The notes below the pieces were generated by a model. The model saw only the letters and a list, made by a program, of their open reading frames with translations, was not told the origin of the DNA and ran no database searches. Made by a program: the position numbers and the translations under genes. A stretch of DNA of 64,000 nucleotides from Olivibacter sp. SDN3 (GTDB lineage: Bacteria > Bacteroidota > Bacteroidia > Sphingobacteriales > Sphingobacteriaceae): NCBI RefSeq assembly GCF_014334135.1, contig NZ_CP060497.1, forward strand, positions 3,906,001-3,970,000. Reading direction: 5' to 3'. Below, one piece after another: positions 1 through 64,000 of this stretch. The stretch's first letter is position 1. Every line of letters begins with the position of its first letter.

Positions 1-39
1 CGCCGAGTTATTAACATAATGGTTTAAAAACAGTGTTAT

Positions 40-1746
40 ATGAAGCAAAAATTACTTGATCAACTATTTGTTACAAAAACAAAGCTCTTTCTGCTGTCTT
101 TTTTTATTTCAGTTGCTGCTTATGGGCAAACTCCTGTCAGTTACAAAAATGGGCTAGTTGTCTCCGCTCACCCTTTGGCTTCGGAAGTAGGTGTTGATAT
201 TCTTAAAAAAGGAGGGAATGCCGTAGATGCAGCTATCGCTGTTCAATTTGCGCTTGCCGTTGTTTACCCGAATGCGGGTAATATCGGCGGCGGTGGGTTT
301 ATGGTTTATCGTTCTTCGAATAATGAACGGGCTGCGCTGGATTTCAGGGAAACGGCTTCTGAGAAAGCCAGTCGAGATATGTATTTAGATGCATCGGGGG
401 ATCCTATTGAGCGCTTAAGTCTAGATGGGCAGTTATCTGTGGGAACACCTGGAACGGTAGACGGCATGGTGAAAGCACATGAACGATTTGCTAGGTTGCC
501 GTGGAAAGATCTTCTGCAACCAGCGATTGATCTAGCACGGAAAGGTTTCCCGATAACCGCTATGCAGGCTGACGAACTCAACAGGAGAAAAGAAATTTTT
601 CAGCGCTTTAACCCACTGGGAACGGCCCTTATAAAAAAGAAAGGCCACTGGGAGGAAGGCGATCGCTTAGTACAAAGGGAATTGGCACGTACGCTTAGAT
701 TGATTAAAGATCGAGGAAGGGCGGGTTTCTATGAAGGAAGAACAGCATCTTTAATTATAGAAGAGATGGGGAGGGGTAATGGCATCATTACTACGGACGA
801 CTTGAAAAACTATCAAGCGAAATGGCGGGAGCCTATAGTTAGTAGTTATCGTAATCACGAGGTTATTTCGATGCCCCCGTCATCCAGTGGGGGGGTAGCG
901 CTAGTTTCGTTATTAAAAGCGGTTGAACCATATCCCTTATCTCGATGGGGTTTTCAGCGTGATTCGACAGTTCAATTAATGGTGGAAGCCGAACGTAGAG
1001 TATATGCTGATCGGTCGGAACATTTGGGCGATGCTGACTTTTATCCCGTTCCATTGACAGGATTGTTAGATAGTAATTATCAGCAAGAGCGAATGCGTGA
1101 CATAGATTTTTCGAGGGCAACGCCCAGCAGCGCGGTTAAGGCGGGTGACCCTAAAACATATGAGAGCGAGGAAACCACACACTTTTCGATAGTAGATAAA
1201 GAGGGTAATGCTGTGGCGATTACTACGACGCTGAATAACTCGTATGGTTCGCAAGTAGTGGTAAAAGGCGCCGGTTTTTTGCTGAACGATGAAATGGATG
1301 ATTTCTCTATAAAACCGGGGGTGCCTAATTTATATGGTTTGCTAGGTGGTGCAGCTAATGCCATAGAGCCAGGCAAACGCATGTTGAGCGCTATGACTCC
1401 CACTATTCTTACTAAGAATAATAAGTTATTTATGGTTGTAGGTACACCGGGAGGGTCTACCATTATCACGTCTGTGTTTCAGACCATTTTGAATGTAATA
1501 GACTTCGGCAAAGATATGCAGGAGGCGGTCAGTGCTCCGCGTTTTCATCATCAATGGATGCCAGATGAAGTTTACGTTGAGCAGGATGCAATTCGAGTTG
1601 ATGTACGAAAAAGACTGGAAGCAAAACACTACAAGTTTACGCCAAGAGGTAGTATAGGGCGGGTTGACGCGATTTTAGTGAATGCAGACGGCTCATTACA
1701 AGGAGGTGCCGATCCTAGAGGTGATGACGTAGCTTTAGGGTATTAA
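40..1746 (+). CDS. ggt: gamma-glutamyltransferase (gamma-glutamyl peptidase precursor)
   Basis: Cleaves or transfers the gamma-glutamyl group of glutathione and related peptides outside the cytoplasm; the precursor cuts itself into two subunits. The 568-residue length is normal for the family. Residues 1-30 form a signal peptide ending in a YGQ-type cleavage site. The glycine-rich stretch GNAGG(G)-like 'NIGGGGF' near residue 86 and the autoprocessing site TTHFSIVD are present, with Thr379 as the expected nucleophile at the start of the small subunit. The PGGSTI motif near residue 475 fits the substrate-binding loop. The gene stands alone and converges on the helicase gene, with a long hairpin between them. 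Family assignment is firm; the physiological substrate is not shown. Confidence 0.95.
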   Translation: MKQKLLDQLFVTKTKLFLLSFFISVAAYGQTPVSYKNGLVVSAHPLASEVGVDILKKGGNAVDAAIAVQFALAVVYPNAGNIGGGGFMVYRSSNNERAALDFRETASEKASRDMYLDASGDPIERLSLDGQLSVGTPGTVDGMVKAHERFARLPWKDLLQPAIDLARKGFPITAMQADELNRRKEIFQRFNPLGTALIKKKGHWEEGDRLVQRELARTLRLIKDRGRAGFYEGRTASLIIEEMGRGNGIITTDDLKNYQAKWREPIVSSYRNHEVISMPPSSSGGVALVSLLKAVEPYPLSRWGFQRDSTVQLMVEAERRVYADRSEHLGDADFYPVPLTGLLDSNYQQERMRDIDFSRATPSSAVKAGDPKTYESEETTHFSIVDKEGNAVAITTTLNNSYGSQVVVKGAGFLLNDEMDDFSIKPGVPNLYGLLGGAANAIEPGKRMLSAMTPTILTKNNKLFMVVGTPGGSTIITSVFQTILNVIDFGKDMQEAVSAPRFHHQWMPDEVYVEQDAIRVDVRKRLEAKHYKFTPRGSIGRVDAILVNADGSLQGGADPRGDDVALGY

Positions 1747-1751
1747 AGAAA

Positions 1752-1820
1752 ATGAGTTACTTATTATGTGTTAAGTATGAGGATTTGTATCCTACTCTTA
1801 ATGCATAATAAGTAACTCAT
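1752..1820. terminator. long inverted repeat between convergent genes
   Basis: A perfect 17-base inverted repeat (arms 1752-1768 and 1804-1820, ATGAGTTACTTATTATG and its complement) encloses a partly self-complementary loop. It lies between the ends of ggt and the helicase gene. The flanks give only a short T-run in either direction, so it may be a bidirectional terminator or a 3'-end protecting hairpin. Confidence 0.6.
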
Positions 1821-1869
1821 GTTTTATAGCTATTTCCAATGAATGACTATCGGAGTAGCCTGTGGCCGA

Positions 1870-3651
1870 TTACCAGCGTTTTTTTTCGCCTTTTCTTTCG
1901 CGACGTTTGCCCGAAAAATCACGGAACCCACTGTCGCTACGATCACGGCTACCACTTCTACGGCCGCCATCTCCACCTCTAGAAGATCTACTTCTGCCAC
2001 GGCTGCCGCCACCGCCATCACGATCACCTGCTAATTCTACCCTTACCGAACGGCCGTTAAAATCTGCTTGATTAAAGCCATTTAATACTTTATCGGCTAT
2101 GCTGTTTTCAACCTCAAAGAATGTATAGACACCTTTAAGGTCAATTTTACCTATAGACTTGCCACTGATTTGCGCATTGTTGCATATAAATCCAAGCATG
2201 TCACCTCTGGTAAACTCATCAACGGAGCCTAGATTGATAAACAAACGTGTGTAATCCGATTTATAACCATTACGTCCAAATTTATCACCACGTGCACCAC
2301 GATCACTACTTTTCGACTCAATTGCCGCAGCATTTAAGTCAGGAGCATTCTCGTAATAATCTAAGAAGCGGTTGAATTCAATCGACGCAAAATGTTTGAT
2401 AACATCTTCCTTGCTGAATTCAGCAAATTCGTCCATAATTCTAGGAAGGTACTGACCTATTTGATCTTCATTGACGTCTACAGCCTTTACCTTATGAACT
2501 AATGCAAATAATTGCTTTTCGCAAACGTCGAATCCACTGGGAATTTCAGCTTTTACAAATTGTTTGCCGATTACACGTTCTATCTGACGTATTTTTCCAA
2601 GTTCTCTCGCCGTAATTAGGGCAATTGAAACACCTGTTTTTCCTGCACGTGCTGTTCGCCCACTACGGTGGGTATAATTCTCAATTTCGTCTGGTAGCGA
2701 AAAATTAATCACATGGGTAACGTTGTTAACGTCGATACCACGTGCTGCAACATCGGTAGCAATAAGTAACTGAAGACTCCGTTCGCGGTATCTTTTCATT
2801 ACTTTATCACGTTGTTGTTGCGACAAATCTCCGTGCAGGGCGTCAGCATTATAACCATCTTTTATGAGGGCCTCCGCAATTTCCTGCGTTTCAATTTTAG
2901 TACGGCAGAAAACAATTCCAAATATTTCTGGATTAAAATCTACAATACGTTTAAAGGCTGCATATTTATCACGCGGTTTAACCACATAATATTCGTGATC
3001 GATGTTTACATTACCGGTATTTTTCGTACCAACGGTAAGCTCAAAAGGATCAGTCATGTAGTTCTTCGCAATGCGACGAACTTCTGCCGGCATTGTGGCA
3101 GAAAACAGCCAAGTTTTTTTCTCTTCGGGAGTTGTTGAAAGGATATTATTAATGTCTTCCTGAAAGCCCATGTTGAGCATTTCATCTGCTTCATCCAATA
3201 CTACGTAGCGTACTCCAGAAAAATCGATTGCTTTGCGGCCAATAATATCTAACATCCGTCCTGGTGTTGCTACAACAATTTGTACACCACGGCGAATCTG
3301 ACGTAATTGATCGCTAATGTTAGCTCCACCGTATACTGCTACGACGTGCACATTATCGATATTTTTAGAGAATTTTTTTAAATCATTAGCGATTTGCAAA
3401 CATAATTCGCGCGTAGGGCAAAGTATCAGTGCCTGGGGCAGATTTTGCGAAAAGTCTAATAATTCTAACAACGGCAGGCCAAATGCTGCGGTTTTGCCGG
3501 TTCCTGTTTGGGCCAATCCGACAAAATCGCTGCTGCCTGTAAGGAGTGCTGGAATAGCTTGCTCCTGGATGGGAGTTGGGTTCTCAAACCCTAACTCTGT
3601 AACGGCATTAACAACATCATGACGGATTCCCAATTGACTAAATGGGTTCAT
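1870..3651 (-). CDS. DEAD-box ATP-dependent RNA helicase with DbpA-like RNA-binding domain and RGG tail
   Basis: Unwinds RNA duplexes, probably in ribosome assembly, mRNA turnover or cold adaptation. All core motifs are visible: AQTGTGKT (about residue 47), PTREL, ATPGRM, DEAD, SAT, HGDLSQQQRD, ATDVAARGID and HRSGRTAR. After the two RecA domains comes a DbpA/CsdA-type RNA-binding domain (RLFINLGSVDEFTRGDMLGF onward), then a tail rich in Arg, Gly, Ser and Asp typical of flexible RNA-binding ends. I use the ATG at 3651; a TTG three codons upstream is also open. DeaD/CsdA or RhlE/DbpA-like naming cannot be settled by eye. A separate terminator of the upstream gene suggests its own promoter. Confidence 0.95.
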   Translation of the reverse strand: MNPFSQLGIRHDVVNAVTELGFENPTPIQEQAIPALLTGSSDFVGLAQTGTGKTAAFGLPLLELLDFSQNLPQALILCPTRELCLQIANDLKKFSKNIDNVHVVAVYGGANISDQLRQIRRGVQIVVATPGRMLDIIGRKAIDFSGVRYVVLDEADEMLNMGFQEDINNILSTTPEEKKTWLFSATMPAEVRRIAKNYMTDPFELTVGTKNTGNVNIDHEYYVVKPRDKYAAFKRIVDFNPEIFGIVFCRTKIETQEIAEALIKDGYNADALHGDLSQQQRDKVMKRYRERSLQLLIATDVAARGIDVNNVTHVINFSLPDEIENYTHRSGRTARAGKTGVSIALITARELGKIRQIERVIGKQFVKAEIPSGFDVCEKQLFALVHKVKAVDVNEDQIGQYLPRIMDEFAEFSKEDVIKHFASIEFNRFLDYYENAPDLNAAAIESKSSDRGARGDKFGRNGYKSDYTRLFINLGSVDEFTRGDMLGFICNNAQISGKSIGKIDLKGVYTFFEVENSIADKVLNGFNQADFNGRSVRVELAGDRDGGGGSRGRSRSSRGGDGGRRSGSRDRSDSGFRDFSGKRRERKGEKKRW

Positions 3652-3666
3652 GAAATTCAAAAAACG

Positions 3667-3684
3667 TTAGGCTTCATTGCCTAA
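3667..3684 (-). promoter_or_regulatory. small hairpin in the helicase leader
   Basis: TTAGGC, a 6-base loop and GCCTAA form a perfect 6-bp stem about 16 bases upstream of the helicase ATG. It could affect translation of the mRNA at low temperature, as leaders of cold-shock helicases often do; that role is inference. Confidence 0.3.
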
Positions 3685-3715
3685 GGAAGGCGCAAAGGTA
3701 AAGCTAATAATTAAT

Positions 3716-3757
3716 AAAAGCAAGCTTATGCAAAATAATTTTACAAAGCCTGCTTTT
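3716..3757 (-). terminator. intrinsic terminator after the glucosylglycerol operon
   Basis: Arms 3716-3727 and 3746-3757 pair over 12 bases with one G-U pair. On the minus strand the stem is followed by a T-rich tract (CTTTTATTAATTATT). It lies directly after the stop codon of the HAD-GT20 gene and separates it from the helicase gene. Confidence 0.65.
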
Positions 3758-3759
3758 AT

Positions 3760-6006
3760 TTATGCTTTTGCCGCAGCTTCCAATTCGTGGATGAACTCTT
3801 TGCCCCAATGTTCAATGTCATAATGGCTCACAGTCTCATAGAGCCTTTGGATGCGTAATTTGCGGTCGCCAGCCTCCATGGTAAGAGCCTGTAACAGGCT
3901 TTCCTTCATGTTTTTCGGATCGTAAGGATTGGTCAGGATCGCGTAGGGAAGTTCCACCGATGCGCCCGCAAATTCTGAGATAACCAGTACGCCGTTAGCA
4001 TCTTTATTTAGTCCTTGAACGGCTACGTACTCTTTGGCAACAAGGTTAAGCCCGTCTCGTAGTGGAGTTATCCATGCGATGTCGGCGATGGCGTAGTAAG
4101 TGATTACCTCCTCAAAGGGCACCGATCGGAAAAAAAATCGTATAGGTGTCCATTCTAGACTTGAATATTTGCCGTTTATTTCCCCAACAGCCTGCTCCAG
4201 CTCTCTTTGCGTTTTTTCATAGATTTTCATTCCCTGAGAGGGCGGGGTACAGATATTAATAAGTTCTATTTTGCCATGAAACTCCGGATACTCTTCCAAA
4301 AACTCACCAAATGCTTCTATTTTTTCTAGAGGTCCTTTGACGTAATCCAGTCGTTCAACAGATAAGACGATGTGTTTACCCTGTGTTCTTTTTTTCAGGC
4401 TTTCTATACGTTGTTGTGTTTTCTTCTGATGATAGATGCGTGTGATATTTTTAATATTGACTCCTACGGGTTGCGCGCCAAGCCTTATACGCCGGTTGCC
4501 AACCTCTATTTCTTTGGTCATTTGATCGATGCCCAAGGCGCAGCTATACGTGAGGAATTGTTTTGCTGCATTGATTTTCTTTATCACGTTTACTGGAGAA
4601 TGACTACGCAATACATCTACAAAATTTTCGACGTATCGCGGAATATGAAAACTTACAAAATCACATTGTAATAGACTTCCTATTATTTCCCGACGCCAGG
4701 GGATGATGTTGAATATATCCGCAGGGGGAAAGGCTGTATGGTGAAAGAAACCTATTTTAACATCGGGTCGTAATTGTCGTAAAAAGGCAGGTACCATCCA
4801 TAAATTATATTCATGTACCCAAACAAGTGCTCCTTGGTCAGCTTCTTCAGCTACGCGCTCGGCAAATAGCTTATTTATCCTTACATAATGTGCCCAATGT
4901 TCATGATTGAATTTCGCCCGATCGATAAATGAAAAAATGGTTGGCCAAAAGGCCTCTTTAGAGAACACTCTGTAAAAAAGATCGATGTCCTTTTTAGGAA
5001 GTGATATAATTGAAGCTGTTAAGTTGGGATATTTTTTCTCATCAATGAATTGTTTTTTAACGGCGCGGCTAGTATGTTTATTCTTTTCTTCCTCTTCTCC
5101 AACCCAAACTCCTGGCCGTCCATTCTCGAAAAAGCCCAGTAAAGAAGGTATAATGCCGTTAGGACTTTTGGGAGGAACTCTTATTTCTTCATCATTTATA
5201 ATTTCCTTATCAAATGGTAGGCGGTGGTATACCATCAATAGCTGAGGTTCTCCCGCCTGCTTGCTTTTTTTTGCCTTTTTTGCTTCTCTATAATAACTTT
5301 TAAACGCTGGGTAATGTAACATTGATTCCAAAATGCCTCCCGCGCCTTCTGCTTTTGCATGATAGGTGTTTTTTAATTGTGCGGTTGCATCTATCAGAAG
5401 TGGTTCTGCTCTTCCTACGACAACGCCTTTATAATCAGTTTCATATAAAGACAAGTCGTTCATCGTATCGCCGGCAACCAATACCATGTCTGGTGGAAAG
5501 TTGAGTGTTTTAACTAATTGTTTTAAGGTTTCCCCCTTGTTAATTCCACCGGGAAGAATATCTAAATATTGTCCGGCTGATAGGAGTACATCACAACCGT
5601 ATTTAGCAGCAATTTCTTCGATAGCTTTGATGTCGGTATCCTTTTCATAGTAGAACGAGCATCGGCGCTGCTGCGGTACTTCTTGAAATTGTAGGCCCTC
5701 GATGTGCTGTAGTTCGTCACGAAAGGTAAATATGCCAGGCCATTTCTTTTCAATTTGAGACTGTATAGGTTCTATAGGCTCCATTGTTCTACCATTTAAT
5801 ATAGTAGCACCCACGTCGCATATAATATAATCAGGATTGGGGATGATAGGGTCGTTTAATAACGGCATGACCGATTCTAACCCTCTGCCTGTTACAAACG
5901 CCAGGCGTATATCCTGGTGTTTTTGAATGAGTCGATATAAGTTTAATCGATCTACATTCTTTCCACCTAAAAACGTTCCGTCTAGATCTGTAGCAAGTAA
6001 CATCAT
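3760..6006 (-). CDS. ggpPS: bifunctional glucosylglycerol-phosphate synthase/phosphatase (HAD-GT20 fusion)
   Basis: Predicted to join ADP-glucose and glycerol-3-phosphate and then remove the phosphate, giving glucosylglycerol, a compatible solute. Residues 1 to about 240 are a HAD-IIB phosphatase domain (motif I DLDGT at 8-12, a GDTMNDLSL motif near 200). Residues from about 255 to 748 are a GT20 domain. Within it I see features I know from cyanobacterial GgpS and not OtsA: YHRLPFDKE, KSPNGIIPSLLGFF (near 280), FSKEAFWP, HIPRYVENFV and DIAWITPLRDGLNLVAKEYV. OtsA proteins have a GGL motif in place of KSPNGI. The upstream neighbour gpsA would supply the acceptor glycerol-3-phosphate. Automated pipelines may call this trehalose-6-phosphate synthase/phosphatase, which remains the alternative. 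Confidence 0.85.
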   Translation of the reverse strand: MMLLATDLDGTFLGGKNVDRLNLYRLIQKHQDIRLAFVTGRGLESVMPLLNDPIIPNPDYIICDVGATILNGRTMEPIEPIQSQIEKKWPGIFTFRDELQHIEGLQFQEVPQQRRCSFYYEKDTDIKAIEEIAAKYGCDVLLSAGQYLDILPGGINKGETLKQLVKTLNFPPDMVLVAGDTMNDLSLYETDYKGVVVGRAEPLLIDATAQLKNTYHAKAEGAGGILESMLHYPAFKSYYREAKKAKKSKQAGEPQLLMVYHRLPFDKEIINDEEIRVPPKSPNGIIPSLLGFFENGRPGVWVGEEEEKNKHTSRAVKKQFIDEKKYPNLTASIISLPKKDIDLFYRVFSKEAFWPTIFSFIDRAKFNHEHWAHYVRINKLFAERVAEEADQGALVWVHEYNLWMVPAFLRQLRPDVKIGFFHHTAFPPADIFNIIPWRREIIGSLLQCDFVSFHIPRYVENFVDVLRSHSPVNVIKKINAAKQFLTYSCALGIDQMTKEIEVGNRRIRLGAQPVGVNIKNITRIYHQKKTQQRIESLKKRTQGKHIVLSVERLDYVKGPLEKIEAFGEFLEEYPEFHGKIELINICTPPSQGMKIYEKTQRELEQAVGEINGKYSSLEWTPIRFFFRSVPFEEVITYYAIADIAWITPLRDGLNLVAKEYVAVQGLNKDANGVLVISEFAGASVELPYAILTNPYDPKNMKESLLQALTMEAGDRKLRIQRLYETVSHYDIEHWGKEFIHELEAAAKA

Positions 6007-6071
6007 ATTGTTTTTTTTTAAGGTAAATTTGTTTTTGTTTTAATTTTAAAGCTGCAATAGAAGATTAGGTA

Positions 6072-7061
6072 TTACAGCAGCTGGCTTTCCAGTATTTTAA
6101 ATTCAACGTAGGGAGAAATATGATTATGCAAAATACGATATACTGTAGAGACAATAGGTGTATGCGCCCGTATTTTTTTTGCTACCTCATAAATTCCTTT
6201 TGCGGCGTTATATCCTTCTGCAACCATGCTCATTTGTGATTTAGCCAGCTGTACAGAGTAACCTCTTCCAATCATTTCTCCGAAAGTTCTGTTACGACTG
6301 AAATTAGAATAGGCGGTTACCAGCAAATCGCCTAAATAGGCGGATGTGGCTATTTTAATGGAATCTAGTTTTAAGGAGTTGAGAAATTGCGACAGTTCAT
6401 TGATCGCATTCGAAACAATCACCGCCTGAAAATTATCGCCGTAGTTAAGTCCTTTTGCTATTCCACAGGCTATACCGATAATATTTTTGTAAATAGCAGC
6501 ATACTCTATACCAATAGGATCATTGCTAGTATGTGTTACCAGATAGGAAGAATTGATGGATTGTTGGAGTTCCTGAGCAAATTTCTGGTTTCTTGACGCT
6601 ATAGTGATATAGGTTTTGCGTTCCATGGCAATTTCTTCTGCATGACAAGGGCCCGCTATGATGGCTTGTTGATCCATGCTTATTCCGAAGCGATCCGCTA
6701 GGTAGGAGGAAGGCAAAACATGTTGTCCATTTAAGGTGCCTTTAATTGAAGTGATGATTCTCTTATTCACGACATCCCCAGGAGTTATTTCGCTCGCGAC
6801 TCCCGCTAAATAGGCACTTGGAACAGCGAAGAGAAGAATTTCAGCTTGTTGGATTACTTCATCTAAGTGGTGAGAAGCAGATATGTGTTGCATAGGAAGT
6901 TGGAGATAACTAAGGTAATTCTTATTCCTTCCAGATTCTAAGAGGCTGTCAACGTATTCTTTTTTTCGTAGGTACCAGGCTATATCAATTTTGTTTTCAG
7001 CAAAAATCTTAATTAAAGCAGTGGCCCAGCTGCCGCCCCCAATCACACTAATTTTTTTCAA
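6072..7061 (-). CDS. gpsA: NAD(P)-dependent glycerol-3-phosphate dehydrogenase
   Basis: Reduces dihydroxyacetone phosphate to sn-glycerol-3-phosphate in the cytoplasm, for phospholipids and here probably also for glucosylglycerol. The 329-residue protein has the Rossmann motif GGGSWATA (8-15), the SIKG motif, GPCHAEE, and the KNIIGIACGIAKGLNYGDN segment with the catalytic lysine near residue 190. The start is a TTG; the protein family begins at this point and no ATG is in frame nearby. Its stop is 65 bases before the HAD-GT20 gene on the same strand with no terminator between, which supports co-transcription. Confidence 0.92.
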   Translation of the reverse strand: MKKISVIGGGSWATALIKIFAENKIDIAWYLRKKEYVDSLLESGRNKNYLSYLQLPMQHISASHHLDEVIQQAEILLFAVPSAYLAGVASEITPGDVVNKRIITSIKGTLNGQHVLPSSYLADRFGISMDQQAIIAGPCHAEEIAMERKTYITIASRNQKFAQELQQSINSSYLVTHTSNDPIGIEYAAIYKNIIGIACGIAKGLNYGDNFQAVIVSNAINELSQFLNSLKLDSIKIATSAYLGDLLVTAYSNFSRNRTFGEMIGRGYSVQLAKSQMSMVAEGYNAAKGIYEVAKKIRAHTPIVSTVYRILHNHISPYVEFKILESQLL

Positions 7062-7164
7062 TCTTTCGCGGAGTTAAATGGTGAAACTTTAAGACGGAAC
7101 TTTACTTAATACGTAAGGCCCCTAATACGAAGATTGCAAATATAGTTAAAATAGCGCGTATATC

Positions 7165-7194
7165 AAAAAAAAGCCGCCCCAGGGATAGGGCGGC
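7165..7194 (-). terminator. intrinsic terminator of the DUF4397 gene
   Basis: GCCGCCC and GGGCGGC (7173-7179, 7188-7194) form a perfect GC stem with an 8-base loop; on the minus strand it is followed by eight T residues. It ends transcription coming from 7233-7964, leaving gpsA with its own promoter. Confidence 0.92.
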
Positions 7195-7225
7195 AGTCCA
7201 TCTTAAGGGGAAAGCGATGGACTTC

Positions 7226-7236
7226 AATCAACCTAA
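7226..7236 (-). repeat. TTAGGTTGATT element ahead of a terminator (copy 1)
   Basis: The minus strand reads TTAGGTTGATT, overlapping the TAG stop codon of the DUF4397 gene and lying 31 bases before the terminator stem. The same 11 bases occur, inside a longer shared 17-mer, ahead of two other terminators in this window (40696 and 59207). Confidence 0.5.
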
Positions 7237-7964
7237 TCGTGCTCGAGAATAAATGCTTTGAATTTTTGCGCATCATCCTCGGTTTCCATAAAGCCACTGG
7301 CCATTATGGTATAATATTTTCCTTCTTTTGGCCTGAATTCCAGGCTCGTCAAAGAGGTGTTGCTCTCGTGATTTAGTATGTTGAGCCTATAGACCGCACT
7401 ACTGTCGATGGCTGGAATATCACCAAATGGGGTGTTTTCCTTAAATTTTTTATTATTGGCCAATAAAGTGTCTATACTGCTCGCTTCTAAGTCCAATGAA
7501 AGAGAATCAGGACATAAATTAATAAACCTCACTTTTGAGTGGTTTTCTAAAGGCTGATCTCCGTATTCAAAATCCCGAACACCTAATAATTCGAGTGAGT
7601 CTACCCGATCTGTCGCAAAGATGGTATAACACATGCCAGCCTGAAGACTCCAATGCTTAATGTCTAGCGCTTTGTTATCTGCTGCCCGGTTTGTTTGAAA
7701 CTGATAAGATCCCGGGTATAATAATTGATAAATGATACGGTTACCAAAGTTAAACGATTGATTATCTATTCTACTACCATTGATGCCCATTACAAGTGGT
7801 CCCGCATCGGGAGAAGCATGGACTATGGATACTAAGGTTCCGGGAATGCTTCCATGTTGCGCGTCATTATCTTTTAAACAAGCACTTAATGAAAGCAATA
7901 GGACGATAAAAAAAATGTATCGATAGTTGTTTTTAAATTTTTTAAATAAAAGGTGTATATTCAT
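7233..7964 (-). CDS. DUF4397 domain lipoprotein
   Basis: A 243-residue exported lipoprotein. A hydrophobic stretch is followed by the lipobox LSAC, so the mature protein starts at that cysteine and is anchored in a membrane. The body begins with VSIVHASPDAGPL and later VRFINLCPDSLSL, the repeated opening strands of DUF4397 domains. The function of the domain is unknown; such proteins are common in Bacteroidota. I chose the ATG at 7964 instead of the in-frame TTG at 7976. Monocistronic, with a clear terminator. Confidence 0.85.
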   Translation of the reverse strand: MNIHLLFKKFKNNYRYIFFIVLLLSLSACLKDNDAQHGSIPGTLVSIVHASPDAGPLVMGINGSRIDNQSFNFGNRIIYQLLYPGSYQFQTNRAADNKALDIKHWSLQAGMCYTIFATDRVDSLELLGVRDFEYGDQPLENHSKVRFINLCPDSLSLDLEASSIDTLLANNKKFKENTPFGDIPAIDSSAVYRLNILNHESNTSLTSLEFRPKEGKYYTIMASGFMETEDDAQKFKAFILEHD

Positions 7965-8127
7965 ACATTCACACAAGCAACATTATTTACTAATATTTTT
8001 TATATAGCTAGTTGTTTAACGGTTTATTGGCAGAAAGTGCTACAGCGTTTGATATTTTTTTAAATAATGGAATGGTTCTTCGTCCGAAAAAATCCATAAG
8101 TTTGTACCAACGAATTATTATAGATTA

Positions 8128-10734
8128 ATGTCTTTAAAAGGTAATCAGTTTAGATCCAGTGCGATGAGAAACGAAGCGAAAATTAAAAACTCGGCTTCTT
8201 CCAGATCGCCTCGCAAGGAAAAACCAAGTGAAGGAGGTTTGTTTTCAAAGAAAGTAAACTTTGAAACAAGTAAAGCGGTAAAAATTGCAGGACTGTTTTT
8301 TTTGGTGTTATCACTTTATTTTTTGATAGCTTTTACTTCTTATCTGTTTACATGGCAAAACGACCAAAGTTATGTTTCTGCAGCTAACGGTGGGTGGTCG
8401 ACTTTGTTCAAGACACGTGAGGAATTGGAAATATTGGGCTTCAAGGAAGCAATGGTGGAGAATTGGCTCGGGAAATTGGGAGCATTATTAGCTCATCAGT
8501 TCATTTTTGAATGGTTTGGCATAGCTTCTTTTTTGTTTATTGGTGTTTTTTTTGTGATAGGCTATCGATTGTTGTTTAAAGTGAAATTATTGCCTTTAGA
8601 TAAAACTTTTAGCTATGGTTTTTTTCTCTTGCTCTTTATTTCGGTTACCATTGGTTTCTTTCATGGTTTTATAACAGATTATCCTCATTTTCTTGAGGGA
8701 TCATTTGGGTTTTGGTCGAATAGGATATTAGAAGCCCAAATTGGTTCGGCAGGCGTTGGTGGTTTATTATTATTTGTTGGCTTAACAGTATTGATAATTG
8801 CTTTTAATATTGATTTTAAGCTACCAGAACGGCAAAAGAAAGTAATGCTTCATGAAGAGGATGGAGAAGTTTTGGATTCGGAAGATGAAAAGATTCATAT
8901 GGATGTAAAAGAACAGGATCAACAGACAGATTTTCATCGAAATCAATTGAAAAATGAAGAAAAAGCTATCGAGGAAGATGGACAAAGACTGTCGCAGAAC
9001 TTAGCGGTCAAACCGAAAAGTGCAACCGAAGAGCCAGCTGAACCAGAGAAAGGCCCTTCTTTTGAGTTTGAAGCAATGCCATCGGAAGCGGAAGAACCGA
9101 AGAAAAGCACACCGTCGAACGCGGTAAAGGAGACGCCTAATCTAATGGTGGAGGAGGTTAAGGAAGAAAAGACATTAACGGCAGCGGATACCTTAGTGGA
9201 ACAGTTTGGTCAGTACGATCCAAAATTAGATCTCTCGGGATACCAACACCCTCACCTCGATCTTTTACGAGATTATGGGTCGGGCAAGATTGTGGTTAAT
9301 AACGAAGAATTAGAGGCTAATAAGGATAAAATTGTAGATACCTTAGCCAATTATAATATCGAAATTGATAAAATAAAGGCTACTATCGGTCCGACCGTTA
9401 CGCTTTATGAAATTATACCAAAGCCGGGAGTAAGAATATCGAAGATAAAAAACTTAGAAGATGATATTGCGTTAAGTCTGGCTGCTTTGGGTATCCGTAT
9501 TATTGCACCTATGCCAGGTAAAGGTACGATAGGTATTGAGGTGCCTAATACCAAACCTGAGATGGTTGCCATGCGTTCGGTTTTGGCTACTGAGAAGTTT
9601 CAACATACTGATATGGACCTGCCTATTGCCTTGGGTAAGACCATATCAAATGAGGTATATATTGCCGACCTGGCTAAAATGCCTCACTTATTGGTAGCTG
9701 GAGCTACCGGACAAGGTAAGTCTGTAGGTATTAACGCGATAATTACTTCATTACTTTATAAAAAGCATCCAGCAGAATTAAAGTTCGTGCTGGTAGATCC
9801 TAAAAAGGTAGAGTTGTCGCTATTTAAAACAATCGAACGCCATTTCCTGGCCAAATTACCGGGTGAGGAAGATGCCATTATAACAGACACCAAAAAGGTT
9901 ATCAATACGCTTAATTCGCTATGCGTGGAGATGGATCAGCGCTATGATTTATTAAAAAATGCGCAGGTACGGAATTTAAGGGAGTATAATAACAAATTTA
10001 TTAACAGAAGGTTGAACCCGGAAGATGGACATCGATTTATGCCGTTTATTGTGCTTATCGTGGATGAGTTTGCGGATTTAATGATGACGGCAGGAAAGGA
10101 AGTGGAGGCTCCTATCGCGCGCCTCGCCCAATTAGCCCGTGCCGTGGGTATCCACTTGGTTATTGCCACGCAAAGACCATCAGTGAATATCATCACTGGT
10201 ACTATTAAAGCCAACTTTCCTGCACGGTTAGCCTTTAGGGTGCTATCAAAGGTTGATTCCCGGACAATTTTAGACTCGGGGGGTGCCGACCAACTGATAG
10301 GTAGGGGAGATATGCTACTTTCTACCGGGAGTGATCTGATCCGTATTCAATGTGCTTTTGTTGATACCCCAGAAGTAGAAGAAATATCGGAGTTTATTGG
10401 TGCACAACGTGGTTATGCTTCAGCATTTATGCTTCCTGAATACATTGATGAAAACGGAGAGGGTAGTGGTTTAGGGGACGTTGATCTTGTCAATGACCGC
10501 GATGCCCTGTTTGAAGACGCCGCTCGTTTGATTGTGTTGCATCAACAGGGTTCTACCTCATTGATTCAACGAAAATTAAAACTGGGCTATAACCGTGCTG
10601 GACGTATTATCGATCAGTTAGAGGCCGCGGGGATTGTAGGTCCTTTTGAAGGTAGCAAAGCCAGGGAAGTACTTTACCCGGATGAATATTCCTTGGAACA
10701 GTTTTTGGAGACTTTGGGTAAAAAGGATTTTTGA
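8128..10734 (+). CDS. ftsK: DNA translocase FtsK
   Basis: Membrane-anchored hexameric motor that pumps chromosome ends across the division septum and activates XerCD at dif. The 868-residue protein has four membrane spans in its first 230 residues, an acidic, Glu/Lys-rich linker (about 240-360), the alpha and beta motor domains with Walker A GATGQGKS (near 525) and Walker B LIVDEFADLM (near 642), and a C-terminal winged-helix gamma domain (about 795-868) containing QRKLKLGYNRAGRI, which reads the orienting KOPS sites. Closely followed by a LolA-like gene on the same strand, an arrangement seen in other Bacteroidota. Confidence 0.96.
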   Translation: MSLKGNQFRSSAMRNEAKIKNSASSRSPRKEKPSEGGLFSKKVNFETSKAVKIAGLFFLVLSLYFLIAFTSYLFTWQNDQSYVSAANGGWSTLFKTREELEILGFKEAMVENWLGKLGALLAHQFIFEWFGIASFLFIGVFFVIGYRLLFKVKLLPLDKTFSYGFFLLLFISVTIGFFHGFITDYPHFLEGSFGFWSNRILEAQIGSAGVGGLLLFVGLTVLIIAFNIDFKLPERQKKVMLHEEDGEVLDSEDEKIHMDVKEQDQQTDFHRNQLKNEEKAIEEDGQRLSQNLAVKPKSATEEPAEPEKGPSFEFEAMPSEAEEPKKSTPSNAVKETPNLMVEEVKEEKTLTAADTLVEQFGQYDPKLDLSGYQHPHLDLLRDYGSGKIVVNNEELEANKDKIVDTLANYNIEIDKIKATIGPTVTLYEIIPKPGVRISKIKNLEDDIALSLAALGIRIIAPMPGKGTIGIEVPNTKPEMVAMRSVLATEKFQHTDMDLPIALGKTISNEVYIADLAKMPHLLVAGATGQGKSVGINAIITSLLYKKHPAELKFVLVDPKKVELSLFKTIERHFLAKLPGEEDAIITDTKKVINTLNSLCVEMDQRYDLLKNAQVRNLREYNNKFINRRLNPEDGHRFMPFIVLIVDEFADLMMTAGKEVEAPIARLAQLARAVGIHLVIATQRPSVNIITGTIKANFPARLAFRVLSKVDSRTILDSGGADQLIGRGDMLLSTGSDLIRIQCAFVDTPEVEEISEFIGAQRGYASAFMLPEYIDENGEGSGLGDVDLVNDRDALFEDAARLIVLHQQGSTSLIQRKLKLGYNRAGRIIDQLEAAGIVGPFEGSKAREVLYPDEYSLEQFLETLGKKDF

Positions 10735-10808
10735 TCTATTTGGATATGAATCCTCGAAGGATACTGCCTTTGTTAGGTACTTAACCATTGGATAAAAAAA
10801 ATAAACAG

Positions 10809-11459
10809 ATGAAACGTATAATCTCAGTTGTAACACTGGTTTCTTGTATTATGATGGCTTTTGCACAGCATGATCCTGAAGCGCAAAAATTATTAAACGC
10901 TGTCAGCAAAAAATACCAGTCGTATAGTACGGTGAAAATTGATTTTGCTATAAAAGGGACTAACCATCAACAGCAGGTAACGGTAAATGACAAGGGGGAA
11001 TTGCTTTTAGAACCGAAATCAAATAGGTACCGTATTTCTATGCAGGATCAGGAAATGATTTCAGATGGTAAGGTACAATGGACGGTGTTAAAAGAAGAAC
11101 AGGAAGTACAGTTAACTAATGTAAATAACGAAGAAGTAGAATCGTTAACACCAACAAATATTTTTACATTCTATAGAAAAGGTTTTAAATACGCCTCAGC
11201 TCAAGACGAAAAAGTTAACAACAAGACATTGAGTGTCATTGAACTTACACCAGAAGATAGTAAAAAACAGTTTTTTAAAGTTAGATTGAGAATTGATAAG
11301 GCCATTAGTCAGATTTACGATGCCACTGTTTTTGATAAGAGTGGAGCAAGGTATACCTATACCATCGTGAAATTAAACCCTAATCAACAATTTGCAGCGA
11401 AAACTTTTATATTTGACAAGGGCGACTATCCCGGAATGGAATTGGTAGATTTGAGATAA
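10809..11459 (+). CDS. LolA-like outer-membrane lipoprotein carrier protein
   Basis: A periplasmic protein of 216 residues with a signal peptide ending near AFAQ. The rest fits the LolA/LolB fold family: an early 'KYQSYSTVKIDFAIKG' strand, 'LLLEPKSNRYRISM' and repeated beta-strand segments. Role by family: carries lipoproteins across the periplasm. The ATG at 10809 is preferred over an in-frame TTG 21 bases upstream. It follows ftsK by 74 bases and may be transcribed with it. Confidence 0.85.
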   Translation: MKRIISVVTLVSCIMMAFAQHDPEAQKLLNAVSKKYQSYSTVKIDFAIKGTNHQQQVTVNDKGELLLEPKSNRYRISMQDQEMISDGKVQWTVLKEEQEVQLTNVNNEEVESLTPTNIFTFYRKGFKYASAQDEKVNNKTLSVIELTPEDSKKQFFKVRLRIDKAISQIYDATVFDKSGARYTYTIVKLNPNQQFAAKTFIFDKGDYPGMELVDLR

Positions 11460-11536
11460 TTACACTTCATAATGTTATCTAGAGGAATATTGGTAGTCAA
11501 AATAGTATATTTAACAATCACTAGAGCGTTTTAAAA

Positions 11537-11800
11537 TTGTTGCCTTTTACACAAAATACGTTAGATAAACTGGAAGCCTTGTTTAAGCGTATGGGTTATA
11601 AAGTTCGCTATGAAAAAGGTAATTTTAGAACTGGTTCTTGCATGTTGCAAAGCAGCAAGGTTATTGTTGTAAATCGATTTTCTAATATTGAAGTGAAAAT
11701 AAATTCTTTGCTTGATTTGCTAAAAACGATCGATCCAGATACTTCTAAGCTTGATGAAAAGCAGAAGCAATTTTATTATACAATAAAACAAACGCTTTGA
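11537..11800 (+). CDS. small conserved-type hypothetical protein
   Basis: An 87-residue protein with a TTG start. I see no signal peptide or membrane segment; it is basic in the first half and contains FRTGSCMLQSSKVIVVNRF, with predicted beta strands, then a helical C-terminus. Its stop codon overlaps the TTG start of the next gene by four bases (TTGA), so the two are probably translationally coupled. I do not recognise a named family. Confidence 0.65.
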   Translation: MLPFTQNTLDKLEALFKRMGYKVRYEKGNFRTGSCMLQSSKVIVVNRFSNIEVKINSLLDLLKTIDPDTSKLDEKQKQFYYTIKQTL

Positions 11801-12558
11801 TAATTGAATTTTTAGGAACCGGAACATCTCAGGGGGTACCTGTAATTGCTTGTAATTGCCGTGTCTGTACGTCAGATGATGCCCGCAATAGACGTCTTCG
11901 CTCCTCAATTTTAATTCATGTACAAGGGAAAACGTTGGTGATAGATACTGGCCCTGACTTCCGCTATCAAATGTTAAGAGCAGAAGTAAAGCATTTGGAT
12001 GCCGTTCTTTACACACATGCCCATAAAGACCATATTGCAGGTTTGGATGATGTGCGTGCATTCAATTATTTTCAAGGAACGGCGATAGACGTTTATGGAG
12101 ATCATTTAGTGCAAGACGCATTGAAACGTGAGTTTTATTATATTTTTGCTCCACACAAATACCCTGGTATACCGCAAATTAACTTAAAGGATGTAGGTAA
12201 TCAGCTCATTGCTATAGGAGACGCTCAAGTACAACCTATTGATGTTATGCACTACAAGTTACCCATCAAAGGCTATCGATTTGGAGATTTCACCTATCTA
12301 ACAGATGTAAAAACGCTTCCTGATGCTTCCTTGGAAAAGGTACGGGGAACAAAAGTGTTGGTATTGAATGCTTTGCAAAAAGAACCACATATTTCTCATC
12401 TTACTTTGGACGAAGCTATTGCTTTGGCCAAACAAATTAATGCCGACCAAACTTATTTTACCCATATTAGTCACCGACTGGGGCTTCATCAAGAGGTGTT
12501 GACAGAACTGCCCAGCAATATGAGTTTAGCGTATGATGGTTTAGTGCTGGAAGTTTAA
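11797..12558 (+). CDS. MBL-fold metallohydrolase, PhnP-like
   Basis: A metallo-beta-lactamase fold phosphodiesterase of 253 residues. The metal motif THAHKDH gives His74, His76, Asp78 and His79, and a later HISHRLG supplies another histidine. The GTGTSQGVPVIACNCRVC opening, with its two cysteines, resembles PhnP-type cyclic phosphodiesterases of the tRNase Z-like branch. The substrate is not shown here; no phn genes are nearby, so a general phosphodiesterase role is as likely. Starts with TTG inside the stop of the preceding gene. Its end overlaps the convergent DUF3050 gene by four bases. Confidence 0.85.
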   Translation: MIIEFLGTGTSQGVPVIACNCRVCTSDDARNRRLRSSILIHVQGKTLVIDTGPDFRYQMLRAEVKHLDAVLYTHAHKDHIAGLDDVRAFNYFQGTAIDVYGDHLVQDALKREFYYIFAPHKYPGIPQINLKDVGNQLIAIGDAQVQPIDVMHYKLPIKGYRFGDFTYLTDVKTLPDASLEKVRGTKVLVLNALQKEPHISHLTLDEAIALAKQINADQTYFTHISHRLGLHQEVLTELPSNMSLAYDGLVLEV

Positions 12559-13349
12559 ATTTCCACGGTTCTTTTTGCCAGGATATCTTCTAAAGCATCA
12601 TCCCATAAACGGATACGCACAGATAAGGCCTCTTTTACTCCTGTTATGGCCTCGTCCCATTTGGCGTCCGAGTCGCCGCACAATTTGCTTGTCATTTCCA
12701 AGGCTAAATTGCTGTGATGGTCCCCATCTACTTCTATATGTCGTTCCAGATAGTATTTAAAAATACTGATACTTTTCGGGAATTGTGCATTTAGATCGTT
12801 TATAATAGCGATAAACATATCGGGGATCAGATCTTCTCTACTAAAAGTAAATACCGCTGATTGTACATGCGTTTTACTACTTCGGATAGTATCGAATGTA
12901 TGCTTGATGAATAGGTTTGCAGCGTTGGGTATCTGCTTATCTTCGAGCGCTTCTTCCAGGTTTTTTCCTGCCTTTAATTGTTGTGCAAGAGCTAACATGC
13001 CTTTTCTATCAGCGCCGCTTTGTTCCATTGCTTCCAAATATAACTCATAATGACTTTTACGTCTTCCTTTATGGTCAATATCAGACTCTTCCCCCGTCAC
13101 TATTTCATTAATGAGATATCGGGTATCTGCGTCACCTGTCGGAAACCAAGGTAGATCTACACAGGTTAAATTTCGTTGGAGAGCCTTAAGCAGCGACATG
13201 AAATCCCAAACCGCGTAGATGTGGTATTCCATAAAGATATTTAAATCGTCTATAGATTTAATAGCTTTGTATAATGGATGGTTAACTATTTGTTCCTTAT
13301 AGGGTCGTATTGCTAGCTCTAATTTTAGCAGCTGCGTCTCTTGCATCAT
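12555..13349 (-). CDS. DUF3050 domain protein (heme-oxygenase-like fold)
   Basis: A 264-residue soluble protein that matches the DUF3050 pattern: 'NHPLYKAIKSIDDLNIFMEYHIYAVWDFMSLLK' near the N-terminus, 'LPWFPTGDADTRYLINEIV' and 'HIEVDGDHHSNLALEM' near the C-terminus. These histidine- and glutamate-bearing helices suggest an iron-binding helical bundle related to heme-oxygenase-like oxidases, but the reaction is unknown. No operon partner; upstream 270 bases hold no recognisable gene. Confidence 0.85.
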   Translation of the reverse strand: MMQETQLLKLELAIRPYKEQIVNHPLYKAIKSIDDLNIFMEYHIYAVWDFMSLLKALQRNLTCVDLPWFPTGDADTRYLINEIVTGEESDIDHKGRRKSHYELYLEAMEQSGADRKGMLALAQQLKAGKNLEEALEDKQIPNAANLFIKHTFDTIRSSKTHVQSAVFTFSREDLIPDMFIAIINDLNAQFPKSISIFKYYLERHIEVDGDHHSNLALEMTSKLCGDSDAKWDEAITGVKEALSVRIRLWDDALEDILAKRTVEI

Positions 13350-13619
13350 TTGATATTATATGTGTTTGAACAAAACTTTGCGAAGTTACTGGTGAAAATG
13401 GTTTTTTGGATAATGAATATGTCAAAAAAAATAATCTTTGATACATTTTTGGTGGTGCTGCTTCTTGGACACAAAGTTTTTTTCTTTTCTAAAAGAACGG
13501 TAAATGATGTATTTCTCTTATTTTTATTACCTGATGGTACTTTTGATAAGGAGAGACAAGCCTGTTGGTACATAAAAGTCTCATGCTAATGTTAAGGAGC
13601 TAATGTTAAAAATAAATAA

Positions 13620-15113
13620 ATGAAATATATAGTTGCGGTAGATATAGGAACTTCAAGTACAAAGGCGATTGCTTTTGATTTATTTGGTAAAAGCTTGGTA
13701 GAATACCGCGTAACGTATCCTATTATATCTTCTGGACCAACCTATTGTGAGCAGGAGCCCGAATGTTTATTTGATGCTGTGGTGACATGTATAACACAGG
13801 TTTGCCTATTAATGAAACAAAGATTTTCAGTGACCTCTTTGTTAGGAGTAAGTTTCAGTAGTGCCATGCACGGCCTTATAGTGGTAGATCAAAAGGGAAC
13901 ACCTTTAACAAATTGTATTATCTGGGCTGATACAAGAAGTGAACCTTTTGCTGCTGACCTCAAAGCCAGCTCAATAGGACACGATATTTATATGAACACT
14001 GGAACGCCCATTCATGCGATGTCACCCCTTTGCAAAATAGGTTGGATGCAAGTCCATATGAAAGATACTTTTGATAGCGCACATAAATTTATTTCCATAA
14101 AGGAATACGTTTTCTTTAAATTGTTTGGACAATACGTGATTGACTTTTCAATAGCATCTGCAACCGGATTATTAGAAACACGTACACAGCGGTGGTACGC
14201 TCCTGCGCTTGAAGTTGCGGGGATTTCTCCGGAGCAACTTTCTACATTGGTTCCCATCACCCATATTTTACACGGGCTGGTTCCATATTATGCAGATCTC
14301 ATGCAAATAGACGATAATGTTCCATTCATAGTAGGAGGGAGCGATGGCTGCTTGGCAAATTTAGGAGCAGGCGCTGTAACGGCTGGACTTGCTTCTGTTA
14401 CCATAGGTACCAGTGGTGCTATCCGTCTCGTATCTGAGGAACCTTCTACGGATCCAAAAGGTCGTATTTTCAGTTATGTCATTTCCCCGGAAATTTTTGT
14501 TTTAGGTGGGGCTGTTAATAACGGAGGTAATATACTTCAATGGTTTCAAAATGGATTTATTTCCGATAATGAGCAGCCACTTAATATTACTATTCCTTTA
14601 CTCACGGCAGAAGCGAGCACCATAAGCGCAGGGTCTGAAGGCCTTATTTTTCTGCCTTATTTAGCCGGAGAGCGTGCCCCTTATTGGGATGCAAAAGCTA
14701 AAGGAGTGTTTTTTGGAATACAGATGCATCATCGCAAGGCTCATTTCATTAGGGCAATTATGGAAGGAATCATTTTTGGTATGTATAGTATAGGAAAAGC
14801 GCTGGAAGAAACTGTTGGTGCGATTGACCTGCTTTTAGCAAGCGGAGGTTTTGCCCGTTCCGGTGTTTGGATACAAATGTTATCAGATATTTTCAATAAA
14901 AAAGTATGTGTCAAAAGGACGGTGGAAAGTTCAGCAATGGGAGCGGCAATTGTTGGGATGGAAGCATTACGTCTCATAGACGGCTTTAAGCTTTGGGACG
15001 AAAGTGATTTCCCTATTGCCGAGTTTTACCCCGATCAGGATAGACATCGAATTTACATGGAGAATTTTATTGTATTCGAACGCTTATATATCAAATTGAA
15101 AGATGAATTCTAA
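13620..15113 (+). CDS. FGGY-family carbohydrate kinase, gluconokinase-like
   Basis: Phosphorylates a sugar acid or ketose with ATP. The 497-residue protein has the N-terminal phosphate-binding loop DIGTSSTKA (about 8-16), the catalytic segment WADTRSE (near 102), and the C-terminal ATP site LLASGGFARSGVWIQML (near 400) of FGGY kinases. The TGTPIHAMSPLCKI segment is typical of FGGY gluconate kinases; xylulokinase is the alternative. It is monocistronic, with no sugar uptake gene beside it, so context does not fix the substrate. Confidence 0.8.
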   Translation: MKYIVAVDIGTSSTKAIAFDLFGKSLVEYRVTYPIISSGPTYCEQEPECLFDAVVTCITQVCLLMKQRFSVTSLLGVSFSSAMHGLIVVDQKGTPLTNCIIWADTRSEPFAADLKASSIGHDIYMNTGTPIHAMSPLCKIGWMQVHMKDTFDSAHKFISIKEYVFFKLFGQYVIDFSIASATGLLETRTQRWYAPALEVAGISPEQLSTLVPITHILHGLVPYYADLMQIDDNVPFIVGGSDGCLANLGAGAVTAGLASVTIGTSGAIRLVSEEPSTDPKGRIFSYVISPEIFVLGGAVNNGGNILQWFQNGFISDNEQPLNITIPLLTAEASTISAGSEGLIFLPYLAGERAPYWDAKAKGVFFGIQMHHRKAHFIRAIMEGIIFGMYSIGKALEETVGAIDLLLASGGFARSGVWIQMLSDIFNKKVCVKRTVESSAMGAAIVGMEALRLIDGFKLWDESDFPIAEFYPDQDRHRIYMENFIVFERLYIKLKDEF

Positions 15114-15263
15114 TGAATAAGGCTTTTTTGCAGTTAACAACGTAATTAGATTAGATGGGCAGTTTTTACATTAGTATAACAGGCGACTTAAATATTTAGC
15201 GACTTAAATTTGTTATTGTCAATAAAAGTCGATTAATTTGATATACTTTGTATGAATTAAACT

Positions 15264-15269
15264 AGGAGG
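15264..15269 (+). promoter_or_regulatory. strong Shine-Dalgarno site of the peroxiredoxin gene
   Basis: AGGAGG lies five bases before the ATG at 15275 and fixes that start. Such a full site is uncommon in this window and suggests high expression. A TATACTTTG sequence at 15242-15250 resembles a Bacteroidota -7 element but lacks a well-spaced TTTG partner. Confidence 0.7.
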
Positions 15270-15274
15270 ATATA

Positions 15275-15910
15275 ATGAGTCTACAATTAGGTGATACCGC
15301 TCCCAATTTCCAAGCGGTTACAACAGAAGGAAATATCGATTTTTACGATTATGCAGGTAATAGCTGGGTGGTGCTTTATTCGCACCCATCGGATTATACC
15401 CCAGTGTGTACTACTGAATTAGGTAAAACGGCAGCTCTGAAAGAGGAGTTTGATAAGCGAAATGTGAAGGTGCTGGCGCTGAGCGTAGATGACATAGAAG
15501 ATCATAAAGGCTGGGTTAAAGATATTAATGAGACTCAGCATGTTGAAGTTAATTTTCCGATTATCGCAGATAAGGACAGGAAGATTGCAGAGGCTTACGG
15601 AATGATTCACCCGAACGCTTCTGCGACAGCAACTGTAAGATCAGTATATATTATCGGACCAGATAAAAAAGTTAAATTAACTATTACATATCCAGCATCA
15701 ACAGGGAGGAATTTCCAAGAGATTTTACGAGTGATTGATTCTTTACAGCTGACTGCTGACTATAGTGTTGCAACTCCGGCCGATTGGAAAGACGGGGAAG
15801 ACGTTATTGTCGTGCCTGCGATAAAAACCGAAGATATACCCGCGAAATTTCCAAAGGGCTATACGGAGATAAAATCCTATTTACGCACCACGCCGCAGCC
15901 GAATAGGTAA
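15275..15910 (+). CDS. 1-Cys peroxiredoxin (Prx6/AhpC-TSA type)
   Basis: Reduces hydrogen peroxide and organic peroxides in the cytoplasm. The 211-residue protein has the active site HPSDYTPVCTTELG with peroxidatic Cys45 and Thr42; Cys45 is the only cysteine in the whole protein, so it must be a 1-Cys enzyme needing an external thiol. Length and the C-terminal dimerisation arm (from about 165) fit Prx6-like proteins. Followed by an intrinsic terminator, so monocistronic. Confidence 0.93.
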   Translation: MSLQLGDTAPNFQAVTTEGNIDFYDYAGNSWVVLYSHPSDYTPVCTTELGKTAALKEEFDKRNVKVLALSVDDIEDHKGWVKDINETQHVEVNFPIIADKDRKIAEAYGMIHPNASATATVRSVYIIGPDKKVKLTITYPASTGRNFQEILRVIDSLQLTADYSVATPADWKDGEDVIVVPAIKTEDIPAKFPKGYTEIKSYLRTTPQPNR

Positions 15911-16263
15911 TGAGACGATAGTTTATTCACAATGTTCAGCTAATAATTGTTAACTGTTGCTTGTTCGTAAACGTTAAAATAGAAAAGCTAACAGCTAATA
16001 TCTAAAAGCCGTTAGCTTTTTTTAATTTTTTATACAATAATTGAAATTTTAAAAATTTTATAGTAGGTTTGGTATTGTTTAAATAAACTTTGTTCCGTTT
16101 TGCGGCCAGTTGTTCGACTTTTTCTGTTGGTAGTTGATGCGGACCGTTTCTTTAAGCCCAGATTTATAGAATTAACTTTGTGACTCCTAAATTATGAATA
16201 CTTCACAAGGGTATTAAGGTATAGGCTTCGCAATAAATTAGTACACAACAAATATTTTTATTA
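15911..16263. other. intergenic region with terminator and cold-shock gene leader
   Basis: About 350 bases without a gene. The first part carries the peroxiredoxin terminator. The rest is an AT-rich stretch that probably includes the promoter and a long 5' leader of the cold-shock gene, as is usual for csp genes. I could not identify a conserved cold box by eye. Confidence 0.5.
15983..16030 (+). terminator. intrinsic terminator after the peroxiredoxin gene
   Basis: AAAAGCTAAC (15983-15992) pairs perfectly with GTTAGCTTTT (16011-16020), followed by further T residues and a T-rich tract. Confidence 0.85.
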
Positions 16264-16461
16264 ATGAAAACCGGAAAAGTTAAATGGTTTAATGCCCAAA
16301 AAGGATTTGGGTTTATCATTCAAGAGGATGGAACCGACATTTTTGTTCACTTTAAAGATGTGCATGGAGGGATTGATGCCATAAGAGATAATGATGATGT
16401 TGAGTTTGAAGTTGCTGATGGCAGAAAAGGTCAACAAGCAGTAAATGTAAAGAAAGTTTAA
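16264..16461 (+). CDS. cold-shock protein (CspA family)
   Basis: A 65-residue single-domain RNA/DNA-binding protein with RNP1 KGFGFI (13-18) and RNP2 DIFVHF (25-30). It melts RNA secondary structure, mostly at low temperature or during growth transitions. Size and motifs are complete. A hairpin follows the gene at 16491. Confidence 0.95.
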   Translation: MKTGKVKWFNAQKGFGFIIQEDGTDIFVHFKDVHGGIDAIRDNDDVEFEVADGRKGQQAVNVKKV

Positions 16462-16490
16462 TATATATATTATTTTTTCTTAGTCTTCAG

Positions 16491-16518
16491 AAACAGCCTA
16501 ACTTATGTTAGGCTGTTT
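16491..16518. terminator. hairpin between convergent csp and hpd genes
   Basis: AAACAGCCTAAC and GTTAGGCTGTTT form a perfect 12-bp stem with a TTAT loop. It lies 30 bases after the cold-shock gene and 12 bases beyond the end of the convergent hpd gene, so it can serve both. Confidence 0.8.
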
Positions 16519-16529
16519 TGTAATAAGTA

Positions 16530-17660
16530 CTATAAGTTTCCTCTTTTTTCCTGCTCGCGTTCGAGTGCTTCGAACAGCGCTTTGAAATTTCCTGCTCCAA
16601 AGCTCTGCGCTCCCTTTCTTTGAATAATTTCGAAGAATAGGGTAGGTCTATCCTGAAGAGGTTTAGTAAATATTTGTAACAGATACCCTTCTTCATCTTT
16701 GTCTACCAATATACCTAAAGCTTGTAATGATTCGATTTCCTCATCTATTTTACCAACCCGGCTTGGCAACATTTCATAATATGATGTGGGGGGAGGGCTT
16801 AGAAACTCAACACCATTTTCTTTTAATCGCTTCACCGTATATAAAATGTCTTTGGTTGCGAGTGCAGCGTGTTGTACACCTTCTCCTTCATAAAATTCCA
16901 GGTATTCTTCGATTTGTGATTTTTTAATACCCTCTGCCGGTTCGTTGATAGGAAATTTAACATAGCCATTCCCATTGCTCATTACCTTGCTCATCAACGC
17001 TGAATATTCCGTGTTGATTTGTTTGTCATCAAAAGACAGAATATTTACAAAGCCCATCACTTCTTCATACCATTTAACTGTTTCATTCATTCTATTCCAG
17101 CCTACGTTACCCACGCAGTGATCGATATATAGTAAACCGCTTTCAAATGGTTGATAATCGCTTTTCCATGGCGTAAATCCCGGCATAAAGGTCCCAGTAT
17201 AATTTTTTCTTTCAACAAAGAGGTGTACGGTTTCTCCATAAGTATAAATTCCTGCTGTTTTTACTTCACCATATCCGTCTGTACGGGTTTCTAGTGCCTG
17301 ATAGGATTTGGCACCTCTTTTTATCGTCTCTCCATATGATTTTTGGGCATCATCTACCCATAATGCTAACACTTTCACCCCGTCGCCATGTTTTCTGATA
17401 TGATCGGATATTGGATGATCAGATCGAAGGGCTGATGTTAATACCAATCGTATTTTACCTTGTTTCAATACATAAGACACCCGGTCACGTACGCCAGTTT
17501 CCGGTCCGGCATAAGCCTCTGATTGAAAGCCAAATGCTGTTTTATAATAGTGTGCCGCTTGTTTGGCATTTCCTACATAAAACTCTATAAAGTCTGTTCC
17601 ATTAATAGGTAAGAAGTCTTGCGCTTTTGCTATTTTCTCAGCAAATGTTGGTGTATTCAT
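16530..17660 (-). CDS. hpd: 4-hydroxyphenylpyruvate dioxygenase
   Basis: Converts 4-hydroxyphenylpyruvate to homogentisate, the second committed step of tyrosine catabolism. The 376-residue protein has two vicinal-oxygen-chelate domains. The iron ligands appear as His181 (DHCVGNV), His264 (VQHAAL) and Glu344 (FFEIIQR), and the C-terminal helix FGAGNFKALFEALE that closes the active site is present. The next enzyme of the pathway, homogentisate dioxygenase, starts its gene upstream on the same strand, 58 bases away, so the order of transcription is hmgA then hpd. Confidence 0.96.
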   Translation of the reverse strand: MNTPTFAEKIAKAQDFLPINGTDFIEFYVGNAKQAAHYYKTAFGFQSEAYAGPETGVRDRVSYVLKQGKIRLVLTSALRSDHPISDHIRKHGDGVKVLALWVDDAQKSYGETIKRGAKSYQALETRTDGYGEVKTAGIYTYGETVHLFVERKNYTGTFMPGFTPWKSDYQPFESGLLYIDHCVGNVGWNRMNETVKWYEEVMGFVNILSFDDKQINTEYSALMSKVMSNGNGYVKFPINEPAEGIKKSQIEEYLEFYEGEGVQHAALATKDILYTVKRLKENGVEFLSPPPTSYYEMLPSRVGKIDEEIESLQALGILVDKDEEGYLLQIFTKPLQDRPTLFFEIIQRKGAQSFGAGNFKALFEALEREQEKRGNL

Positions 17661-17718
17661 ATCTTTTTTATCTTTATTATTTCACTTGCATGGTCTACCG
17701 TATGTCCAACCCATGTAT

Positions 17719-18879
17719 CTAATGTTCGTTCCAGGATTTAAAGTATTTAGGGTCTTCGATTGCAATAGCTTCCGCGGTTAACATCAATGGTCGGAAAGGG
17801 TCTATCATAACGGCTAATTCTTTTGTTTTTTGCTGCCCAATGCTTTTTTCCACTGTTCCCGGATGTGGTCCGTGGGGTATTCCAGCTGGATGTAAGGTGA
17901 TTTGTCCGCGAGATACCGATTTTCGGCTCATAAAATCACTGTCTACATAATACAGTACCTCATCTGAATCGACATTGCTATGATTATAGGGAGCAGGAAT
18001 GGATTGGGGATGGTAGTCGTACATTCTCGGACAAAAACTGCATAAGACGAAGTTGTCGGCTTCAAAAGTTTGATGTACCGGGGGCGGTTGATGTAGTCGA
18101 CCGGTAATTGGTTCAAAATCGTGAATAGAAAATGCCCAGGGATAATGGTAACCGTCCCAACCAACAAAATCAAATGGATGTGTTCCATAGACATAGGGGT
18201 ATATATGGTCTTGCTTTTTTATGAAGACCTCAAAATCTCCCATTTCATCATGTGTTTCCAGATTCTGTGGCCTGCGAATATCCCGCTCACAATAGGGTGC
18301 ATGCTCCATAAGTTGTCCAAATTCATTCCTATACCGTTTTGGTATACGTATTGGGCTGAACGATTCAACAATGAATAAACGATTTTCCGTATTATTAAAA
18401 ACTAATTGATAAATAATTCCCCTAGGTATTATGAGGTAATCGCCATACGAAAATGGGATCTCACCGTAGCCGGTTTTTAATATGCCACTACCTTCATGTA
18501 TGAAAATAATTTCGTCAGCTTGGCTGTTTTTATAAAAATAGCTATGCATGGATTGCTGAGGGGCCGCTAAAGAAATATAGAGATCATTATTAACCAGTAC
18601 TGGTTTTCTGCTTTCTAGGTAATCTCCTGCTGGCTTTATTTCAAAACCTTTTAAGCTGGTATGTTTTAAATGTTTTTCGCGTGCTATTTTCGGAGCTATG
18701 GGTTGAGCCTCGCCAATATGTTTTACCATGGTAGGTGGATGGCAGTGATATACCAAAGAATACATACTGGAGAAACCATGGGTGGATACCAGTTCCTCCG
18801 CATAGAGTTTGCCATTGGGTTTCCGAAAAACAGTATGTCGTTTAGTAGGTATATTCCCTGCTTGATGATATATAGGCAT
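17719..18879 (-). CDS. hmgA: homogentisate 1,2-dioxygenase
   Basis: Opens the aromatic ring of homogentisate to maleylacetoacetate. The 386-residue protein has the cupin fold: 'FIHEGSGILKTGYGEI' in the first half and the metal-binding region 'NHSNVDSDEV' and 'HPAGIPHGPHPG' in the second. It is shorter than the roughly 440-residue proteobacterial and animal enzymes but has the length I expect in Bacteroidota. Divergent from the fumarylacetoacetase gene, with a 308-base region between. Confidence 0.93.
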   Translation of the reverse strand: MPIYHQAGNIPTKRHTVFRKPNGKLYAEELVSTHGFSSMYSLVYHCHPPTMVKHIGEAQPIAPKIAREKHLKHTSLKGFEIKPAGDYLESRKPVLVNNDLYISLAAPQQSMHSYFYKNSQADEIIFIHEGSGILKTGYGEIPFSYGDYLIIPRGIIYQLVFNNTENRLFIVESFSPIRIPKRYRNEFGQLMEHAPYCERDIRRPQNLETHDEMGDFEVFIKKQDHIYPYVYGTHPFDFVGWDGYHYPWAFSIHDFEPITGRLHQPPPVHQTFEADNFVLCSFCPRMYDYHPQSIPAPYNHSNVDSDEVLYYVDSDFMSRKSVSRGQITLHPAGIPHGPHPGTVEKSIGQQKTKELAVMIDPFRPLMLTAEAIAIEDPKYFKSWNEH

Positions 18880-19187
18880 AATGAATTAGTTTTTAGTGTT
18901 TAACTTGTCTAAAGGTGTAAAAATTGGTAAAGAAAACGTTTGTTAATGAAGCAAACTAATGAGCAAAAATGTTAGTATTGTGCAAATACAATCTTTGCCA
19001 GCAAAGCTCTTGTAAACAGTGATTTGCCGATGCTTTTATTGCCAGATAATATGTTTACAATGGTAAGCATACGCGAGGTTTTAATGGTTTTTACAAATTT
19101 AATAAAAATGGTGCTTAAAAAAGGTAGTTTATTGTAAAAATCATAGATTTGAAAAACAAACGACCAGCGAATATAAAAGTCTGATAA
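18880..19187. other. divergent promoter region of the tyrosine-catabolic genes
   Basis: A 308-base spacer between hmgA-hpd (leftward) and fah (rightward). It should hold two promoters and perhaps an operator. A short palindrome GTATT-GTGCA-AATAC lies near 18973. No strong match to the Bacteroidota -33/-7 pattern was evident. Confidence 0.4.
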
Positions 19188-20183
19188 ATGAAAATAGTTT
19201 CTTTTCTGCTTGATAAACATTATCGTATCGGCTTATATACTATAAATGGTATATATGATTTAAATGCATGTAATTATCAAATTATGGCTAATATGAACGA
19301 TTTTTTGATGGGAGGAGAGCGAATGATGGATGCAGCCAGGCGCGTGGAAGAACAGATTCTTCAAGATCCGGCCCGCTTTCCAAGTGTAGACGTAGCGTGT
19401 CTATCAGCTCCTGTACCATACCCATCTTCAGTACGCGATGCTTACGCTTTCAGACAACATGTGCAAACTTCTAGGTCAAATCGTGGCTTGGACATGATTC
19501 CTGAATTTGATCAGTTTCCTGTGTTTTATTTTTCCAATCATCAGGCAGTTTATGGTCAGGGTGATATCTTTTGTATGCCAGATCATTTTCAAAAGCTGGA
19601 TTTCGAGTTAGAAATAGCTGTTGTTTTAAATAAGAAAGGACGTAATATCAGTGCGCAGGATGCTGGGGAGCATATTGCCGGTTACATGATCATGAACGAT
19701 TTTAGCGCTCGTTCTTTACAAATGGAAGAAATGAAGCTTAGTTTAGGGCCGGCAAAAGGGAAAGATTTTGCTACCACCTTTGGGCCTTGGCTCGTAACGC
19801 CAGATGAATTGGCACCCTATTTATTGGACACTCCTTTAGGACATGAAGGAGAGCTCTTTGATCTTCGTATGACCGCCGCGTTAAACGGAGAACAGATTTC
19901 GAACGGTAACATGTGTGATATGCAGTGGACCTTTGCCGAAATTATTGAACGTTGTTCTTATGGAGCAACACTTTTTCCTGGTGATATTATAGGTTCAGGA
20001 ACTGTGGGAACGGGTTGTTTACTCGAAATTAATGGAACGGCCAAGCGTGCGAATCCGGATTATAAGGAACAGTGGTTATGTCCGAATGATACGGTAACCT
20101 TGGAGGTGACCGGATTGGGAGTCTTGACCAATACAATTGTGTCAGAAGATAATACTTTGCGAATATTCAAAAAAAAAGAATAA
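19188..20183 (+). CDS. fahA: fumarylacetoacetate hydrolase family protein
   Basis: Last step of tyrosine breakdown: hydrolyses fumarylacetoacetate to fumarate and acetoacetate. The 331-residue protein has the FAH-fold pattern: 'VYGQGDIFCMPDHFQKLDFELEIAVVLNKKGRNI' with acidic metal ligands, 'GYMIMNDFSARSLQ', 'KGKDFATTFGPWLVTPDEL' and 'GDIIGSGTVGTGC'. Context with hpd and hmgA supports fumarylacetoacetase over other FAH-family activities. The next gene begins three bases after its stop. Confidence 0.88.
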   Translation: MKIVSFLLDKHYRIGLYTINGIYDLNACNYQIMANMNDFLMGGERMMDAARRVEEQILQDPARFPSVDVACLSAPVPYPSSVRDAYAFRQHVQTSRSNRGLDMIPEFDQFPVFYFSNHQAVYGQGDIFCMPDHFQKLDFELEIAVVLNKKGRNISAQDAGEHIAGYMIMNDFSARSLQMEEMKLSLGPAKGKDFATTFGPWLVTPDELAPYLLDTPLGHEGELFDLRMTAALNGEQISNGNMCDMQWTFAEIIERCSYGATLFPGDIIGSGTVGTGCLLEINGTAKRANPDYKEQWLCPNDTVTLEVTGLGVLTNTIVSEDNTLRIFKKKE

Positions 20184-20186
20184 ATA

Positions 20187-21071
20187 ATGACGATAAAAAC
20201 ATTAACACCATCTTCAGTGGCGTTTGAACATATATTAAAACATGCTGTGGCTCCGCGGCCTATCTGTTTCGCAAGCACAATTGATAAGGAAGGAAATATA
20301 AATTTGAGCCCCTTTAGCTATTTTAATATTGTGAGTCATAATCCGGCGATCTGTGTTTTTTCTCCACTGAGACGCATGCGTGATGGTACAACTAAACACA
20401 CATTGGAAAATATAAAAGAGGTGCCTGAAGTGGTTATCAATATTGTGAATTATAATTTAGTGCAACAACAGTCGCTAGCCAGTACAGAATATGGAAAAGG
20501 TATTGATGAATTCGTGAAAGCGGGGTTAACGCCGATACCTGCTACTATGATTAGACCACCAAGGGTAGCTGAATCACCAGTACAATTGGAGTGCAAGGTA
20601 AAGGATGTTATATCTTTTGGAGATACACCTGGAGCCGGTAATATGGTGTTGGCTGAAGTTCTTTTGATGCATATCAAGGAAGAAGTATTCGGCGAAGATG
20701 GTGAGATAGATCAAGCGAAGTTAGATTTGGTGGCAAGGCTTGGTGGTGATTGGTACTGCCGTGTTGACCGGCAAAATTTATTTGAAGTGGCAAAGCCTTT
20801 GAGAAAACTTGGAATTGGCGTCGATCAAGTTCCTCGACAGATTCGCCAATCGACCGTGTTAACAGGAAACCATTTGGGACAATTGGGAAATATAGAACAA
20901 CTACCAAATGAGCAACAGGTAGACGCACTGAGACTTGAACCTGAGATTAGGGATTTATTGAACGCATTTATCGGCGACCGCGCGACCTTAGAAATTCATT
21001 TACATCGCAAGGCCGCTGAGCTACTAGACGTAGGAGATGTTGAAAAAGCCTGGAAAGTGTTACTGTTGTAA
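20187..21071 (+). CDS. flavin reductase family (FMN-binding split-barrel) protein
   Basis: A 294-residue protein with the flavin-binding start 'HAVAPRPICFASTIDKEGNINLSPFSYFN' typical of the flavin-reductase-like split-barrel family. About 90 C-terminal residues beyond the barrel are mostly helical. Tightly linked to fahA (3-base gap), so co-expressed with tyrosine degradation. The partner and substrate are unknown; it may act in flavin supply or be an oxidoreductase of a pathway intermediate. Confidence 0.85.
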   Translation: MTIKTLTPSSVAFEHILKHAVAPRPICFASTIDKEGNINLSPFSYFNIVSHNPAICVFSPLRRMRDGTTKHTLENIKEVPEVVINIVNYNLVQQQSLASTEYGKGIDEFVKAGLTPIPATMIRPPRVAESPVQLECKVKDVISFGDTPGAGNMVLAEVLLMHIKEEVFGEDGEIDQAKLDLVARLGGDWYCRVDRQNLFEVAKPLRKLGIGVDQVPRQIRQSTVLTGNHLGQLGNIEQLPNEQQVDALRLEPEIRDLLNAFIGDRATLEIHLHRKAAELLDVGDVEKAWKVLLL

Positions 21072-21075
21072 ATAA

Positions 21076-22836
21076 TTAATGAGTGGAATAGTTATTTCTT
21101 GCAGCTAGCTGTAAGCCATCGTGTATCAACTTGGATAACGTGGTTTCCTGAGTAGCTTTGGTGAGTAAATAATGTTTGATGTCATGAGCTATTTCGTGAA
21201 GCTCGTCATGTTTCAAAAGTAGTTCTAAAATTTCTAATGGACATAACCACTCTTTCGGATAGTGCGTTGACAATTTTTCCCAAATGACCGGTAGTTGATC
21301 AATAGGAGATTTATTTGTGCGGATATCTCTTACATGCTGATAAAGCTGATGGAGGGCTTGTGTTTCTTTTGAGTAATTAGGGGAAGGGATGATGGTTTGC
21401 GTCGGTATGATGGTTTCTTCATAAGCATTTTTATCGGCAGCGCCGCAAAAGACAGAAACGATCTTTTCACCAACCGCCATCTCATAATCACCCCATTCGG
21501 GCCTAAAATAGACCGCCTCATCCGTTATATTTCGAACAGTGCATTGGGATAAGGAAATCAATACTATCTTACCATACCTGTATAGTATGTTTTTAACTAT
21601 ACCAGACACCTTAATGCCCGAAGTAAACTCCAGCTGTACTTCTTGATTCTTTATAATGCCAGTAGATTGCAGTAACTCATCGGTAAAATCTTCCAACGAA
21701 ATCTCATGATCCACGAGCTTGCCGACAGGTGAACCAAAACCACTGCTATGTCGTTCTTTTGCATGACCGTTAATTTGCTTATTATTGACTGCCAGTGCAG
21801 TTGGACCTTTAGTTTGCACATAAGTAAGGCTGTGCTGGTTGTTAGCACTTACAAATATTCCCGAGATCTGCAAACCGGAACTATAAACTACCGTACAAAC
21901 ATTCTTACATTCGATTGCTTTTTCTACACTTTCTTTTCCGCCAACCCTAAAAGCCATCGTATTGGCAAAATTATTAAGAACATCCAGCAGGTGTTCAAAA
22001 CTTGGTGTTACAAACAATTGGGGTTGGGGCTTGGTAATATCATAAGGATAATTTACGGTATTCAAATTATATGGAAGTTTCTTTACATCAGCTCGCATGC
22101 ACGATACACTTTCCCCAATGGATGAAAGCAGACCGGCACCATATATTTTGGGATTTTCCAATGTGCCTATCAAGCCGTATTCCACTGTCCACCAATGGAG
22201 TCTACTAAGCAACGCCATTTCGGAAGGTTCTCCCATATGCTGCTGTACGTCTATGAGATGGTCTTCAGCCTCTTTTATTTCCCGGTCGGTAGCATTTGCC
22301 TGTTCCTTTAAGATGGATAATTTCCTAATGGCCTCGTATTGCTGGAAATCTTTAAAGGAGAACATGGCTTTTGCCCCTACTTTGCCAAAGTAATTTAAGT
22401 ATTCTGCGTATGCTTTTTCCGCTATAATCGGCGCGTGGCCAGACGACTCATGAATGATGTCGGGTGCCGGAGTATATGCAATATGTTCCAGTTGTCTGAT
22501 ATCCGCGGCTATGACCAATACATGATAGGCTTGAAACTCCATAAAGGTTACGGGTGGAATAAATCCATCAACCGTAACTGCTCCCCATCCAATTTGTTGA
22601 AGATGATCATTCATTTGCTGTAAATGAGGTATTTCCTCAATGCTTATACCTGCTTTCCGTAAACCTGGAATGTATGGGTAGTAGGCTACATCTTTCAGAT
22701 AGCTATAATTTTGACGCATAACGTAACGCCAAACAGCCTGGTCGACGGGTGTGTAGCGCTCGTAATGTTGATCTACAACATATTGTTTTAAATGGTTGGG
22801 CAGCTGTTCTAATATAGGATTGCCGTAGGTGTTCAT
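21076..22836 (-). CDS. phenylalanine 4-monooxygenase, long form
   Basis: Hydroxylates phenylalanine to tyrosine with a tetrahydropterin cofactor, feeding the hpd-hmgA-fah pathway. The catalytic domain fills about residues 1-310, with the iron ligands His129 and His134 (HESSGH) and Glu219 (TVEYGL). At 586 residues it is about twice the length of the roughly 270-300-residue proteobacterial PhhA. The extra C-terminal part (about 315-586) holds predicted beta-rich segments and a helical end and has no motif I recognise. No N-terminal ACT domain is present, unlike animal enzymes. Convergent with the flavin reductase gene (4 bases apart). Confidence 0.92.
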   Translation of the reverse strand: MNTYGNPILEQLPNHLKQYVVDQHYERYTPVDQAVWRYVMRQNYSYLKDVAYYPYIPGLRKAGISIEEIPHLQQMNDHLQQIGWGAVTVDGFIPPVTFMEFQAYHVLVIAADIRQLEHIAYTPAPDIIHESSGHAPIIAEKAYAEYLNYFGKVGAKAMFSFKDFQQYEAIRKLSILKEQANATDREIKEAEDHLIDVQQHMGEPSEMALLSRLHWWTVEYGLIGTLENPKIYGAGLLSSIGESVSCMRADVKKLPYNLNTVNYPYDITKPQPQLFVTPSFEHLLDVLNNFANTMAFRVGGKESVEKAIECKNVCTVVYSSGLQISGIFVSANNQHSLTYVQTKGPTALAVNNKQINGHAKERHSSGFGSPVGKLVDHEISLEDFTDELLQSTGIIKNQEVQLEFTSGIKVSGIVKNILYRYGKIVLISLSQCTVRNITDEAVYFRPEWGDYEMAVGEKIVSVFCGAADKNAYEETIIPTQTIIPSPNYSKETQALHQLYQHVRDIRTNKSPIDQLPVIWEKLSTHYPKEWLCPLEILELLLKHDELHEIAHDIKHYLLTKATQETTLSKLIHDGLQLAARNNYSTH

Positions 22837-22953
22837 AAGCGCATTGGTTTATTGCACTAATTTAGCAATTTTTTCTATATTAATATTGTTTTGTTTGGTT
22901 GGAAATGTTTTGTACAGTTTAATATTCTGTTTATTGTTTGTTTGTGTGTTTGT

Positions 22954-23931
22954 TTATTCTGTATAGACTTCTGGGTTGACGACATGCGGTAATCTTTTCC
23001 CGTTCAGCGCAGCTATTACGTTTTCTGCCGCTAATTTTGCCATACCGTCTCTGGCTTCTTTTGTTGCAGAGCCAATATGGGGAAACACAGCAACGCTGGG
23101 CATCGACAATAATGGATTGTCGGCTTGCATCGGCTCAGGGTTCGTCACATCCAGTCCGGCACCCCAAATGGTTTGCTGTTTAAGTGCTTCAATCAAATCG
23201 TTCTCGTTGTGTACGCCCCCTCGGGATGCGTTAATAAACATTGCCGTTTTTTTCATTCGGCTAAAAGCATCTTTATTAAATTTGTCTTTCGTCTCGGGAG
23301 TAAGTGCTGAAAAAGCAGCCAATACGTCACTTTGTTCAAGAAGTTCTTCAAAAGTAACCTTACGAGCATCGAGTTCGTTTTCTGCTTTCTCATTATGTGA
23401 TCGGTTGTGATAAATAATCGACATTTTAAAAGCCGCTTTTGCTTTCAATGCTAATTCAAAACCGATATTTCCTAAGCCAAATATACCTAATGTCTTTCCG
23501 GTTAATGACACGCCCAGATCATCTATGGGCTGACTGAACCCCCACTGGCCGTTTATAATTTTTTTGTGAAGATATAGTGCTTTTCGTGAAACCGTTAACA
23601 TGAGTAGAAATGCTGTGTCGGCCGTGGCCTCACTTAATACATCTGGTGTGTTACCAATAGGGATTTTTAGATGTGTAGCTTCATCTACATCTACACGGTC
23701 GTATCCAACGGAGTGTAAGGATATCACTTTTAAATGTTTACATGCTTGGATGAACTTTTTGTCAAGTGGGCCCCATCCTGCAGATAGTAAAGCGTCGTGC
23801 TTGCTACAGCGCGCTATAAGTTCTTCCTGTGATAGCTCACGGTTTTCTGTATGTTGTTCAAAGGTGATTCCTGCGTCATTTAACAAATCGATACCCAGTT
23901 GGGGGATTATTCTATCAATAAATACGGTCAT
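22954..23931 (-). CDS. D-isomer-specific 2-hydroxyacid dehydrogenase
   Basis: NAD(P)-dependent oxidoreductase of 325 residues. Present are the nucleotide-binding motif GLGNIG (about 150), the 'NASRGG' region with the substrate-binding arginine, and the catalytic His in 'FPHIGSATKEAR'. Glyoxylate/hydroxypyruvate reductase or gluconate 2-dehydrogenase are the usual names. Its place next to phenylalanine hydroxylase raises the possibility of a hydroxyphenylpyruvate reductase role, but sequence alone does not show this. Confidence 0.88.
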   Translation of the reverse strand: MTVFIDRIIPQLGIDLLNDAGITFEQHTENRELSQEELIARCSKHDALLSAGWGPLDKKFIQACKHLKVISLHSVGYDRVDVDEATHLKIPIGNTPDVLSEATADTAFLLMLTVSRKALYLHKKIINGQWGFSQPIDDLGVSLTGKTLGIFGLGNIGFELALKAKAAFKMSIIYHNRSHNEKAENELDARKVTFEELLEQSDVLAAFSALTPETKDKFNKDAFSRMKKTAMFINASRGGVHNENDLIEALKQQTIWGAGLDVTNPEPMQADNPLLSMPSVAVFPHIGSATKEARDGMAKLAAENVIAALNGKRLPHVVNPEVYTE

Positions 23932-23998
23932 ACATGAGAAAGTTTAAGCTTTTTACCAATAACAATAAAAATAGCCAGAGGTTTTGATAAAAAATGTA

Positions 23999-24385
23999 CT
24001 AATGGGCAAAGCCGTAAAAAATGCTGAAGCAGATAATTCCTATCACAATTAAAGTTATACATACATATAGGTAATCTTTTTCAATAAAGAAAGCAATCAG
24101 TGAGAAGAATACTCTTAAAATGGGCGTAAGAAATAGAAGTATGATCCCTAGAAGTATAATGGCATCACCACTTCCTGAGAAAGTTCCGCTAATAGTCTCA
24201 CTTATGAGTGCAAAAATTGTTTTATTTTGCTCGATAAACGTACCGTAGTGTACGGTTTCCTGTTCATGGTTAAAAAGGTAAATGATACCCCCCAGTACCG
24301 CTACGCTTAATGCGATCCATACGCCGTATCTTAACAAGTTGCCTATGATGTATTGTATATCACGGTCACGTATTTTACTTTCCAT
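23999..24385 (-). CDS. DUF1634 membrane protein
   Basis: A 128-residue protein with three membrane spans (about 15-35, 67-93, 105-125), matching the DUF1634 pattern. These genes regularly accompany TauE/SafE exporters, as here: it begins two bases after the exporter's stop codon. Probable accessory subunit of the transporter; function is inferred from context. Confidence 0.85.
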   Translation of the reverse strand: MESKIRDRDIQYIIGNLLRYGVWIALSVAVLGGIIYLFNHEQETVHYGTFIEQNKTIFALISETISGTFSGSGDAIILLGIILLFLTPILRVFFSLIAFFIEKDYLYVCITLIVIGIICFSIFYGFAH

Positions 24386-24387
24386 AC

Positions 24388-25221
24388 TTATATATTACCA
24401 ACTATTCCGTTATAGATCATATTAAAAGCCAATCCGATAATAATAAAAGCAAAAAACAATCGTAGATTTTTTGGATTCGCCTTTAATAGTATACGGGCTC
24501 CCGCCATTGCTCCCAATAATACCCCAATGACCACCGGCATGCAGATACCCGGTTCGATATAACCCCGCTGCAGATAAATAACAGCACTGGCTGTTGCCGT
24601 AACCCCCATCATAAAATTACTGGTAGTGGTGGAAACTTTAAACGGGATTTTCATAATATTGTCCATAGCGATCACTTTGAAAGCCCCTGAACCTATACCT
24701 AATAGGCCAGACAGCACGCCTGCTACGCTCATCATGGTGAACCCGCCGATTACATTTTTAGTACCATAAGAAGTGACGCCTATAGCGGTTGGATAAGTGT
24801 TGGGTAACTTTAATTTATTTGCCAAATTGCTGGATACTTCTACATGATGCTCTGATTTTTTTGTTAAAGAATTAATAGCGGAAAAGATAAGGGTGCAACC
24901 AAATAAGATTGCAATAAAACTGGTAGGAGCAACCGAAGCCAGTAGCGCACCGGCAATAGCACCGGCGGTAGTGGCTATTTCTAAAAACATTCCCAATCGC
25001 ATATTGGTAATACCTTCCTTCACATAGGCCGCCGCCGACCCCGATGAAGTGGCAATTACCGATACCAGTGCCGTCCCGATAGCATAATGTATGTCAACTC
25101 CAAGTACTACCGTTAATAATGGAATGATAACTACCCCCCCTCCCAATCCTGTTAATGAACCTATTAAACCAGCGCAGCAAGCGCCCAGAAACATAATAAG
25201 CGTGAAAGTTAATACCGTCAT
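24388..25221 (-). CDS. TauE/SafE family anion exporter
   Basis: Membrane permease of 277 residues with about eight spans, likely moving sulfite, sulfonates or related organic anions. Diagnostic are the two inverted repeats 'GLIGSLTGLGGGVVIIPLL' and 'GVLSGLLGIGSGAFKVI'. The ATG at 25221 is preferred over an upstream TTG at 25242. A perfect 20-base inverted repeat lies 27 bases before this ATG. Forms a two-gene unit with the DUF1634 gene. Confidence 0.9.
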   Translation of the reverse strand: MTVLTFTLIMFLGACCAGLIGSLTGLGGGVVIIPLLTVVLGVDIHYAIGTALVSVIATSSGSAAAYVKEGITNMRLGMFLEIATTAGAIAGALLASVAPTSFIAILFGCTLIFSAINSLTKKSEHHVEVSSNLANKLKLPNTYPTAIGVTSYGTKNVIGGFTMMSVAGVLSGLLGIGSGAFKVIAMDNIMKIPFKVSTTTSNFMMGVTATASAVIYLQRGYIEPGICMPVVIGVLLGAMAGARILLKANPKNLRLFFAFIIIGLAFNMIYNGIVGNI

Positions 25222-25242
25222 CAAGCATTGATTTTGGCCCAA

Positions 25243-25910
25243 ACTTAGATAAAATTTCTTTTATATGAACGTAATTCTTGACATATAAAAGAAATTTTAT
25301 CGGTCTCTCCTGTGTCAATTAGGGGTCGTTTTACAGCGTAAATATAGCTCTTTATAGATTATATTCTGAACAATTAAGCGCAGAGGAGCAAAACGGCAGC
25401 AGCAGGGCTAATGTAACTGCCTAATTTATTGGTAGTAAGCGTGCAGACCACTAAAAAAATATTATTAAATTTATTTAAAGCTATCATATATAGGTAATTA
25501 GTGGATTATATAGATCTATTGCTGCTTTAATATAGACAGTTGTTCGTTAATAAATTTAACTTATGGCTTTTGCTGTGGAGACTGATAATAATTCTCCGCG
25601 AGAATTTTCGTTTATTATATATAATTACTATAATGCATAAAATAGAAACGCTATGGTGATGACACTAATATGTAAGTAATACATTGTATAGCGTTATTTA
25701 CTATCTGCGTTAAAAAATGTTCAGTGAACCTGTATGAGCTAACGTTCTGGAGGGAATAAATAACTGAAGGGCTTTTTTGTGCGTTATTGAAAGAACAGCA
25801 ACAGATAAAAAAGCAGCTCATGCAAGCTTCATTGCTATTACAGGAAAAATATAAGGAGGCGGCCTCATTGATGTCGTTATAAAACAATAGTCATATCAAT
25901 AATTATTCTG
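25243..25910. other. 670-base intergenic region between tauE and sbcD
   Basis: Divergent spacer. Contains the tauE leader palindrome (25248-25301) and a short open stretch at 25760-25882 that encodes a Gln/Lys-rich, helix-like peptide but lacks a clear start. The rest is AT-rich with no gene I can support. Confidence 0.5.
25248..25301 (-). promoter_or_regulatory. perfect 20-base inverted repeat in the tauE leader
   Basis: GATAAAATTTCTTTTATATG (25248-25267) is repeated inverted at 25282-25301 around a 14-base loop. It would form a 20-bp hairpin just ahead of the exporter start, or be an operator for a dimeric regulator. Confidence 0.6.
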
Positions 25911-27134
25911 ATGAAAATATTACATACTGCTGATTGGCATATAGGAAAAAGATTAGACCGGTTTTCACGACTGGAAGAGCAAAAGGCGGTGCTTGACGAA
26001 ATCATACAGGTAGCGGAAGATCATGAGATTGATGTAGTATTGGTGGCTGGCGATGTCTTTGATGCATATAATCCATCAACAGAATCAATAGAACTTTTAT
26101 ATAAAAGCTTGAAGTTGCTTACCAGCGGCGGAAAGCGTGCAGTAGTAGCTATTGCCGGGAACCACGACTCGCCTGACAGAATCGACGCGCCAGATTCCCT
26201 GGCTCGGGCCTGTGGAATTGTTTTCGCCGGGTACCCTCATGCTCACGTAGCAGTAGGGGAAGTGGGTAGCGGTATTTACGTGTCGCATAGCGAACCTGGT
26301 TACTTGGAATTAAAGCTTCCGAAATATGACTATCCGTTGCGTTTACTGCTTACACCCTATGCAAATGAGTATCGCATGAAGACCTATCTAGGAGCAAAGA
26401 ATGAAGAAGATGAGTTACGTTTACTTTTAGAACAACACTGGCGCCAGTTGGCGGATAAGTATTGTGATGCAGCAGGTGTAAATATATTAATGGCCCATCT
26501 TTTCATGATGAAAAAAGGAGAACCTCGACCAGAGGAACCGGCAGACGAAAAACCTATACTGCATATCGGTGGCGCCCAGGCTATTTATAGTGAAAACCTA
26601 CCTGAGCAGCTTCAGTACGTAGCCTTGGGTCATCTTCATCGCTATCAGGAAATAGATAAGGCACGTATGCCCATTGTATATAGCAGTAGCCTGTTGAGCT
26701 ATAGTTTTGCAGAGGCCGGACAACAAAAATATACCGTATTGGTTGATGTAGAACCAGGTAGAGCTGCGAAATTTGAGCGTTTGGCCATTAGTGCTGGTAA
26801 ACCTTTGTATAGAAAGCGATTTGAGACATCCGAGACCGCAATAGCATGGTTAAGTCAACATCTAGATGCGTGGGTGGAACTTACTATGGTTAGTGATGAT
26901 TTTATGCGAGCGGAAGAGCGTAGGCTGTTATTACAGACCCATGGAGGTATTGTGGCCATCATTCCTGAAGTACGAAACGGACAAACATTTACGAAGGAGG
27001 GTGAAGTTATTGACCTCAGTCAAAGTGTAGATGAGTTATTTAAGCAATATTTTGCACATAGAACTGGACAACAGCCCAATCCGGAAATTTTAGCCTTATT
27101 TAAGGAAGTTAGAGCAGAACAAATTGAAGAATGA
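25911..27134 (+). CDS. sbcD: exonuclease SbcCD subunit D
   Basis: Mre11-type nuclease that cuts DNA hairpins and double-strand ends with SbcC. The 407-residue protein has the metallophosphoesterase motifs TADWHIGK (6-13), AGDVFDAYNP, AGNHDSP and GHLHRYQ. It overlaps sbcC by four bases (ATGA), a standard coupled operon. Confidence 0.96.
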   Translation: MKILHTADWHIGKRLDRFSRLEEQKAVLDEIIQVAEDHEIDVVLVAGDVFDAYNPSTESIELLYKSLKLLTSGGKRAVVAIAGNHDSPDRIDAPDSLARACGIVFAGYPHAHVAVGEVGSGIYVSHSEPGYLELKLPKYDYPLRLLLTPYANEYRMKTYLGAKNEEDELRLLLEQHWRQLADKYCDAAGVNILMAHLFMMKKGEPRPEEPADEKPILHIGGAQAIYSENLPEQLQYVALGHLHRYQEIDKARMPIVYSSSLLSYSFAEAGQQKYTVLVDVEPGRAAKFERLAISAGKPLYRKRFETSETAIAWLSQHLDAWVELTMVSDDFMRAEERRLLLQTHGGIVAIIPEVRNGQTFTKEGEVIDLSQSVDELFKQYFAHRTGQQPNPEILALFKEVRAEQIEE

Positions 27135-30100
27135 TACCTATTTCATTAACCATTAAAGGGCTTTTTTCTTACCAGAAAGAGCAAACGATTAATTTTGATC
27201 GACTAATAGAAGGACAGCTATTTGGAATATTCGGAACTGTGGGTTCGGGAAAATCATCTATATTGGAAGCGATATCTTTTGCGCTATATGGCGAAACAGA
27301 AAGGCTAAATACCAGAGATGATAGAAACTATAATATGATGAATCTGAAATCGGATGAGCTGTTGATTGATTTCGTTTTTGACAATTTTGATGAAAAGAGA
27401 TACCGATTTGTAGTAAAAGGGAAGAGGCATGGGAAAAAGTTTGATAAGGTAAACACTTTCGATCGGGCGGCTTATGTATGGACGGGAGAAGTGTGGCAAC
27501 CACTTGCCCAGGTTAACGCTGAGCATGTTTTAAGATTAAGCTACGATAATTTTCGAAGAACCATTATTATCCCCCAAGGTAAGTTTCAGGAATTTCTTCA
27601 ACTTACGGATAAATCGCGTACAGACATGTTGAGAGATATTTTTCAACTGGATAAGTATGAGTTTTTCCATCAAGCTGCGTCTTTGGAGAAAAAAAATAAT
27701 GCTTCACTGCAGCTATTGCAGGGCAAACTGAGTTCTTTTGATTCGGTTACAGCAGAAGGCATTACAATGGGAGAAGAACATTTACGTTTGTTACAAACAA
27801 AGCTGGATGAATTAAAAACAAGCTTATCTACCCACGAGTCCAAACTTAAAGAGCAAGAGACGTTAAAGCAATTGTTTAGAGAGTTAGCTGATACTGAAGA
27901 GGTTTACCGTGATATGGAGGCAAAATCAATTGAGTATAACCGACAAAAAGATAAATTAGCCGACTACGAATATTGCGAACGATATTTTAAAGCTGATTTA
28001 ATGCGGATGGACGAATTGGTTCATGGAATCAATAAAAGAAAAGAGAGTTTATTGGAGTATGAACATAAGCTTAAAATATGTGACACACAGCTTATGGAGC
28101 TGCAGCAGGAGTTTGTAACCTTGTCAACGAAATACCATAATTTGGACAAATTGAAAGACAAGCGCAGCGATTACGAAAAAGGGATATCCATTACCGAAAT
28201 AACTGAAGCCTTAGCAAAATTGAACGACCGTATTAAAAAAGGAAAACATTTTGTAAATACGGCCCAAAAGGAGAAGTTAAACTATGAAAAAACTATTTTT
28301 CAGCTAAGAGAAAGGCTTAAGAATAAAAGAGTTGAAAAACCTGATGTATCTCAGCTTGCAGATGTAAAGACCTGGTTTCAGCGACGCGAGCATTTGGAAA
28401 AGAATAAGGAAGAGCAGACAAGAGACTTAGACCGCTTAACAGAGGAAATAAAAGTGACGGATATTGCCATAAATGAACTCTTTTCGAGCGCGGACTTGTC
28501 TGGTGAAGCGTGGTCAAAAGAAGGACTTCAAGAAAAGATTGCAGGTTTTGAAAAACAGCTGGAAGAGAAAACTACGGTTATCACTCATTTGCAGCTTCAG
28601 ATGAAGTTGAGCGATTTCACTGCTGCCTTGCATAGAGGCGAAGCTTGTCCGCTCTGTGGGGCAGTTGATCATCCTAATATTTTGCGATTAGATAATGTCC
28701 AGTCTCAACTGGTAGCGGCGGATCAGGAATTTGATGATTTAAAAATGATATTGCAAAAAAGTCTGTCGAATGCGCGCGAGTTCGACGTGCTCGAAATCAA
28801 GAAAACAGATCTTTTAAAAAGACAGCAAGAAGCGCAAGAGAAGCAGGATGCCACCAGCATACATTTACAGGAACATTTAGATGCCTTTGTTTGGTCGGCC
28901 TATGATAAACATGATGCGGCCTCTGTTGATAGACAATTGGAGGCATATAAACGGTTAGATGTAGAAATAACGGCTATTGAACAGGAGATAAATGAAAGTG
29001 AAGTTGCGCTGAAAAAAGCAGAGGCAGATCGTGATGCATATGATGCGGCCGTTAAAAAGATTGAGCATGAACATCAAGCAAAATCGGGCAGTTTAGAACT
29101 GTTGGTTAAACAGCTTAAATTATTAAAGCTGGAGGATTTAGCCAACAGTAGTATAGTGGATATGGAACAAAAGATAACCGATATACATGCTGAAATCGAT
29201 GGTATCATAGAGCGTCATGAGTTTTTACAGCGCCAACTACAAGAGCAACAACAGCTGAAGGTGACATTTGAAACTAGGCTTAGCAACGTTGTTGACAATA
29301 TGGAAGCAGAAAAGGAGCGTCTTGATTTTGTGCAAGAGAAAGTGGAATCTAATCTTTATAATTCTAAGTTTACTTATATAGAAGAGGTTAAAACACTGCT
29401 GGGTTCTGATATAGTGACAGATGATCTGAGAAAGAATATCGAAAGATTTTTTCAACAGTTATTCAACTTAAAGGAACAGCTTCATAAACTCCAAACGCAA
29501 GTCGAAGGCAAGTCATTTGATCAGGAAAAGTTTTCAGCATATGAAGAGGCCCTTGATGCGGTTAAAAAAGAAGTAGTAGCGGTACACGAGCGGTATGTAG
29601 CAGATCGAGCTAATCAAGAGCGTTTATTAAAACTGCTGACGGAAAAGCAATCTTTACAGAAGGATTTGCAAAAACTTCAGGAGCGAGCTGAAAGTCTTCA
29701 TATTTTGAAGAATTTGTTTAAAGGTAGTGCCTTTGTGAGTTATCTCTCATCAGTCTATTTACAACAATTATGCGATGCAGCAAACAAGCGGTTTTACCAG
29801 CTCACCCAGCAACAACTTAAATTAGAAATTAACGAAAGGAATGAATTTCAAGTGAGAGACTATTTAAACGATGGGAAAGTACGTTTAGCAAAAACCTTGT
29901 CAGGCGGACAAATATTTCAGGCATCGCTTTCACTGGCGTTGGCGTTGGCAGAATCTGTTCAGCAACAGCATAAGTCGAAACAAAATTTCTTCTTCCTGGA
30001 TGAAGGCTTTGGTTCCCTGGACAGTGCATCCTTATCAATAGCTTTTGATACATTAAAATCCTTAAGGAAAGAAAACCGCGTCGTAGGCATCATTTCCCAT

Positions 30101-30193
30101 GTAGAGGACCTGCAACAGGAAATCGATGTGTTTTTGAAAGTAGAGAATAATCCCTTTACAGGCACACAGATCAAAGGCAACTGGGAGTTATAG
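27131..30193 (+). CDS. sbcC: exonuclease SbcCD subunit C (Rad50-like ATPase)
   Basis: ATPase of the SbcCD complex. The 1020-residue protein has Walker A GTVGSGKSS (Lys41), long coiled coils (about 180-500 and 520-850) meeting at the zinc hook CPLC (Cys506, Cys509), and the ABC signature TLSGGQ with Walker B 'FFFLDEGFGSLD' near the C-terminus. Complete and normal in length. Converges on lysE-like gene with an 18-base gap. Confidence 0.96.
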   Translation: MIPISLTIKGLFSYQKEQTINFDRLIEGQLFGIFGTVGSGKSSILEAISFALYGETERLNTRDDRNYNMMNLKSDELLIDFVFDNFDEKRYRFVVKGKRHGKKFDKVNTFDRAAYVWTGEVWQPLAQVNAEHVLRLSYDNFRRTIIIPQGKFQEFLQLTDKSRTDMLRDIFQLDKYEFFHQAASLEKKNNASLQLLQGKLSSFDSVTAEGITMGEEHLRLLQTKLDELKTSLSTHESKLKEQETLKQLFRELADTEEVYRDMEAKSIEYNRQKDKLADYEYCERYFKADLMRMDELVHGINKRKESLLEYEHKLKICDTQLMELQQEFVTLSTKYHNLDKLKDKRSDYEKGISITEITEALAKLNDRIKKGKHFVNTAQKEKLNYEKTIFQLRERLKNKRVEKPDVSQLADVKTWFQRREHLEKNKEEQTRDLDRLTEEIKVTDIAINELFSSADLSGEAWSKEGLQEKIAGFEKQLEEKTTVITHLQLQMKLSDFTAALHRGEACPLCGAVDHPNILRLDNVQSQLVAADQEFDDLKMILQKSLSNAREFDVLEIKKTDLLKRQQEAQEKQDATSIHLQEHLDAFVWSAYDKHDAASVDRQLEAYKRLDVEITAIEQEINESEVALKKAEADRDAYDAAVKKIEHEHQAKSGSLELLVKQLKLLKLEDLANSSIVDMEQKITDIHAEIDGIIERHEFLQRQLQEQQQLKVTFETRLSNVVDNMEAEKERLDFVQEKVESNLYNSKFTYIEEVKTLLGSDIVTDDLRKNIERFFQQLFNLKEQLHKLQTQVEGKSFDQEKFSAYEEALDAVKKEVVAVHERYVADRANQERLLKLLTEKQSLQKDLQKLQERAESLHILKNLFKGSAFVSYLSSVYLQQLCDAANKRFYQLTQQQLKLEINERNEFQVRDYLNDGKVRLAKTLSGGQIFQASLSLALALAESVQQQHKSKQNFFFLDEGFGSLDSASLSIAFDTLKSLRKENRVVGIISHVEDLQQEIDVFLKVENNPFTGTQIKGNWEL

Positions 30194-30211
30194 CATTTTC
30201 GGAGTAATCTT

Positions 30212-30838
30212 TTATTGTTTACTAAATGCTATTTTTAGTCCTAATGTAATAAATACAAGTCCCGAAATTTTACTAAACCACTTGTGAAATGAAGTGTGTT
30301 TTTTTAGTTTATGGGTAACCGTTGAAGCTCCTAAAGCTAGTAAGGTGAACCATATTAAGGTTATTACAACTGTTACAGTGCCTAATAATATGAAGGGCAG
30401 GGGATTATTAATTTGAGCTGAATCGATAAATTGAGGAAAGAAAGCAAGAAAAAACAGGGCTACTTTTGGGTTAAAAAGATTGGTAATGATAGCCGAGGTG
30501 TAAATCTTTTTTAATGATTCATTTTTGTAACCTTTTATCTTTTGGGCAGAAGATTCTTTTTCGAATACTTTATTTACTCCCAAATAAAGTAGATAAATCG
30601 CGCCAGCAAATTTTAAAATGGTGAACGCTATGGCCGATTGTGCTAAGATTACAGATAGACCAAATGTGGCTAGACAAATATGAATACACAATCCGGTAAC
30701 GATACCCAGTGTTGAATAAACACCGGCTGCTTTACCCTGTTGTACAGATCTGTTTAAAATGTAGAACGTATCTACACCCGGAGTTACCGTAAATACCATC
30801 ATGGTAATTAGGAAAGCTTGTAAATGTATAACCCCCAT
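30212..30838 (-). CDS. LysE/RhtB family translocator
   Basis: Six-span inner-membrane exporter of 208 residues for amino acids or similar metabolites. Typical are the opening 'VTPGVDTFYILNRSVQQGKAAGVYSTLGI', and 'NLFNPKVALFFLAFFPQF' in the middle. Substrate not determinable. Single gene. Confidence 0.92.
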   Translation of the reverse strand: MGVIHLQAFLITMMVFTVTPGVDTFYILNRSVQQGKAAGVYSTLGIVTGLCIHICLATFGLSVILAQSAIAFTILKFAGAIYLLYLGVNKVFEKESSAQKIKGYKNESLKKIYTSAIITNLFNPKVALFFLAFFPQFIDSAQINNPLPFILLGTVTVVITLIWFTLLALGASTVTHKLKKHTSFHKWFSKISGLVFITLGLKIAFSKQ

Positions 30839-30912
30839 AAATAGTTATATATATTAACGGAAAAAATTGGTAGCAGCCGCAAATATAGAAAGCTTTGGCT
30901 GGAAGTACAACA

Positions 30913-31356
30913 TTAGGTTCTAGATATCAACCCACTTTTGGCAATATACTTGGGCAATAACATCGCTATGATCTTTTCAAGTGGAGCTAATATATCCCAT
31001 AGCCTTCGATTAGTGTCTTTTTCTTTTTCACCACAATCGATTATTTGGGAGCTTTTACTGACTCGCTTTAGCACCTTGTTATTGTATAGCTTTAGTAGAT
31101 GGCTGATTTTCAGCATATAGTATTCGATATATACATGGCCCCAGATCTCTAAGACAAACGATTGGTCGGCAATGATTAGTGGGGTTCCAAAAATATCTAA
31201 ATAGTCAGTTTTAATCATTTGCACCAACCAGCGCGTACGTTTTTCTATATTCTGGTTTAGAAATTGCCAAAAATAAATATCGTTTTTTATACGGATAATT
31301 TGTTTTTCGAAAGTTACATTAATATGCAATTCATGGTGATAATAGGTTTTGTCCAT
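30913..31356 (-). CDS. hypothetical protein
   Basis: A 147-residue soluble protein rich in aromatic residues, Ile, Leu and Lys, mostly helical, with no signal peptide and no motif I recognise. It lies 73 bases downstream of an orphan response regulator on the same strand and may be its operon partner. Confidence 0.6.
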   Translation of the reverse strand: MDKTYYHHELHINVTFEKQIIRIKNDIYFWQFLNQNIEKRTRWLVQMIKTDYLDIFGTPLIIADQSFVLEIWGHVYIEYYMLKISHLLKLYNNKVLKRVSKSSQIIDCGEKEKDTNRRLWDILAPLEKIIAMLLPKYIAKSGLISRT

Positions 31357-31429
31357 GCTTACAGTAAGTGCTTATCCGGATCAAAGGTACCGACAAAATC
31401 CATATTTAAAAAGAAGATATTACTTGCTA

Positions 31430-32071
31430 TCAGCTTTGAATAAATTTTTTGTGTAATTTATAAAGGATTAAACTCAAATTATCTTTGGCTCCTGTTTTAT
31501 GTATCAGGTTTTGGCGTAAGTCCTCAATATTTTTTTTGGTAGTAAAAAGACGGAAGGCAATTTCTTTATTGGCATAACCCGAAAGCATGAGATCTAGTAC
31601 ATCGTCTTCTTTCTGTGATAACGTAAGGTTTGTATTCAATGAGCTGATATAATCTTCGAAATCACTCAATTTATTGAATAACTTCATGGTTAACGACGGA
31701 TCAATGTACTTTTTACCTTGTGAAATGTACTTTATAGCAAAAAGTAGTTCATCTTTTTGTACATTTTCAGTGATGTATGCACTCACTCCGGAATTGATTG
31801 CTTTAATGGCAGGTTGTATGCCATTATCCTCATCAAGTATAGCAATTTTTAAGTTCGGAGCACTATCTTTAAGTGTCTGCACAAACCTTTTATCTATCGG
31901 TATCTCGGGATCGGCTCCCCAGATCAATATGTCTACCCCCGTTAAGTGGCCATTTAACGTTTCAGTGCAATTAAATGAATAGTTTACTTCAAAGCCATGT
32001 TGTTGCAAAATAGCTTTAATACCATCTCTACGTATAAGGCTATTATCTGCAATAGCTAGTCTAATTTTCAT
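31430..32071 (-). CDS. LuxR-type response regulator with degenerate receiver
   Basis: A 213-residue protein with a receiver-like domain (1-115) and a LuxR/NarL helix-turn-helix (about 145-210; 'LTLSQKEDDVLDLMLSGYANKEIAFRLF'). The receiver lacks the phospho-acceptor: the expected Asp is Gly52 in DILIWGADPE, and the conserved Lys is Glu in AYITENV. An Asp sits two residues after the lost site. This suggests control without phosphorylation or by partner binding. The ATG at 32071 is preferred over an upstream TTG and gives the same length as a close paralogue at 36773. No histidine kinase is nearby. Confidence 0.88.
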   Translation of the reverse strand: MKIRLAIADNSLIRRDGIKAILQQHGFEVNYSFNCTETLNGHLTGVDILIWGADPEIPIDKRFVQTLKDSAPNLKIAILDEDNGIQPAIKAINSGVSAYITENVQKDELLFAIKYISQGKKYIDPSLTMKLFNKLSDFEDYISSLNTNLTLSQKEDDVLDLMLSGYANKEIAFRLFTTKKNIEDLRQNLIHKTGAKDNLSLILYKLHKKFIQS

Positions 32072-32279
32072 ATGGTTGTTGTCCAATTTTGGAGTTTAAA
32101 CATATTGACTTTAACATTTTTACCAATAAGGCAACGTTCAGTTAAATTTTTGCGGCTAAAGTCCTGACAACAACAAATTTAAGATTAAGAAAAAATACAT
32201 ATACGTATAAATACGCTATTGCAGCCTCGGTAAATACGTTAATTGATTCAGGTGATCGGAAAAAAGGAGGAAGTTTACG

Positions 32280-32930
32280 CTAACTAAGCAGACCGTTTTG
32301 AAAGGCAAATCTTATCAACGCCGCTGTATTTCTGACATTTGTTTTTTCCAGTAAACTTTGCCGATATCCTTCAACCGTACGTTTACTGGTAAATAGCTGC
32401 TCGGCTATTTCTTGATTAGTGAATCCCTCGGCAGTCAAACCCAGCACCTCCATTTCTCTATCATTTAATTGTAATGAAGTGGCTTCACTATTTGGTGTTT
32501 TTTTCGATACTTTTATTGCTTGTTTTAGTAACCTCATACTTATTTCAGAACAGATATAGTATTCTCCGTTCGCGGTATGCCTTATGGCAAATAACAATTC
32601 ATCCCTACTAACATTTTTAATTAAATAAGCATTTGCACCAGCCTCCATGGCTTGTGCCACATATTTTTCATGATCCATCATAGACAGGACAATGATTTGG
32701 ACGTGAGGATAACTTTCCTTTATTTTTTTAGTAAGCGTTATTCCATCTGTTTTAGGCATATTGATATCCATGATAATGACGTCTATTGGCTGCCCCTTCT
32801 CAATAAAAGTTATCAATTCTTCCTGTTGGTCGGTTTCCCCTATCACCGTAATATCAGCCTCTATTTCTAAAAGTGTTCGAATACCTTGTCGCACGATGTG
32901 GTGATCATCAACTAAAATGATATTTATCAT
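32280..32930 (-). CDS. NarL/FixJ-type response regulator
   Basis: A 216-residue two-component regulator with an intact receiver: Asp8-Asp9 acidic pair, phospho-acceptor Asp55 (IIMDINMP) and Lys105 (YLIKN). The C-terminal LuxR helix-turn-helix spans about 150-212 ('LNDREMEVLGLTAEGFTNQEIAEQLF'). It is an orphan without an adjacent kinase. Same strand as the degenerate regulator 193 bases downstream. Confidence 0.93.
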   Translation of the reverse strand: MINIILVDDHHIVRQGIRTLLEIEADITVIGETDQQEELITFIEKGQPIDVIIMDINMPKTDGITLTKKIKESYPHVQIIVLSMMDHEKYVAQAMEAGANAYLIKNVSRDELLFAIRHTANGEYYICSEISMRLLKQAIKVSKKTPNSEATSLQLNDREMEVLGLTAEGFTNQEIAEQLFTSKRTVEGYRQSLLEKTNVRNTAALIRFAFQNGLLS

Positions 32931-33002
32931 GTTTTATTATTTACCAGTACACCATAAAAATAAAATACTATATGTAATTAGTGTTAAGATTTTCGTGTTA
33001 TT

Positions 33003-33740
33003 TCAAACTTCCAATAATTGGAATGGGAATTTTTGTCCCGATTTTTTCAAAATTGGAAGCGCTACATTGAACACCCTTACACCTCCAGACGTTACCCCAT
33101 TTAGTTGGCCTGCATGCGCATGTCCGTGGAATGCGGCATATACTTTTCTCCTATGCAAAGGGTCTGCCAGTCTAGAAGATCCCAAAAAAGGAAAGATCTG
33201 CTCCGGTTCGCCAATTACAGTTTCTTTTATAGGGGCATAATGTAACAGCGCAATTTTTACAATTCCCGGGTTATCTTGTTCTAACCTAGCCAGCGCTCTA
33301 TCAAGCAGTAATGACTGGTCTACTGCCTCCTGTACGTAATTTTTCATGGCATCTTCTCCAAACATAGACAACATATACTTATCAAAACCTCCACCGAACC
33401 CCTTTGTTCCGGCAAAACCGATATCCTCAATCACAATGGCTTCTCCATCTAATATTGTCATGCTGTTTTCGTGCAGTACTTGTCGAATAAGTTTTTGCCG
33501 TCCTTTTTCATAGTCGTGATTCCCGAGTACTCCTATAACTGGGATGGTGCACGATTTCAGTTCCTCGGCCAACACTTGCGCTTCTTCTTCGTCGCCCGTA
33601 TCTGTAAGATCTCCACAGATCAGTAGAATGTCGGCCTTTTTCGATATATGGGAAAAGTAGTCGGCCCAACGACCTTTATCGCCTATTCGAGTATGGATAT
33701 CTGCAATTGCTGCGATATTTATTTTAGTTTTCTTTGCCAT
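33003..33740 (-). CDS. metallophosphoesterase
   Basis: Calcineurin-type phosphoesterase of 245 residues with the metal motifs ADIHTR (13-18), CGDLTDTG, GNHDYE and FHGHAHAG. Dinuclear metal hydrolase of unknown substrate. Its start is four bases after the stop of a nucleotidyltransferase gene, so the two are probably co-translated. Confidence 0.9.
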   Translation of the reverse strand: MAKKTKINIAAIADIHTRIGDKGRWADYFSHISKKADILLICGDLTDTGDEEEAQVLAEELKSCTIPVIGVLGNHDYEKGRQKLIRQVLHENSMTILDGEAIVIEDIGFAGTKGFGGGFDKYMLSMFGEDAMKNYVQEAVDQSLLLDRALARLEQDNPGIVKIALLHYAPIKETVIGEPEQIFPFLGSSRLADPLHRRKVYAAFHGHAHAGQLNGVTSGGVRVFNVALPILKKSGQKFPFQLLEV

Positions 33741-33744
33741 GGTA

Positions 33745-34488
33745 CTAGATGGTAGTTATTGTGCATGTCTTATAATTCCACTCTTTGATATCTATCTGGT
33801 ATTGGGTCTGATCAATTAAAGGACCTCTGCAAACCTTCTCGACAGGGGGAGGTAACTCATACTGCTCTTTTGCTCGACGAATCAGTTCATCGAATAGCCA
33901 TTTTGGAATAACTTCGTTGTAGTCTGCCGGATATACGAACTGAAATGTTAATAGTTGCGCAAGTAATAAGTGCCAATGCTGGTCGAGCCTTGAAAGTAGT
34001 CTTTGCCAGTCAATTTGTTTACCATACCTCAGGAAGATATGGTTTATATCCGCACTGTCATTTCTTTCTCTATTTTGCACATACATTTTGCACCAGATGA
34101 GTTCCTCGGGAGGGATGAATTTAACGGGAACACCTACTAGTTTTCCATCTTGTGCATACGTATACCAAGTGTCGTCAACAGTACAAATGTTATTTACTGT
34201 GTCGAAAATGATATCGATAAAATAATCTCCTTTGAATACTTTGGCCAGCCATCGTACATCTGTGAGTTCTGTTCGATAACCCGCTGTAGCAAAACATTTT
34301 AAAAGATGAGGGTACTCACTGGATTTGCAAAAAATATCTAAATCTTTTGTGTTTCTAAAAATTCCAGTATAATTAAACATCGCAAAGGCTCCGCCCAACA
34401 TATACTGAATTTTAGCTTTATTGAGCAGCTTGAGCGATTCTTTAAAGAATGCGTTCGACAAATTTCGCTGTTCTTGTGTCTCGATCAT
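33745..34488 (-). CDS. nucleotidyltransferase-fold protein
   Basis: A 247-residue protein with the pol-beta nucleotidyltransferase core: Gly32-Gly33 (LGGAFAMF) and the Asp49-x-Asp51 pair (KDLDIF), followed by 'PPEELIWCKMYVQNRERNDSADINHIF', where the substrate-contact lysine and acidic residues of the AbiEii/MNT-like group lie. It could modify a small molecule or RNA. Directly coupled to the phosphoesterase gene. Not an obvious toxin-antitoxin pair, since both proteins are of similar size and neither resembles an antitoxin. Confidence 0.8.
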   Translation of the reverse strand: MIETQEQRNLSNAFFKESLKLLNKAKIQYMLGGAFAMFNYTGIFRNTKDLDIFCKSSEYPHLLKCFATAGYRTELTDVRWLAKVFKGDYFIDIIFDTVNNICTVDDTWYTYAQDGKLVGVPVKFIPPEELIWCKMYVQNRERNDSADINHIFLRYGKQIDWQRLLSRLDQHWHLLLAQLLTFQFVYPADYNEVIPKWLFDELIRRAKEQYELPPPVEKVCRGPLIDQTQYQIDIKEWNYKTCTITTI

Positions 34489-34567
34489 CTTTTTTTATTA
34501 TTAGCTAGTTATAACAGTGCAACACTGAATTTGTTGAGGCGACCCGTACCATTGTCATCAGTATCAT

Positions 34568-35428
34568 TCAGCCATTAATGATTTCCCCACCATTGGGATG
34601 AAGGATTTGTCCGGTCATATAGTTACCATCATTCGAGGCAAGAAATACATAACATGGTGCAATTTCGCTGGGTTCACCTGCGCGGCCCAAGGGAACATCA
34701 GAGCCGAATTTAGCGACGTGATCTTCCGGAAAGCTCGCAGGGATTAAGGGAGTCCAAATAGGTCCTGGAGCGACACCATTTACTCGAATACCCATGTCCG
34801 CTAATGATGCTGATAAGGATCGTACAAAGGAAACGATAGCTCCCTTGGTTGCCGCATAATCGATTAAGTGATGACTGCCTCTGTATGCGGTAACGGAAGT
34901 AGTACATATAATGGCACTGCCTCTTTTTAGATGGGGAAGTGCTGCTTTCGTCAGATAGAATTGTGAAAAGACATTGACGCCGAACGTTTTCTTTAACTGT
35001 CGGCCGGTAATTTCTGTTAGATGCTCCTTGGGATAATGTATAGCGGCGTTATTGATTAAAATGTCTAGTTTTCCAAAAGTTTTAATCGTTTCTTCGATTA
35101 TTTTCTTACAGTGGCTTTCATCTCCCACATCGCCTGCCATCAATAGCACTTTAGCACCTGTCTTTTTGATTTCTTTAGCAGTTGTTTCAGCGTCCTGATG
35201 CTCGTTGAGGTAACTTAACACCAAATGCGCCCCCTGCTGGGCAAAGGCCAGCGCTACAGCCTTTCCAATACCACTATCTCCACCAGTTATAATAGCAATT
35301 TTACCCGCTAACTTTCGAGAAGAGTCTGTCGGGACTGTCTGTGGACGCGGGCGCATTTTAGTTTCTTCGCCAGGCTGCTTTTGTTGAGATTGTTTGGGCC
35401 TTATTTGTTTTTTACTGTCTTTTTTCAT
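34568..35428 (-). CDS. SDR family oxidoreductase, YghA/general-stress type
   Basis: A 286-residue short-chain dehydrogenase. The first 35 residues are a charged, Gln/Lys/Pro-rich tail ('MRPRPQTVP') typical of the YghA/general stress protein group. The nucleotide motif GGDSGIGKA follows, with the NNAA motif, catalytic Ser before Tyr191-x-x-x-Lys195, and a C-terminal 'GQILHPNGGEI'. Such genes are usually under general stress control. Divergent from two small basic-protein genes. Confidence 0.9.
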   Translation of the reverse strand: MKKDSKKQIRPKQSQQKQPGEETKMRPRPQTVPTDSSRKLAGKIAIITGGDSGIGKAVALAFAQQGAHLVLSYLNEHQDAETTAKEIKKTGAKVLLMAGDVGDESHCKKIIEETIKTFGKLDILINNAAIHYPKEHLTEITGRQLKKTFGVNVFSQFYLTKAALPHLKRGSAIICTTSVTAYRGSHHLIDYAATKGAIVSFVRSLSASLADMGIRVNGVAPGPIWTPLIPASFPEDHVAKFGSDVPLGRAGEPSEIAPCYVFLASNDGNYMTGQILHPNGGEIING

Positions 35429-35585
35429 TTGTTTCTTTTTTATCCGTTTGTTCTTTACCAGAAACGAAGAAGATAAAATGTCGCAAGAAAAACGGGGTTC
35501 TTATTGGACTGCTACGTCGTTTTTTCTTTTAAAACATATCGTCTAATGTGTTTGTTCTTCCTATATTAAATAAAATAGAACTGTT

Positions 35586-35762
35586 ATGGCAAAGTATTCG
35601 AAGAAGGCAAGTGAAAAAGTGGGGGAGACTATGAAGGAAATGAAAGCAGGAAAACTAAAGACCGGCAGCGGCAAAAAGGTAACTTCGAAAGATCAGGCAG
35701 TTGCCATAGGCCTGTCTGAAGCTAGAAAAGAAGGTGCTAAAGTTCCAAAGAAAAAGTCGTAA
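35586..35762 (+). CDS. DUF6496-like small basic protein
   Basis: A 58-residue, Lys-rich protein starting MAKYSKKASEKVGETMKEMK and containing 'KTGSGKKVTSKDQAVAIGLSEARKEGAKVP'. This is the pattern of the DUF6496 family, small proteins often found beside stress genes. ATG start at 35586, stop TAA at 35760. Divergent from the YghA-like SDR gene. Function unknown; nucleic-acid binding is possible from its charge. Confidence 0.8.
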   Translation: MAKYSKKASEKVGETMKEMKAGKLKTGSGKKVTSKDQAVAIGLSEARKEGAKVPKKKS

Positions 35763-35835
35763 ATTACGATGTTAACCGTGCTATTGGAGTGTAAAGAGCA
35801 ACGAGGTTATACACATCACAAAAATCCCAATTAAG

Positions 35836-36045
35836 ATGGCCATACGAAAAGAAAGGCACCTATCTCCGCTTAAAGATAAACCTTTTAAGAAAAGGGAGGC
35901 GAAGCAAACCGAAAAAGGGGGGGAGCGCATTGATGTTGATCGGTCTTATGAGGCTGGTGTTGATTCTCAGCAGGACCAATTGAACCGCATTCCGAAAAAG
36001 ACAGAAGATAAACAAAATGTAAATGAAAATGATCGCTTAAAGTGA
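35836..36045 (+). CDS. small charged hypothetical protein
   Basis: A 69-residue, very hydrophilic protein (Lys, Glu, Asp, Gln) without hydrophobic core, likely disordered. It lies 73 bases after the DUF6496-like gene on the same strand. No family recognised; composition resembles other small stress-region proteins. Confidence 0.5.
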   Translation: MAIRKERHLSPLKDKPFKKREAKQTEKGGERIDVDRSYEAGVDSQQDQLNRIPKKTEDKQNVNENDRLK

Positions 36046-36289
36046 GTACTGATCGGAGACAGTGTCAGTCGACCGATCCACTTCATTGAGAAAATCAATG
36101 TCTTTAGCTTTTATCTTGAGTATTTTGTTCGTGAAACCAAACGGTTGTTCGTTTCACTTGCGGTTACCGGGCCTTTGCTGTAAGCATTAGCGTAGCAATT
36201 ATAGCCACTTTTTATAAACGACGTATTACTTGATTTCCATATCATCTTTCCGGCGTATAATTTTTCGTTAAAGTATAGCAGCCTAGTCT

Positions 36290-36490
36290 ATGTTCAGTTA
36301 TTTGGTAACGATGTCAAAAGGTAGGAACTTTAAGGAACCGGTATTGCTAGGAGAATTAATACGACGGATGTTAGCGAAGAAAAACGTCCCGTTATTAGTG
36401 CCTTTGGGATGGAGTATGCACTATGCGATGGGCTACCTTATGACGATTTTTTTCCAAAAATTGGCCAATTTTGAACAGAATCAAAATAGC
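36290..36490 (+). pseudogene. remnant of a small membrane protein
   Basis: The frame encodes 'FSYLVTMSKGRNFKEPVLLGELI' and then 'VPLGWSMHYAMGYLMTIFF'. This resembles the N-terminal half of Bacteroidota four-span membrane proteins that have an F-x-E-P-x-L-L loop and a GW-x-x-HY segment. A first span is missing upstream (in-frame TAG at 36284), and after about residue 65 the reading becomes the antisense of another gene. I read it as a decayed fragment. The family comparison is from memory. Confidence 0.35.
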
Positions 36491-36522
36491 GTACTTTTAA
36501 CAATAGAAGATTCCACTGATCA

Positions 36523-36753
36523 TTACGGGGAACGCAAACGTACGGAAGACAACCCTTCTTTATCCATTTTTTCCAGCACTACAACTACTTTCATTGGATC
36601 GCCTATGGTAATGTTAACCACTTTTGTATTAGGATGTTCCTGTTGCGCTATGGAAGAAAAAAAATTTTCTGTCAAAGGGGTTAAGTCCGGGTTTTCCTTT
36701 GATAGACGACTTATTTCATCTTCTTCAAAAATTCTGTTAAATACTTTGTTCAT
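36523..36753 (-). CDS. small hypothetical protein
   Basis: A 76-residue acidic protein starting MNKVFNRIFEEDEISRLSKE, with a beta-like 'NTKVVNITIGDPMKVVVVLEKMD' segment. It begins 19 bases after the stop of the upstream response regulator gene on the same strand, so the two could be co-transcribed. No family recognised; an opposite-strand frame overlaps it and is less convincing. Confidence 0.45.
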   Translation of the reverse strand: MNKVFNRIFEEDEISRLSKENPDLTPLTENFFSSIAQQEHPNTKVVNITIGDPMKVVVVLEKMDKEGLSSVRLRSP

Positions 36754-36772
36754 ATGAATTAAATTAGCCTCT

Positions 36773-37414
36773 TTAACATCGAATAAATTCTTTGTGCAGC
36801 CTATAAAGGATGAGTCCCAAATTGTCCTTTGCTCCAGTCTTTTTAATCATTTGTTCCCGAATTTCTTCTACTTTTCGTTTTGTCGTAAAAAGTCTATAGG
36901 CGATATCCCGATTAGCATGACCGTATACCATTAAATCTAATATCTCCTTTTCTTTTTCGGTTAAGGTAACGTTTGCATTAAATGATGCGATATGTGCCTC
37001 GAATTCGCTCAAACGGTGAAAAAGTTTTGCGGTTAGATCGACATCAATATAATCATTGCCTTGATAGACGTAATTTAAAGCAAATAGTAGCCCATCCTTA
37101 TCTAAGTTTTTGGCGATATAACCATTTACGCCGGCACTTATGAGTTTTAAAGCGTGCTTAATACCGTTGATGTCGTCCATCACAACAATCTTTAATTGAT
37201 TGTTCGTTAATTTAGCATTTTCGATAATATGCAATACGGTGTCGACATTTTGATCAACTACCAGTAATAAGACGTCTATACCGTAAAAATCGTAAGCTGA
37301 GATAGCCGTAAGAGACTCGTTTTTACCAATATCAATTTTTTCTTGCAGAAGTAGCTCAGCTAATGCATATCGACGAATGGAATTTTCATCTCCTATCGCT
37401 ATTTTATATTTCAT
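36773..37414 (-). CDS. LuxR-type response regulator with degenerate receiver (paralogue)
   Basis: A 213-residue paralogue of the regulator at 31430. The receiver position for the phospho-acceptor holds Val52 (DVLLLVVDQN), with Asp54 two residues later as in the other copy. The conserved lysine is kept here (YIAKN). The C-terminal helix-turn-helix 'LTEKEKEILDLMVYGHANRDIAYRLFTTKRKVEEIREQMIKKTGA' is nearly the same as in the paralogue, which suggests similar DNA targets. No kinase nearby. Confidence 0.88.
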   Translation of the reverse strand: MKYKIAIGDENSIRRYALAELLLQEKIDIGKNESLTAISAYDFYGIDVLLLVVDQNVDTVLHIIENAKLTNNQLKIVVMDDINGIKHALKLISAGVNGYIAKNLDKDGLLFALNYVYQGNDYIDVDLTAKLFHRLSEFEAHIASFNANVTLTEKEKEILDLMVYGHANRDIAYRLFTTKRKVEEIREQMIKKTGAKDNLGLILYRLHKEFIRC

Positions 37415-37859
37415 ATTAAGAGATAATAGTTACAAACCAATTATAATTCCTTTAACTCCTTTAAGTTGTTTTAATAACTAAATAACAACTGACCGGTATA
37501 AGTGTTTGACTTACGATTAAGGGGGTGTGAAATTGTTGGATCCATTATACCTTGTACCGCCAACTCACCATTGGTGTTTGGCGAGAATATTGAATTCGTT
37601 CAGCTTATCTGTTTTATCGCTAATTGCTTGATAGCTCCTTTAACGTTTGCTGTCTCAGTAAATCTACTATTGTAAATGGCATCATTTGTCTTCTATTCAC
37701 CTGAGATCCCCGCGTGATCCCCATGTGATCCGCCTAATATCCGCTTTTACCCCCCTAAAAGCGTACTATTAGTGAACTAATAGGGGCTAAGTAGGGACTG
37801 AATGGGAAGGGGATGGCGTGTGGAGGTAACTTGAAAGTATCTTTTCTTTCTGTCGGCCG
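37415..37859. repeat. intergenic region with paired 11-base repeats and hairpins
   Basis: No gene seen. From 37705 the spacer holds three units of about 11 bases beginning GATCC (gatccccgcgt, gatccccatgt, gatccgcctaa), a hairpin CGCTTTTA-CCCCCC-TAAAAGCG (37742-37763), a second hairpin CTATTAGT-GA-ACTAATAG (37766-37783), and three purine-rich units of about 11 bases (taggggctaag, tagggactgaa, tgggaagggga). Another imperfect hairpin lies at 37558-37583. Confidence 0.55.
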
Positions 37860-38012
37860 TCATACCTTTTTTACCGCTGTCAGGTGGGCGGCTTTTTCTT
37901 TGCTCATTCCGTCATCTCGCAATGCGTCATACTTTTTATCGTCCCTGATTTGCTTTCCATGATTCTTGGCTATAACATTTATGTTTATCAGGTTATTAAT
38001 AATACGTGCCAT
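37860..38012 (-). CDS. DUF7218-like small protein
   Basis: A 50-residue protein whose C-terminal two thirds reads 'AKNHGKQIRDDKKYDALRDD' followed by 'GMSKEKAAHLTAVKKV'. This is the (K)xHG-x-x-(I/V)-(K/R)-DD-x-x-Y-x-x-LR-x-x-GMSKEKAA pattern I associate with DUF7218, small proteins found in many soil bacteria. ATG at 38012, stop TGA. The N-terminal 15 residues (MARIINNLIN...) do not match the family and a shorter start is possible. Function unknown. Confidence 0.65.
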   Translation of the reverse strand: MARIINNLININVIAKNHGKQIRDDKKYDALRDDGMSKEKAAHLTAVKKV

Positions 38013-38082
38013 ATGATGTAACTGGTACAAAATTTAAACCACACTCCTTTGCCATACTCGACAAATATTCGATCTTCCTAAA

Positions 38083-38289
38083 TTATTGCCCTCCTGTATC
38101 TGTCTCTTTACCGATACTATCTGTTTGCATGGGATACATTTTTTCTGACAAAGTAGAATCTGGCGGAGCGGGTGCGTTGATCGTATCGGCGTCAAATTGC
38201 TCTTCCACGTCATCAGGTGATTGGCTATCACAACCACAGCCTGAAAAAAATACGCTCGACATCACGATTGAATAAATTATGTTTCTCAT
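38083..38289 (-). CDS. small lipoprotein
   Basis: A 68-residue protein with a short signal peptide and lipobox FSGC, then a hydrophilic, Asp/Pro/Thr-rich tail. The ATG at 38289 (MRNIIYS) is preferred over a longer frame because it places the signal peptide at the N-terminus. Function unknown. Confidence 0.6.
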   Translation of the reverse strand: MRNIIYSIVMSSVFFSGCGCDSQSPDDVEEQFDADTINAPAPPDSTLSEKMYPMQTDSIGKETDTGGQ

Positions 38290-38645
38290 AACGGTGTATG
38301 GATTGTTGTTTACATTCAACAATGTTTGGCGTAATAAGTTTACTTCGCGTGGTTATTGATTATTGGTAGAAGTTTTTGATTATTTGTGTGTTTTTGGACT
38401 GATTTTTACTATGTACTAAAATCTATATAAGTTGTCGCTCTTTTCTGAGTATGTTGTTCATATTGATTCCCAAATTCGTGGCATGGTACTGCTTCTTTAG
38501 TCGCTGAGGATATGCAGATGCCCGCCTGTACGAATCTCAACTATTGGCAGAAATATTGAATTTGTTATTAACATATCCTGAGGTAATTCGTGTCAATCCC
38601 GTAAATATTATAGCTAACACATCATAAATTTAAAAAAGGCAGATT
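38290..38645. other. 356-base intergenic region
   Basis: AT-rich divergent spacer between a small lipoprotein gene and a small hypothetical gene. I see no open frame, terminator or repeat of note. Confidence 0.5.
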
Positions 38646-38834
38646 ATGGAAATTACAATGAAAGAACCAGGTACCGAAATGGACGTTACACTACAGGTGG
38701 TGCCAGAAGATTACAATGGCGAGCAAGGTCTTCGGATTATTTATCCGAGCAAAGATTTTTTTGTGATGACGCAGAAAGGTGGGGAATGGAAAGTAGTCGA
38801 TGAAGAACATATCAGTCCTTGGAACATGTTTTAA
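38646..38834 (+). CDS. small hypothetical protein
   Basis: A 62-residue acidic cytoplasmic protein (MEITMKEPGTEMDVTLQVVP..., ending SPWNMF) with alternating beta-strand character. A purine-rich AAAAAAGGCAG stretch precedes the ATG. No family recognised, but codon use and composition look genuine. Confidence 0.55.
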   Translation: MEITMKEPGTEMDVTLQVVPEDYNGEQGLRIIYPSKDFFVMTQKGGEWKVVDEEHISPWNMF

Positions 38835-38996
38835 CGGATTACAAGGGCCAAAAATATCCACTTGTATTTTACCGGACAGGTATAAATACGTTGTATTTCT
38901 TGTTACAAATACGTTTTCGCGATTTAATTAGCCATTAGCGAAACAGCAAAGTGATAATTGCATAAATGTTGATGTAAGGCCTATCCGACAAATGGT

Positions 38997-39206
38997 TTGT
39001 CGAAAAAAAATCACCTGATCGAATCGATAGCAGAAGTATCTTGTCTTATCGTGGTGTCCATTAGTGGCGCTTTTGCGGTGGCCGTGTCCCGGTCAAAAGC
39101 TTCGGTACCAGACCCAGATCGCCCACAAGCGAAGGAAATACATATTATCAGTGACAAAACAATTGCTTGGATTACTTTTTTCATAATACTAAGTTATTTT
39201 GTATAA
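38997..39206 (+). CDS. possible small two-span membrane protein
   Basis: A 69-residue frame starting with TTG, with two hydrophobic segments (about 11-30 and 56-69) around a polar loop. It lies 36 bases before lspA. Without an ATG or homologue I recognise, it is tentative. Confidence 0.35.
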   Translation: MSKKNHLIESIAEVSCLIVVSISGAFAVAVSRSKASVPDPDRPQAKEIHIISDKTIAWITFFIILSYFV

Positions 39207-39242
39207 TTACAACTAAACCTGTGTAATGTTTAGATAGGATGT

Positions 39243-39740
39243 ATGAAAGTGAAAAGTATTTCAAGAAGTACATTGGCCCTACTGTTAGTGATATGTAATA
39301 TTAGCTGTGATCAGCTATCGAAAAATATTGTTCGTGAGCATGTTGCTTATTATGATCAAATACCTGTCATCCCAAATTACGTTACACTGACAAAGGTGGA
39401 AAATGCTGGCGCTTTTCTTAGTTTAGGCTCAGCACTGCCGGATATATTGAGAATGGCACTATTAACACTGTTACCTTTGCTGGTACTGGCTTACGGTTTA
39501 TATCTGCTGTTTGTACGGCGGTCTACACCGGGCGTATTTATGATAGGTTTAAGTTTCGTCCTTGGAGGTGGGATCGGAAATTTGATTGATAGACTATTGT
39601 ACGGCTCGGTTACTGACTTTTTACATATTGATTTTATTGTTTTTCAAACAGGTATCTTCAATATGGCAGATGTTTCTATTTTGATTGGAATAGCTCTACT
39701 GTTTTACCATATTTATCTCGCCAAAGGGTCGAAGTCGTAG
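39243..39740 (+). CDS. lspA: lipoprotein signal peptidase (signal peptidase II)
   Basis: Removes signal peptides from lipid-modified prolipoproteins in the inner membrane. The 165-residue protein has four membrane spans and the aspartyl-protease pair Asp116 (GNLIDR) and Asp143 (FNMADVSI), with 'KVENAGAFLSLG' matching the conserved NxGAxF region. The window's many lipoproteins would be its substrates, though Bacteroidota may carry more than one lspA copy. Confidence 0.95.
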   Translation: MKVKSISRSTLALLLVICNISCDQLSKNIVREHVAYYDQIPVIPNYVTLTKVENAGAFLSLGSALPDILRMALLTLLPLLVLAYGLYLLFVRRSTPGVFMIGLSFVLGGGIGNLIDRLLYGSVTDFLHIDFIVFQTGIFNMADVSILIGIALLFYHIYLAKGSKS

Positions 39741-39971
39741 ACACCTCCTCTAATTGTCGTTTTTGTACATCGTCCTGCGAGAGCAGGAGAGCGGATGGCA
39801 GGGGGGGGTGAATGTTTTAAAACCTATACTGAGGGTTCTAACACGTCATAGGCATATTGTTATAACCCAGTTTTCATATATAAAATTTTGTGTTGCTTGA
39901 TAAAAGCATTATTTTGGTTAAATCGTGGTTACGATAAATAATCTTTTATTAATCTTAATACGTTAATTTAT

Positions 39972-40550
39972 ATGAATGAAGAGATAAATCAGCCGTTACC
40001 AGTGGCTTATAACGATATAAGAGAAGCAACCAAGCAGTCCGGTTTTTCAATGGCTTCTGATATATTGACATGTTCGCTGCTCCGAACGCTTGCAGGAACA
40101 AAACCGTCAGGTAGATTTCTTGAATTGGGAACAGGAACAGGGCTTTCAACTGCTTGGATTTTAGATGGTATGGATAGTTGTTCCTATCTCATCTCTATTG
40201 ATAATGATGCTCAATTTATAAAAGTTGCTCACCGTTTTCTCGGTAAGAATGAGCAGCTGAATCTCATAAATACGGATAGCGGAGAATGGATCACCAACAA
40301 TAAGGGACAGAAATTTGATTACATTTTTGCAGATACCTGGCATGGTAAATATACCCTATTGGAGGAGGTTTTGGCGCTATTAAATAAAGGAGGCCTTTAT
40401 ATCATAGATGATATGCTGCCTCAACCTAATTGGCCGAGTGGGCATTCAGAAAAAGCGACCACTCTTATTAAATATTTGGAAAGTAGGGATGATTTATTAT
40501 TAACTAAGCAAACTTGGGCGACTGGAATAGTTGTAGCAGTGAAAAAGTGA
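39972..40550 (+). CDS. class I SAM-dependent methyltransferase (O-methyltransferase-like)
   Basis: A 192-residue methyltransferase with the SAM motif FLELGTGTGLSTAW (about 46-59), an acidic residue at 'LISIDND', and 'YIFADTWHGKYTLLEEVLALLNKGGLYIIDDMLP', which resembles catechol-type O-methyltransferases. Substrate unknown. Single gene. Confidence 0.88.
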   Translation: MNEEINQPLPVAYNDIREATKQSGFSMASDILTCSLLRTLAGTKPSGRFLELGTGTGLSTAWILDGMDSCSYLISIDNDAQFIKVAHRFLGKNEQLNLINTDSGEWITNNKGQKFDYIFADTWHGKYTLLEEVLALLNKGGLYIIDDMLPQPNWPSGHSEKATTLIKYLESRDDLLLTKQTWATGIVVAVKK

Positions 40551-40695
40551 CAAATTTCCTTCAAATTGAGATTTTCATGACGATTTATATTAAAGGTAAC
40601 TATTTGCTATTTTATGTAATTCGATCTTGTTTCTCAATATTTCACATTATTTCACAAAAAATGAAAACATTTTTTTAGGACATTTGTTAGCATGG

Positions 40696-40712
40696 TAGGT
40701 TTAGGTTGATTA
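40696..40712 (+). repeat. TAGGTTTAGGTTGATTA element ahead of a terminator (copy 2)
   Basis: This 17-mer is identical to 59207-59223. It lies 17 bases before the terminator at 40730. Its 11-base core also precedes the terminator near 7190 in the matching orientation. Confidence 0.6.
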
Positions 40713-40729
40713 AAAAAACATAAGTTTTG

Positions 40730-40757
40730 CCCGGCTACCCCAATGCCGGGTTTTTTT
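40730..40757 (+). terminator. intrinsic terminator
   Basis: CCCGGC (40730-40735) and GCCGGG (40745-40750) with a 9-base loop, followed by seven T residues. It is 180 bases beyond the methyltransferase gene, so it ends either a long 3' untranslated region or a small RNA. Confidence 0.9.
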
Positions 40758-40766
40758 ATAACGGGA

Positions 40767-40997
40767 TTATTTTAATTCTTCGTAATCTTGGAATTTCCAT
40801 GACCCTAATTCGTCTTTAGCATAAGATACTTTATATTTTTTTTCCCCAATAGATATATCGAAACTGAAAGGTTCATCTTTTTTTGTCTCATCCTTGTAAT
40901 CATTTAATAGCCCATCGGCATATTCTTCAATTTGTTCTTTTGAAAATTCTTCGTTCATAACGTATTCAATTAATGTTTTACCTATCAAACTTAGCAT
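40767..40997 (-). CDS. small hypothetical protein
   Basis: A 76-residue acidic, lysine-rich protein. The core 'NEEFSKEQIEEYADGLLNDY' is helical and 'KKYKVSYAKDELGSWKFQDYEELK' looks beta-like. Start uncertain: ATG at 40997 or at 40958. No family recognised. Confidence 0.5.
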   Translation of the reverse strand: MLSLIGKTLIEYVMNEEFSKEQIEEYADGLLNDYKDETKKDEPFSFDISIGEKKYKVSYAKDELGSWKFQDYEELK

Positions 40998-41137
40998 ATT
41001 GTATTTGAAATTCAAACTTGTGAATGAGCATATTTTACGCCATCAAAAATTAGGCAATCGGTTGCGTTTACAATGGATTTGTTAATGCCTTGTTTGAAGC
41101 TTATATTTGATCTCCACATATATAAAACCTGAATTTT

Positions 41138-42964
41138 ATGCGATTGTTTTTAATATTCTTTTGTTGTGTATGGAGTTGCCTTGGCTATGCCCAGCATAAA
41201 TCGACGGTTTCAGTAATTCCAGAACCGATGTCTTTGGAAGTGATGAACGGAAATTTGATACTTGACCAAACTGTTTTTATCAAGTATCAGAAACCAGAAG
41301 AAGAGCAGGTTGCGCAGCTATTTCAAAAGTTCCTTAAAAGTAATTATGCTTTTGAACTGCGCAGATATACCGGAAACGAAAAAGGAAACACCATAGATTT
41401 TGTGCTGGATGAAAGCATGAAGGATGAAGCTTACCATATCGATATTGATAATGAAGGTGCAAAAATCAAGGGAAGTACATCCGGACTGTTTTATGCGTTG
41501 CAAACTTTACAACAGTTGATGCCTTTAGACCGTAATCAATCTTTATACCTGCCTTATGTGAAAATCGATGATGAACCACGCTTTGCCTACCGCGGCCTGA
41601 TGTTAGATGTAGGAAGATATTTCTTTTCTACCGATTACTTGAAGAAATTTATTGATCTGATGGCTCAGTATAAACTGAATGTCTTCCATTGGCACCTGAC
41701 AGAAGATGCTGGTTGGCGTATTGAAATAAAAAAATATCCGCGTTTGACAGCAATTGGTTCAAAACGTGCAGGTACGCAAACTGGCCATAAACCGGAGGAC
41801 TTTGATCCAACTCCTCATGAGGGCTATTATACGCAGGAAGAAGCCAAAGAGATCGTAGCTTATGCCAAAGAAAGAAATATTACCGTAATTCCTGAGTTTG
41901 ATATGCCTGGGCATACGATGTCTGTGTTGGCCGCTTACCCCGAATTTGGCTGTACCGATGGGCCTTTTGAAGTACCTGTTAAATGGGGTATTAAAGAAGA
42001 TGTGCTGTGCGTGGGAAAAGAAGAAACCTATGCTTTTGTAAACGACGTACTAGATGAGCTAATAGCTATTTTTCCATCGCCATATATACATATCGGTGGT
42101 GATGAAGCACCTAAAAGTCGGTGGAAAGAGTGCGTTACTTGTCAGCAGCGGATGAAAGAAGAAGGATTGAAAGATGAAGAAGAGCTGCAGAGTTATTTTA
42201 TTCATCGTGTGGAAAAATATATTAATAGTAAAGGAAGAAATATTATTGGTTGGGATGAAATATTGGAGGGCGGTTTAGCTCCAAATGCTACTGTAATGAG
42301 CTGGCGTGGTGAAGAAGGTGGGATAGCTGCGGCTAAGCAGGGGCACGAAGTAATTATGACACCTAATAATTATCTTTATCTTGATTACTACCAATCTAAA
42401 GATCATGAAGCTGAACCAGTAAATATTGGGGGGGATCTTCCGCTATCAAAAGTTTATAGTTATGAACCTTTCACGGAAAAACTGCATTTGGATGAACAAA
42501 AGTTCATCAAGGGTATACAAGGAAATGTTTGGATGGAATATATTCATACGGAAGACAAAGTAGATTATATGACGTGGCCCAGGGCTTTAGCCCTAGCTGA
42601 AATTGCTTGGTCGCCGTCGACAAAAAAAGACTATAATCATTTTATAAACAAATTATCAAAGCCGTTAGCGCATTTAGACCAGCAAAGCATAGTGTTTCGT
42701 ATTCCGGAACCATTGGCATTTTTAAACTTGGCAGACTCGACGGTTACTGCAGACAATAATCAACAGGTTACCGTAGATTTAACACCTGTAGTTGAAGGGA
42801 CGCGTGTCTTTTATACCTTGGACGGGAGTGATCCTAGCCTACAGCAAAATGAGTTTACAGAGCCTGTGTTTTTGAATTTGACTGAAGGGCCGATTACAGT
42901 TAAGTATTTCCAGGTTTTACCCTCGGGTAGAAAGAGTGCGATATATCAAATGAAGTATGAATAA
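41138..42964 (+). CDS. beta-N-acetylhexosaminidase, GH20
   Basis: Releases terminal N-acetylglucosamine or N-acetylgalactosamine from glycans outside the cytoplasm. The 608-residue protein has a signal peptide ending near GYAQ, a GH20b N-terminal domain (about 25-145), the GH20 barrel with catalytic Asp322-Glu323 (IGGDEAPKSRW), and a C-terminal chitobiase-type immunoglobulin-like domain (about 525-608, 'YTLDGSDPS'). Located 65 bases upstream of a GntR regulator gene and next to mannose-processing genes, which fits breakdown of N-glycans. Confidence 0.94.
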   Translation: MRLFLIFFCCVWSCLGYAQHKSTVSVIPEPMSLEVMNGNLILDQTVFIKYQKPEEEQVAQLFQKFLKSNYAFELRRYTGNEKGNTIDFVLDESMKDEAYHIDIDNEGAKIKGSTSGLFYALQTLQQLMPLDRNQSLYLPYVKIDDEPRFAYRGLMLDVGRYFFSTDYLKKFIDLMAQYKLNVFHWHLTEDAGWRIEIKKYPRLTAIGSKRAGTQTGHKPEDFDPTPHEGYYTQEEAKEIVAYAKERNITVIPEFDMPGHTMSVLAAYPEFGCTDGPFEVPVKWGIKEDVLCVGKEETYAFVNDVLDELIAIFPSPYIHIGGDEAPKSRWKECVTCQQRMKEEGLKDEEELQSYFIHRVEKYINSKGRNIIGWDEILEGGLAPNATVMSWRGEEGGIAAAKQGHEVIMTPNNYLYLDYYQSKDHEAEPVNIGGDLPLSKVYSYEPFTEKLHLDEQKFIKGIQGNVWMEYIHTEDKVDYMTWPRALALAEIAWSPSTKKDYNHFINKLSKPLAHLDQQSIVFRIPEPLAFLNLADSTVTADNNQQVTVDLTPVVEGTRVFYTLDGSDPSLQQNEFTEPVFLNLTEGPITVKYFQVLPSGRKSAIYQMKYE

Positions 42965-42998
42965 TGATACATAGAATAAATAAGCGGTTTGCTTTTAT

Positions 42999-43030
42999 TG
43001 TATAAACATATATATTTGTTTGTTTATACA
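42999..43030. promoter_or_regulatory. inverted repeat overlapping the GntR start (candidate operator)
   Basis: TGTATAAACA (42999-43008) and TGTTTATACA (43021-43030) form a perfect 10-base inverted repeat with 22-base centre spacing, ending at the first base of the GntR start codon. A regulator bound here would repress its own gene. Confidence 0.6.
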
Positions 43031-43758
43031 TGAAACTTCATTCGGATTCCAAAAATAAAAAACCCTTACATATCCAAGCGGAAGAGCTGATTAGGGATAT
43101 GATCAGGAAGTTGCCCTACGCAGAGGGTGCCTATCTTCCTAATGAGCTGGAATTAGCTGCTTCCCTGGGAATTTCAAGGACTACGCTTCGTCAAGCGCTG
43201 AATAAAATGGTATATGATGGACTTCTGGTGCGTAAAAAGGGCGCTGGAACGAAAGTCGCCGATAAGGTAATCAGTTCAAAATCCAATAGATGGCTAAGTT
43301 TTTCACAGGAAATGAAAGCTCGGGGAATTCCTATTAAAAATTACGAGTTATTGGTAAGTTGGGTTTCTCCGAATGAACAGGTAGCTGATTTTTTTAAAAT
43401 AAAACCTACTGAAAAGGTGCTGATGCTTAGACGGCTTAGAGGAAATCTTCACCAACCTTTCGTTTTGTTTGTTTCCTATTTCCACCCATCTATAGGTTTT
43501 ACGGGTGAAGAAAACTTTATACGCCCGCTCTATGATATTATGGAGCACGATTATAATGTGCGGGCACAGCTTTCAAGAGAAGAGATTAGTGCGATGGCTG
43601 CGGGTAAAGAGCTTGCTGTTAAGCTGGATATTGAAGAGGGAAGCCCGGTATTATGTAGAAGGCGATTGGTATATGATCAGGATCAAAATCCCATTGAATA
43701 TAATTTAGGCTATTACAAGGCAGAAAGTTTTGTGCTTACCTTTGATAGCGCTCGCTAA
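43030..43758 (+). CDS. GntR family (HutC/UTRA) transcriptional regulator
   Basis: A 242-residue regulator with an N-terminal winged helix (about 8-75; 'YLPNELELAASLGISRTTLRQALNKM') and a C-terminal UTRA ligand-binding domain (about 95-240) typical of sugar-phosphate sensors. Position between GH20 and the mannose genes suggests it controls this locus, perhaps sensing mannose-6-phosphate or GlcNAc-6-phosphate. Palindromic sites flank its gene. Confidence 0.92.
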   Translation: MKLHSDSKNKKPLHIQAEELIRDMIRKLPYAEGAYLPNELELAASLGISRTTLRQALNKMVYDGLLVRKKGAGTKVADKVISSKSNRWLSFSQEMKARGIPIKNYELLVSWVSPNEQVADFFKIKPTEKVLMLRRLRGNLHQPFVLFVSYFHPSIGFTGEENFIRPLYDIMEHDYNVRAQLSREEISAMAAGKELAVKLDIEEGSPVLCRRRLVYDQDQNPIEYNLGYYKAESFVLTFDSAR

Positions 43759-43766
43759 AATAGTTG

Positions 43767-43915
43767 TATGTATATACATATTTAATTTTCTATTTTTTTG
43801 CTTATTCCTGATTTTCAATTGGTTGATCCGAACATCTGAAAATATATTCCAAAAACCTTGCTTATATGTATGTACATATGTATGTTTGCTTATGTAATTG
43901 ATAAGCCATACATAT
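43767..43915. promoter_or_regulatory. palindromic candidate operators upstream of the isomerase gene
   Basis: TATGTATATACATA (43767-43780) is a perfect palindrome. ATATGTATG (43864-43872) recurs inverted as CATACATAT (43907-43915), and the latter runs into TATAAACAT, a string also present in the site at 42999. These fit repeated binding of the adjacent GntR protein. Confidence 0.5.
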
Positions 43916-43919
43916 AAAC

Positions 43920-45659
43920 ATGAATAATTCCAGTATTTTATCAACAAAATCTAAGTCGTACGAAATTTTGCCTGTACATCATCTCGGACAGGACCAAATT
44001 CATAAGGGTTTTGATTCACTTGTTTCTTATATCGTCGCGAATAAAGCAGTTAATATCGACGGTTATGTAGGGGTAGATTGGGCCTATATTCGACACCAAC
44101 TTGATGTTCGCTTAAAAGAACAAGGTTTTTCTATACATTGGGTCGATACAGCAGATGCCCTTAAAAATGAGGATGAAATTGATGAAATGACAAGGCCTTT
44201 TTTGGGTGGAGCTAGTACGGTTTGGGGCAAGAAAACGGATTTAACGCTAGCAGATTTTTTTGATCAGGAGAAAATTATCAAAAGTAAATCCTTTACTAAA
44301 GAAGCGGATTTGACTATAACTATCGGGCCTAATGCGTCGTCGTTTGCTACTGCTCATGCTAAGCTTCTCTATATAGATCTACCTAAGAACGAATTGCAGT
44401 ATCGCATGCGTCGTAAGGAAATCGTAAACTTGGGAGCAGTGCAGCCTGATGACGCACAATCGATGTATAAAAGGTTTTATTTTGTGGATTGGGTGGTGCT
44501 TAATCTACATAAGGAACAAATATTCGACAAGGTTGACGTGATGATTGACGGGCAGCATCAGGATACCGTTACCTGGAGTTACATGGACAAGCTGATAGAG
44601 GGTTTAAAAGAATTATCAACATCAGTGTTCCGTGTGAAGCCTTGGTTTGAACCTGGCGCTTGGGGCGGACAATGGCTTAAGCGGCACATTAAAGATCTCA
44701 ATCAGGAAGCTGTAAATTATGCTTGGTCTTTTGAATTGATCGTGCCCGAAAATGGGTTGCTTTTTGAAAGCAACGGTCATCTTTTGGAGATATCATTCGA
44801 CTGGTTGATGTTTGCCAGAGCTGAAGCTGTACTTGGAAAACATGTGACAAAGTATGGGACAGCTTTTCCGATTCGATTCGATTTTTTAGATACATTCGAC
44901 GGTGGAAATCTCTCGATTCAATGTCATCCTTCGTTGAAATATATACGTGAAAAATTTGGAGAACGTATAACGCAAGATGAGACCTACTACATTATGGATG
45001 CTGGAGAAGGGGCAAGTGTATATATTGGTTTTCAGGAGGATATTGATCCGAAAGAATTTAGAAAAGATCTGATGGATAGTCAAATATATGGAAAAGAGGT
45101 AGATATAGAACGATACGTGCAGAAACTTCCAGCAGAAAAGCATGATTTATTTCTTATTCCCAATGGTACCGTGCATAGTGCAGGAAAGAATAATCTTGTA
45201 CTTGAAATCAGTGCGACACCTTATATTTTTACATTTAAGATGTACGATTGGCTGCGAATGGATTTAGACGGTAAACCAAGGCCAATAAATATTGACCATG
45301 CTTTCCAAAACTTAGATTTTAACCGAAAAGGTTCGGTAGTTGAGGATGAATTAAAAGCTAAACCCTATTTGCTGAAAAATGAAGATGGTTGGCAGCTTTT
45401 TCATTATCCCACCCATGCTGAACACTTTTATGATGTTCACCAGATTGTGATAAGCACTTTCTACCAAGAATCAACCGAAAATGCATGCCGTGTTTTGATG
45501 CTAGTCGACGGAGCGCGTCTGATGGTTGAGACAGCTGATGGTGTAAAAAGAACCTATAATTACGCAGAAACTTTTGTGATTCCGGCTGCAGCTGGAAGCT
45601 ACACAATCATCAATCTCGATGAAGAGCCTATAAAAGTAGTGAAAGCTTTTTTAAAGTAG
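43920..45659 (+). CDS. class I mannose-6-phosphate isomerase with extra N-terminal domain
   Basis: Interconverts mannose-6-phosphate and fructose-6-phosphate. The isomerase part starts near residue 235 ('KPWFEPGAWGGQWLK') and has the zinc ligands Gln334 and His336 (IQCHPS), Glu354 and His419 (GTVHSAGKN). At 579 residues it is far longer than the 315-390 residues usual for the family. The first 230 residues look like a P-loop kinase fold whose loop is degenerate ('DGYVGVDWAYIRHQL' at 47-61, no GKS/T). The MFS porter gene starts seven bases downstream. The extra domain's role is unknown. Confidence 0.85.
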   Translation: MNNSSILSTKSKSYEILPVHHLGQDQIHKGFDSLVSYIVANKAVNIDGYVGVDWAYIRHQLDVRLKEQGFSIHWVDTADALKNEDEIDEMTRPFLGGASTVWGKKTDLTLADFFDQEKIIKSKSFTKEADLTITIGPNASSFATAHAKLLYIDLPKNELQYRMRRKEIVNLGAVQPDDAQSMYKRFYFVDWVVLNLHKEQIFDKVDVMIDGQHQDTVTWSYMDKLIEGLKELSTSVFRVKPWFEPGAWGGQWLKRHIKDLNQEAVNYAWSFELIVPENGLLFESNGHLLEISFDWLMFARAEAVLGKHVTKYGTAFPIRFDFLDTFDGGNLSIQCHPSLKYIREKFGERITQDETYYIMDAGEGASVYIGFQEDIDPKEFRKDLMDSQIYGKEVDIERYVQKLPAEKHDLFLIPNGTVHSAGKNNLVLEISATPYIFTFKMYDWLRMDLDGKPRPINIDHAFQNLDFNRKGSVVEDELKAKPYLLKNEDGWQLFHYPTHAEHFYDVHQIVISTFYQESTENACRVLMLVDGARLMVETADGVKRTYNYAETFVIPAAAGSYTIINLDEEPIKVVKAFLK

Positions 45660-45666
45660 CAATAAC

Positions 45667-47067
45667 ATGGCACTCGATAATAGAAAATACTCCAATAAAA
45701 TATATTGGATAGGAAGCATAGCCGCTTTCGGTGGTTTCCTTTTTGGGTTTGATATGGCCGTTGTTTCGGGGATCTTGCCATTTATACAGAAACAATTGGC
45801 ATTGAGTCCGGGACAGCTAGGGTGGTTTGTTTCCTCAGCACTTGTGGGATGCATTACAGGTGTAGGATTATCGGGTGTGCTTGTAGACAACTTAGGCAGA
45901 AAAAAAATGATGGTAGTAGCTGCTGTGCTTTTTCTGGTTTCGGCGGTAGGCTGCGCTTTTTTACCCAATTATCCGTTAATTATTCTGGCGAGAATGCTAA
46001 GTGGGATTGGTGTTGGTGTTGCTTCGAATATCGTGCCTTTATACATTTCAGAAATGGCACCAAGTAATATTCGCGGCCGCATGGTTACCTATTATCAGCT
46101 CGCGGTAACATTTGGTATCTTAGTGGCTTATATCAGTAATGCAATAATTGTCAATTTAGAAACCTCACCATCAGATGCTAATTGGTACCATTATCTTTTC
46201 TCTCAGGAACCTTGGCGTGGGATGTTTGCTGTAGGCATTATACCCGCTATAATTTTTACAGCGGGTCTTTTTCTATTACCTGAAAGCCCACGATGGCTTT
46301 TGCAAAAGCAGAAAATAGATCAGGGAATGTCGCTTATGAAGAATCTGTACGGGCAGGCAGAAGCGGAGAATATATTTCGGACGTTTAACAGTATTAAAAC
46401 GGAGCAGTATGACGGGGGCTCCTATCGTACATTACTAAATAAAGGTGTGCGTGCGATGCTTCTATTGGGAATATTGCTTCCTTTATTCTCGCAATTTAGC
46501 GGTATAAATGCTATTATTTACTATGGACCGACCATTCTTAATGAAAGTGGAATAAGTTTGGAAAATTCGTTTACGAGCCAACTTATTTTCGGCCTGGCAA
46601 ATATGCTTTTTACTTTGTTCGCTATATGGAAGGTCGATAAGCTAGGCAGGAGGCCACTCTACTTAATTGGAACCTTAGGTGCTACTTTTAGCTTGTTACT
46701 CACAGGTTTTTTTCTTACGGACACAAGCATGAACACCACTGTGCTCATGCTCTCCGTACTCCTTTTTCTTGCCTGTTTTGCCTTTTCTATCGGCCCGCTG
46801 AAGTTTGTGGTCGCCTCGGAGATATTTCCCGCAAGAATACGAGGTAAGGCAATGGCAATGAGTATAATGGTTATGTGGATAGCAGATGCTATTGTAGGGC
46901 AATTAACACCTATCATGTTAAGCAGCTTTGGTGCCAGGTATACATTCTGGATATTTGCTTTTTTCTGTTTAATAGCGTTCGTGGTGGTATATCGTCTGTT
47001 GCCCGAGACAAAAGGAAAATCTTTAGAAGTGATTGAACAACAATTGAAACAGCATGAAGAAATATAA
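45667..47067 (+). CDS. MFS sugar porter
   Basis: Twelve-span sugar/proton symporter of 466 residues. Sugar-porter signatures are visible: 'GFLFGFDMAVVSG' in span 1, 'DNLGRKKMM' loop, 'PESPRWLL', 'QFSGINAIIYYGPTIL', 'DKLGRRPLYLIG' and a C-terminal 'PETKGKSLE'. Context points to mannose or another hexose released by the GH92 and GH20 enzymes. It overlaps the GH92 gene by 14 bases. Confidence 0.93.
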   Translation: MALDNRKYSNKIYWIGSIAAFGGFLFGFDMAVVSGILPFIQKQLALSPGQLGWFVSSALVGCITGVGLSGVLVDNLGRKKMMVVAAVLFLVSAVGCAFLPNYPLIILARMLSGIGVGVASNIVPLYISEMAPSNIRGRMVTYYQLAVTFGILVAYISNAIIVNLETSPSDANWYHYLFSQEPWRGMFAVGIIPAIIFTAGLFLLPESPRWLLQKQKIDQGMSLMKNLYGQAEAENIFRTFNSIKTEQYDGGSYRTLLNKGVRAMLLLGILLPLFSQFSGINAIIYYGPTILNESGISLENSFTSQLIFGLANMLFTLFAIWKVDKLGRRPLYLIGTLGATFSLLLTGFFLTDTSMNTTVLMLSVLLFLACFAFSIGPLKFVVASEIFPARIRGKAMAMSIMVMWIADAIVGQLTPIMLSSFGARYTFWIFAFFCLIAFVVVYRLLPETKGKSLEVIEQQLKQHEEI

Positions 47068-50000
47068 TATGAATTTAAGCTTATCTATAGGCCGTTTTTT
47101 ATTACTCGTTTTATTTTTTTCTAAATCTTTCACTTTATCTGGGAAAGAGTCTGCTGTTATTTGGCAGATAGGAAAACAAGATGGCTCGCCGAGTGGAATG
47201 GCACTGGCTCCGAATGATTTTCAAGCATTTGTTGAAAGGGATTTTGGTTTTGAAGATCGTTTTTTCCTAATTGGCTCGTCTGATCCAGCGAAGGATTGGC
47301 CATATGTGCTGCCGGGTCCTGCCAATAGTTGGGGCGGGACCGGTCGAACCGCCGGAATACGTTCGCAGTTCTTAAATATTTATTTTGAATTGGCAGATGT
47401 TCCTCCTGCTGACACGTGGACTTTCGTAATGGACGTTTTAGCGGTAGACCCCAAGAAAGCACCAAAGGTAAAGATTCTCATCAACAAAAAACCCTATGTT
47501 TTTGAACTTAAGCGGGGCTCTGGTGGGGAAGATCCTGTTGGCCCCTTTAAGGAAGAAGACCGTCAGCAATTAAGTATTGATATTCCAAAAGAACTAATAA
47601 AAACGGGGTGTAATGAAGTAACCATAACGTCTTTAACAGGGGGGTGGCTGGTGTTCGATTACTTGGCGCTTCATGGGCCGGCAAGAGCTAAGGTAAAAGA
47701 ACCAACCGATGCATTAGTTAAATCGATTGAGACAGCAAATTATGAAACACTGGTTGACGGGAAATATTATCAACCCCTATTAGTAGACGTGTGTCACCTA
47801 ACCGGAGACCCGTTATTGGAGGTTCGGCTCGATGGTGAAACGATTCTCAAACAAGAACTTGATAGTGGAAGATATCAATTGGAAGCTCCGATGCCAGCTG
47901 TTAGCCAAACCACTAAGAGTAAATATTCTGTTTATATTGACGATACCCTGTATAGTGAAGGAGAGGTTGATCGTAGCCATAAAGATTTGGTTACGCCTGC
48001 CGATTATGTCAACACAATGATGGGTGCGGCACATTCCCGTTGGATGATTGCTCCCGGCCCATGGATGCCTTTTGGCATGGTGAAGTTAAGCCCGGATAAC
48101 CAAAACAGCGGTTGGCAGGCGGGCTATGATCCAACCTTTGAATCAGTAGGCACCTTTAGCCATATACATGAGTGGACTATGACAGGTCTAGGTACTTTTC
48201 CGGTAACCGGACCATTAAAAACAACGGTGGGTGATCAGGAAGACACGGGTGGTGGTTATCGCTCCCAGATCGACAAGGCATCAGAGGAGGCTCCGCTCGG
48301 CTACTATAAGGTTGATTTGGTGGATTATGATATTACCGCAGAGCTGACTGCAGGTACTCGCAGCAGCTTTCAGCGTTACACCTATCATAAAAGCGATAGC
48401 GGTAGGGTAATGGTTGATCTTAAAATTCCCACGGAGTACGATTATCAAATCCAAGGCGTGAGCCTCAAAAAAGTGAATGATCACCGTATAGTAGGTTACA
48501 GTCAGCAAATTTCAAGAAATGTGTGGTCGGGAGGGGTTGATCAGGAGTATATCGTGCATTTCGTAATGGAATTTGATCAGCCTATTCTAAATTTTGGTAC
48601 ATGGAGAAACGGTGAAGTCAAAGTTGCGGCAGATTTGGTAGCAGATAGTGTAGAGAATGCCGGAATGTTTGTTGAATTTGATACACGTGATAATAAAGTT
48701 GTACAAGTACGCACAGGTCTATCTTATGTTAGTGTTGAAAACGCAGCTTTGAACTTAAAAGAAGAAATAAGTGATCCTTATGGATGGTCTTTTGATGCCG
48801 TTTATCAAGGCCAGAAAGATACCTGGAATGAACTTTTGGATCGTATAGCTATCCGATCGAATGACTACCTCCAAAAAGAACGTTTTTATACCAATATGTA
48901 CCGATCGTTGGCCAGCAGGAATACCTTCAGTGACGTAGACGGTCGTTGGCGTTCGGCAGATGAGAAGGTAAGGGAATTTGTTGATAAAGACGATCGGGCA
49001 CTGGGGTGTGACGCTTTTTGGAATACGTTCTGGAATCTCAATCAGTTTTGGAATCTGGTAACACCCGAATGGTCGAGTAAATGGGTAAAATCTCAATTGG
49101 CAATGTACGATGCCAACGGATGGTTGGCCAAAGGGCCAGCTGGTATGGAATATATCCCGGTGATGGTGGCCGAACATGAGATACCACTTATTGTAGGGGC
49201 CTATCAGATGGGAATCCGTGATTACGACGTGGAAAAAGCTTTTGAAGCGGTGTACAAAATGCAAACGACTCTACCTTCCCCCGTGGAAGGCGGCTTCGCT
49301 GGCAATAGAGATTTGGCAACTTATCTGAAACATGCTTATGTTCCCCATGACGAGGGTCGGTTTTCTAATTCTTTGGAGTACAGTTTTGACGACTGGACGG
49401 TTTCACAATTTGCCAAAGCTTTAGATAAACAGGAAGCATATGAGATGTTTAAAGAAAGAGGTGGGTGGTGGAAGAATGCCATTGACGCTGAAACAGGTTA
49501 TGCGCGGATGCGGGATGCCAAAGGAGAGTGGCTGCCCGATTTTGATCCCTTCAAATCGGGAGCAAATGAACATTATGTAGAAGGTAATGCTTGGCAATTA
49601 ACTTTTTTCGTGCCGCAAAATGTTCCAGCTTTGGCAGAATATATCGGTAAGAACAGGTTTTTAAAACGTTTGGAATGGGGTTTTGGTGAAAGCTATAAGT
49701 GGCGATTTAATGGCCCGAATGATCAATATTGGGATTATCCGGTGGTACAGGGAAACCAGCAATCGATGCACTTTGCTTTCCTCTTCAATTGGGTTAAAAA
49801 ACCGTGGCTTACACAGCAATGGAGCAGGGCCATCGGTGAGCGGTATTATGGTCATGGTATTGCTAATGCTTATCTAGGTGATGAAGATCAGGGGCAGATG
49901 AGTGCCTGGTTTGTGATGAATGCGTTAGGACTATTTCAAACAGACGGTGGCACAAGGGTAAATCCAATTTACGAAATCGGCAGTCCTCTTTTTGAGCAAG

Positions 50001-50233
50001 TGACGATTGATCTGGGCCGTCGATATGGAAGAGGCGAAACATTTATTATTGAAGCTAGGCATGCAAGTAAAAAGAATAAATATGTGCAACATGCTGTGCT
50101 GAATGGGAAAAAGCTCGACAACTTTTGGTTTGACGCCTCGGAATTATTAAATGGGGGATCACTGATTTTAGAAATGGGAGAAAAACCAAATAAGGAATGG
50201 GGTACAGCAAGTTTACCTCCAGCACTTAAGTGA
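47054..50233 (+). CDS. GH92 alpha-mannosidase with N-terminal lyase-like domain
   Basis: Exo-acting alpha-mannosidase of Ca-dependent GH92 type, 1059 residues. After a signal peptide (about 1-30) comes a domain resembling the C-terminal domain of PL4 rhamnogalacturonan lyases ('WQIGKQDGSPSGMALAPNDF' onward, about 34-220). The GH92 region follows from about 315: 'GAAHSRWMIAPGPWMPFGMV', 'SHIHEWTMTGLGTFPVTGP', and near the end 'GDEDQGQMSAWFVMNALGL' with the catalytic acidic residues. Releases mannose from N-glycans or mannans. The domain fusion resembles other large Bacteroidota GH92 enzymes. Confidence 0.92.
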   Translation: MKKYNMNLSLSIGRFLLLVLFFSKSFTLSGKESAVIWQIGKQDGSPSGMALAPNDFQAFVERDFGFEDRFFLIGSSDPAKDWPYVLPGPANSWGGTGRTAGIRSQFLNIYFELADVPPADTWTFVMDVLAVDPKKAPKVKILINKKPYVFELKRGSGGEDPVGPFKEEDRQQLSIDIPKELIKTGCNEVTITSLTGGWLVFDYLALHGPARAKVKEPTDALVKSIETANYETLVDGKYYQPLLVDVCHLTGDPLLEVRLDGETILKQELDSGRYQLEAPMPAVSQTTKSKYSVYIDDTLYSEGEVDRSHKDLVTPADYVNTMMGAAHSRWMIAPGPWMPFGMVKLSPDNQNSGWQAGYDPTFESVGTFSHIHEWTMTGLGTFPVTGPLKTTVGDQEDTGGGYRSQIDKASEEAPLGYYKVDLVDYDITAELTAGTRSSFQRYTYHKSDSGRVMVDLKIPTEYDYQIQGVSLKKVNDHRIVGYSQQISRNVWSGGVDQEYIVHFVMEFDQPILNFGTWRNGEVKVAADLVADSVENAGMFVEFDTRDNKVVQVRTGLSYVSVENAALNLKEEISDPYGWSFDAVYQGQKDTWNELLDRIAIRSNDYLQKERFYTNMYRSLASRNTFSDVDGRWRSADEKVREFVDKDDRALGCDAFWNTFWNLNQFWNLVTPEWSSKWVKSQLAMYDANGWLAKGPAGMEYIPVMVAEHEIPLIVGAYQMGIRDYDVEKAFEAVYKMQTTLPSPVEGGFAGNRDLATYLKHAYVPHDEGRFSNSLEYSFDDWTVSQFAKALDKQEAYEMFKERGGWWKNAIDAETGYARMRDAKGEWLPDFDPFKSGANEHYVEGNAWQLTFFVPQNVPALAEYIGKNRFLKRLEWGFGESYKWRFNGPNDQYWDYPVVQGNQQSMHFAFLFNWVKKPWLTQQWSRAIGERYYGHGIANAYLGDEDQGQMSAWFVMNALGLFQTDGGTRVNPIYEIGSPLFEQVTIDLGRRYGRGETFIIEARHASKKNKYVQHAVLNGKKLDNFWFDASELLNGGSLILEMGEKPNKEWGTASLPPALK

Positions 50234-50255
50234 AAATAGAATCGTAAAGATATAT

Positions 50256-51551
50256 ATGATGAGAAAAATGTTTTTTTTTAGTTTGCTTTTGTTTATCGCG
50301 GTTGCGTGTGGTCCGGGAAATAAAGCTAAAAACGATTTAAAGGAGGCGATTATCGCTGATAGTAATTTAACCCTCGTGAAAGAGAAAGCGCTGGAGATAG
50401 TGGCTCCCGGTTTTAACGCGGGCGACGGATACAGGGAGGTATGGATAAGGGATTTTAATACCTTCATGAACTTAGCTGCACAGGTACACTCGAAAGAAAT
50501 ACTTAAAGAAAATCTGATTATTTTTTTTCAACTGCAAGGGGCCGATGGAAATATTGTTGATGGCTTTGTGCCTAAATCAACTATAGAAAACGGCGCTGTT
50601 GGCTACGATTACCTATACAGCGAATTGGCAGCTGATTATGCCGGACATAAAAATACCGTGGAAACGGATCAGGAAACCTCGCTGATTCAAGCTATTTATA
50701 AATATGTGCAGGCTACTGGCGACACCGCGTTCGTAAGCGAGAAAATTGGCGGATATACGGTAGCTGATCGTATGGATAAAGCAATGGATTTTTTGATTGA
50801 TCATCGGTATAACGATGAATATGGCTTACTTTGGGGAGCTACTACCGCCGATTGGGGGGATGTGCAGCCGGAACACGAATGGGGAGTATATCTGACTTCA
50901 GATTCTCATTTGGCGATTGACATTTACGACAATGCCATGCTTCTTATTGCTTTGGATAATTTAATGGAACTCGTGCCTACGATGAAAGTTAAGTGGAAAG
51001 AGGTTCGGGAAAAAATAGCCGTAAATGTGATGCAGCATTTATGGGACGATGATCGGAAGAAATTTATTCCGCACATTTACCTGAACGGATCTCCCTTTCC
51101 TGAGGATTTCAATGAAGATGTTATCTTTTACCATGGGGGAACAGCGGTTGCCATTGAAGCTGACCTGCTATCAAAAGAGCAGATCAAAATATCCTTAGAT
51201 CAGATGATAGCCAATGTTGAAGCTGCGGGTGCCGCTACTATAGGCCTTACTTTGTATCCAACCTATCCAGAAGGAGCTTTTAAAAATGAAGGAATGTATC
51301 CTTACGGTTATCAGAATGGAGGAGATTGGACATGGTTTGGTGGCCGGATGATCCAACAATTAATACGTAACGGTTTTTATCAAGAAGCCTATGAACAGCT
51401 AAAGCCGATGACGGCAAGGGTGGTAAAAAATGATGGTTTTTTTGAATGGTATACTGTGGATAACCAGCCAAAAGGATCGGGGACTTTTAGAGGTGAAGCT
51501 GGGGTGTTATTCGATGCTATTCATATGCTTGAAATGTTTGCACAGAAATAA
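50256..51551 (+). CDS. lipoprotein (alpha/alpha)6-barrel glycosidase
   Basis: A 431-residue lipoprotein (lipobox VAC at about residue 18) with a six-hairpin glycosidase fold: 'GYREVWIRDFNTFMNLAAQ', 'GLLWGATTADWGDVQPEHEWGVYL', 'HLWDDDRKKF', 'GYQNGGDWTWFGGRMIQQLI' and 'FRGEAGVLFDAIHML'. WIRDF and the acidic residues after it resemble catalytic regions of GH63/GH37/GH125-like enzymes, but I cannot place it in a numbered family. Follows GH92 by 22 bases, so probably acts on the same glycan. Confidence 0.75.
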   Translation: MMRKMFFFSLLLFIAVACGPGNKAKNDLKEAIIADSNLTLVKEKALEIVAPGFNAGDGYREVWIRDFNTFMNLAAQVHSKEILKENLIIFFQLQGADGNIVDGFVPKSTIENGAVGYDYLYSELAADYAGHKNTVETDQETSLIQAIYKYVQATGDTAFVSEKIGGYTVADRMDKAMDFLIDHRYNDEYGLLWGATTADWGDVQPEHEWGVYLTSDSHLAIDIYDNAMLLIALDNLMELVPTMKVKWKEVREKIAVNVMQHLWDDDRKKFIPHIYLNGSPFPEDFNEDVIFYHGGTAVAIEADLLSKEQIKISLDQMIANVEAAGAATIGLTLYPTYPEGAFKNEGMYPYGYQNGGDWTWFGGRMIQQLIRNGFYQEAYEQLKPMTARVVKNDGFFEWYTVDNQPKGSGTFRGEAGVLFDAIHMLEMFAQK

Positions 51552-51584
51552 GTATTTCTAGGGGATTTTGCTTTGGTTTATCGG

Positions 51585-52676
51585 TTATTTCATTTGTAGT
51601 AGGGCGTGTATGGGTACACTATGTTGTTTCCCTTTGAGTGGAATATGACCTAAAATCTTACTTTGATAGCTTTTAGCGACATTTAACATAGATAATAGAT
51701 CGGAGCTGATAATAAGCTCTTGATTTAATTCTCCACACTTTCCTAATATACGGGAGGTAGTGTTCAGGACATCTCCCGAATAGGTAATATCACGTTTGAT
51801 GATACCTATCTCACCTGCTATGACATTACCTGAATGGATACCCGCTTTAAAAGTCGGGATTAAATCATAACGCTCTATGTATTTTTGCCGTTTTTTATCA
51901 ATAGCCATTTTTATATCGAAGAAGCACTTTAGGCACTGCGTGTTTTCGATGCCGTCCTTATAATTCCATGCAATGACTACTTCGTCGCCCACATATTGAT
52001 AAATATTACCTTTGTTCTCCAATATGGGATAGGTGATATCTGCGAAAAAGTCTTTCAGTAAGGCATGGTAAGTTTCATTACCCAATTGTTCGGCAATACT
52101 CGTGGAAGAGTTGAGGTCTAGAAACATGAAGATTCTTTTTTCCTTTTTAGGTACATTATATTTTCCGGTAATAATATTTAGAAATGTTTGATGACCGAAT
52201 TTACTACTTACCTGTAACAACAACTGGGTCAGCGAAACGATAAATGCCCAAACTAAGCCATTTTTGAGCGGGTAGCTGTCGGTAACGAAATCAAAAAAAG
52301 CTTTTTTTGTCATTGGGTCGGCTAAGGGTCTCCCGGTTTGCCACGGTACAATCGTGACGCCCATAATCAAAGTAATTAGGAGGATAATGAAAATAAAACA
52401 AGTGCCGACAATAAGAATAGTGTAACCGTATGGTTTATCATTAAACTTTTCATTTACGTAGAAAACTAAAATGCTTCCACCCAGTAGACCGCCAATAAGG
52501 CCCGCCCCCATATTTCGAAGTATCGAAATAAGAAACGAGTAATTTGCCGCTGGCCCCATTGAAACGTGTGTGTGTAATACAAGATAGTCATATACAGCTA
52601 TAAAGAAGCCTATGATTAACCAGGAAATAATAATAGCACCTAGTTGTTTTATCTTTAAATATGTTCCTCTTTTCAT
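51585..52676 (-). CDS. membrane-bound class III adenylate/guanylate cyclase
   Basis: A 363-residue protein with four membrane spans (about 10-160) and a C-terminal class III cyclase domain. The metal-binding aspartates appear in 'FLDLNSSTSIAE' and 'YVGDEVVIAW', and the 'AGEIGIIKRDITYSGDVLNTTSRI' region matches the family's substrate-binding end. Produces cAMP or cGMP; which one is not shown. Converges on the glycosidase gene, 33 bases apart. Confidence 0.9.
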   Translation of the reverse strand: MKRGTYLKIKQLGAIIISWLIIGFFIAVYDYLVLHTHVSMGPAANYSFLISILRNMGAGLIGGLLGGSILVFYVNEKFNDKPYGYTILIVGTCFIFIILLITLIMGVTIVPWQTGRPLADPMTKKAFFDFVTDSYPLKNGLVWAFIVSLTQLLLQVSSKFGHQTFLNIITGKYNVPKKEKRIFMFLDLNSSTSIAEQLGNETYHALLKDFFADITYPILENKGNIYQYVGDEVVIAWNYKDGIENTQCLKCFFDIKMAIDKKRQKYIERYDLIPTFKAGIHSGNVIAGEIGIIKRDITYSGDVLNTTSRILGKCGELNQELIISSDLLSMLNVAKSYQSKILGHIPLKGKQHSVPIHALLQMK

Positions 52677-53127
52677 AAATAGATGTCAGTAAAAAGGTTC
52701 TTATGAGCTATATGGAATATTTCGAATGAATAACTGGTTGTTAATGAAGCTTGTATCTTAGATGATAATGTCTGTTATCAGCTATAGCTCGTTACAAATA
52801 TAAATTTTATAGCGATTCCAAGTAAGATTTTTTCAAGGAAAGGTTGGGTCTGCGATCGGGCAATAATGGGCAGATAAACCTAGATAATTTCGCGATATAT
52901 GAACCTTAATAACGTAGATTAAATCATCAACTGGGTAAAAGACATGAAGCTAAAGTAAACAATATATATGTATGTATAAGCTATCGCAGCTTCATATTAT
53001 ACGTTATGAGAAGGAAGATCCGTTATTCTCAATACCTGTTTAATAAAACAACACTTTGAGCATTATTAAGGCAGTTGACTTAGTACGGTAGAAAATGTTT
53101 GGCAACAGAAGAGACTAGCTGTATGCG
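52677..53127. other. 450-base intergenic region
   Basis: AT-rich, between the cyclase start and the end of the desaturase gene. No open frame, terminator or repeat that I can support. Presumably holds the cyclase promoter. Confidence 0.4.
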
Positions 53128-54204
53128 CTACCCTGTACTGAATCTCTTCAGTATATTATAATGCGATTTCAGCGCGCCAAAAAAAGTATTGTTTTCAATG
53201 TAAGGAAGTTTATAGGCTTCCGCTGTTTCTTTGATAATTTTAGAGATAGCTGGATAATGAATGTGACTGATTTTTGGAAAAAGATGGTGTTCAATTTGGC
53301 GGTTTAAACCACCGAGTAAGAATGATGCTAATTTACTTTTGGATGAAAAATTTGCCGTGGTTTTCATCTGATGTTCTGCCCATGCATCTTCTATATTACC
53401 GTCTTTGTTGGGGACTGGAAGAGCTGTTTCTTCTACTAAATGAGCTAATTGAAACACCAGTCCCATCACCAGTCCTTGTGCAAAGTGCAGTGCAAAAAAG
53501 CCAATCAAAACTTGCCACCAACTTAAGTCTGTTAATAATAGCGGCCCACCAATAAATATGAAACAATAGAGTAACTTAAAGAAAAATAAATTGAAGTATT
53601 CTATTTTTGGGTGTTTTGCTTGATGCTGTCCTATTTTTGCTTGGAAGAACTTCTTGTAATCCTTACGGAAAAGCCAAGATAAAGATGAGAGACTGTATAA
53701 AGGAAACGCATATAGATGTTGAAAACGATGGAGCTTGTTTAACTTTTCTTCCTTAGATAAGCGAATCAGCCCAGGGGCGATCTCAATGTCTTCATCATGC
53801 CCAGCTACGTTGGTATAAGTGTGGTGCACTATATTATGTGAAATATTCCATACATATGGGTTCGCACCTACTAAATGAAATGTGTAACTAAAAGCTTTGT
53901 TTACCTTAGCGTTAGCAGACAACGATCCGTGCATTGCATCATGACAGACATTGAAGCCAATAAAAGCGCTGAATACTCCTAAAAGAATAGCCAGTAGCAG
54001 CATAACAGGAATAGGGAAGGGATTAGATATTATAAGGATATATAAAAGGAAATATCCGAAAAGAAAAATCGATGCTTTGATCCAAAGGGCAGTATTGCCG
54101 TGTTTTGAAATATCTTTTTCTTGAAAATAATTGTCTACTTTCTCCCGGACCGTCGAAAAAAAAGAGGAACGACGTAGGTTTGTAAATTTTAATTTAGCAG
54201 TCAT
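53128..54204 (-). CDS. acyl-lipid/acyl-CoA desaturase, front-end type
   Basis: Membrane di-iron desaturase of 358 residues. The three histidine boxes are HDAMH, HNIVHH and QIEHH. The glutamine in the third box marks the group that includes delta-5 and delta-6 'front-end' desaturases; no cytochrome b5 domain is fused. Four main membrane spans are visible. Probably tunes membrane fluidity. Single gene. Confidence 0.92.
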   Translation of the reverse strand: MTAKLKFTNLRRSSFFSTVREKVDNYFQEKDISKHGNTALWIKASIFLFGYFLLYILIISNPFPIPVMLLLAILLGVFSAFIGFNVCHDAMHGSLSANAKVNKAFSYTFHLVGANPYVWNISHNIVHHTYTNVAGHDEDIEIAPGLIRLSKEEKLNKLHRFQHLYAFPLYSLSSLSWLFRKDYKKFFQAKIGQHQAKHPKIEYFNLFFFKLLYCFIFIGGPLLLTDLSWWQVLIGFFALHFAQGLVMGLVFQLAHLVEETALPVPNKDGNIEDAWAEHQMKTTANFSSKSKLASFLLGGLNRQIEHHLFPKISHIHYPAISKIIKETAEAYKLPYIENNTFFGALKSHYNILKRFSTG

Positions 54205-54500
54205 GATCTCTTGCTTAATGAAACAATAAAATAATTACAGGACACTGTGAATGATTGATCGACCGTAACTAAATTATAGTTCATTACTCAAAACACCATA
54301 AGCTATTATAAGCTTTCCATCCCCAAGTTTGTAACCAAACTCGTCGTTAAAGATAGCAATAAAAACCAAGAAATCCAAGTTTACTTGATGTTTGATAACA
54401 CCTAGCGAATTTGCCCATGATATGGACCTCCTAAAAGGTCGAGAAATACGGTAAATGGTGCTATATGGTCTCTTTATGAGGTATGTAATAACTATGTAAT

Positions 54501-55823
54501 TTAAAAAGCTTCATTTAAACCAAGAAAGAATCCGCTTGAGCCATACTTTCCGAAAGCATAATCTAGGCAAAGATTTGTACGTGTACTTTTGTTGAAGAGT
54601 ACTCGCAAACCGAGACCAGCTGCCGGTTGCCATTGTTCAAACAGTTTGGTGTCTAATTGATGACCGGCGGTTTGCATATTTACAAAAGCAGCTCCACCTA
54701 GGAATTTATTTCTTGTTATGGGAAAACGGTATTCGATTTCAGAATAGAAAAAAGAAGTTCCATTATAATAGCCGATAGTATACCCTCTTCCGCTGCGGTT
54801 GTACATATCTTTTCCGGTGCCCGGTAATTCCAAATAAGGTAATGTGCCCGTTAGTAAGTAGCTTCCCCAATGCCAGAATGCCAATACGTGCTCTGGGTTA
54901 TGTTGAGATAAACTCCAGTACTTTCTAAAATCGGTAGTGAGTTGTACAGCGCTTTTATTGCTGCCTAACCAAGATTGATTTAGACGGATTCCAATATCAG
55001 AATGTATTCCTTTATAAGCTCGGTTGGGATGGTCACGCGTGGTATATTGTATATTAAAAAGTAAACCATTTGCGACGTAGTGATTATTGTTGAATCCGTT
55101 TTCCTGACTATATAAATAGTGCGGCGTTAATTCATCTTCTAATCGTTCATCCTGTATTCGCTCTCGTATATCGAACGATATGCCAGCACCCAAAAAAAGG
55201 TTGGGGTATACTTGCTTGTATATTTTTTCATTGAAATTATAATAATGGTAGCGAATCATGTAAAGTTCGCGATCTGGGTTTAGTAAAATATTATCGTTTA
55301 AGTTTTCTCCTGTTTTATTACCGATACCCAGTCCGTGGTCAAGCGCAACCATATTTGCCACTCGCCAATTGCCTTGGAGATTCCACTTGTTGCCGGGAGT
55401 GAATATATTGTGACTAATATAAAAAACCAAGATCCCACGGGTTGTAATGGACGCAGAGCTGGCGGCAACAGACATGAGTGTTTCTGATGGTTGTTTGCCA
55501 AGTATTTTGCCACCTACAGCCTTGATACCAATTTGAGCGCCAATACTGGGATTGTAGGCAACATTCGGTAAGAATGCCAATCCAGATTTGGTTTCAAAAC
55601 TGTCGATACGACGGTTGGGGTGGAAAATGTTGCGAAAAAGGTCGCTAATATCATACTGATAAGCAGTTGAATTAATTGTTTTGGTAGAATCGTTACTATT
55701 ATTCTCCTGTCCGTACAGTCTTTTGTTTGGAGCCAATAAAATGATAGCTATAATAACGTTGCAAAAAATAAAAAGTCTTTTAATAGGATAACTATTCACA
55801 AAAGTGCTTATATTTAATTTCAA
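54501..55823 (-). CDS. BamA/TamA-family outer-membrane protein
   Basis: A 440-residue exported protein with the 16-strand 'surface antigen' barrel character: 'AFLPNVAYNPSIGAQIGIKAVGG' opening, 'GRGYTIGYYNGTSFFYSEIEYRFPI', 'AAGLGLRVLFNKSTRTNLCLDYAFGK' and a terminal aromatic residue (NEAF). No POTRA repeats are present, as in small Bacteroidota homologues that may secrete or insert a specific partner. The start is TTG; a signal peptide ends near LYGQ. Confidence 0.82.
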   Translation of the reverse strand: MKLNISTFVNSYPIKRLFIFCNVIIAIILLAPNKRLYGQENNSNDSTKTINSTAYQYDISDLFRNIFHPNRRIDSFETKSGLAFLPNVAYNPSIGAQIGIKAVGGKILGKQPSETLMSVAASSASITTRGILVFYISHNIFTPGNKWNLQGNWRVANMVALDHGLGIGNKTGENLNDNILLNPDRELYMIRYHYYNFNEKIYKQVYPNLFLGAGISFDIRERIQDERLEDELTPHYLYSQENGFNNNHYVANGLLFNIQYTTRDHPNRAYKGIHSDIGIRLNQSWLGSNKSAVQLTTDFRKYWSLSQHNPEHVLAFWHWGSYLLTGTLPYLELPGTGKDMYNRSGRGYTIGYYNGTSFFYSEIEYRFPITRNKFLGGAAFVNMQTAGHQLDTKLFEQWQPAAGLGLRVLFNKSTRTNLCLDYAFGKYGSSGFFLGLNEAF

Positions 55824-56541
55824 AAGCTTAATTTACAAAGGTAACCGATATACACTGTTAATTTATATATAGTCTTCGGTTTTCATCATCTTTACAACAC
55901 AAAAATTGACAAATATGTTTAAGTGAATATGTTTTCTGGTTCTACATGTTGATCACCAATAGGAACACTTTTCACCTTCGGATTAAAAACCATATCCGTT
56001 AATTTAAACACTAACTTTCATTTAGTATCTAATGCCCCTGCATGTAAGCAGCTGCCATTGCAAAAGATAAGGCTGTTTTTTCTTGAATGACCAATTATGA
56101 TGAGTACTTTCCCCAAATTTGCTTTTATTAAATGCTTCGTATTTTTCCAGTGTTTTGGAGCACTGGAATACTACAATAGACCAAGATTAATACAACCATA
56201 TTACCCTTCTTGTTTCAAATTTAATGACTATGTATAAAAGCAAAGTAATGCTTTTGAAAGGTTTTAGTATATTTTCATTGATCTTTTTTTGTATAATATG
56301 TTGACGCGACAGTTTTTTATTAGCTATATGAATAAATCTCTATAAACAATAATCTAAAAGAAGTGTTTAATCGTACAGGTATACATGGATTTTGGGATAT
56401 GTTTAAGTTCCCGTAAGAAAGGGTATTTGATACCGCTGCGATCGACCAGTTTATTTATGTATCACCAGAACTTAGTCACTACATTCAATATGTAGCATCT
56501 ATTTATTGTTAGAGGTAAACTTTTGAACCTAGCTACTTACT
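55824..56541. other. 718-base intergenic region
   Basis: Between divergent genes. AT-rich, with one small hairpin (CCAGTG/CACTGG near 56140) lacking a T-run. No gene or RNA recognised. Confidence 0.45.
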
Positions 56542-57057
56542 ATGGAAACACAACAGGATTCAAATTTTCGAGCATTTTTAATAGAACAATTAAAAGTTGC
56601 TTATTGGGCTGATAAAAAAATAGTAGAAGTGCTTCCTGCCCTGCAAAAGGCGGCGAGTATTGCTAAACTTAAAGAAATTTTGACCATTTTTTTAGAAGAA
56701 AAGAAGAACCATATTATTCGTTTAGAGCATGCTTTCTCCCGAGCAGATGAACCCCCAGCTACAAAAAGATGCCAAGAAATTATCGGTATTTTAGCTGAAG
56801 GAAACAAAATAATGGATGATACTCAAGGAAGATCAGTACTACGAGATGTAGGAATAATTTTTATGGCAAAGAAGCTGGTGCACTATGGTATCGCAACTTA
56901 TGGAGCATTGTTAACATTAAGCCAAATTATAACTTATGAACACATGGATGAAGTTCTACACGAGAACCTTGTTGAATCAGAAAAAATGGATTCATCTTTA
57001 ACAGCAATAGCTAAAAATGATATCAATATCGAAACTGATCGAGAGTCTAAAGAATGA
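56542..57057 (+). CDS. DUF892/YciE-like ferritin-fold protein with altered metal site
   Basis: A 171-residue four-helix protein matching DUF892 (YciE/YciF), stress proteins with a di-iron ferritin-like core. Helix 1 reads 'FLIEQLKVAYWADKKIVEVLPALQKAA' and helix 3 'KKLVHYGIATYGALLTLSQI'. Usual family members have Glu in 'AE' of helix 1 and in 'EHYEIAxYG' of helix 3; here these are Asp, Val and Gly. The iron site may therefore be lost or weakened. Single gene in a stress-type neighbourhood. Confidence 0.82.
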   Translation: METQQDSNFRAFLIEQLKVAYWADKKIVEVLPALQKAASIAKLKEILTIFLEEKKNHIIRLEHAFSRADEPPATKRCQEIIGILAEGNKIMDDTQGRSVLRDVGIIFMAKKLVHYGIATYGALLTLSQIITYEHMDEVLHENLVESEKMDSSLTAIAKNDINIETDRESKE

Positions 57058-57162
57058 AAGCTATTATATGGAGTTCATATCAATTAAATTTTCGGCAAGC
57101 AATACGTTTTTAACAAATCGATTAACCGTTACTAAATGCATCGTTATTAGCGATTTTCAAAA

Positions 57163-57366
57163 TTAGATAGAGTCTTGACCGAGCGAGTCTTTTTTTGTCA
57201 ATTCTTCTGTAGGTTGATCGTTTCGCATATTATTATCATTAAGGGGGGTAGAAGATTCAACGGTGTCGCGATAATCACTTTCTTCGTCGTTCTCTGAAGT
57301 AGATTGACCGCAGCTTGAAATGGCAAAAAGTCCTAATAGGATAAACAAACCGGTTATTTTTTTCAT
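57163..57366 (-). CDS. small lipoprotein
   Basis: A 67-residue protein with signal peptide MKKITGLFILLGLFA and lipobox ISSC, then a short acidic, disordered tail rich in Asp, Glu, Asn and Thr. The ATG at 57366 is chosen because it starts the signal peptide; a longer frame upstream is unlikely. Resembles the lipoprotein at 38083 in design. Function unknown. Confidence 0.7.
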   Translation of the reverse strand: MKKITGLFILLGLFAISSCGQSTSENDEESDYRDTVESSTPLNDNNMRNDQPTEELTKKDSLGQDSI

Positions 57367-57891
57367 AATTTTCGTTTTAATATGTATTTGTGTAGTATCA
57401 AATGAATTACTATAATTAATACAGTTAAGACGCAAAATTGTTTAGCTCACCATCGTATTAACTTATCGATACGAGTTTGCTGTTCGTTAGCTTTTAAAGG
57501 TCATTCTCGGGTTTATCTCTTTCAGGATCGGTTATGTATGAACAGTCTAATTATCGGCCTAATTAGTGTCGGGCGTTCTCCCCGGATAAAATCCAAAGTA
57601 TAAGCAAGAGCCCATCTAAGATTTTCAGGATGGGCAGCGATAGTTTAGAAACTTCTTTGGAGAAAGCGTATGAAGAACTTCAATAAATCATCAATGTCTA
57701 TGTAAAGCTCCCATAGCAATTCGAGGAAATTTATATAATGTTATAGGCATATTTTTACAACCGAAATTGCATAAGGTTTAGAAAGTGTTAGATGATCGGT
57801 CTAATTTGTATGTGTCTGGCGAGTATTTTGCCATTTTGTTGAGAAAATAAATAAATATTAATAGATTTATAATCTAAAATGAAATTATTTT
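57367..57891. other. 525-base intergenic region
   Basis: Divergent spacer. Contains a small hairpin (GCCCATC/GATGGGC near 57609-57635) and a 19-codon frame (from 57630) encoding an acidic peptide; neither is strong enough to call a gene. Presumably holds promoters of the flanking genes. Confidence 0.4.
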
Positions 57892-59148
57892 ATGTCAAGA
57901 ACCTTTAATATTTTGGGGCTTGCCTCCGGGTTAGCAATAGTTATGGCCTCCTGCAGTTCTTCTGCAAACAAGAACAATGACCAAACGGCATTAGATTCTG
58001 CACGTTTGGACCCGGTGGAAACCGGAGCTCCTAATAGTGATTATCAACCGGCTTTTGATGGACAAACACGCATTGGAGGAGTGAAAACTACGACTCCATA
58101 TGATGTTGCGGTATTAAATAAAGATCTTAAGCAACCCTGGGGAATTATTGCCCTACCGGATGGACGGTTTTTAATTACCGAGAAAGAGGGTACAATGCGT
58201 ATCGTGTCTAAAGAAGGTACTTTAAGTGAGGCTATTAAAGGTTTGCCTAAAGTGGACCACAGAGGACAGGGTGGGTTACTTGGCCTGACGCTTGATCCTG
58301 ATTTTTCAGAAAACAGCATGGTTTACTGGACTTTTTCTGAACCGTTGGACGGTAAAAACCTCACCGCTGTAGCCAAAGGAAAATTGTCTGAAGATGAGAA
58401 AACTATCGAACAGGTAAAGGTTATATACCAAGCTACTCCCGCTTATGATGGCAAATTGCATTACGGCTCCCGTATTTTATTTGACAAAACAGGGAATATT
58501 ATTTTCAGTACCGGGGAACGTTCTGATTTGGAAACAAGGCCGCAAGCTCAAGATTTAAAGTCGGCACTAGGGAAGATCATACGTATTACCAAAGATGGCG
58601 AGCCCGCACCGGGAAATCCATTTGAAGAAAACGCTGAGGCCAGACCAGAAATTTATTCCTATGGACATAGAAATGTACAGGGTTTAGCATTTCATCCAGT
58701 GACAGGTGACCTTTGGGAGACTGAATTTGGACCGAGAGGGGGCGACGAAGTAAACCTGATAAGACCGGGTAAAAACTATGGATGGCCTACTATTACCTAT
58801 GGAATTGAATATAGTGGAGAAAAAGTGGGTGATAGTATCCAGCAGAAAGAAGGGTTGGAGCAACCTGTTTATTATTACGACCCCGTAATTTCACCCAGTG
58901 GCATCACATTTTACAGTAGTGATGTTATTCCAGAATGGCAAAATAATTTATTTATAGCAGCATTGAGTGGGGTGCATATCGCGCGATTGGTAATCGATGA
59001 TAACAATAAGATCGTAGGAGAGGAGAGATTGCTTTCTGATCAAGCGCAACGTTTCAGAGATGTCACTGAAGGAGCTGATGGCGCTTTATATGCTGTTACA
59101 GATTCGGGGTGGTTATTCAGAATAGGAAAGAAAGAAGATCAAGATTAA
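57892..59148 (+). CDS. PQQ-dependent sugar dehydrogenase-like lipoprotein
   Basis: A 418-residue lipoprotein (MASC lipobox near residue 21) with the six-bladed propeller of soluble aldose dehydrogenases: 'LKQPWGIIALPDGRFLITEKEG', 'HRGQGGLLGLTLDPDF', 'GSRILFDKTGNIIFSTGER', 'YSYGHRNVQGLAFHP' and 'ETEFGPRGGDEVNLI'. The histidine near 'DHRGQGG' is the expected catalytic base. Oxidises aldoses in the periplasm if PQQ is available. Followed by an intrinsic terminator. Confidence 0.92.
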   Translation: MSRTFNILGLASGLAIVMASCSSSANKNNDQTALDSARLDPVETGAPNSDYQPAFDGQTRIGGVKTTTPYDVAVLNKDLKQPWGIIALPDGRFLITEKEGTMRIVSKEGTLSEAIKGLPKVDHRGQGGLLGLTLDPDFSENSMVYWTFSEPLDGKNLTAVAKGKLSEDEKTIEQVKVIYQATPAYDGKLHYGSRILFDKTGNIIFSTGERSDLETRPQAQDLKSALGKIIRITKDGEPAPGNPFEENAEARPEIYSYGHRNVQGLAFHPVTGDLWETEFGPRGGDEVNLIRPGKNYGWPTITYGIEYSGEKVGDSIQQKEGLEQPVYYYDPVISPSGITFYSSDVIPEWQNNLFIAALSGVHIARLVIDDNNKIVGEERLLSDQAQRFRDVTEGADGALYAVTDSGWLFRIGKKEDQD

Positions 59149-59206
59149 TTTTCTGTTATTCATTAACTAGCGTACAATAATTTGTCTATCGCTACGTTTT
59201 TAATAT

Positions 59207-59223
59207 TAGGTTTAGGTTGATTA
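59207..59223 (+). repeat. TAGGTTTAGGTTGATTA element ahead of a terminator (copy 3)
   Basis: Identical over 17 bases to 40696-40712; ends three bases before the terminator stem at 59227. Confidence 0.6.
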
Positions 59224-59226
59224 TAT

Positions 59227-59274
59227 GACAAAGGCTCTAGCTTTCCCAAAAAGCGGAGCCTTTGTCCCTTTTTG
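59227..59274 (+). terminator. intrinsic terminator after the sugar dehydrogenase gene
   Basis: GACAAAGGCTC (59227-59237) and GAGCCTTTGTC (59256-59266) form a perfect 11-bp stem, with an inner GCTTT/AAAGC stem, followed by CCTTTTT. Confidence 0.93.
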
Positions 59275-59472
59275 TATATCCTGCTGGATGTTTTTTGTTA
59301 AATGTTGATGTTATTTATCACCTGAGGTATTTTATCCGAATGATTAAGGCGTATTCTGGGAAACATTCAAAAAAATAATTCAATAAATTCAGGTGCCCTA
59401 TGCCATATAACCAGTATGCGATCATCTTCGGTGGTCGCTATTCGCAGAATATAATGTTTTTTGGGTTACAGG

Positions 59473-59523
59473 AACTACAACTTCAACCCCACATCGACCG
59501 ATATTAGGGTTGAAGTTGTAGTT
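59473..59523. terminator. 17-bp inverted repeat after the SusCD operon
   Basis: AACTACAACTTCAACCC (59473-59489) and its exact complement (59507-59523) enclose a 17-base loop. It lies 18 bases beyond the stop of the pyruvyl transferase-like gene. No T-run follows on the minus strand, so it may protect the mRNA 3' end or act as a non-classical terminator. Confidence 0.55.
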
Positions 59524-59541
59524 GACGTAATGAGGTATAGT

Positions 59542-60813
59542 CTAAGATAATTGCTCTCCCAGTAATTTCATACTATTTGCGAAAAGCTCATCAACGCGTT
59601 CCTTTGCTTGTAAAGCTTTGTTTTTAGCCGATACGGGGTCCTGTGCCAATGATAGTACTGCTGGCGTAATTCTTTCGACATCTGCTGGTACATCAACATC
59701 AAAAAGCCAATCTTCCAGTCCGATATCCGCCCACATATAACCTTTGGAGGTCTGCTCCTCAAATCTGCCAACAAGTGCCGGTATGCCGTTGCCAATGCAC
59801 ATAATAGGCGAGTGCATTTCTAGACCGAACAAACCAGCAGATCGCTTATAAGTACTTAAAGCTTCATCTGTAAGCCAATACTGATCTCTCCAAACAACCT
59901 TATCGCGTACGTCTTCCGGAAGCTTGTCGATAATGGCTGTTTTTCCCAATTTTACTTGAGTAGCGTCCTCTGGACATACCAGCACTTTCATGGGGGTTTG
60001 GCGTACTACCTCTATAATTGCATCCCTTATGGGTTTATTATCATGTTCTCGCATTTCCTCATTACGTGCATTCTTTCGCTCGTCAAAAGTGGCATTTTTT
60101 TCAGGGAGTTCCCACCATGGGGTATAGCGTTGCCGTGGAATGGCACATAGAAAATTGCCCGCTTCCAGTTCATATTCTTTTAGGAACTGTTCAGCGGCCT
60201 CATCATTGCTAAGGTCTACCGCAAAAGCACCATCGGGGCCGAATTCCATGACAGGACAGTTGGCGCCATTTTGTTTTGCGAATTCCAGCGATACGGAATC
60301 TCGAAAATAACAGAAATTGGCTTGACTTAGCAACTCGATGTTTTGATCCAACGCTTGTTCCTGGGAAGGAGTTGGTGGACCATAGAATCCCGGAAAGGTG
60401 ATCCCATAAATACCATAGGGCTTACCTGTTTCTTCTTTCCATCTGCTAACATCACGTGCGGCAACTAGCGAAGGGCCGGAGCCGTGAAGTAGGAAGTCGC
60501 ATTCCCTGAAAGCTTGTTGTACTTCTTCATCGCTTTGGATGATTTTTACCTGCGGAAATCGCTTTTCTAGCATAGCATCGACTCCGTTGGTTACACTCAT
60601 TGGCCATAAGCGAATGTCTATATCAGGTAGATGTTTTTCTAAGAGGGTTAATACACCTGGTGTATGCCCAATATCACCTATATTAACCGTTTGCCAAGAT
60701 GATCGTAATAATATGGATTTTCTTTGTCGCGAAACGGCAAATAATCTGTTTCCTAAAAGTACTCCTGCTGTGAGGGTTCCTAAATTTTTTAAGTATGCTC
60801 TACGTGTTAACAT
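59542..60813 (-). CDS. Tat-exported polysaccharide pyruvyl transferase family protein
   Basis: A 423-residue protein with a twin-arginine signal (TRRAYLKNLG, then a hydrophobic stretch to about residue 26). The body fits the polysaccharide pyruvyl transferase fold: 'NIGDIGHTPGVLTLLEKHLP', 'CDFLLHGSGPSLVA', and a C-terminal half with 'HSPIMCIGNGIPALVGRFEEQT'. Cytoplasmic relatives use PEP; an exported form would lack it, so the reaction here may differ. Last gene of a leftward operon after susD (30-base gap). Confidence 0.8.
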   Translation of the reverse strand: MLTRRAYLKNLGTLTAGVLLGNRLFAVSRQRKSILLRSSWQTVNIGDIGHTPGVLTLLEKHLPDIDIRLWPMSVTNGVDAMLEKRFPQVKIIQSDEEVQQAFRECDFLLHGSGPSLVAARDVSRWKEETGKPYGIYGITFPGFYGPPTPSQEQALDQNIELLSQANFCYFRDSVSLEFAKQNGANCPVMEFGPDGAFAVDLSNDEAAEQFLKEYELEAGNFLCAIPRQRYTPWWELPEKNATFDERKNARNEEMREHDNKPIRDAIIEVVRQTPMKVLVCPEDATQVKLGKTAIIDKLPEDVRDKVVWRDQYWLTDEALSTYKRSAGLFGLEMHSPIMCIGNGIPALVGRFEEQTSKGYMWADIGLEDWLFDVDVPADVERITPAVLSLAQDPVSAKNKALQAKERVDELFANSMKLLGEQLS

Positions 60814-60843
60814 GATTTGTTCTTTTTCTTTTTTTAAAATTAA

Positions 60844-62325
60844 TTAATAACCTGGGTTTTGTTCCAACAACGGATTGACATCCATATCGAGTTGCGGTAT
60901 GGGAAGCAACACATGATGGACTTGTATTTGAGCATTCCGATTAAAGCTATTATCCGCACGGATGGTTTCCACTAGCTTATCGGTTCGAAGCAAGTCAAAA
61001 AAACGGTTATTTTCAAAGGTAAGTTCCAATCTTCGTTCCAACAATACAGCTTCTTTAAAACTTTGGTAGTCGAGATTAGCCAAAGGATTTAATCCTGCCC
61101 TGAAACGTACGCGATTAATCGCTTCATAAGCTTCTGCTGTAGGGCCTCCGCTGGCTTCATTTAGAGCCTCCGCATAGATCAGTAGTACGTCTGCAAAACG
61201 TAATATGGGAATACTTGTGCCTTCGCCACCATTTGTGGTGGCCGTTCGGTCCCATAGTTTTTGGAAGGATACGGCATTGGCAGGATTGGGGTCAGTTACT
61301 GAGAGTTCTACCGTGTTGCCTTGGTAAGTATAAGAGGTAAGGAAAGTTACTGCTTTGCGCTGATCATCATCTGCATAAAGATTGAAAAGGTTTGCTGTCA
61401 CTCGCGCAATACCAGCGCCGGTACCCGGGTAGATGGGGGCAGCTCGGACGCCGTAACCCCTACCCAAACTATGTCCCCTTACATCCGTGATATGTTGTAT
61501 CTCGAAAATGTTTTCTATACCTCCTCTAGCTGATAAGGCAAATGCTTCGGCAAAAGTCGGATATAGATTATACACCCCACCGTTGATTACCTCTTCCGCT
61601 TTAACTGCGGCTTGTGCCCAGTATGAAGACCCCTGATCGGCACCTGCTCTAGTGAGATACACTTTGGCCAACAAGCCCCGTGTAGCGCCTTTCGTTACTC
61701 TACCTCTATCGGTGGCGTCGTAGCTTTCGGGTAGTATTTGTTCAGCCTCTTGCAGATCACTTTCAATCAATGTATACACTTCTTCCACGGTTGCCCGGGG
61801 TGCTTCCAGTCCTTCTGCACCTTCGGTTGCCGTAGTGACAATTGGTACGCCCCCATACAATCTTACCAGATTGAAATATGCTAGCGCACGTAAAAATTTG
61901 GCCTCCGCAACATAACGTTGTTTAAGACCTTCGTCCATTTCAATGTTGGGTATGAGGTTGATGACGATATTACAACGATTGATATTATTGTAGGCACCGG
62001 GATAAAAGCGTATGTAACCATTATCGGGTGTGATATCGTAACGCCAAAGTAGCGGTCGGTTAGCGTCGCCGGTAAGAAAAGGCACTGCATCATCTGCCAT
62101 AGCCAAATCAATAAAGACATCTGGATTACTAATGTTTGCATAACAGGCACCCAATGCTGCTTTTGCATCTTCTTCGGTATTGTAATAGGTTGCGTCTGTC
62201 AGATTCGACAGCGGTGTGACGTCCAGGCGTTTCTCGCATGAGGTAAAAGCGAGTAAAAAGGATAGTATGATCATGCCGAAGCATATCTTTGTTGAGACTA
62301 TCTGTTTGTTAAGATTCATACTCAT
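60844..62325 (-). CDS. SusD/RagB family nutrient-binding lipoprotein
   Basis: A 493-residue outer-membrane lipoprotein (lipobox FTSC near residue 30) that captures glycans for the partner SusC channel. Family features: 'LDVTPLSNLTDATYYNTEEDAKAAL', TPR-like helices, 'EAKFLRALAYFNLVRLYGGVPIV', 'RFADVLLIYAEALNEA' and 'AINRVRFRAGL', ending in 'LLEQNPGY'. It starts four bases after the SusC stop codon. Substrate not shown. Confidence 0.95.
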   Translation of the reverse strand: MSMNLNKQIVSTKICFGMIILSFLLAFTSCEKRLDVTPLSNLTDATYYNTEEDAKAALGACYANISNPDVFIDLAMADDAVPFLTGDANRPLLWRYDITPDNGYIRFYPGAYNNINRCNIVINLIPNIEMDEGLKQRYVAEAKFLRALAYFNLVRLYGGVPIVTTATEGAEGLEAPRATVEEVYTLIESDLQEAEQILPESYDATDRGRVTKGATRGLLAKVYLTRAGADQGSSYWAQAAVKAEEVINGGVYNLYPTFAEAFALSARGGIENIFEIQHITDVRGHSLGRGYGVRAAPIYPGTGAGIARVTANLFNLYADDDQRKAVTFLTSYTYQGNTVELSVTDPNPANAVSFQKLWDRTATTNGGEGTSIPILRFADVLLIYAEALNEASGGPTAEAYEAINRVRFRAGLNPLANLDYQSFKEAVLLERRLELTFENNRFFDLLRTDKLVETIRADNSFNRNAQIQVHHVLLPIPQLDMDVNPLLEQNPGY

Positions 62326-62329
62326 TTTG

Positions 62330-64000
62330 CTAAAATTTAAGGTTTAAACCAAAAAGATAGGTTTTTGCGGCCGGATAGGCCCCGTAATCGATCCCTTGAC
62401 TGATCGTAGCATTTCCGAAGCGGTTAACTTCCGGATCATATCCAGTATAGGAAGTGATGGTGAAGAGGTTCTGTCCGGTAAGATATACACGGCATTCACT
62501 AACAGAGAGCGATTGTAACCACTTTTTCGGGAAAGTATAACCAATAGATATATTCTTAAACCTAATATAAGAGCCGTCTTCTACATGTAAGGTTGATAAT
62601 AAGCGCGACCCTCCGGCAGCATTGGCACGTGGTACGGTATTACCAGGATTTTCTGGCGTCCAGCGATCTAATACGCGCGACGATTGGTTATTACCTCCCG
62701 TCATGTTCATCTGGTCAAATGTGCCGTAGTTCAGAATTTCATTACCAAAGGTGCCCTGAATAAAAATGTTAAGGTCAAAACCCTTATAAGAAAAGGTGTT
62801 ATTTAATCCGCCAAAGGCGTCTGGATTGGCATTTCCGATGATATCTCGATCATCATCGTTGATCACTCCGTCGCCATTCATATCAATGTAGCGGAGGTCA
62901 CCCGGTTGAGCATTCGGTTGTGCAGAGGCGTTAATTTCCACTTCATTCTGGAAGATACCATCTGTTCGGAAGCCAAAAAAATTGCCAATGGGTGTGCCAA
63001 CACGCATCAGGATAGGTGTCATTGTGGTATTATGTAAATCAGAAGCTGTGCCGCTCCTGAATTCGTTCCGATTATCCAGTGCCAGTACTTTATTTCTATT
63101 AAACGTGATATTGAATGCGGTGGTCCACATAAAGCCTCCACGATCGATATTGGTACTGTTAATAGCTAGTTCAAACCCACGGTTTTCTACACGGCCAATA
63201 TTTTGTAGCATGTTAGAGAAGCCGGAATTAGTGGGTACACCTACATCGAACAATAGATCGGATGTTGTCTTTATATAATAGTCTGACGTTAGTAACAGGC
63301 GGTTATTGAATAGGCCTATATCAAGCCCAATGTCTAGCTGAGCATTTTTTTCCCATCTGAGGTTGGGGTTGGTGATACCGGAGGGCGCATTTCCAGATAG
63401 CAATGCACCGCCCAGCACATAAGCGTATGGCGCAATGTTGGCAAGAAATCGATAGTTGTTGATTTCCTGGTTCCCAGACAAACCATAGCTTATTCTTAAT
63501 TTAGCATCCGACAGTGGTTGTATTCCTTGCATCCATTGCTCGTTATTAAACTTCCAAGCCAATGCGCCTGAAGGAAAGAATCCGAACTTGTTATTTGGTC
63601 CAAAACGAGAAGAACCATCGCGTCTCCCTGTTAAGGTGAGCAAGAAGCGATCGTCATAACCGTAATTTACCCGCGCAATATAGGAAATTAAGCGCCACTG
63701 ATTAGCCTCAGATACAGGAGGAACCAAAGTGGATGCTGCGCCAAGGTTATGATATTCTGCAAAATCATCATTGAAGGTATTGGCCCTGGCAGTAGCCGTT
63801 TCATAGTCAGACTGCTGGTAGGTATAACCCAATAACGCATTTAGTTGATGTACTTCTCCAAATTGTTTATCATAGGTTAGGGTGTTTTCATTAAGCCAAT
63901 TGATAGTTTGGGAGGAAGCAACAGAAGCACTGCCACCGAGGGTAGCGCCGGCGATGACCAACCGTGATATATAGGAACTTGTTTTGTTCGCTTGTAAGTC
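62330..64000 (-). CDS. SusC/RagA TonB-linked outer-membrane protein (partial, C-terminal part)
   Basis: The frame is open to the right edge of the window, so only about the last 557 residues are present and the plug and N-terminus lie outside. Visible are SusC barrel features: 'YIARVNYGYDDRFLLTLTGRRDGSSRFG', 'FPSGALAWKFNNEQWMQG', 'LRISYGLSGNQEINNYRF', 'GDLRYIDMNGDGVINDDDRDIIGNANPDAFGGLNNTFSYKGF' (a Ca-binding-like DxNxDG loop) and the C-terminal 'YPAAKTYLFGLNLKF' ending in Phe. Imports glycans bound by the adjacent SusD. Confidence 0.95.
   Translation of the reverse strand, partial: DLQANKTSSYISRLVIAGATLGGSASVASSQTINWLNENTLTYDKQFGEVHQLNALLGYTYQQSDYETATARANTFNDDFAEYHNLGAASTLVPPVSEANQWRLISYIARVNYGYDDRFLLTLTGRRDGSSRFGPNNKFGFFPSGALAWKFNNEQWMQGIQPLSDAKLRISYGLSGNQEINNYRFLANIAPYAYVLGGALLSGNAPSGITNPNLRWEKNAQLDIGLDIGLFNNRLLLTSDYYIKTTSDLLFDVGVPTNSGFSNMLQNIGRVENRGFELAINSTNIDRGGFMWTTAFNITFNRNKVLALDNRNEFRSGTASDLHNTTMTPILMRVGTPIGNFFGFRTDGIFQNEVEINASAQPNAQPGDLRYIDMNGDGVINDDDRDIIGNANPDAFGGLNNTFSYKGFDLNIFIQGTFGNEILNYGTFDQMNMTGGNNQSSRVLDRWTPENPGNTVPRANAAGGSRLLSTLHVEDGSYIRFKNISIGYTFPKKWLQSLSVSECRVYLTGQNLFTITSYTGYDPEVNRFGNATISQGIDYGAYPAAKTYLFGLNLKF

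Follow-up and report, generated by a model that had tools for sequence, protein, structure and literature searches.

A predicted glucosylglycerol operon with a dedicated glycerol-3-phosphate dehydrogenase gene in Olivibacter sp. SDN3 (Bacteroidota)

Does a two-gene locus of Olivibacter sp. SDN3, in which gpsA stands directly ahead of a gene for a phosphatase fused to a family 20 glycosyltransferase (GT20), serve the synthesis of glucosylglycerol (GG) or of trehalose? The locus lies in a stretch of 64,000 nucleotides (contig NZ_CP060497.1, positions 3,906,001 to 3,970,000), which was analysed as a whole and is termed the window. A GG operon, as proposed in an earlier note on this DNA, appears to be the best reading in view of a curated hidden Markov model (HMM), the GT20 tree, an acceptor-site residue, the phosphatase type and the conserved, dedicated gpsA. 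It is highly probable that gpsA and ggpPS form one transcription unit making 2-O-alpha-glucosylglycerol, a compatible solute. Both open reading frames were found where the note had placed them, with gpsA immediately upstream, and Pfam confirms that the phosphatase is fused at the N-terminus. The features are listed below in window coordinates.

3760..6006, minus strand: ggpPS, predicted fused glucosylglycerol-3-phosphate phosphatase/glucosylglycerol-phosphate synthase, 748 aa, ATG start (ORF, Pfam, TIGR02398)
5311..6003, minus strand: HAD-IIB (S6PP-type) phosphatase domain, aa 2-232 (Pfam S6PP, 180.8 bits)
3778..5241, minus strand: GT20 glycosyltransferase domain, aa 256-743 (Pfam Glyco_transf_20, 451.7 bits; TIGR02398; trees)
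4237..4239, minus strand: codon of Ser590, which aligns with Arg300 of E. coli OtsA (alignment)
6072..7061, minus strand: gpsA, dedicated NAD(P)H-dependent glycerol-3-phosphate dehydrogenase, the genome's second copy, 329 aa, TTG start (ORF, Pfam, tree)
7137..7167, minus strand: promoter-like site, 76 nt ahead of the gpsA start (match to TTTG-N19-TAnnTTTG)
7173..7194, minus strand: terminator-like hairpin closing the gene ahead of the operon (consensus scan; fold z -2.80)
3713..3760, minus strand: hairpin directly 3' of the ggpPS stop (fold z -3.75; 0 of 200 shuffles equally stable)

Both NAD_Gly3P_dh domains are present in the gpsA product (Pfam), and the window protein has the domain order of fused GgpPS, namely an N-terminal phosphatase and a C-terminal synthase in a single protein. 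The spacing of gpsA and ggpPS, 65 nt in the window, is operon-like. The promoter-like site matches TTTG-N19-TAnnTTTG, which we take to be the Bacteroidota promoter consensus; the match is weak when taken alone, because the pattern occurs 7 times in the window against 3.97 expected and 7 of 100 shuffles reach that count. The terminator consensus scan of the stretch returned 4 sites against 3.6 expected. The hairpin at 3713..3760 is absent from the list of that scan, and is likely the transcript end.

Of 399 genomes sampled from the family, 63 contain the fusion, at 64 places in all. Sixty-one of these places were used (a second copy, G780:C155, and the partial G713 and G665 were left out) and, with 7 further loci, make up the 68 related loci. 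Residue counts cover 66 fusions, the partial L037 and L194 being left out. For comparison, 49 other GT20 loci were taken; the first residue counts covered 36 of them, and 12 of the remaining 13 were added for the tree and a recount, with L047 left out and L020 and L063 among the 48 rows being the same gene.

The GT20 domain is, by profile and tree, assigned to the glucosylglycerol-phosphate synthase kind. The window fusion scores 622.9 bits against TIGR02398, the GgpS equivalog model (cut-off 569), and 424.7 bits against the OtsA model TIGR02400 (cut-off 564.85). The TIGR02398 cut-off is passed by the three other fusions tried, with 645 bits for that of Hydrotalea sandarakina, by the three alphaproteobacterial GgpS tried and by the divergent G019 (580.6 bits), and is failed by both actinobacterial fusions tried. 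The same genome encodes a separate OtsAB fusion, which passes the OtsAB-fusion model and, at 561.6 bits, stays narrowly below the OtsA cut-off of 564.85; since the genome's own OtsAB fails it too, failing this cut-off is weak evidence when taken alone. The earlier note expected that annotation pipelines would call the product a trehalose enzyme. This expectation did not hold: TIGR02398 is passed and the OtsA model failed, and the NCBI pipeline would therefore name a glucosylglycerol-phosphate synthase, the name from Pfam alone being "Glycosyltransferase family 20". The motifs from which the note had argued (SPNGI.P, SKEAFWP and HIPRY) occur in the window protein and, with slight variants, in the three alphaproteobacterial GgpS and are absent from four aligned OtsA; the cyanobacterial side of the claim was tested solely through the TIGR02398 model.

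In an 85-row GT20 tree, a branch of length 1.48 with 100/100 support sets the OtsA-side rows (n = 53) apart from 27 fusions, three alphaproteobacterial GgpS and two actinobacterial fusions. The 27 fusions were taken from the 66 (15 chosen, 12 random), and the GgpS rows are all alphaproteobacterial, annotated or model-named, none of them assayed and none cyanobacterial. The split keeps its 100/100 support after seven long rows are taken out. Placement inside the OtsA clade, which the note had named beforehand as the contrary outcome, is thus not what the tree gives; the GT20 domain lies outside that clade. An AlphaFold model of low quality (pLDDT 67, pTM 0.49) was not usable. The viral_contigs scan found no relative; among phages, distant GT20 matches occur in four records, of which two carry the annotation otsA.

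In OtsA, Arg300 contacts glucose-6-phosphate (PMC1769515, excerpt). This contact is lost in the fusions: the position is Ser in the window protein, Ser or Ala in all 66 fusions and Asn or Ala in the three alphaproteobacterial GgpS, against Arg in 53 of 53 OtsA-side rows in the recount on the tree set. The glucose-6-phosphate-site residues R9, Y76 and W85 are retained in all 66 fusions; OtsA Trp40 was left out of the comparison, its placement in the alignment being uncertain. Near the start of the domain HR replaces NR, and a little further on NG replaces GG. All 66 fusions and all three alphaproteobacterial GgpS have the H and N of these marks, whereas the OtsA-side rows (n = 53) have the N of NR in 52 and the G of GG in 51. 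On the donor side, Arg262, Lys267, Asp361 and Glu369 are retained in all 66 fusions. The position of Asp130, given among the UDP-glucose contacts (PMC1769515, excerpt), holds Glu in 62 of 66 fusions (Glu399 in the window protein) and Asp in the three alphaproteobacterial GgpS. Where annotation says no more than "GT20", the loss of Arg300 together with HR and NG for NR and GG separates these enzymes from OtsA.

The phosphatase of the fusion is of the S6PP type rather than the OtsB type (Pfam), and trehalose-phosphatase models gave no match to the window fusion at E up to 0.01. The HAD catalytic motifs of GgpPS are DLDGT, T39, K157 and GDxxND; D7, D9, T39, K157, D180 and D184 are intact in the window protein and kept in 65-67 of the 68 rows, the exceptions being gaps, bar one row at D9.

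The linked gpsA is a dedicated paralogue kept with ggpPS and not the housekeeping copy. In 47 of the 68 loci, those of Hydrotalea flava and H. sandarakina among them, it immediately precedes the fusion gene in the same orientation, at full length in 45 and shortened in L034 (248 aa) and L174 (an 87-aa open frame); the gap is -4 (overlap) or +1 for 38 of these pairs. Neither 40 control stretches from these genomes nor the 49 other GT20 loci (4.1 kb on average) contain a gpsA. In a tree of 30 of the 47 linked copies, 26 housekeeping copies (L091 left out) and three alphaproteobacterial copies, the linked ones form a clade of their own (support 99/100). Copy numbers, for which the genomes behind 44 of the 68 loci were counted, agree: there are two gpsA in each of the 23 genomes with an intact linked copy, a single one in all 20 GgpPS genomes lacking the linkage, and one in the single genome with a shortened linked copy. 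L037 has no upstream sequence, leaving 67 informative loci, and because 20 of these do without gpsA, the linkage is not essential to the pathway.

In the proposed pathway, GpsA would make sn-glycerol-3-phosphate by reducing dihydroxyacetone phosphate. The GT20 domain would transfer glucose to this acceptor from a nucleotide sugar, which is probably ADP-glucose but may be UDP-glucose, and the fused HAD domain would strip the phosphate. A paralogous gpsA may allow the acceptor to be made when the solute is needed, so that lipid synthesis is not drained. We infer from the sequence the reaction, donor and product, as well as a role under salt or drying stress and how the operon is regulated. A glgC gene for ADP-glucose supply is present in the genome. 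TIGR03852 (sucrose phosphorylase), taken as the model nearest to GG phosphorylase, has no match there.

The cassette has moved within the family. Neighbours other than gpsA vary between genomes, and the window operon is flanked by DUF4397-type, DEAD-box, FtsK and gamma-glutamyltransferase-like genes (provisional names), none of them osmotic. In G002, a genome of the same genus, the DEAD-box and FtsK genes lie on separate contigs, so that it is uninformative on an empty site. In 5 of 68 loci a co-directional MscS gene lies 32-42 nt beyond the point where the GgpPS match ends; other loci have BCCT, Trk/Ktr, OsmC or MscL genes near ggpPS. Salt-related neighbours were counted in 12 of the 40 loci for which controls were available (of 68) and in 0 of 40 controls, with families picked after the neighbourhoods had been viewed and 6 of the 12 counted by KefB alone.

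Red algae have GT20-like enzymes making floridoside, and the fusion could make another glycosyl-glycerol, such as galactosyl-glycerol of the floridoside type, from a donor that is neither ADP- nor UDP-glucose, the acceptor and phosphatase step being unchanged. The linkage of gpsA says more about the acceptor than about the donor, and the reported donor contact Asp130 (PMC1769515, excerpt) is replaced in most fusions; nevertheless, the glucosylglycerol equivalog model is passed even by G019 and H. sandarakina, and the four other donor-site residues are found in every fusion, so that a different donor seems unlikely. We hold the same opinion of a mobile, self-contained cassette of GpsA and fusion in Chitinophagaceae-type Bacteroidota whose Asp130-to-Glu change marks another donor and whose product is not alpha-glucosylglycerol; this, too, is improbable. 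A glycosyl-glycerol that is not an osmolyte but stores carbon, is excreted or feeds into a glycolipid or polymer would suit the non-osmotic flanks of the window operon and the change of neighbours from genome to genome. It is made quite improbable by the MscS genes and the other osmotic families (chosen post hoc) beside ggpPS, and by the fused phosphatase, which would strip the phosphate that a lipid route would retain.

The remaining alternative is a trehalose-6-phosphate synthase/phosphatase in reverse order with gpsA as an incidental neighbour. Membership in GT20 and the retained R9, Y76 and W85 agree with it. Against it stand the score below the OtsA cut-off, the missing trehalose-phosphatase match, the position off the OtsA side of the tree, the Arg300 lost in all 66 fusions, the separate OtsAB of the genome and the gpsA kept as a dedicated paralogue, and we consider it extremely unlikely. 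A trehalose synthase was accordingly rejected on HMM scores, Arg300 loss and the GT20 trees.

If the GG reading is true, dozens of sequenced Bacteroidota make a solute so far described, in the literature consulted, from cyanobacteria and some Proteobacteria. In engineered cyanobacteria, glycerol-3-phosphate apparently limits GG, and an added glycerol-3-phosphate dehydrogenase raises it (PMC8168540, excerpt). The operon would then be a natural answer to this limit on yield in biotechnology, and the gpsA-ggpPS pair a ready module to try on the supply problem. Among titles and the openings of abstracts, with subscription journals thinly covered, searches combining GG with Bacteroidetes, Bacteroidota, Chitinophaga or Chitinophagaceae gave no described pathway; those combining it with gpsA gave, in the excerpts, no such operon.

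Compared with known systems, OtsA and OtsAB share the GT20 family and most donor-site residues with the window fusion and differ in Arg300, in the type and place of the phosphatase and in the side of the tree. Cyanobacterial GgpS and GgpP belong with the window protein in family TIGR02398 and in the predicted reactions, but are two genes in nearly all cases (PMC10873239, excerpt); their GgpS is an ADP-glucose enzyme (PMC10873239 and PMC6753628, excerpts). The order gpsA-ggpP-ggpS recurs in all three alphaproteobacterial plasmid loci compared, of Dinoroseobacter shibae, Falsirhodobacter algicola and Tistrella mobilis (pTM3), and the GgpS of the first two is 39-41% identical to the window protein over the GT20 part. 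In contrast to the window, phosphatase and synthase are separate genes there, as annotated in D. shibae and F. algicola and as read from the ORFs of the unannotated pTM3, and the plasmid gpsA is only 24-26% identical to that of the window. A single origin of the gpsA linkage is neither supported nor rejected by the AU test (p 0.325).

The N-terminal-phosphatase fusion as such is not new, having been described in Proteobacteria: the GgpPS proteins of Stenotrophomonas, Pseudomonas, Azotobacter and Marinobacter carry the phosphatase N-terminally and the synthase C-terminally (PMC10873239, excerpt). Salt raises ggpS 8.3-fold in S. rhizophila, which makes GG and in which the transporter gene ycaD is induced together with ggpS (PMC3653106, excerpt); Marinobacter has a gene for GG phosphorylase after ggpPS (PMC10873239, excerpt). 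Likened by description, the window GgpPS agrees with these proteobacterial proteins (Stenotrophomonas rhizophila, Pseudomonas, Azotobacter, Marinobacter) in its one-protein domain order and differs in its Bacteroidota host and in the dedicated gpsA ahead of it. The synthase is therefore of a known kind; its home in Bacteroidota and its dedicated supply gene look new.

The arrangement described in the earlier note, gpsA followed by a fusion with an N-terminal phosphatase and a GT20 domain, is present at 3760-7061 according to the open reading frames and domain matches. The Olivibacter sp. SDN3 genome is a single contig of 6.12 Mb, and the operon has the following features.

7194-7173: terminator-like hairpin at the end of the gene preceding the operon
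7167-7137: TTTG-N19-TAnnTTTG site, 76 nt 5' of the gpsA start
6072-7061, minus strand: gpsA, linked copy (ORF and Pfam)
3760-6006, minus strand: ggpPS, HAD-GT20 fusion (ORF and Pfam)
GgpPS residues 2-232: S6PP-type HAD domain (Pfam)
GgpPS residues 256-743: GT20 domain (Pfam)

A gap of 65 bp separates gpsA from ggpPS. The promoter reading of 7167-7137 is supported only by position, since the pattern, a promoter consensus, has 7 matches in the window where 4.0 would be expected. A long hairpin lies 3' of the ggpPS stop (z -3.75), and a consensus scan for terminator-like sites gave no excess (4 versus 3.6 in shuffles).

GgpPS scores above the cut-off of the curated GgpS model TIGR02398 (622.9 bits, cut-off 569) and below those of the OtsA model (424.7 bits, cut-off 564.85) and the OtsAB fusion model (457.7 bits, cut-off 634); no trehalose-phosphatase model matched it at E up to 0.01. 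Another GT20 protein, encoded elsewhere in the genome (G000:C1:1509740-1511113), whose gene adjoins what is presumably a ribosomal protein S16-like gene, is an ordinary OtsAB fusion, with 971 bits against the OtsAB model, 375.2 against the GgpS model and 561.6 against the OtsA model, slightly below that cut-off. Trehalose is therefore probably also within the reach of the host. A tree of 85 GT20 domains, several of whose rows were flagged by the program for long branches, is split with 100/100 support by a branch of length 1.48. One side holds five named OtsA together with 48 further Bacteroidota GT20, and the other holds 27 fusions, three alphaproteobacterial GgpS and two actinobacterial HAD-GT20 fusions. 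Removal of seven long-branch rows left the same split at 100/100 (78 rows), in which E. coli OtsA is still long. Both trees thus place GgpPS on the GgpS side and off the OtsA side, as the earlier note had anticipated, and a glucosylglycerol operon in this Bacteroidota is the best reading, held with considerable confidence.

Arg9, Tyr76, Trp85 and Arg300 of E. coli OtsA have been named as glucose-6-phosphate contacts (PMC1769515). The first three are retained in the fusions by alignment. The Arg300 place is occupied by Ser in 58 and Ala in 8 of 66 fusions, by Asn or Ala in all three alphaproteobacterial GgpS, and by Arg in all 53 OtsA-side rows; the alignment of the window protein with E. coli OtsA runs without gaps through the 25 columns preceding this place and the 34 following it. 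The donor contacts Arg262, Asp361 and Glu369, together with Lys267, are retained in 66/66 fusions. Asp130, listed as a UDP-glucose contact in the same source, corresponds to Glu in 62/66 fusions (residue 399 of GgpPS, window 4810-4812) and to Asp in the alphaproteobacterial GgpS. The HAD phosphatase domain is probably active, as its motifs DLDGT, VTGRG, NKG and GDxxND are all intact in the window and the catalytic residues are kept in 65-67 of 68 rows.

The linked gpsA is a dedicated copy. Upstream sequence is present for 67 of the 68 Bacteroidota GgpPS loci, and gpsA is the adjacent upstream gene on the same strand in 47/68. Of these 47 copies, 45 are full length, and 38 either run 4 bp into the GgpPS match or lie 1 bp from it. 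Neither 40 same-genome control stretches, taken at a distance of 100 kb, nor 49 other GT20 loci, which are shorter (mean 4.1 kb), contain a gpsA. In a GpsA tree of 59 sequences, 30 linked copies form one group (99/100) separate from 26 housekeeping copies. Genome-wide counts, covering the genomes of 44/68 loci, gave two gpsA in 23/23 genomes with an intact linked copy, one in 20/20 GgpPS genomes without it, and one in the genome of locus L034, whose linked copy is shortened; among 19 genomes lacking GgpPS, 18 have one gpsA and one has none. Olivibacter sp. SDN3 has two, the housekeeping one matching at G000:C1:3905027-3905998, just left of the window, with its frame open at that end. We also note that this gene lies across or just before the first base of the window, ~6 kb from the linked copy. 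The shortened gpsA of L034 (about 5274-6020) is a 248-residue frame directly before an intact ggpPS, and its sister locus L033 has no linked gpsA. The GgpPS tree (quick tree) requires a minimum of 8 (starred branches) to 10 changes in gpsA presence, most simply explained by repeated loss.

GgpPS (E <= 1e-150) occurs in 63/399 genomes of the family, in 4/25 genera; in a phylum draw of 395 genomes, the TIGR02398 cut-off was passed in two, this genome and one of the same family (G019). Seven relatives in named records (two Chitinophagaceae MAGs, two Hydrotalea species and three Bacteroidota MAGs) are 61-66% identical. The cassette has very probably moved within the family. A single clade of the four own-genus GgpPS is rejected (AU p 1.7e-52), although the five own-genus genomes do group together by their housekeeping gpsA (100/92), and the stretch of DEAD-box, DUF4397-type and FtsK genes is closed and cassette-free in two genomes (G001 and G003), where ggpPS lies elsewhere. 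Between the same flanking genes, gpsA-ggpPS is found in Olivibacter sp. SDN3 and ggpPS alone in a further genome (G004).

MscS (5), BCCT (3), Trk/Ktr (1) or KefB (6) genes lie near 12/40 GgpPS loci versus 0/40 same-genome controls, and these osmotic families are found in 20/68 loci overall, including OsmC and MscL in two. These counts serve as support only, because the families were picked post hoc from the neighbourhoods, the queries were proteins from them, and several loci are closely related. The window's own operon has no osmotic neighbours. In five loci (L085, L187, L189, L190 and L194), a small mechanosensitive channel gene, named mscS by sequence reading, follows the GgpPS match in the same orientation, starting 32-42 nt beyond it; this adjacency probably reflects a single event, and would place a solute maker and a putative release valve in one operon.

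The domain order of the window protein is also that of the fused GgpPS known from Stenotrophomonas, Pseudomonas, Azotobacter and Marinobacter, and Nostoc ellipsosporum NOK is given as a cyanobacterium with fused ggpPS, unlike nearly all others (PMC10873239). An admixed heterotroph might be the source of the Nostoc gene. The ggpS of S. rhizophila is induced 8.3-fold by salt (PMC3653106). Among the papers listed from an open-access library, titles and abstract openings mention no glucosylglycerol pathway in Bacteroidota; the enzyme type is already known, and Bacteroidota would be a new phylum for it. The two actinobacterial HAD-GT20 fusions, on a Kitasatospora plasmid (L075:5899-8133) and a Streptomyces plasmid (L198:2965-5076), are annotated just as 'HAD-IIB family hydrolase'. 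They fall on the GgpS side of the GT20 tree, yet score 323.7 and 291.6 bits against the TIGR02398 cut-off of 569, carry Glu at the Arg300 place, and are possibly a third kind. Three alphaproteobacterial plasmids carry gpsA, ggpP and ggpS as separate neighbouring genes whose order matches that in the window, but their gpsA is very distant (24-26% identity); a single origin of the link was not rejected (AU p 0.325), and it may have arisen once or twice. In engineered Synechococcus, glycerol-3-phosphate is apparently limiting and an extra glycerol-3-phosphate dehydrogenase is reported to be useful (PMC8168540). What appears new here is a private GpsA paralogue, in a clade of its own, beside ggpPS in most relatives.
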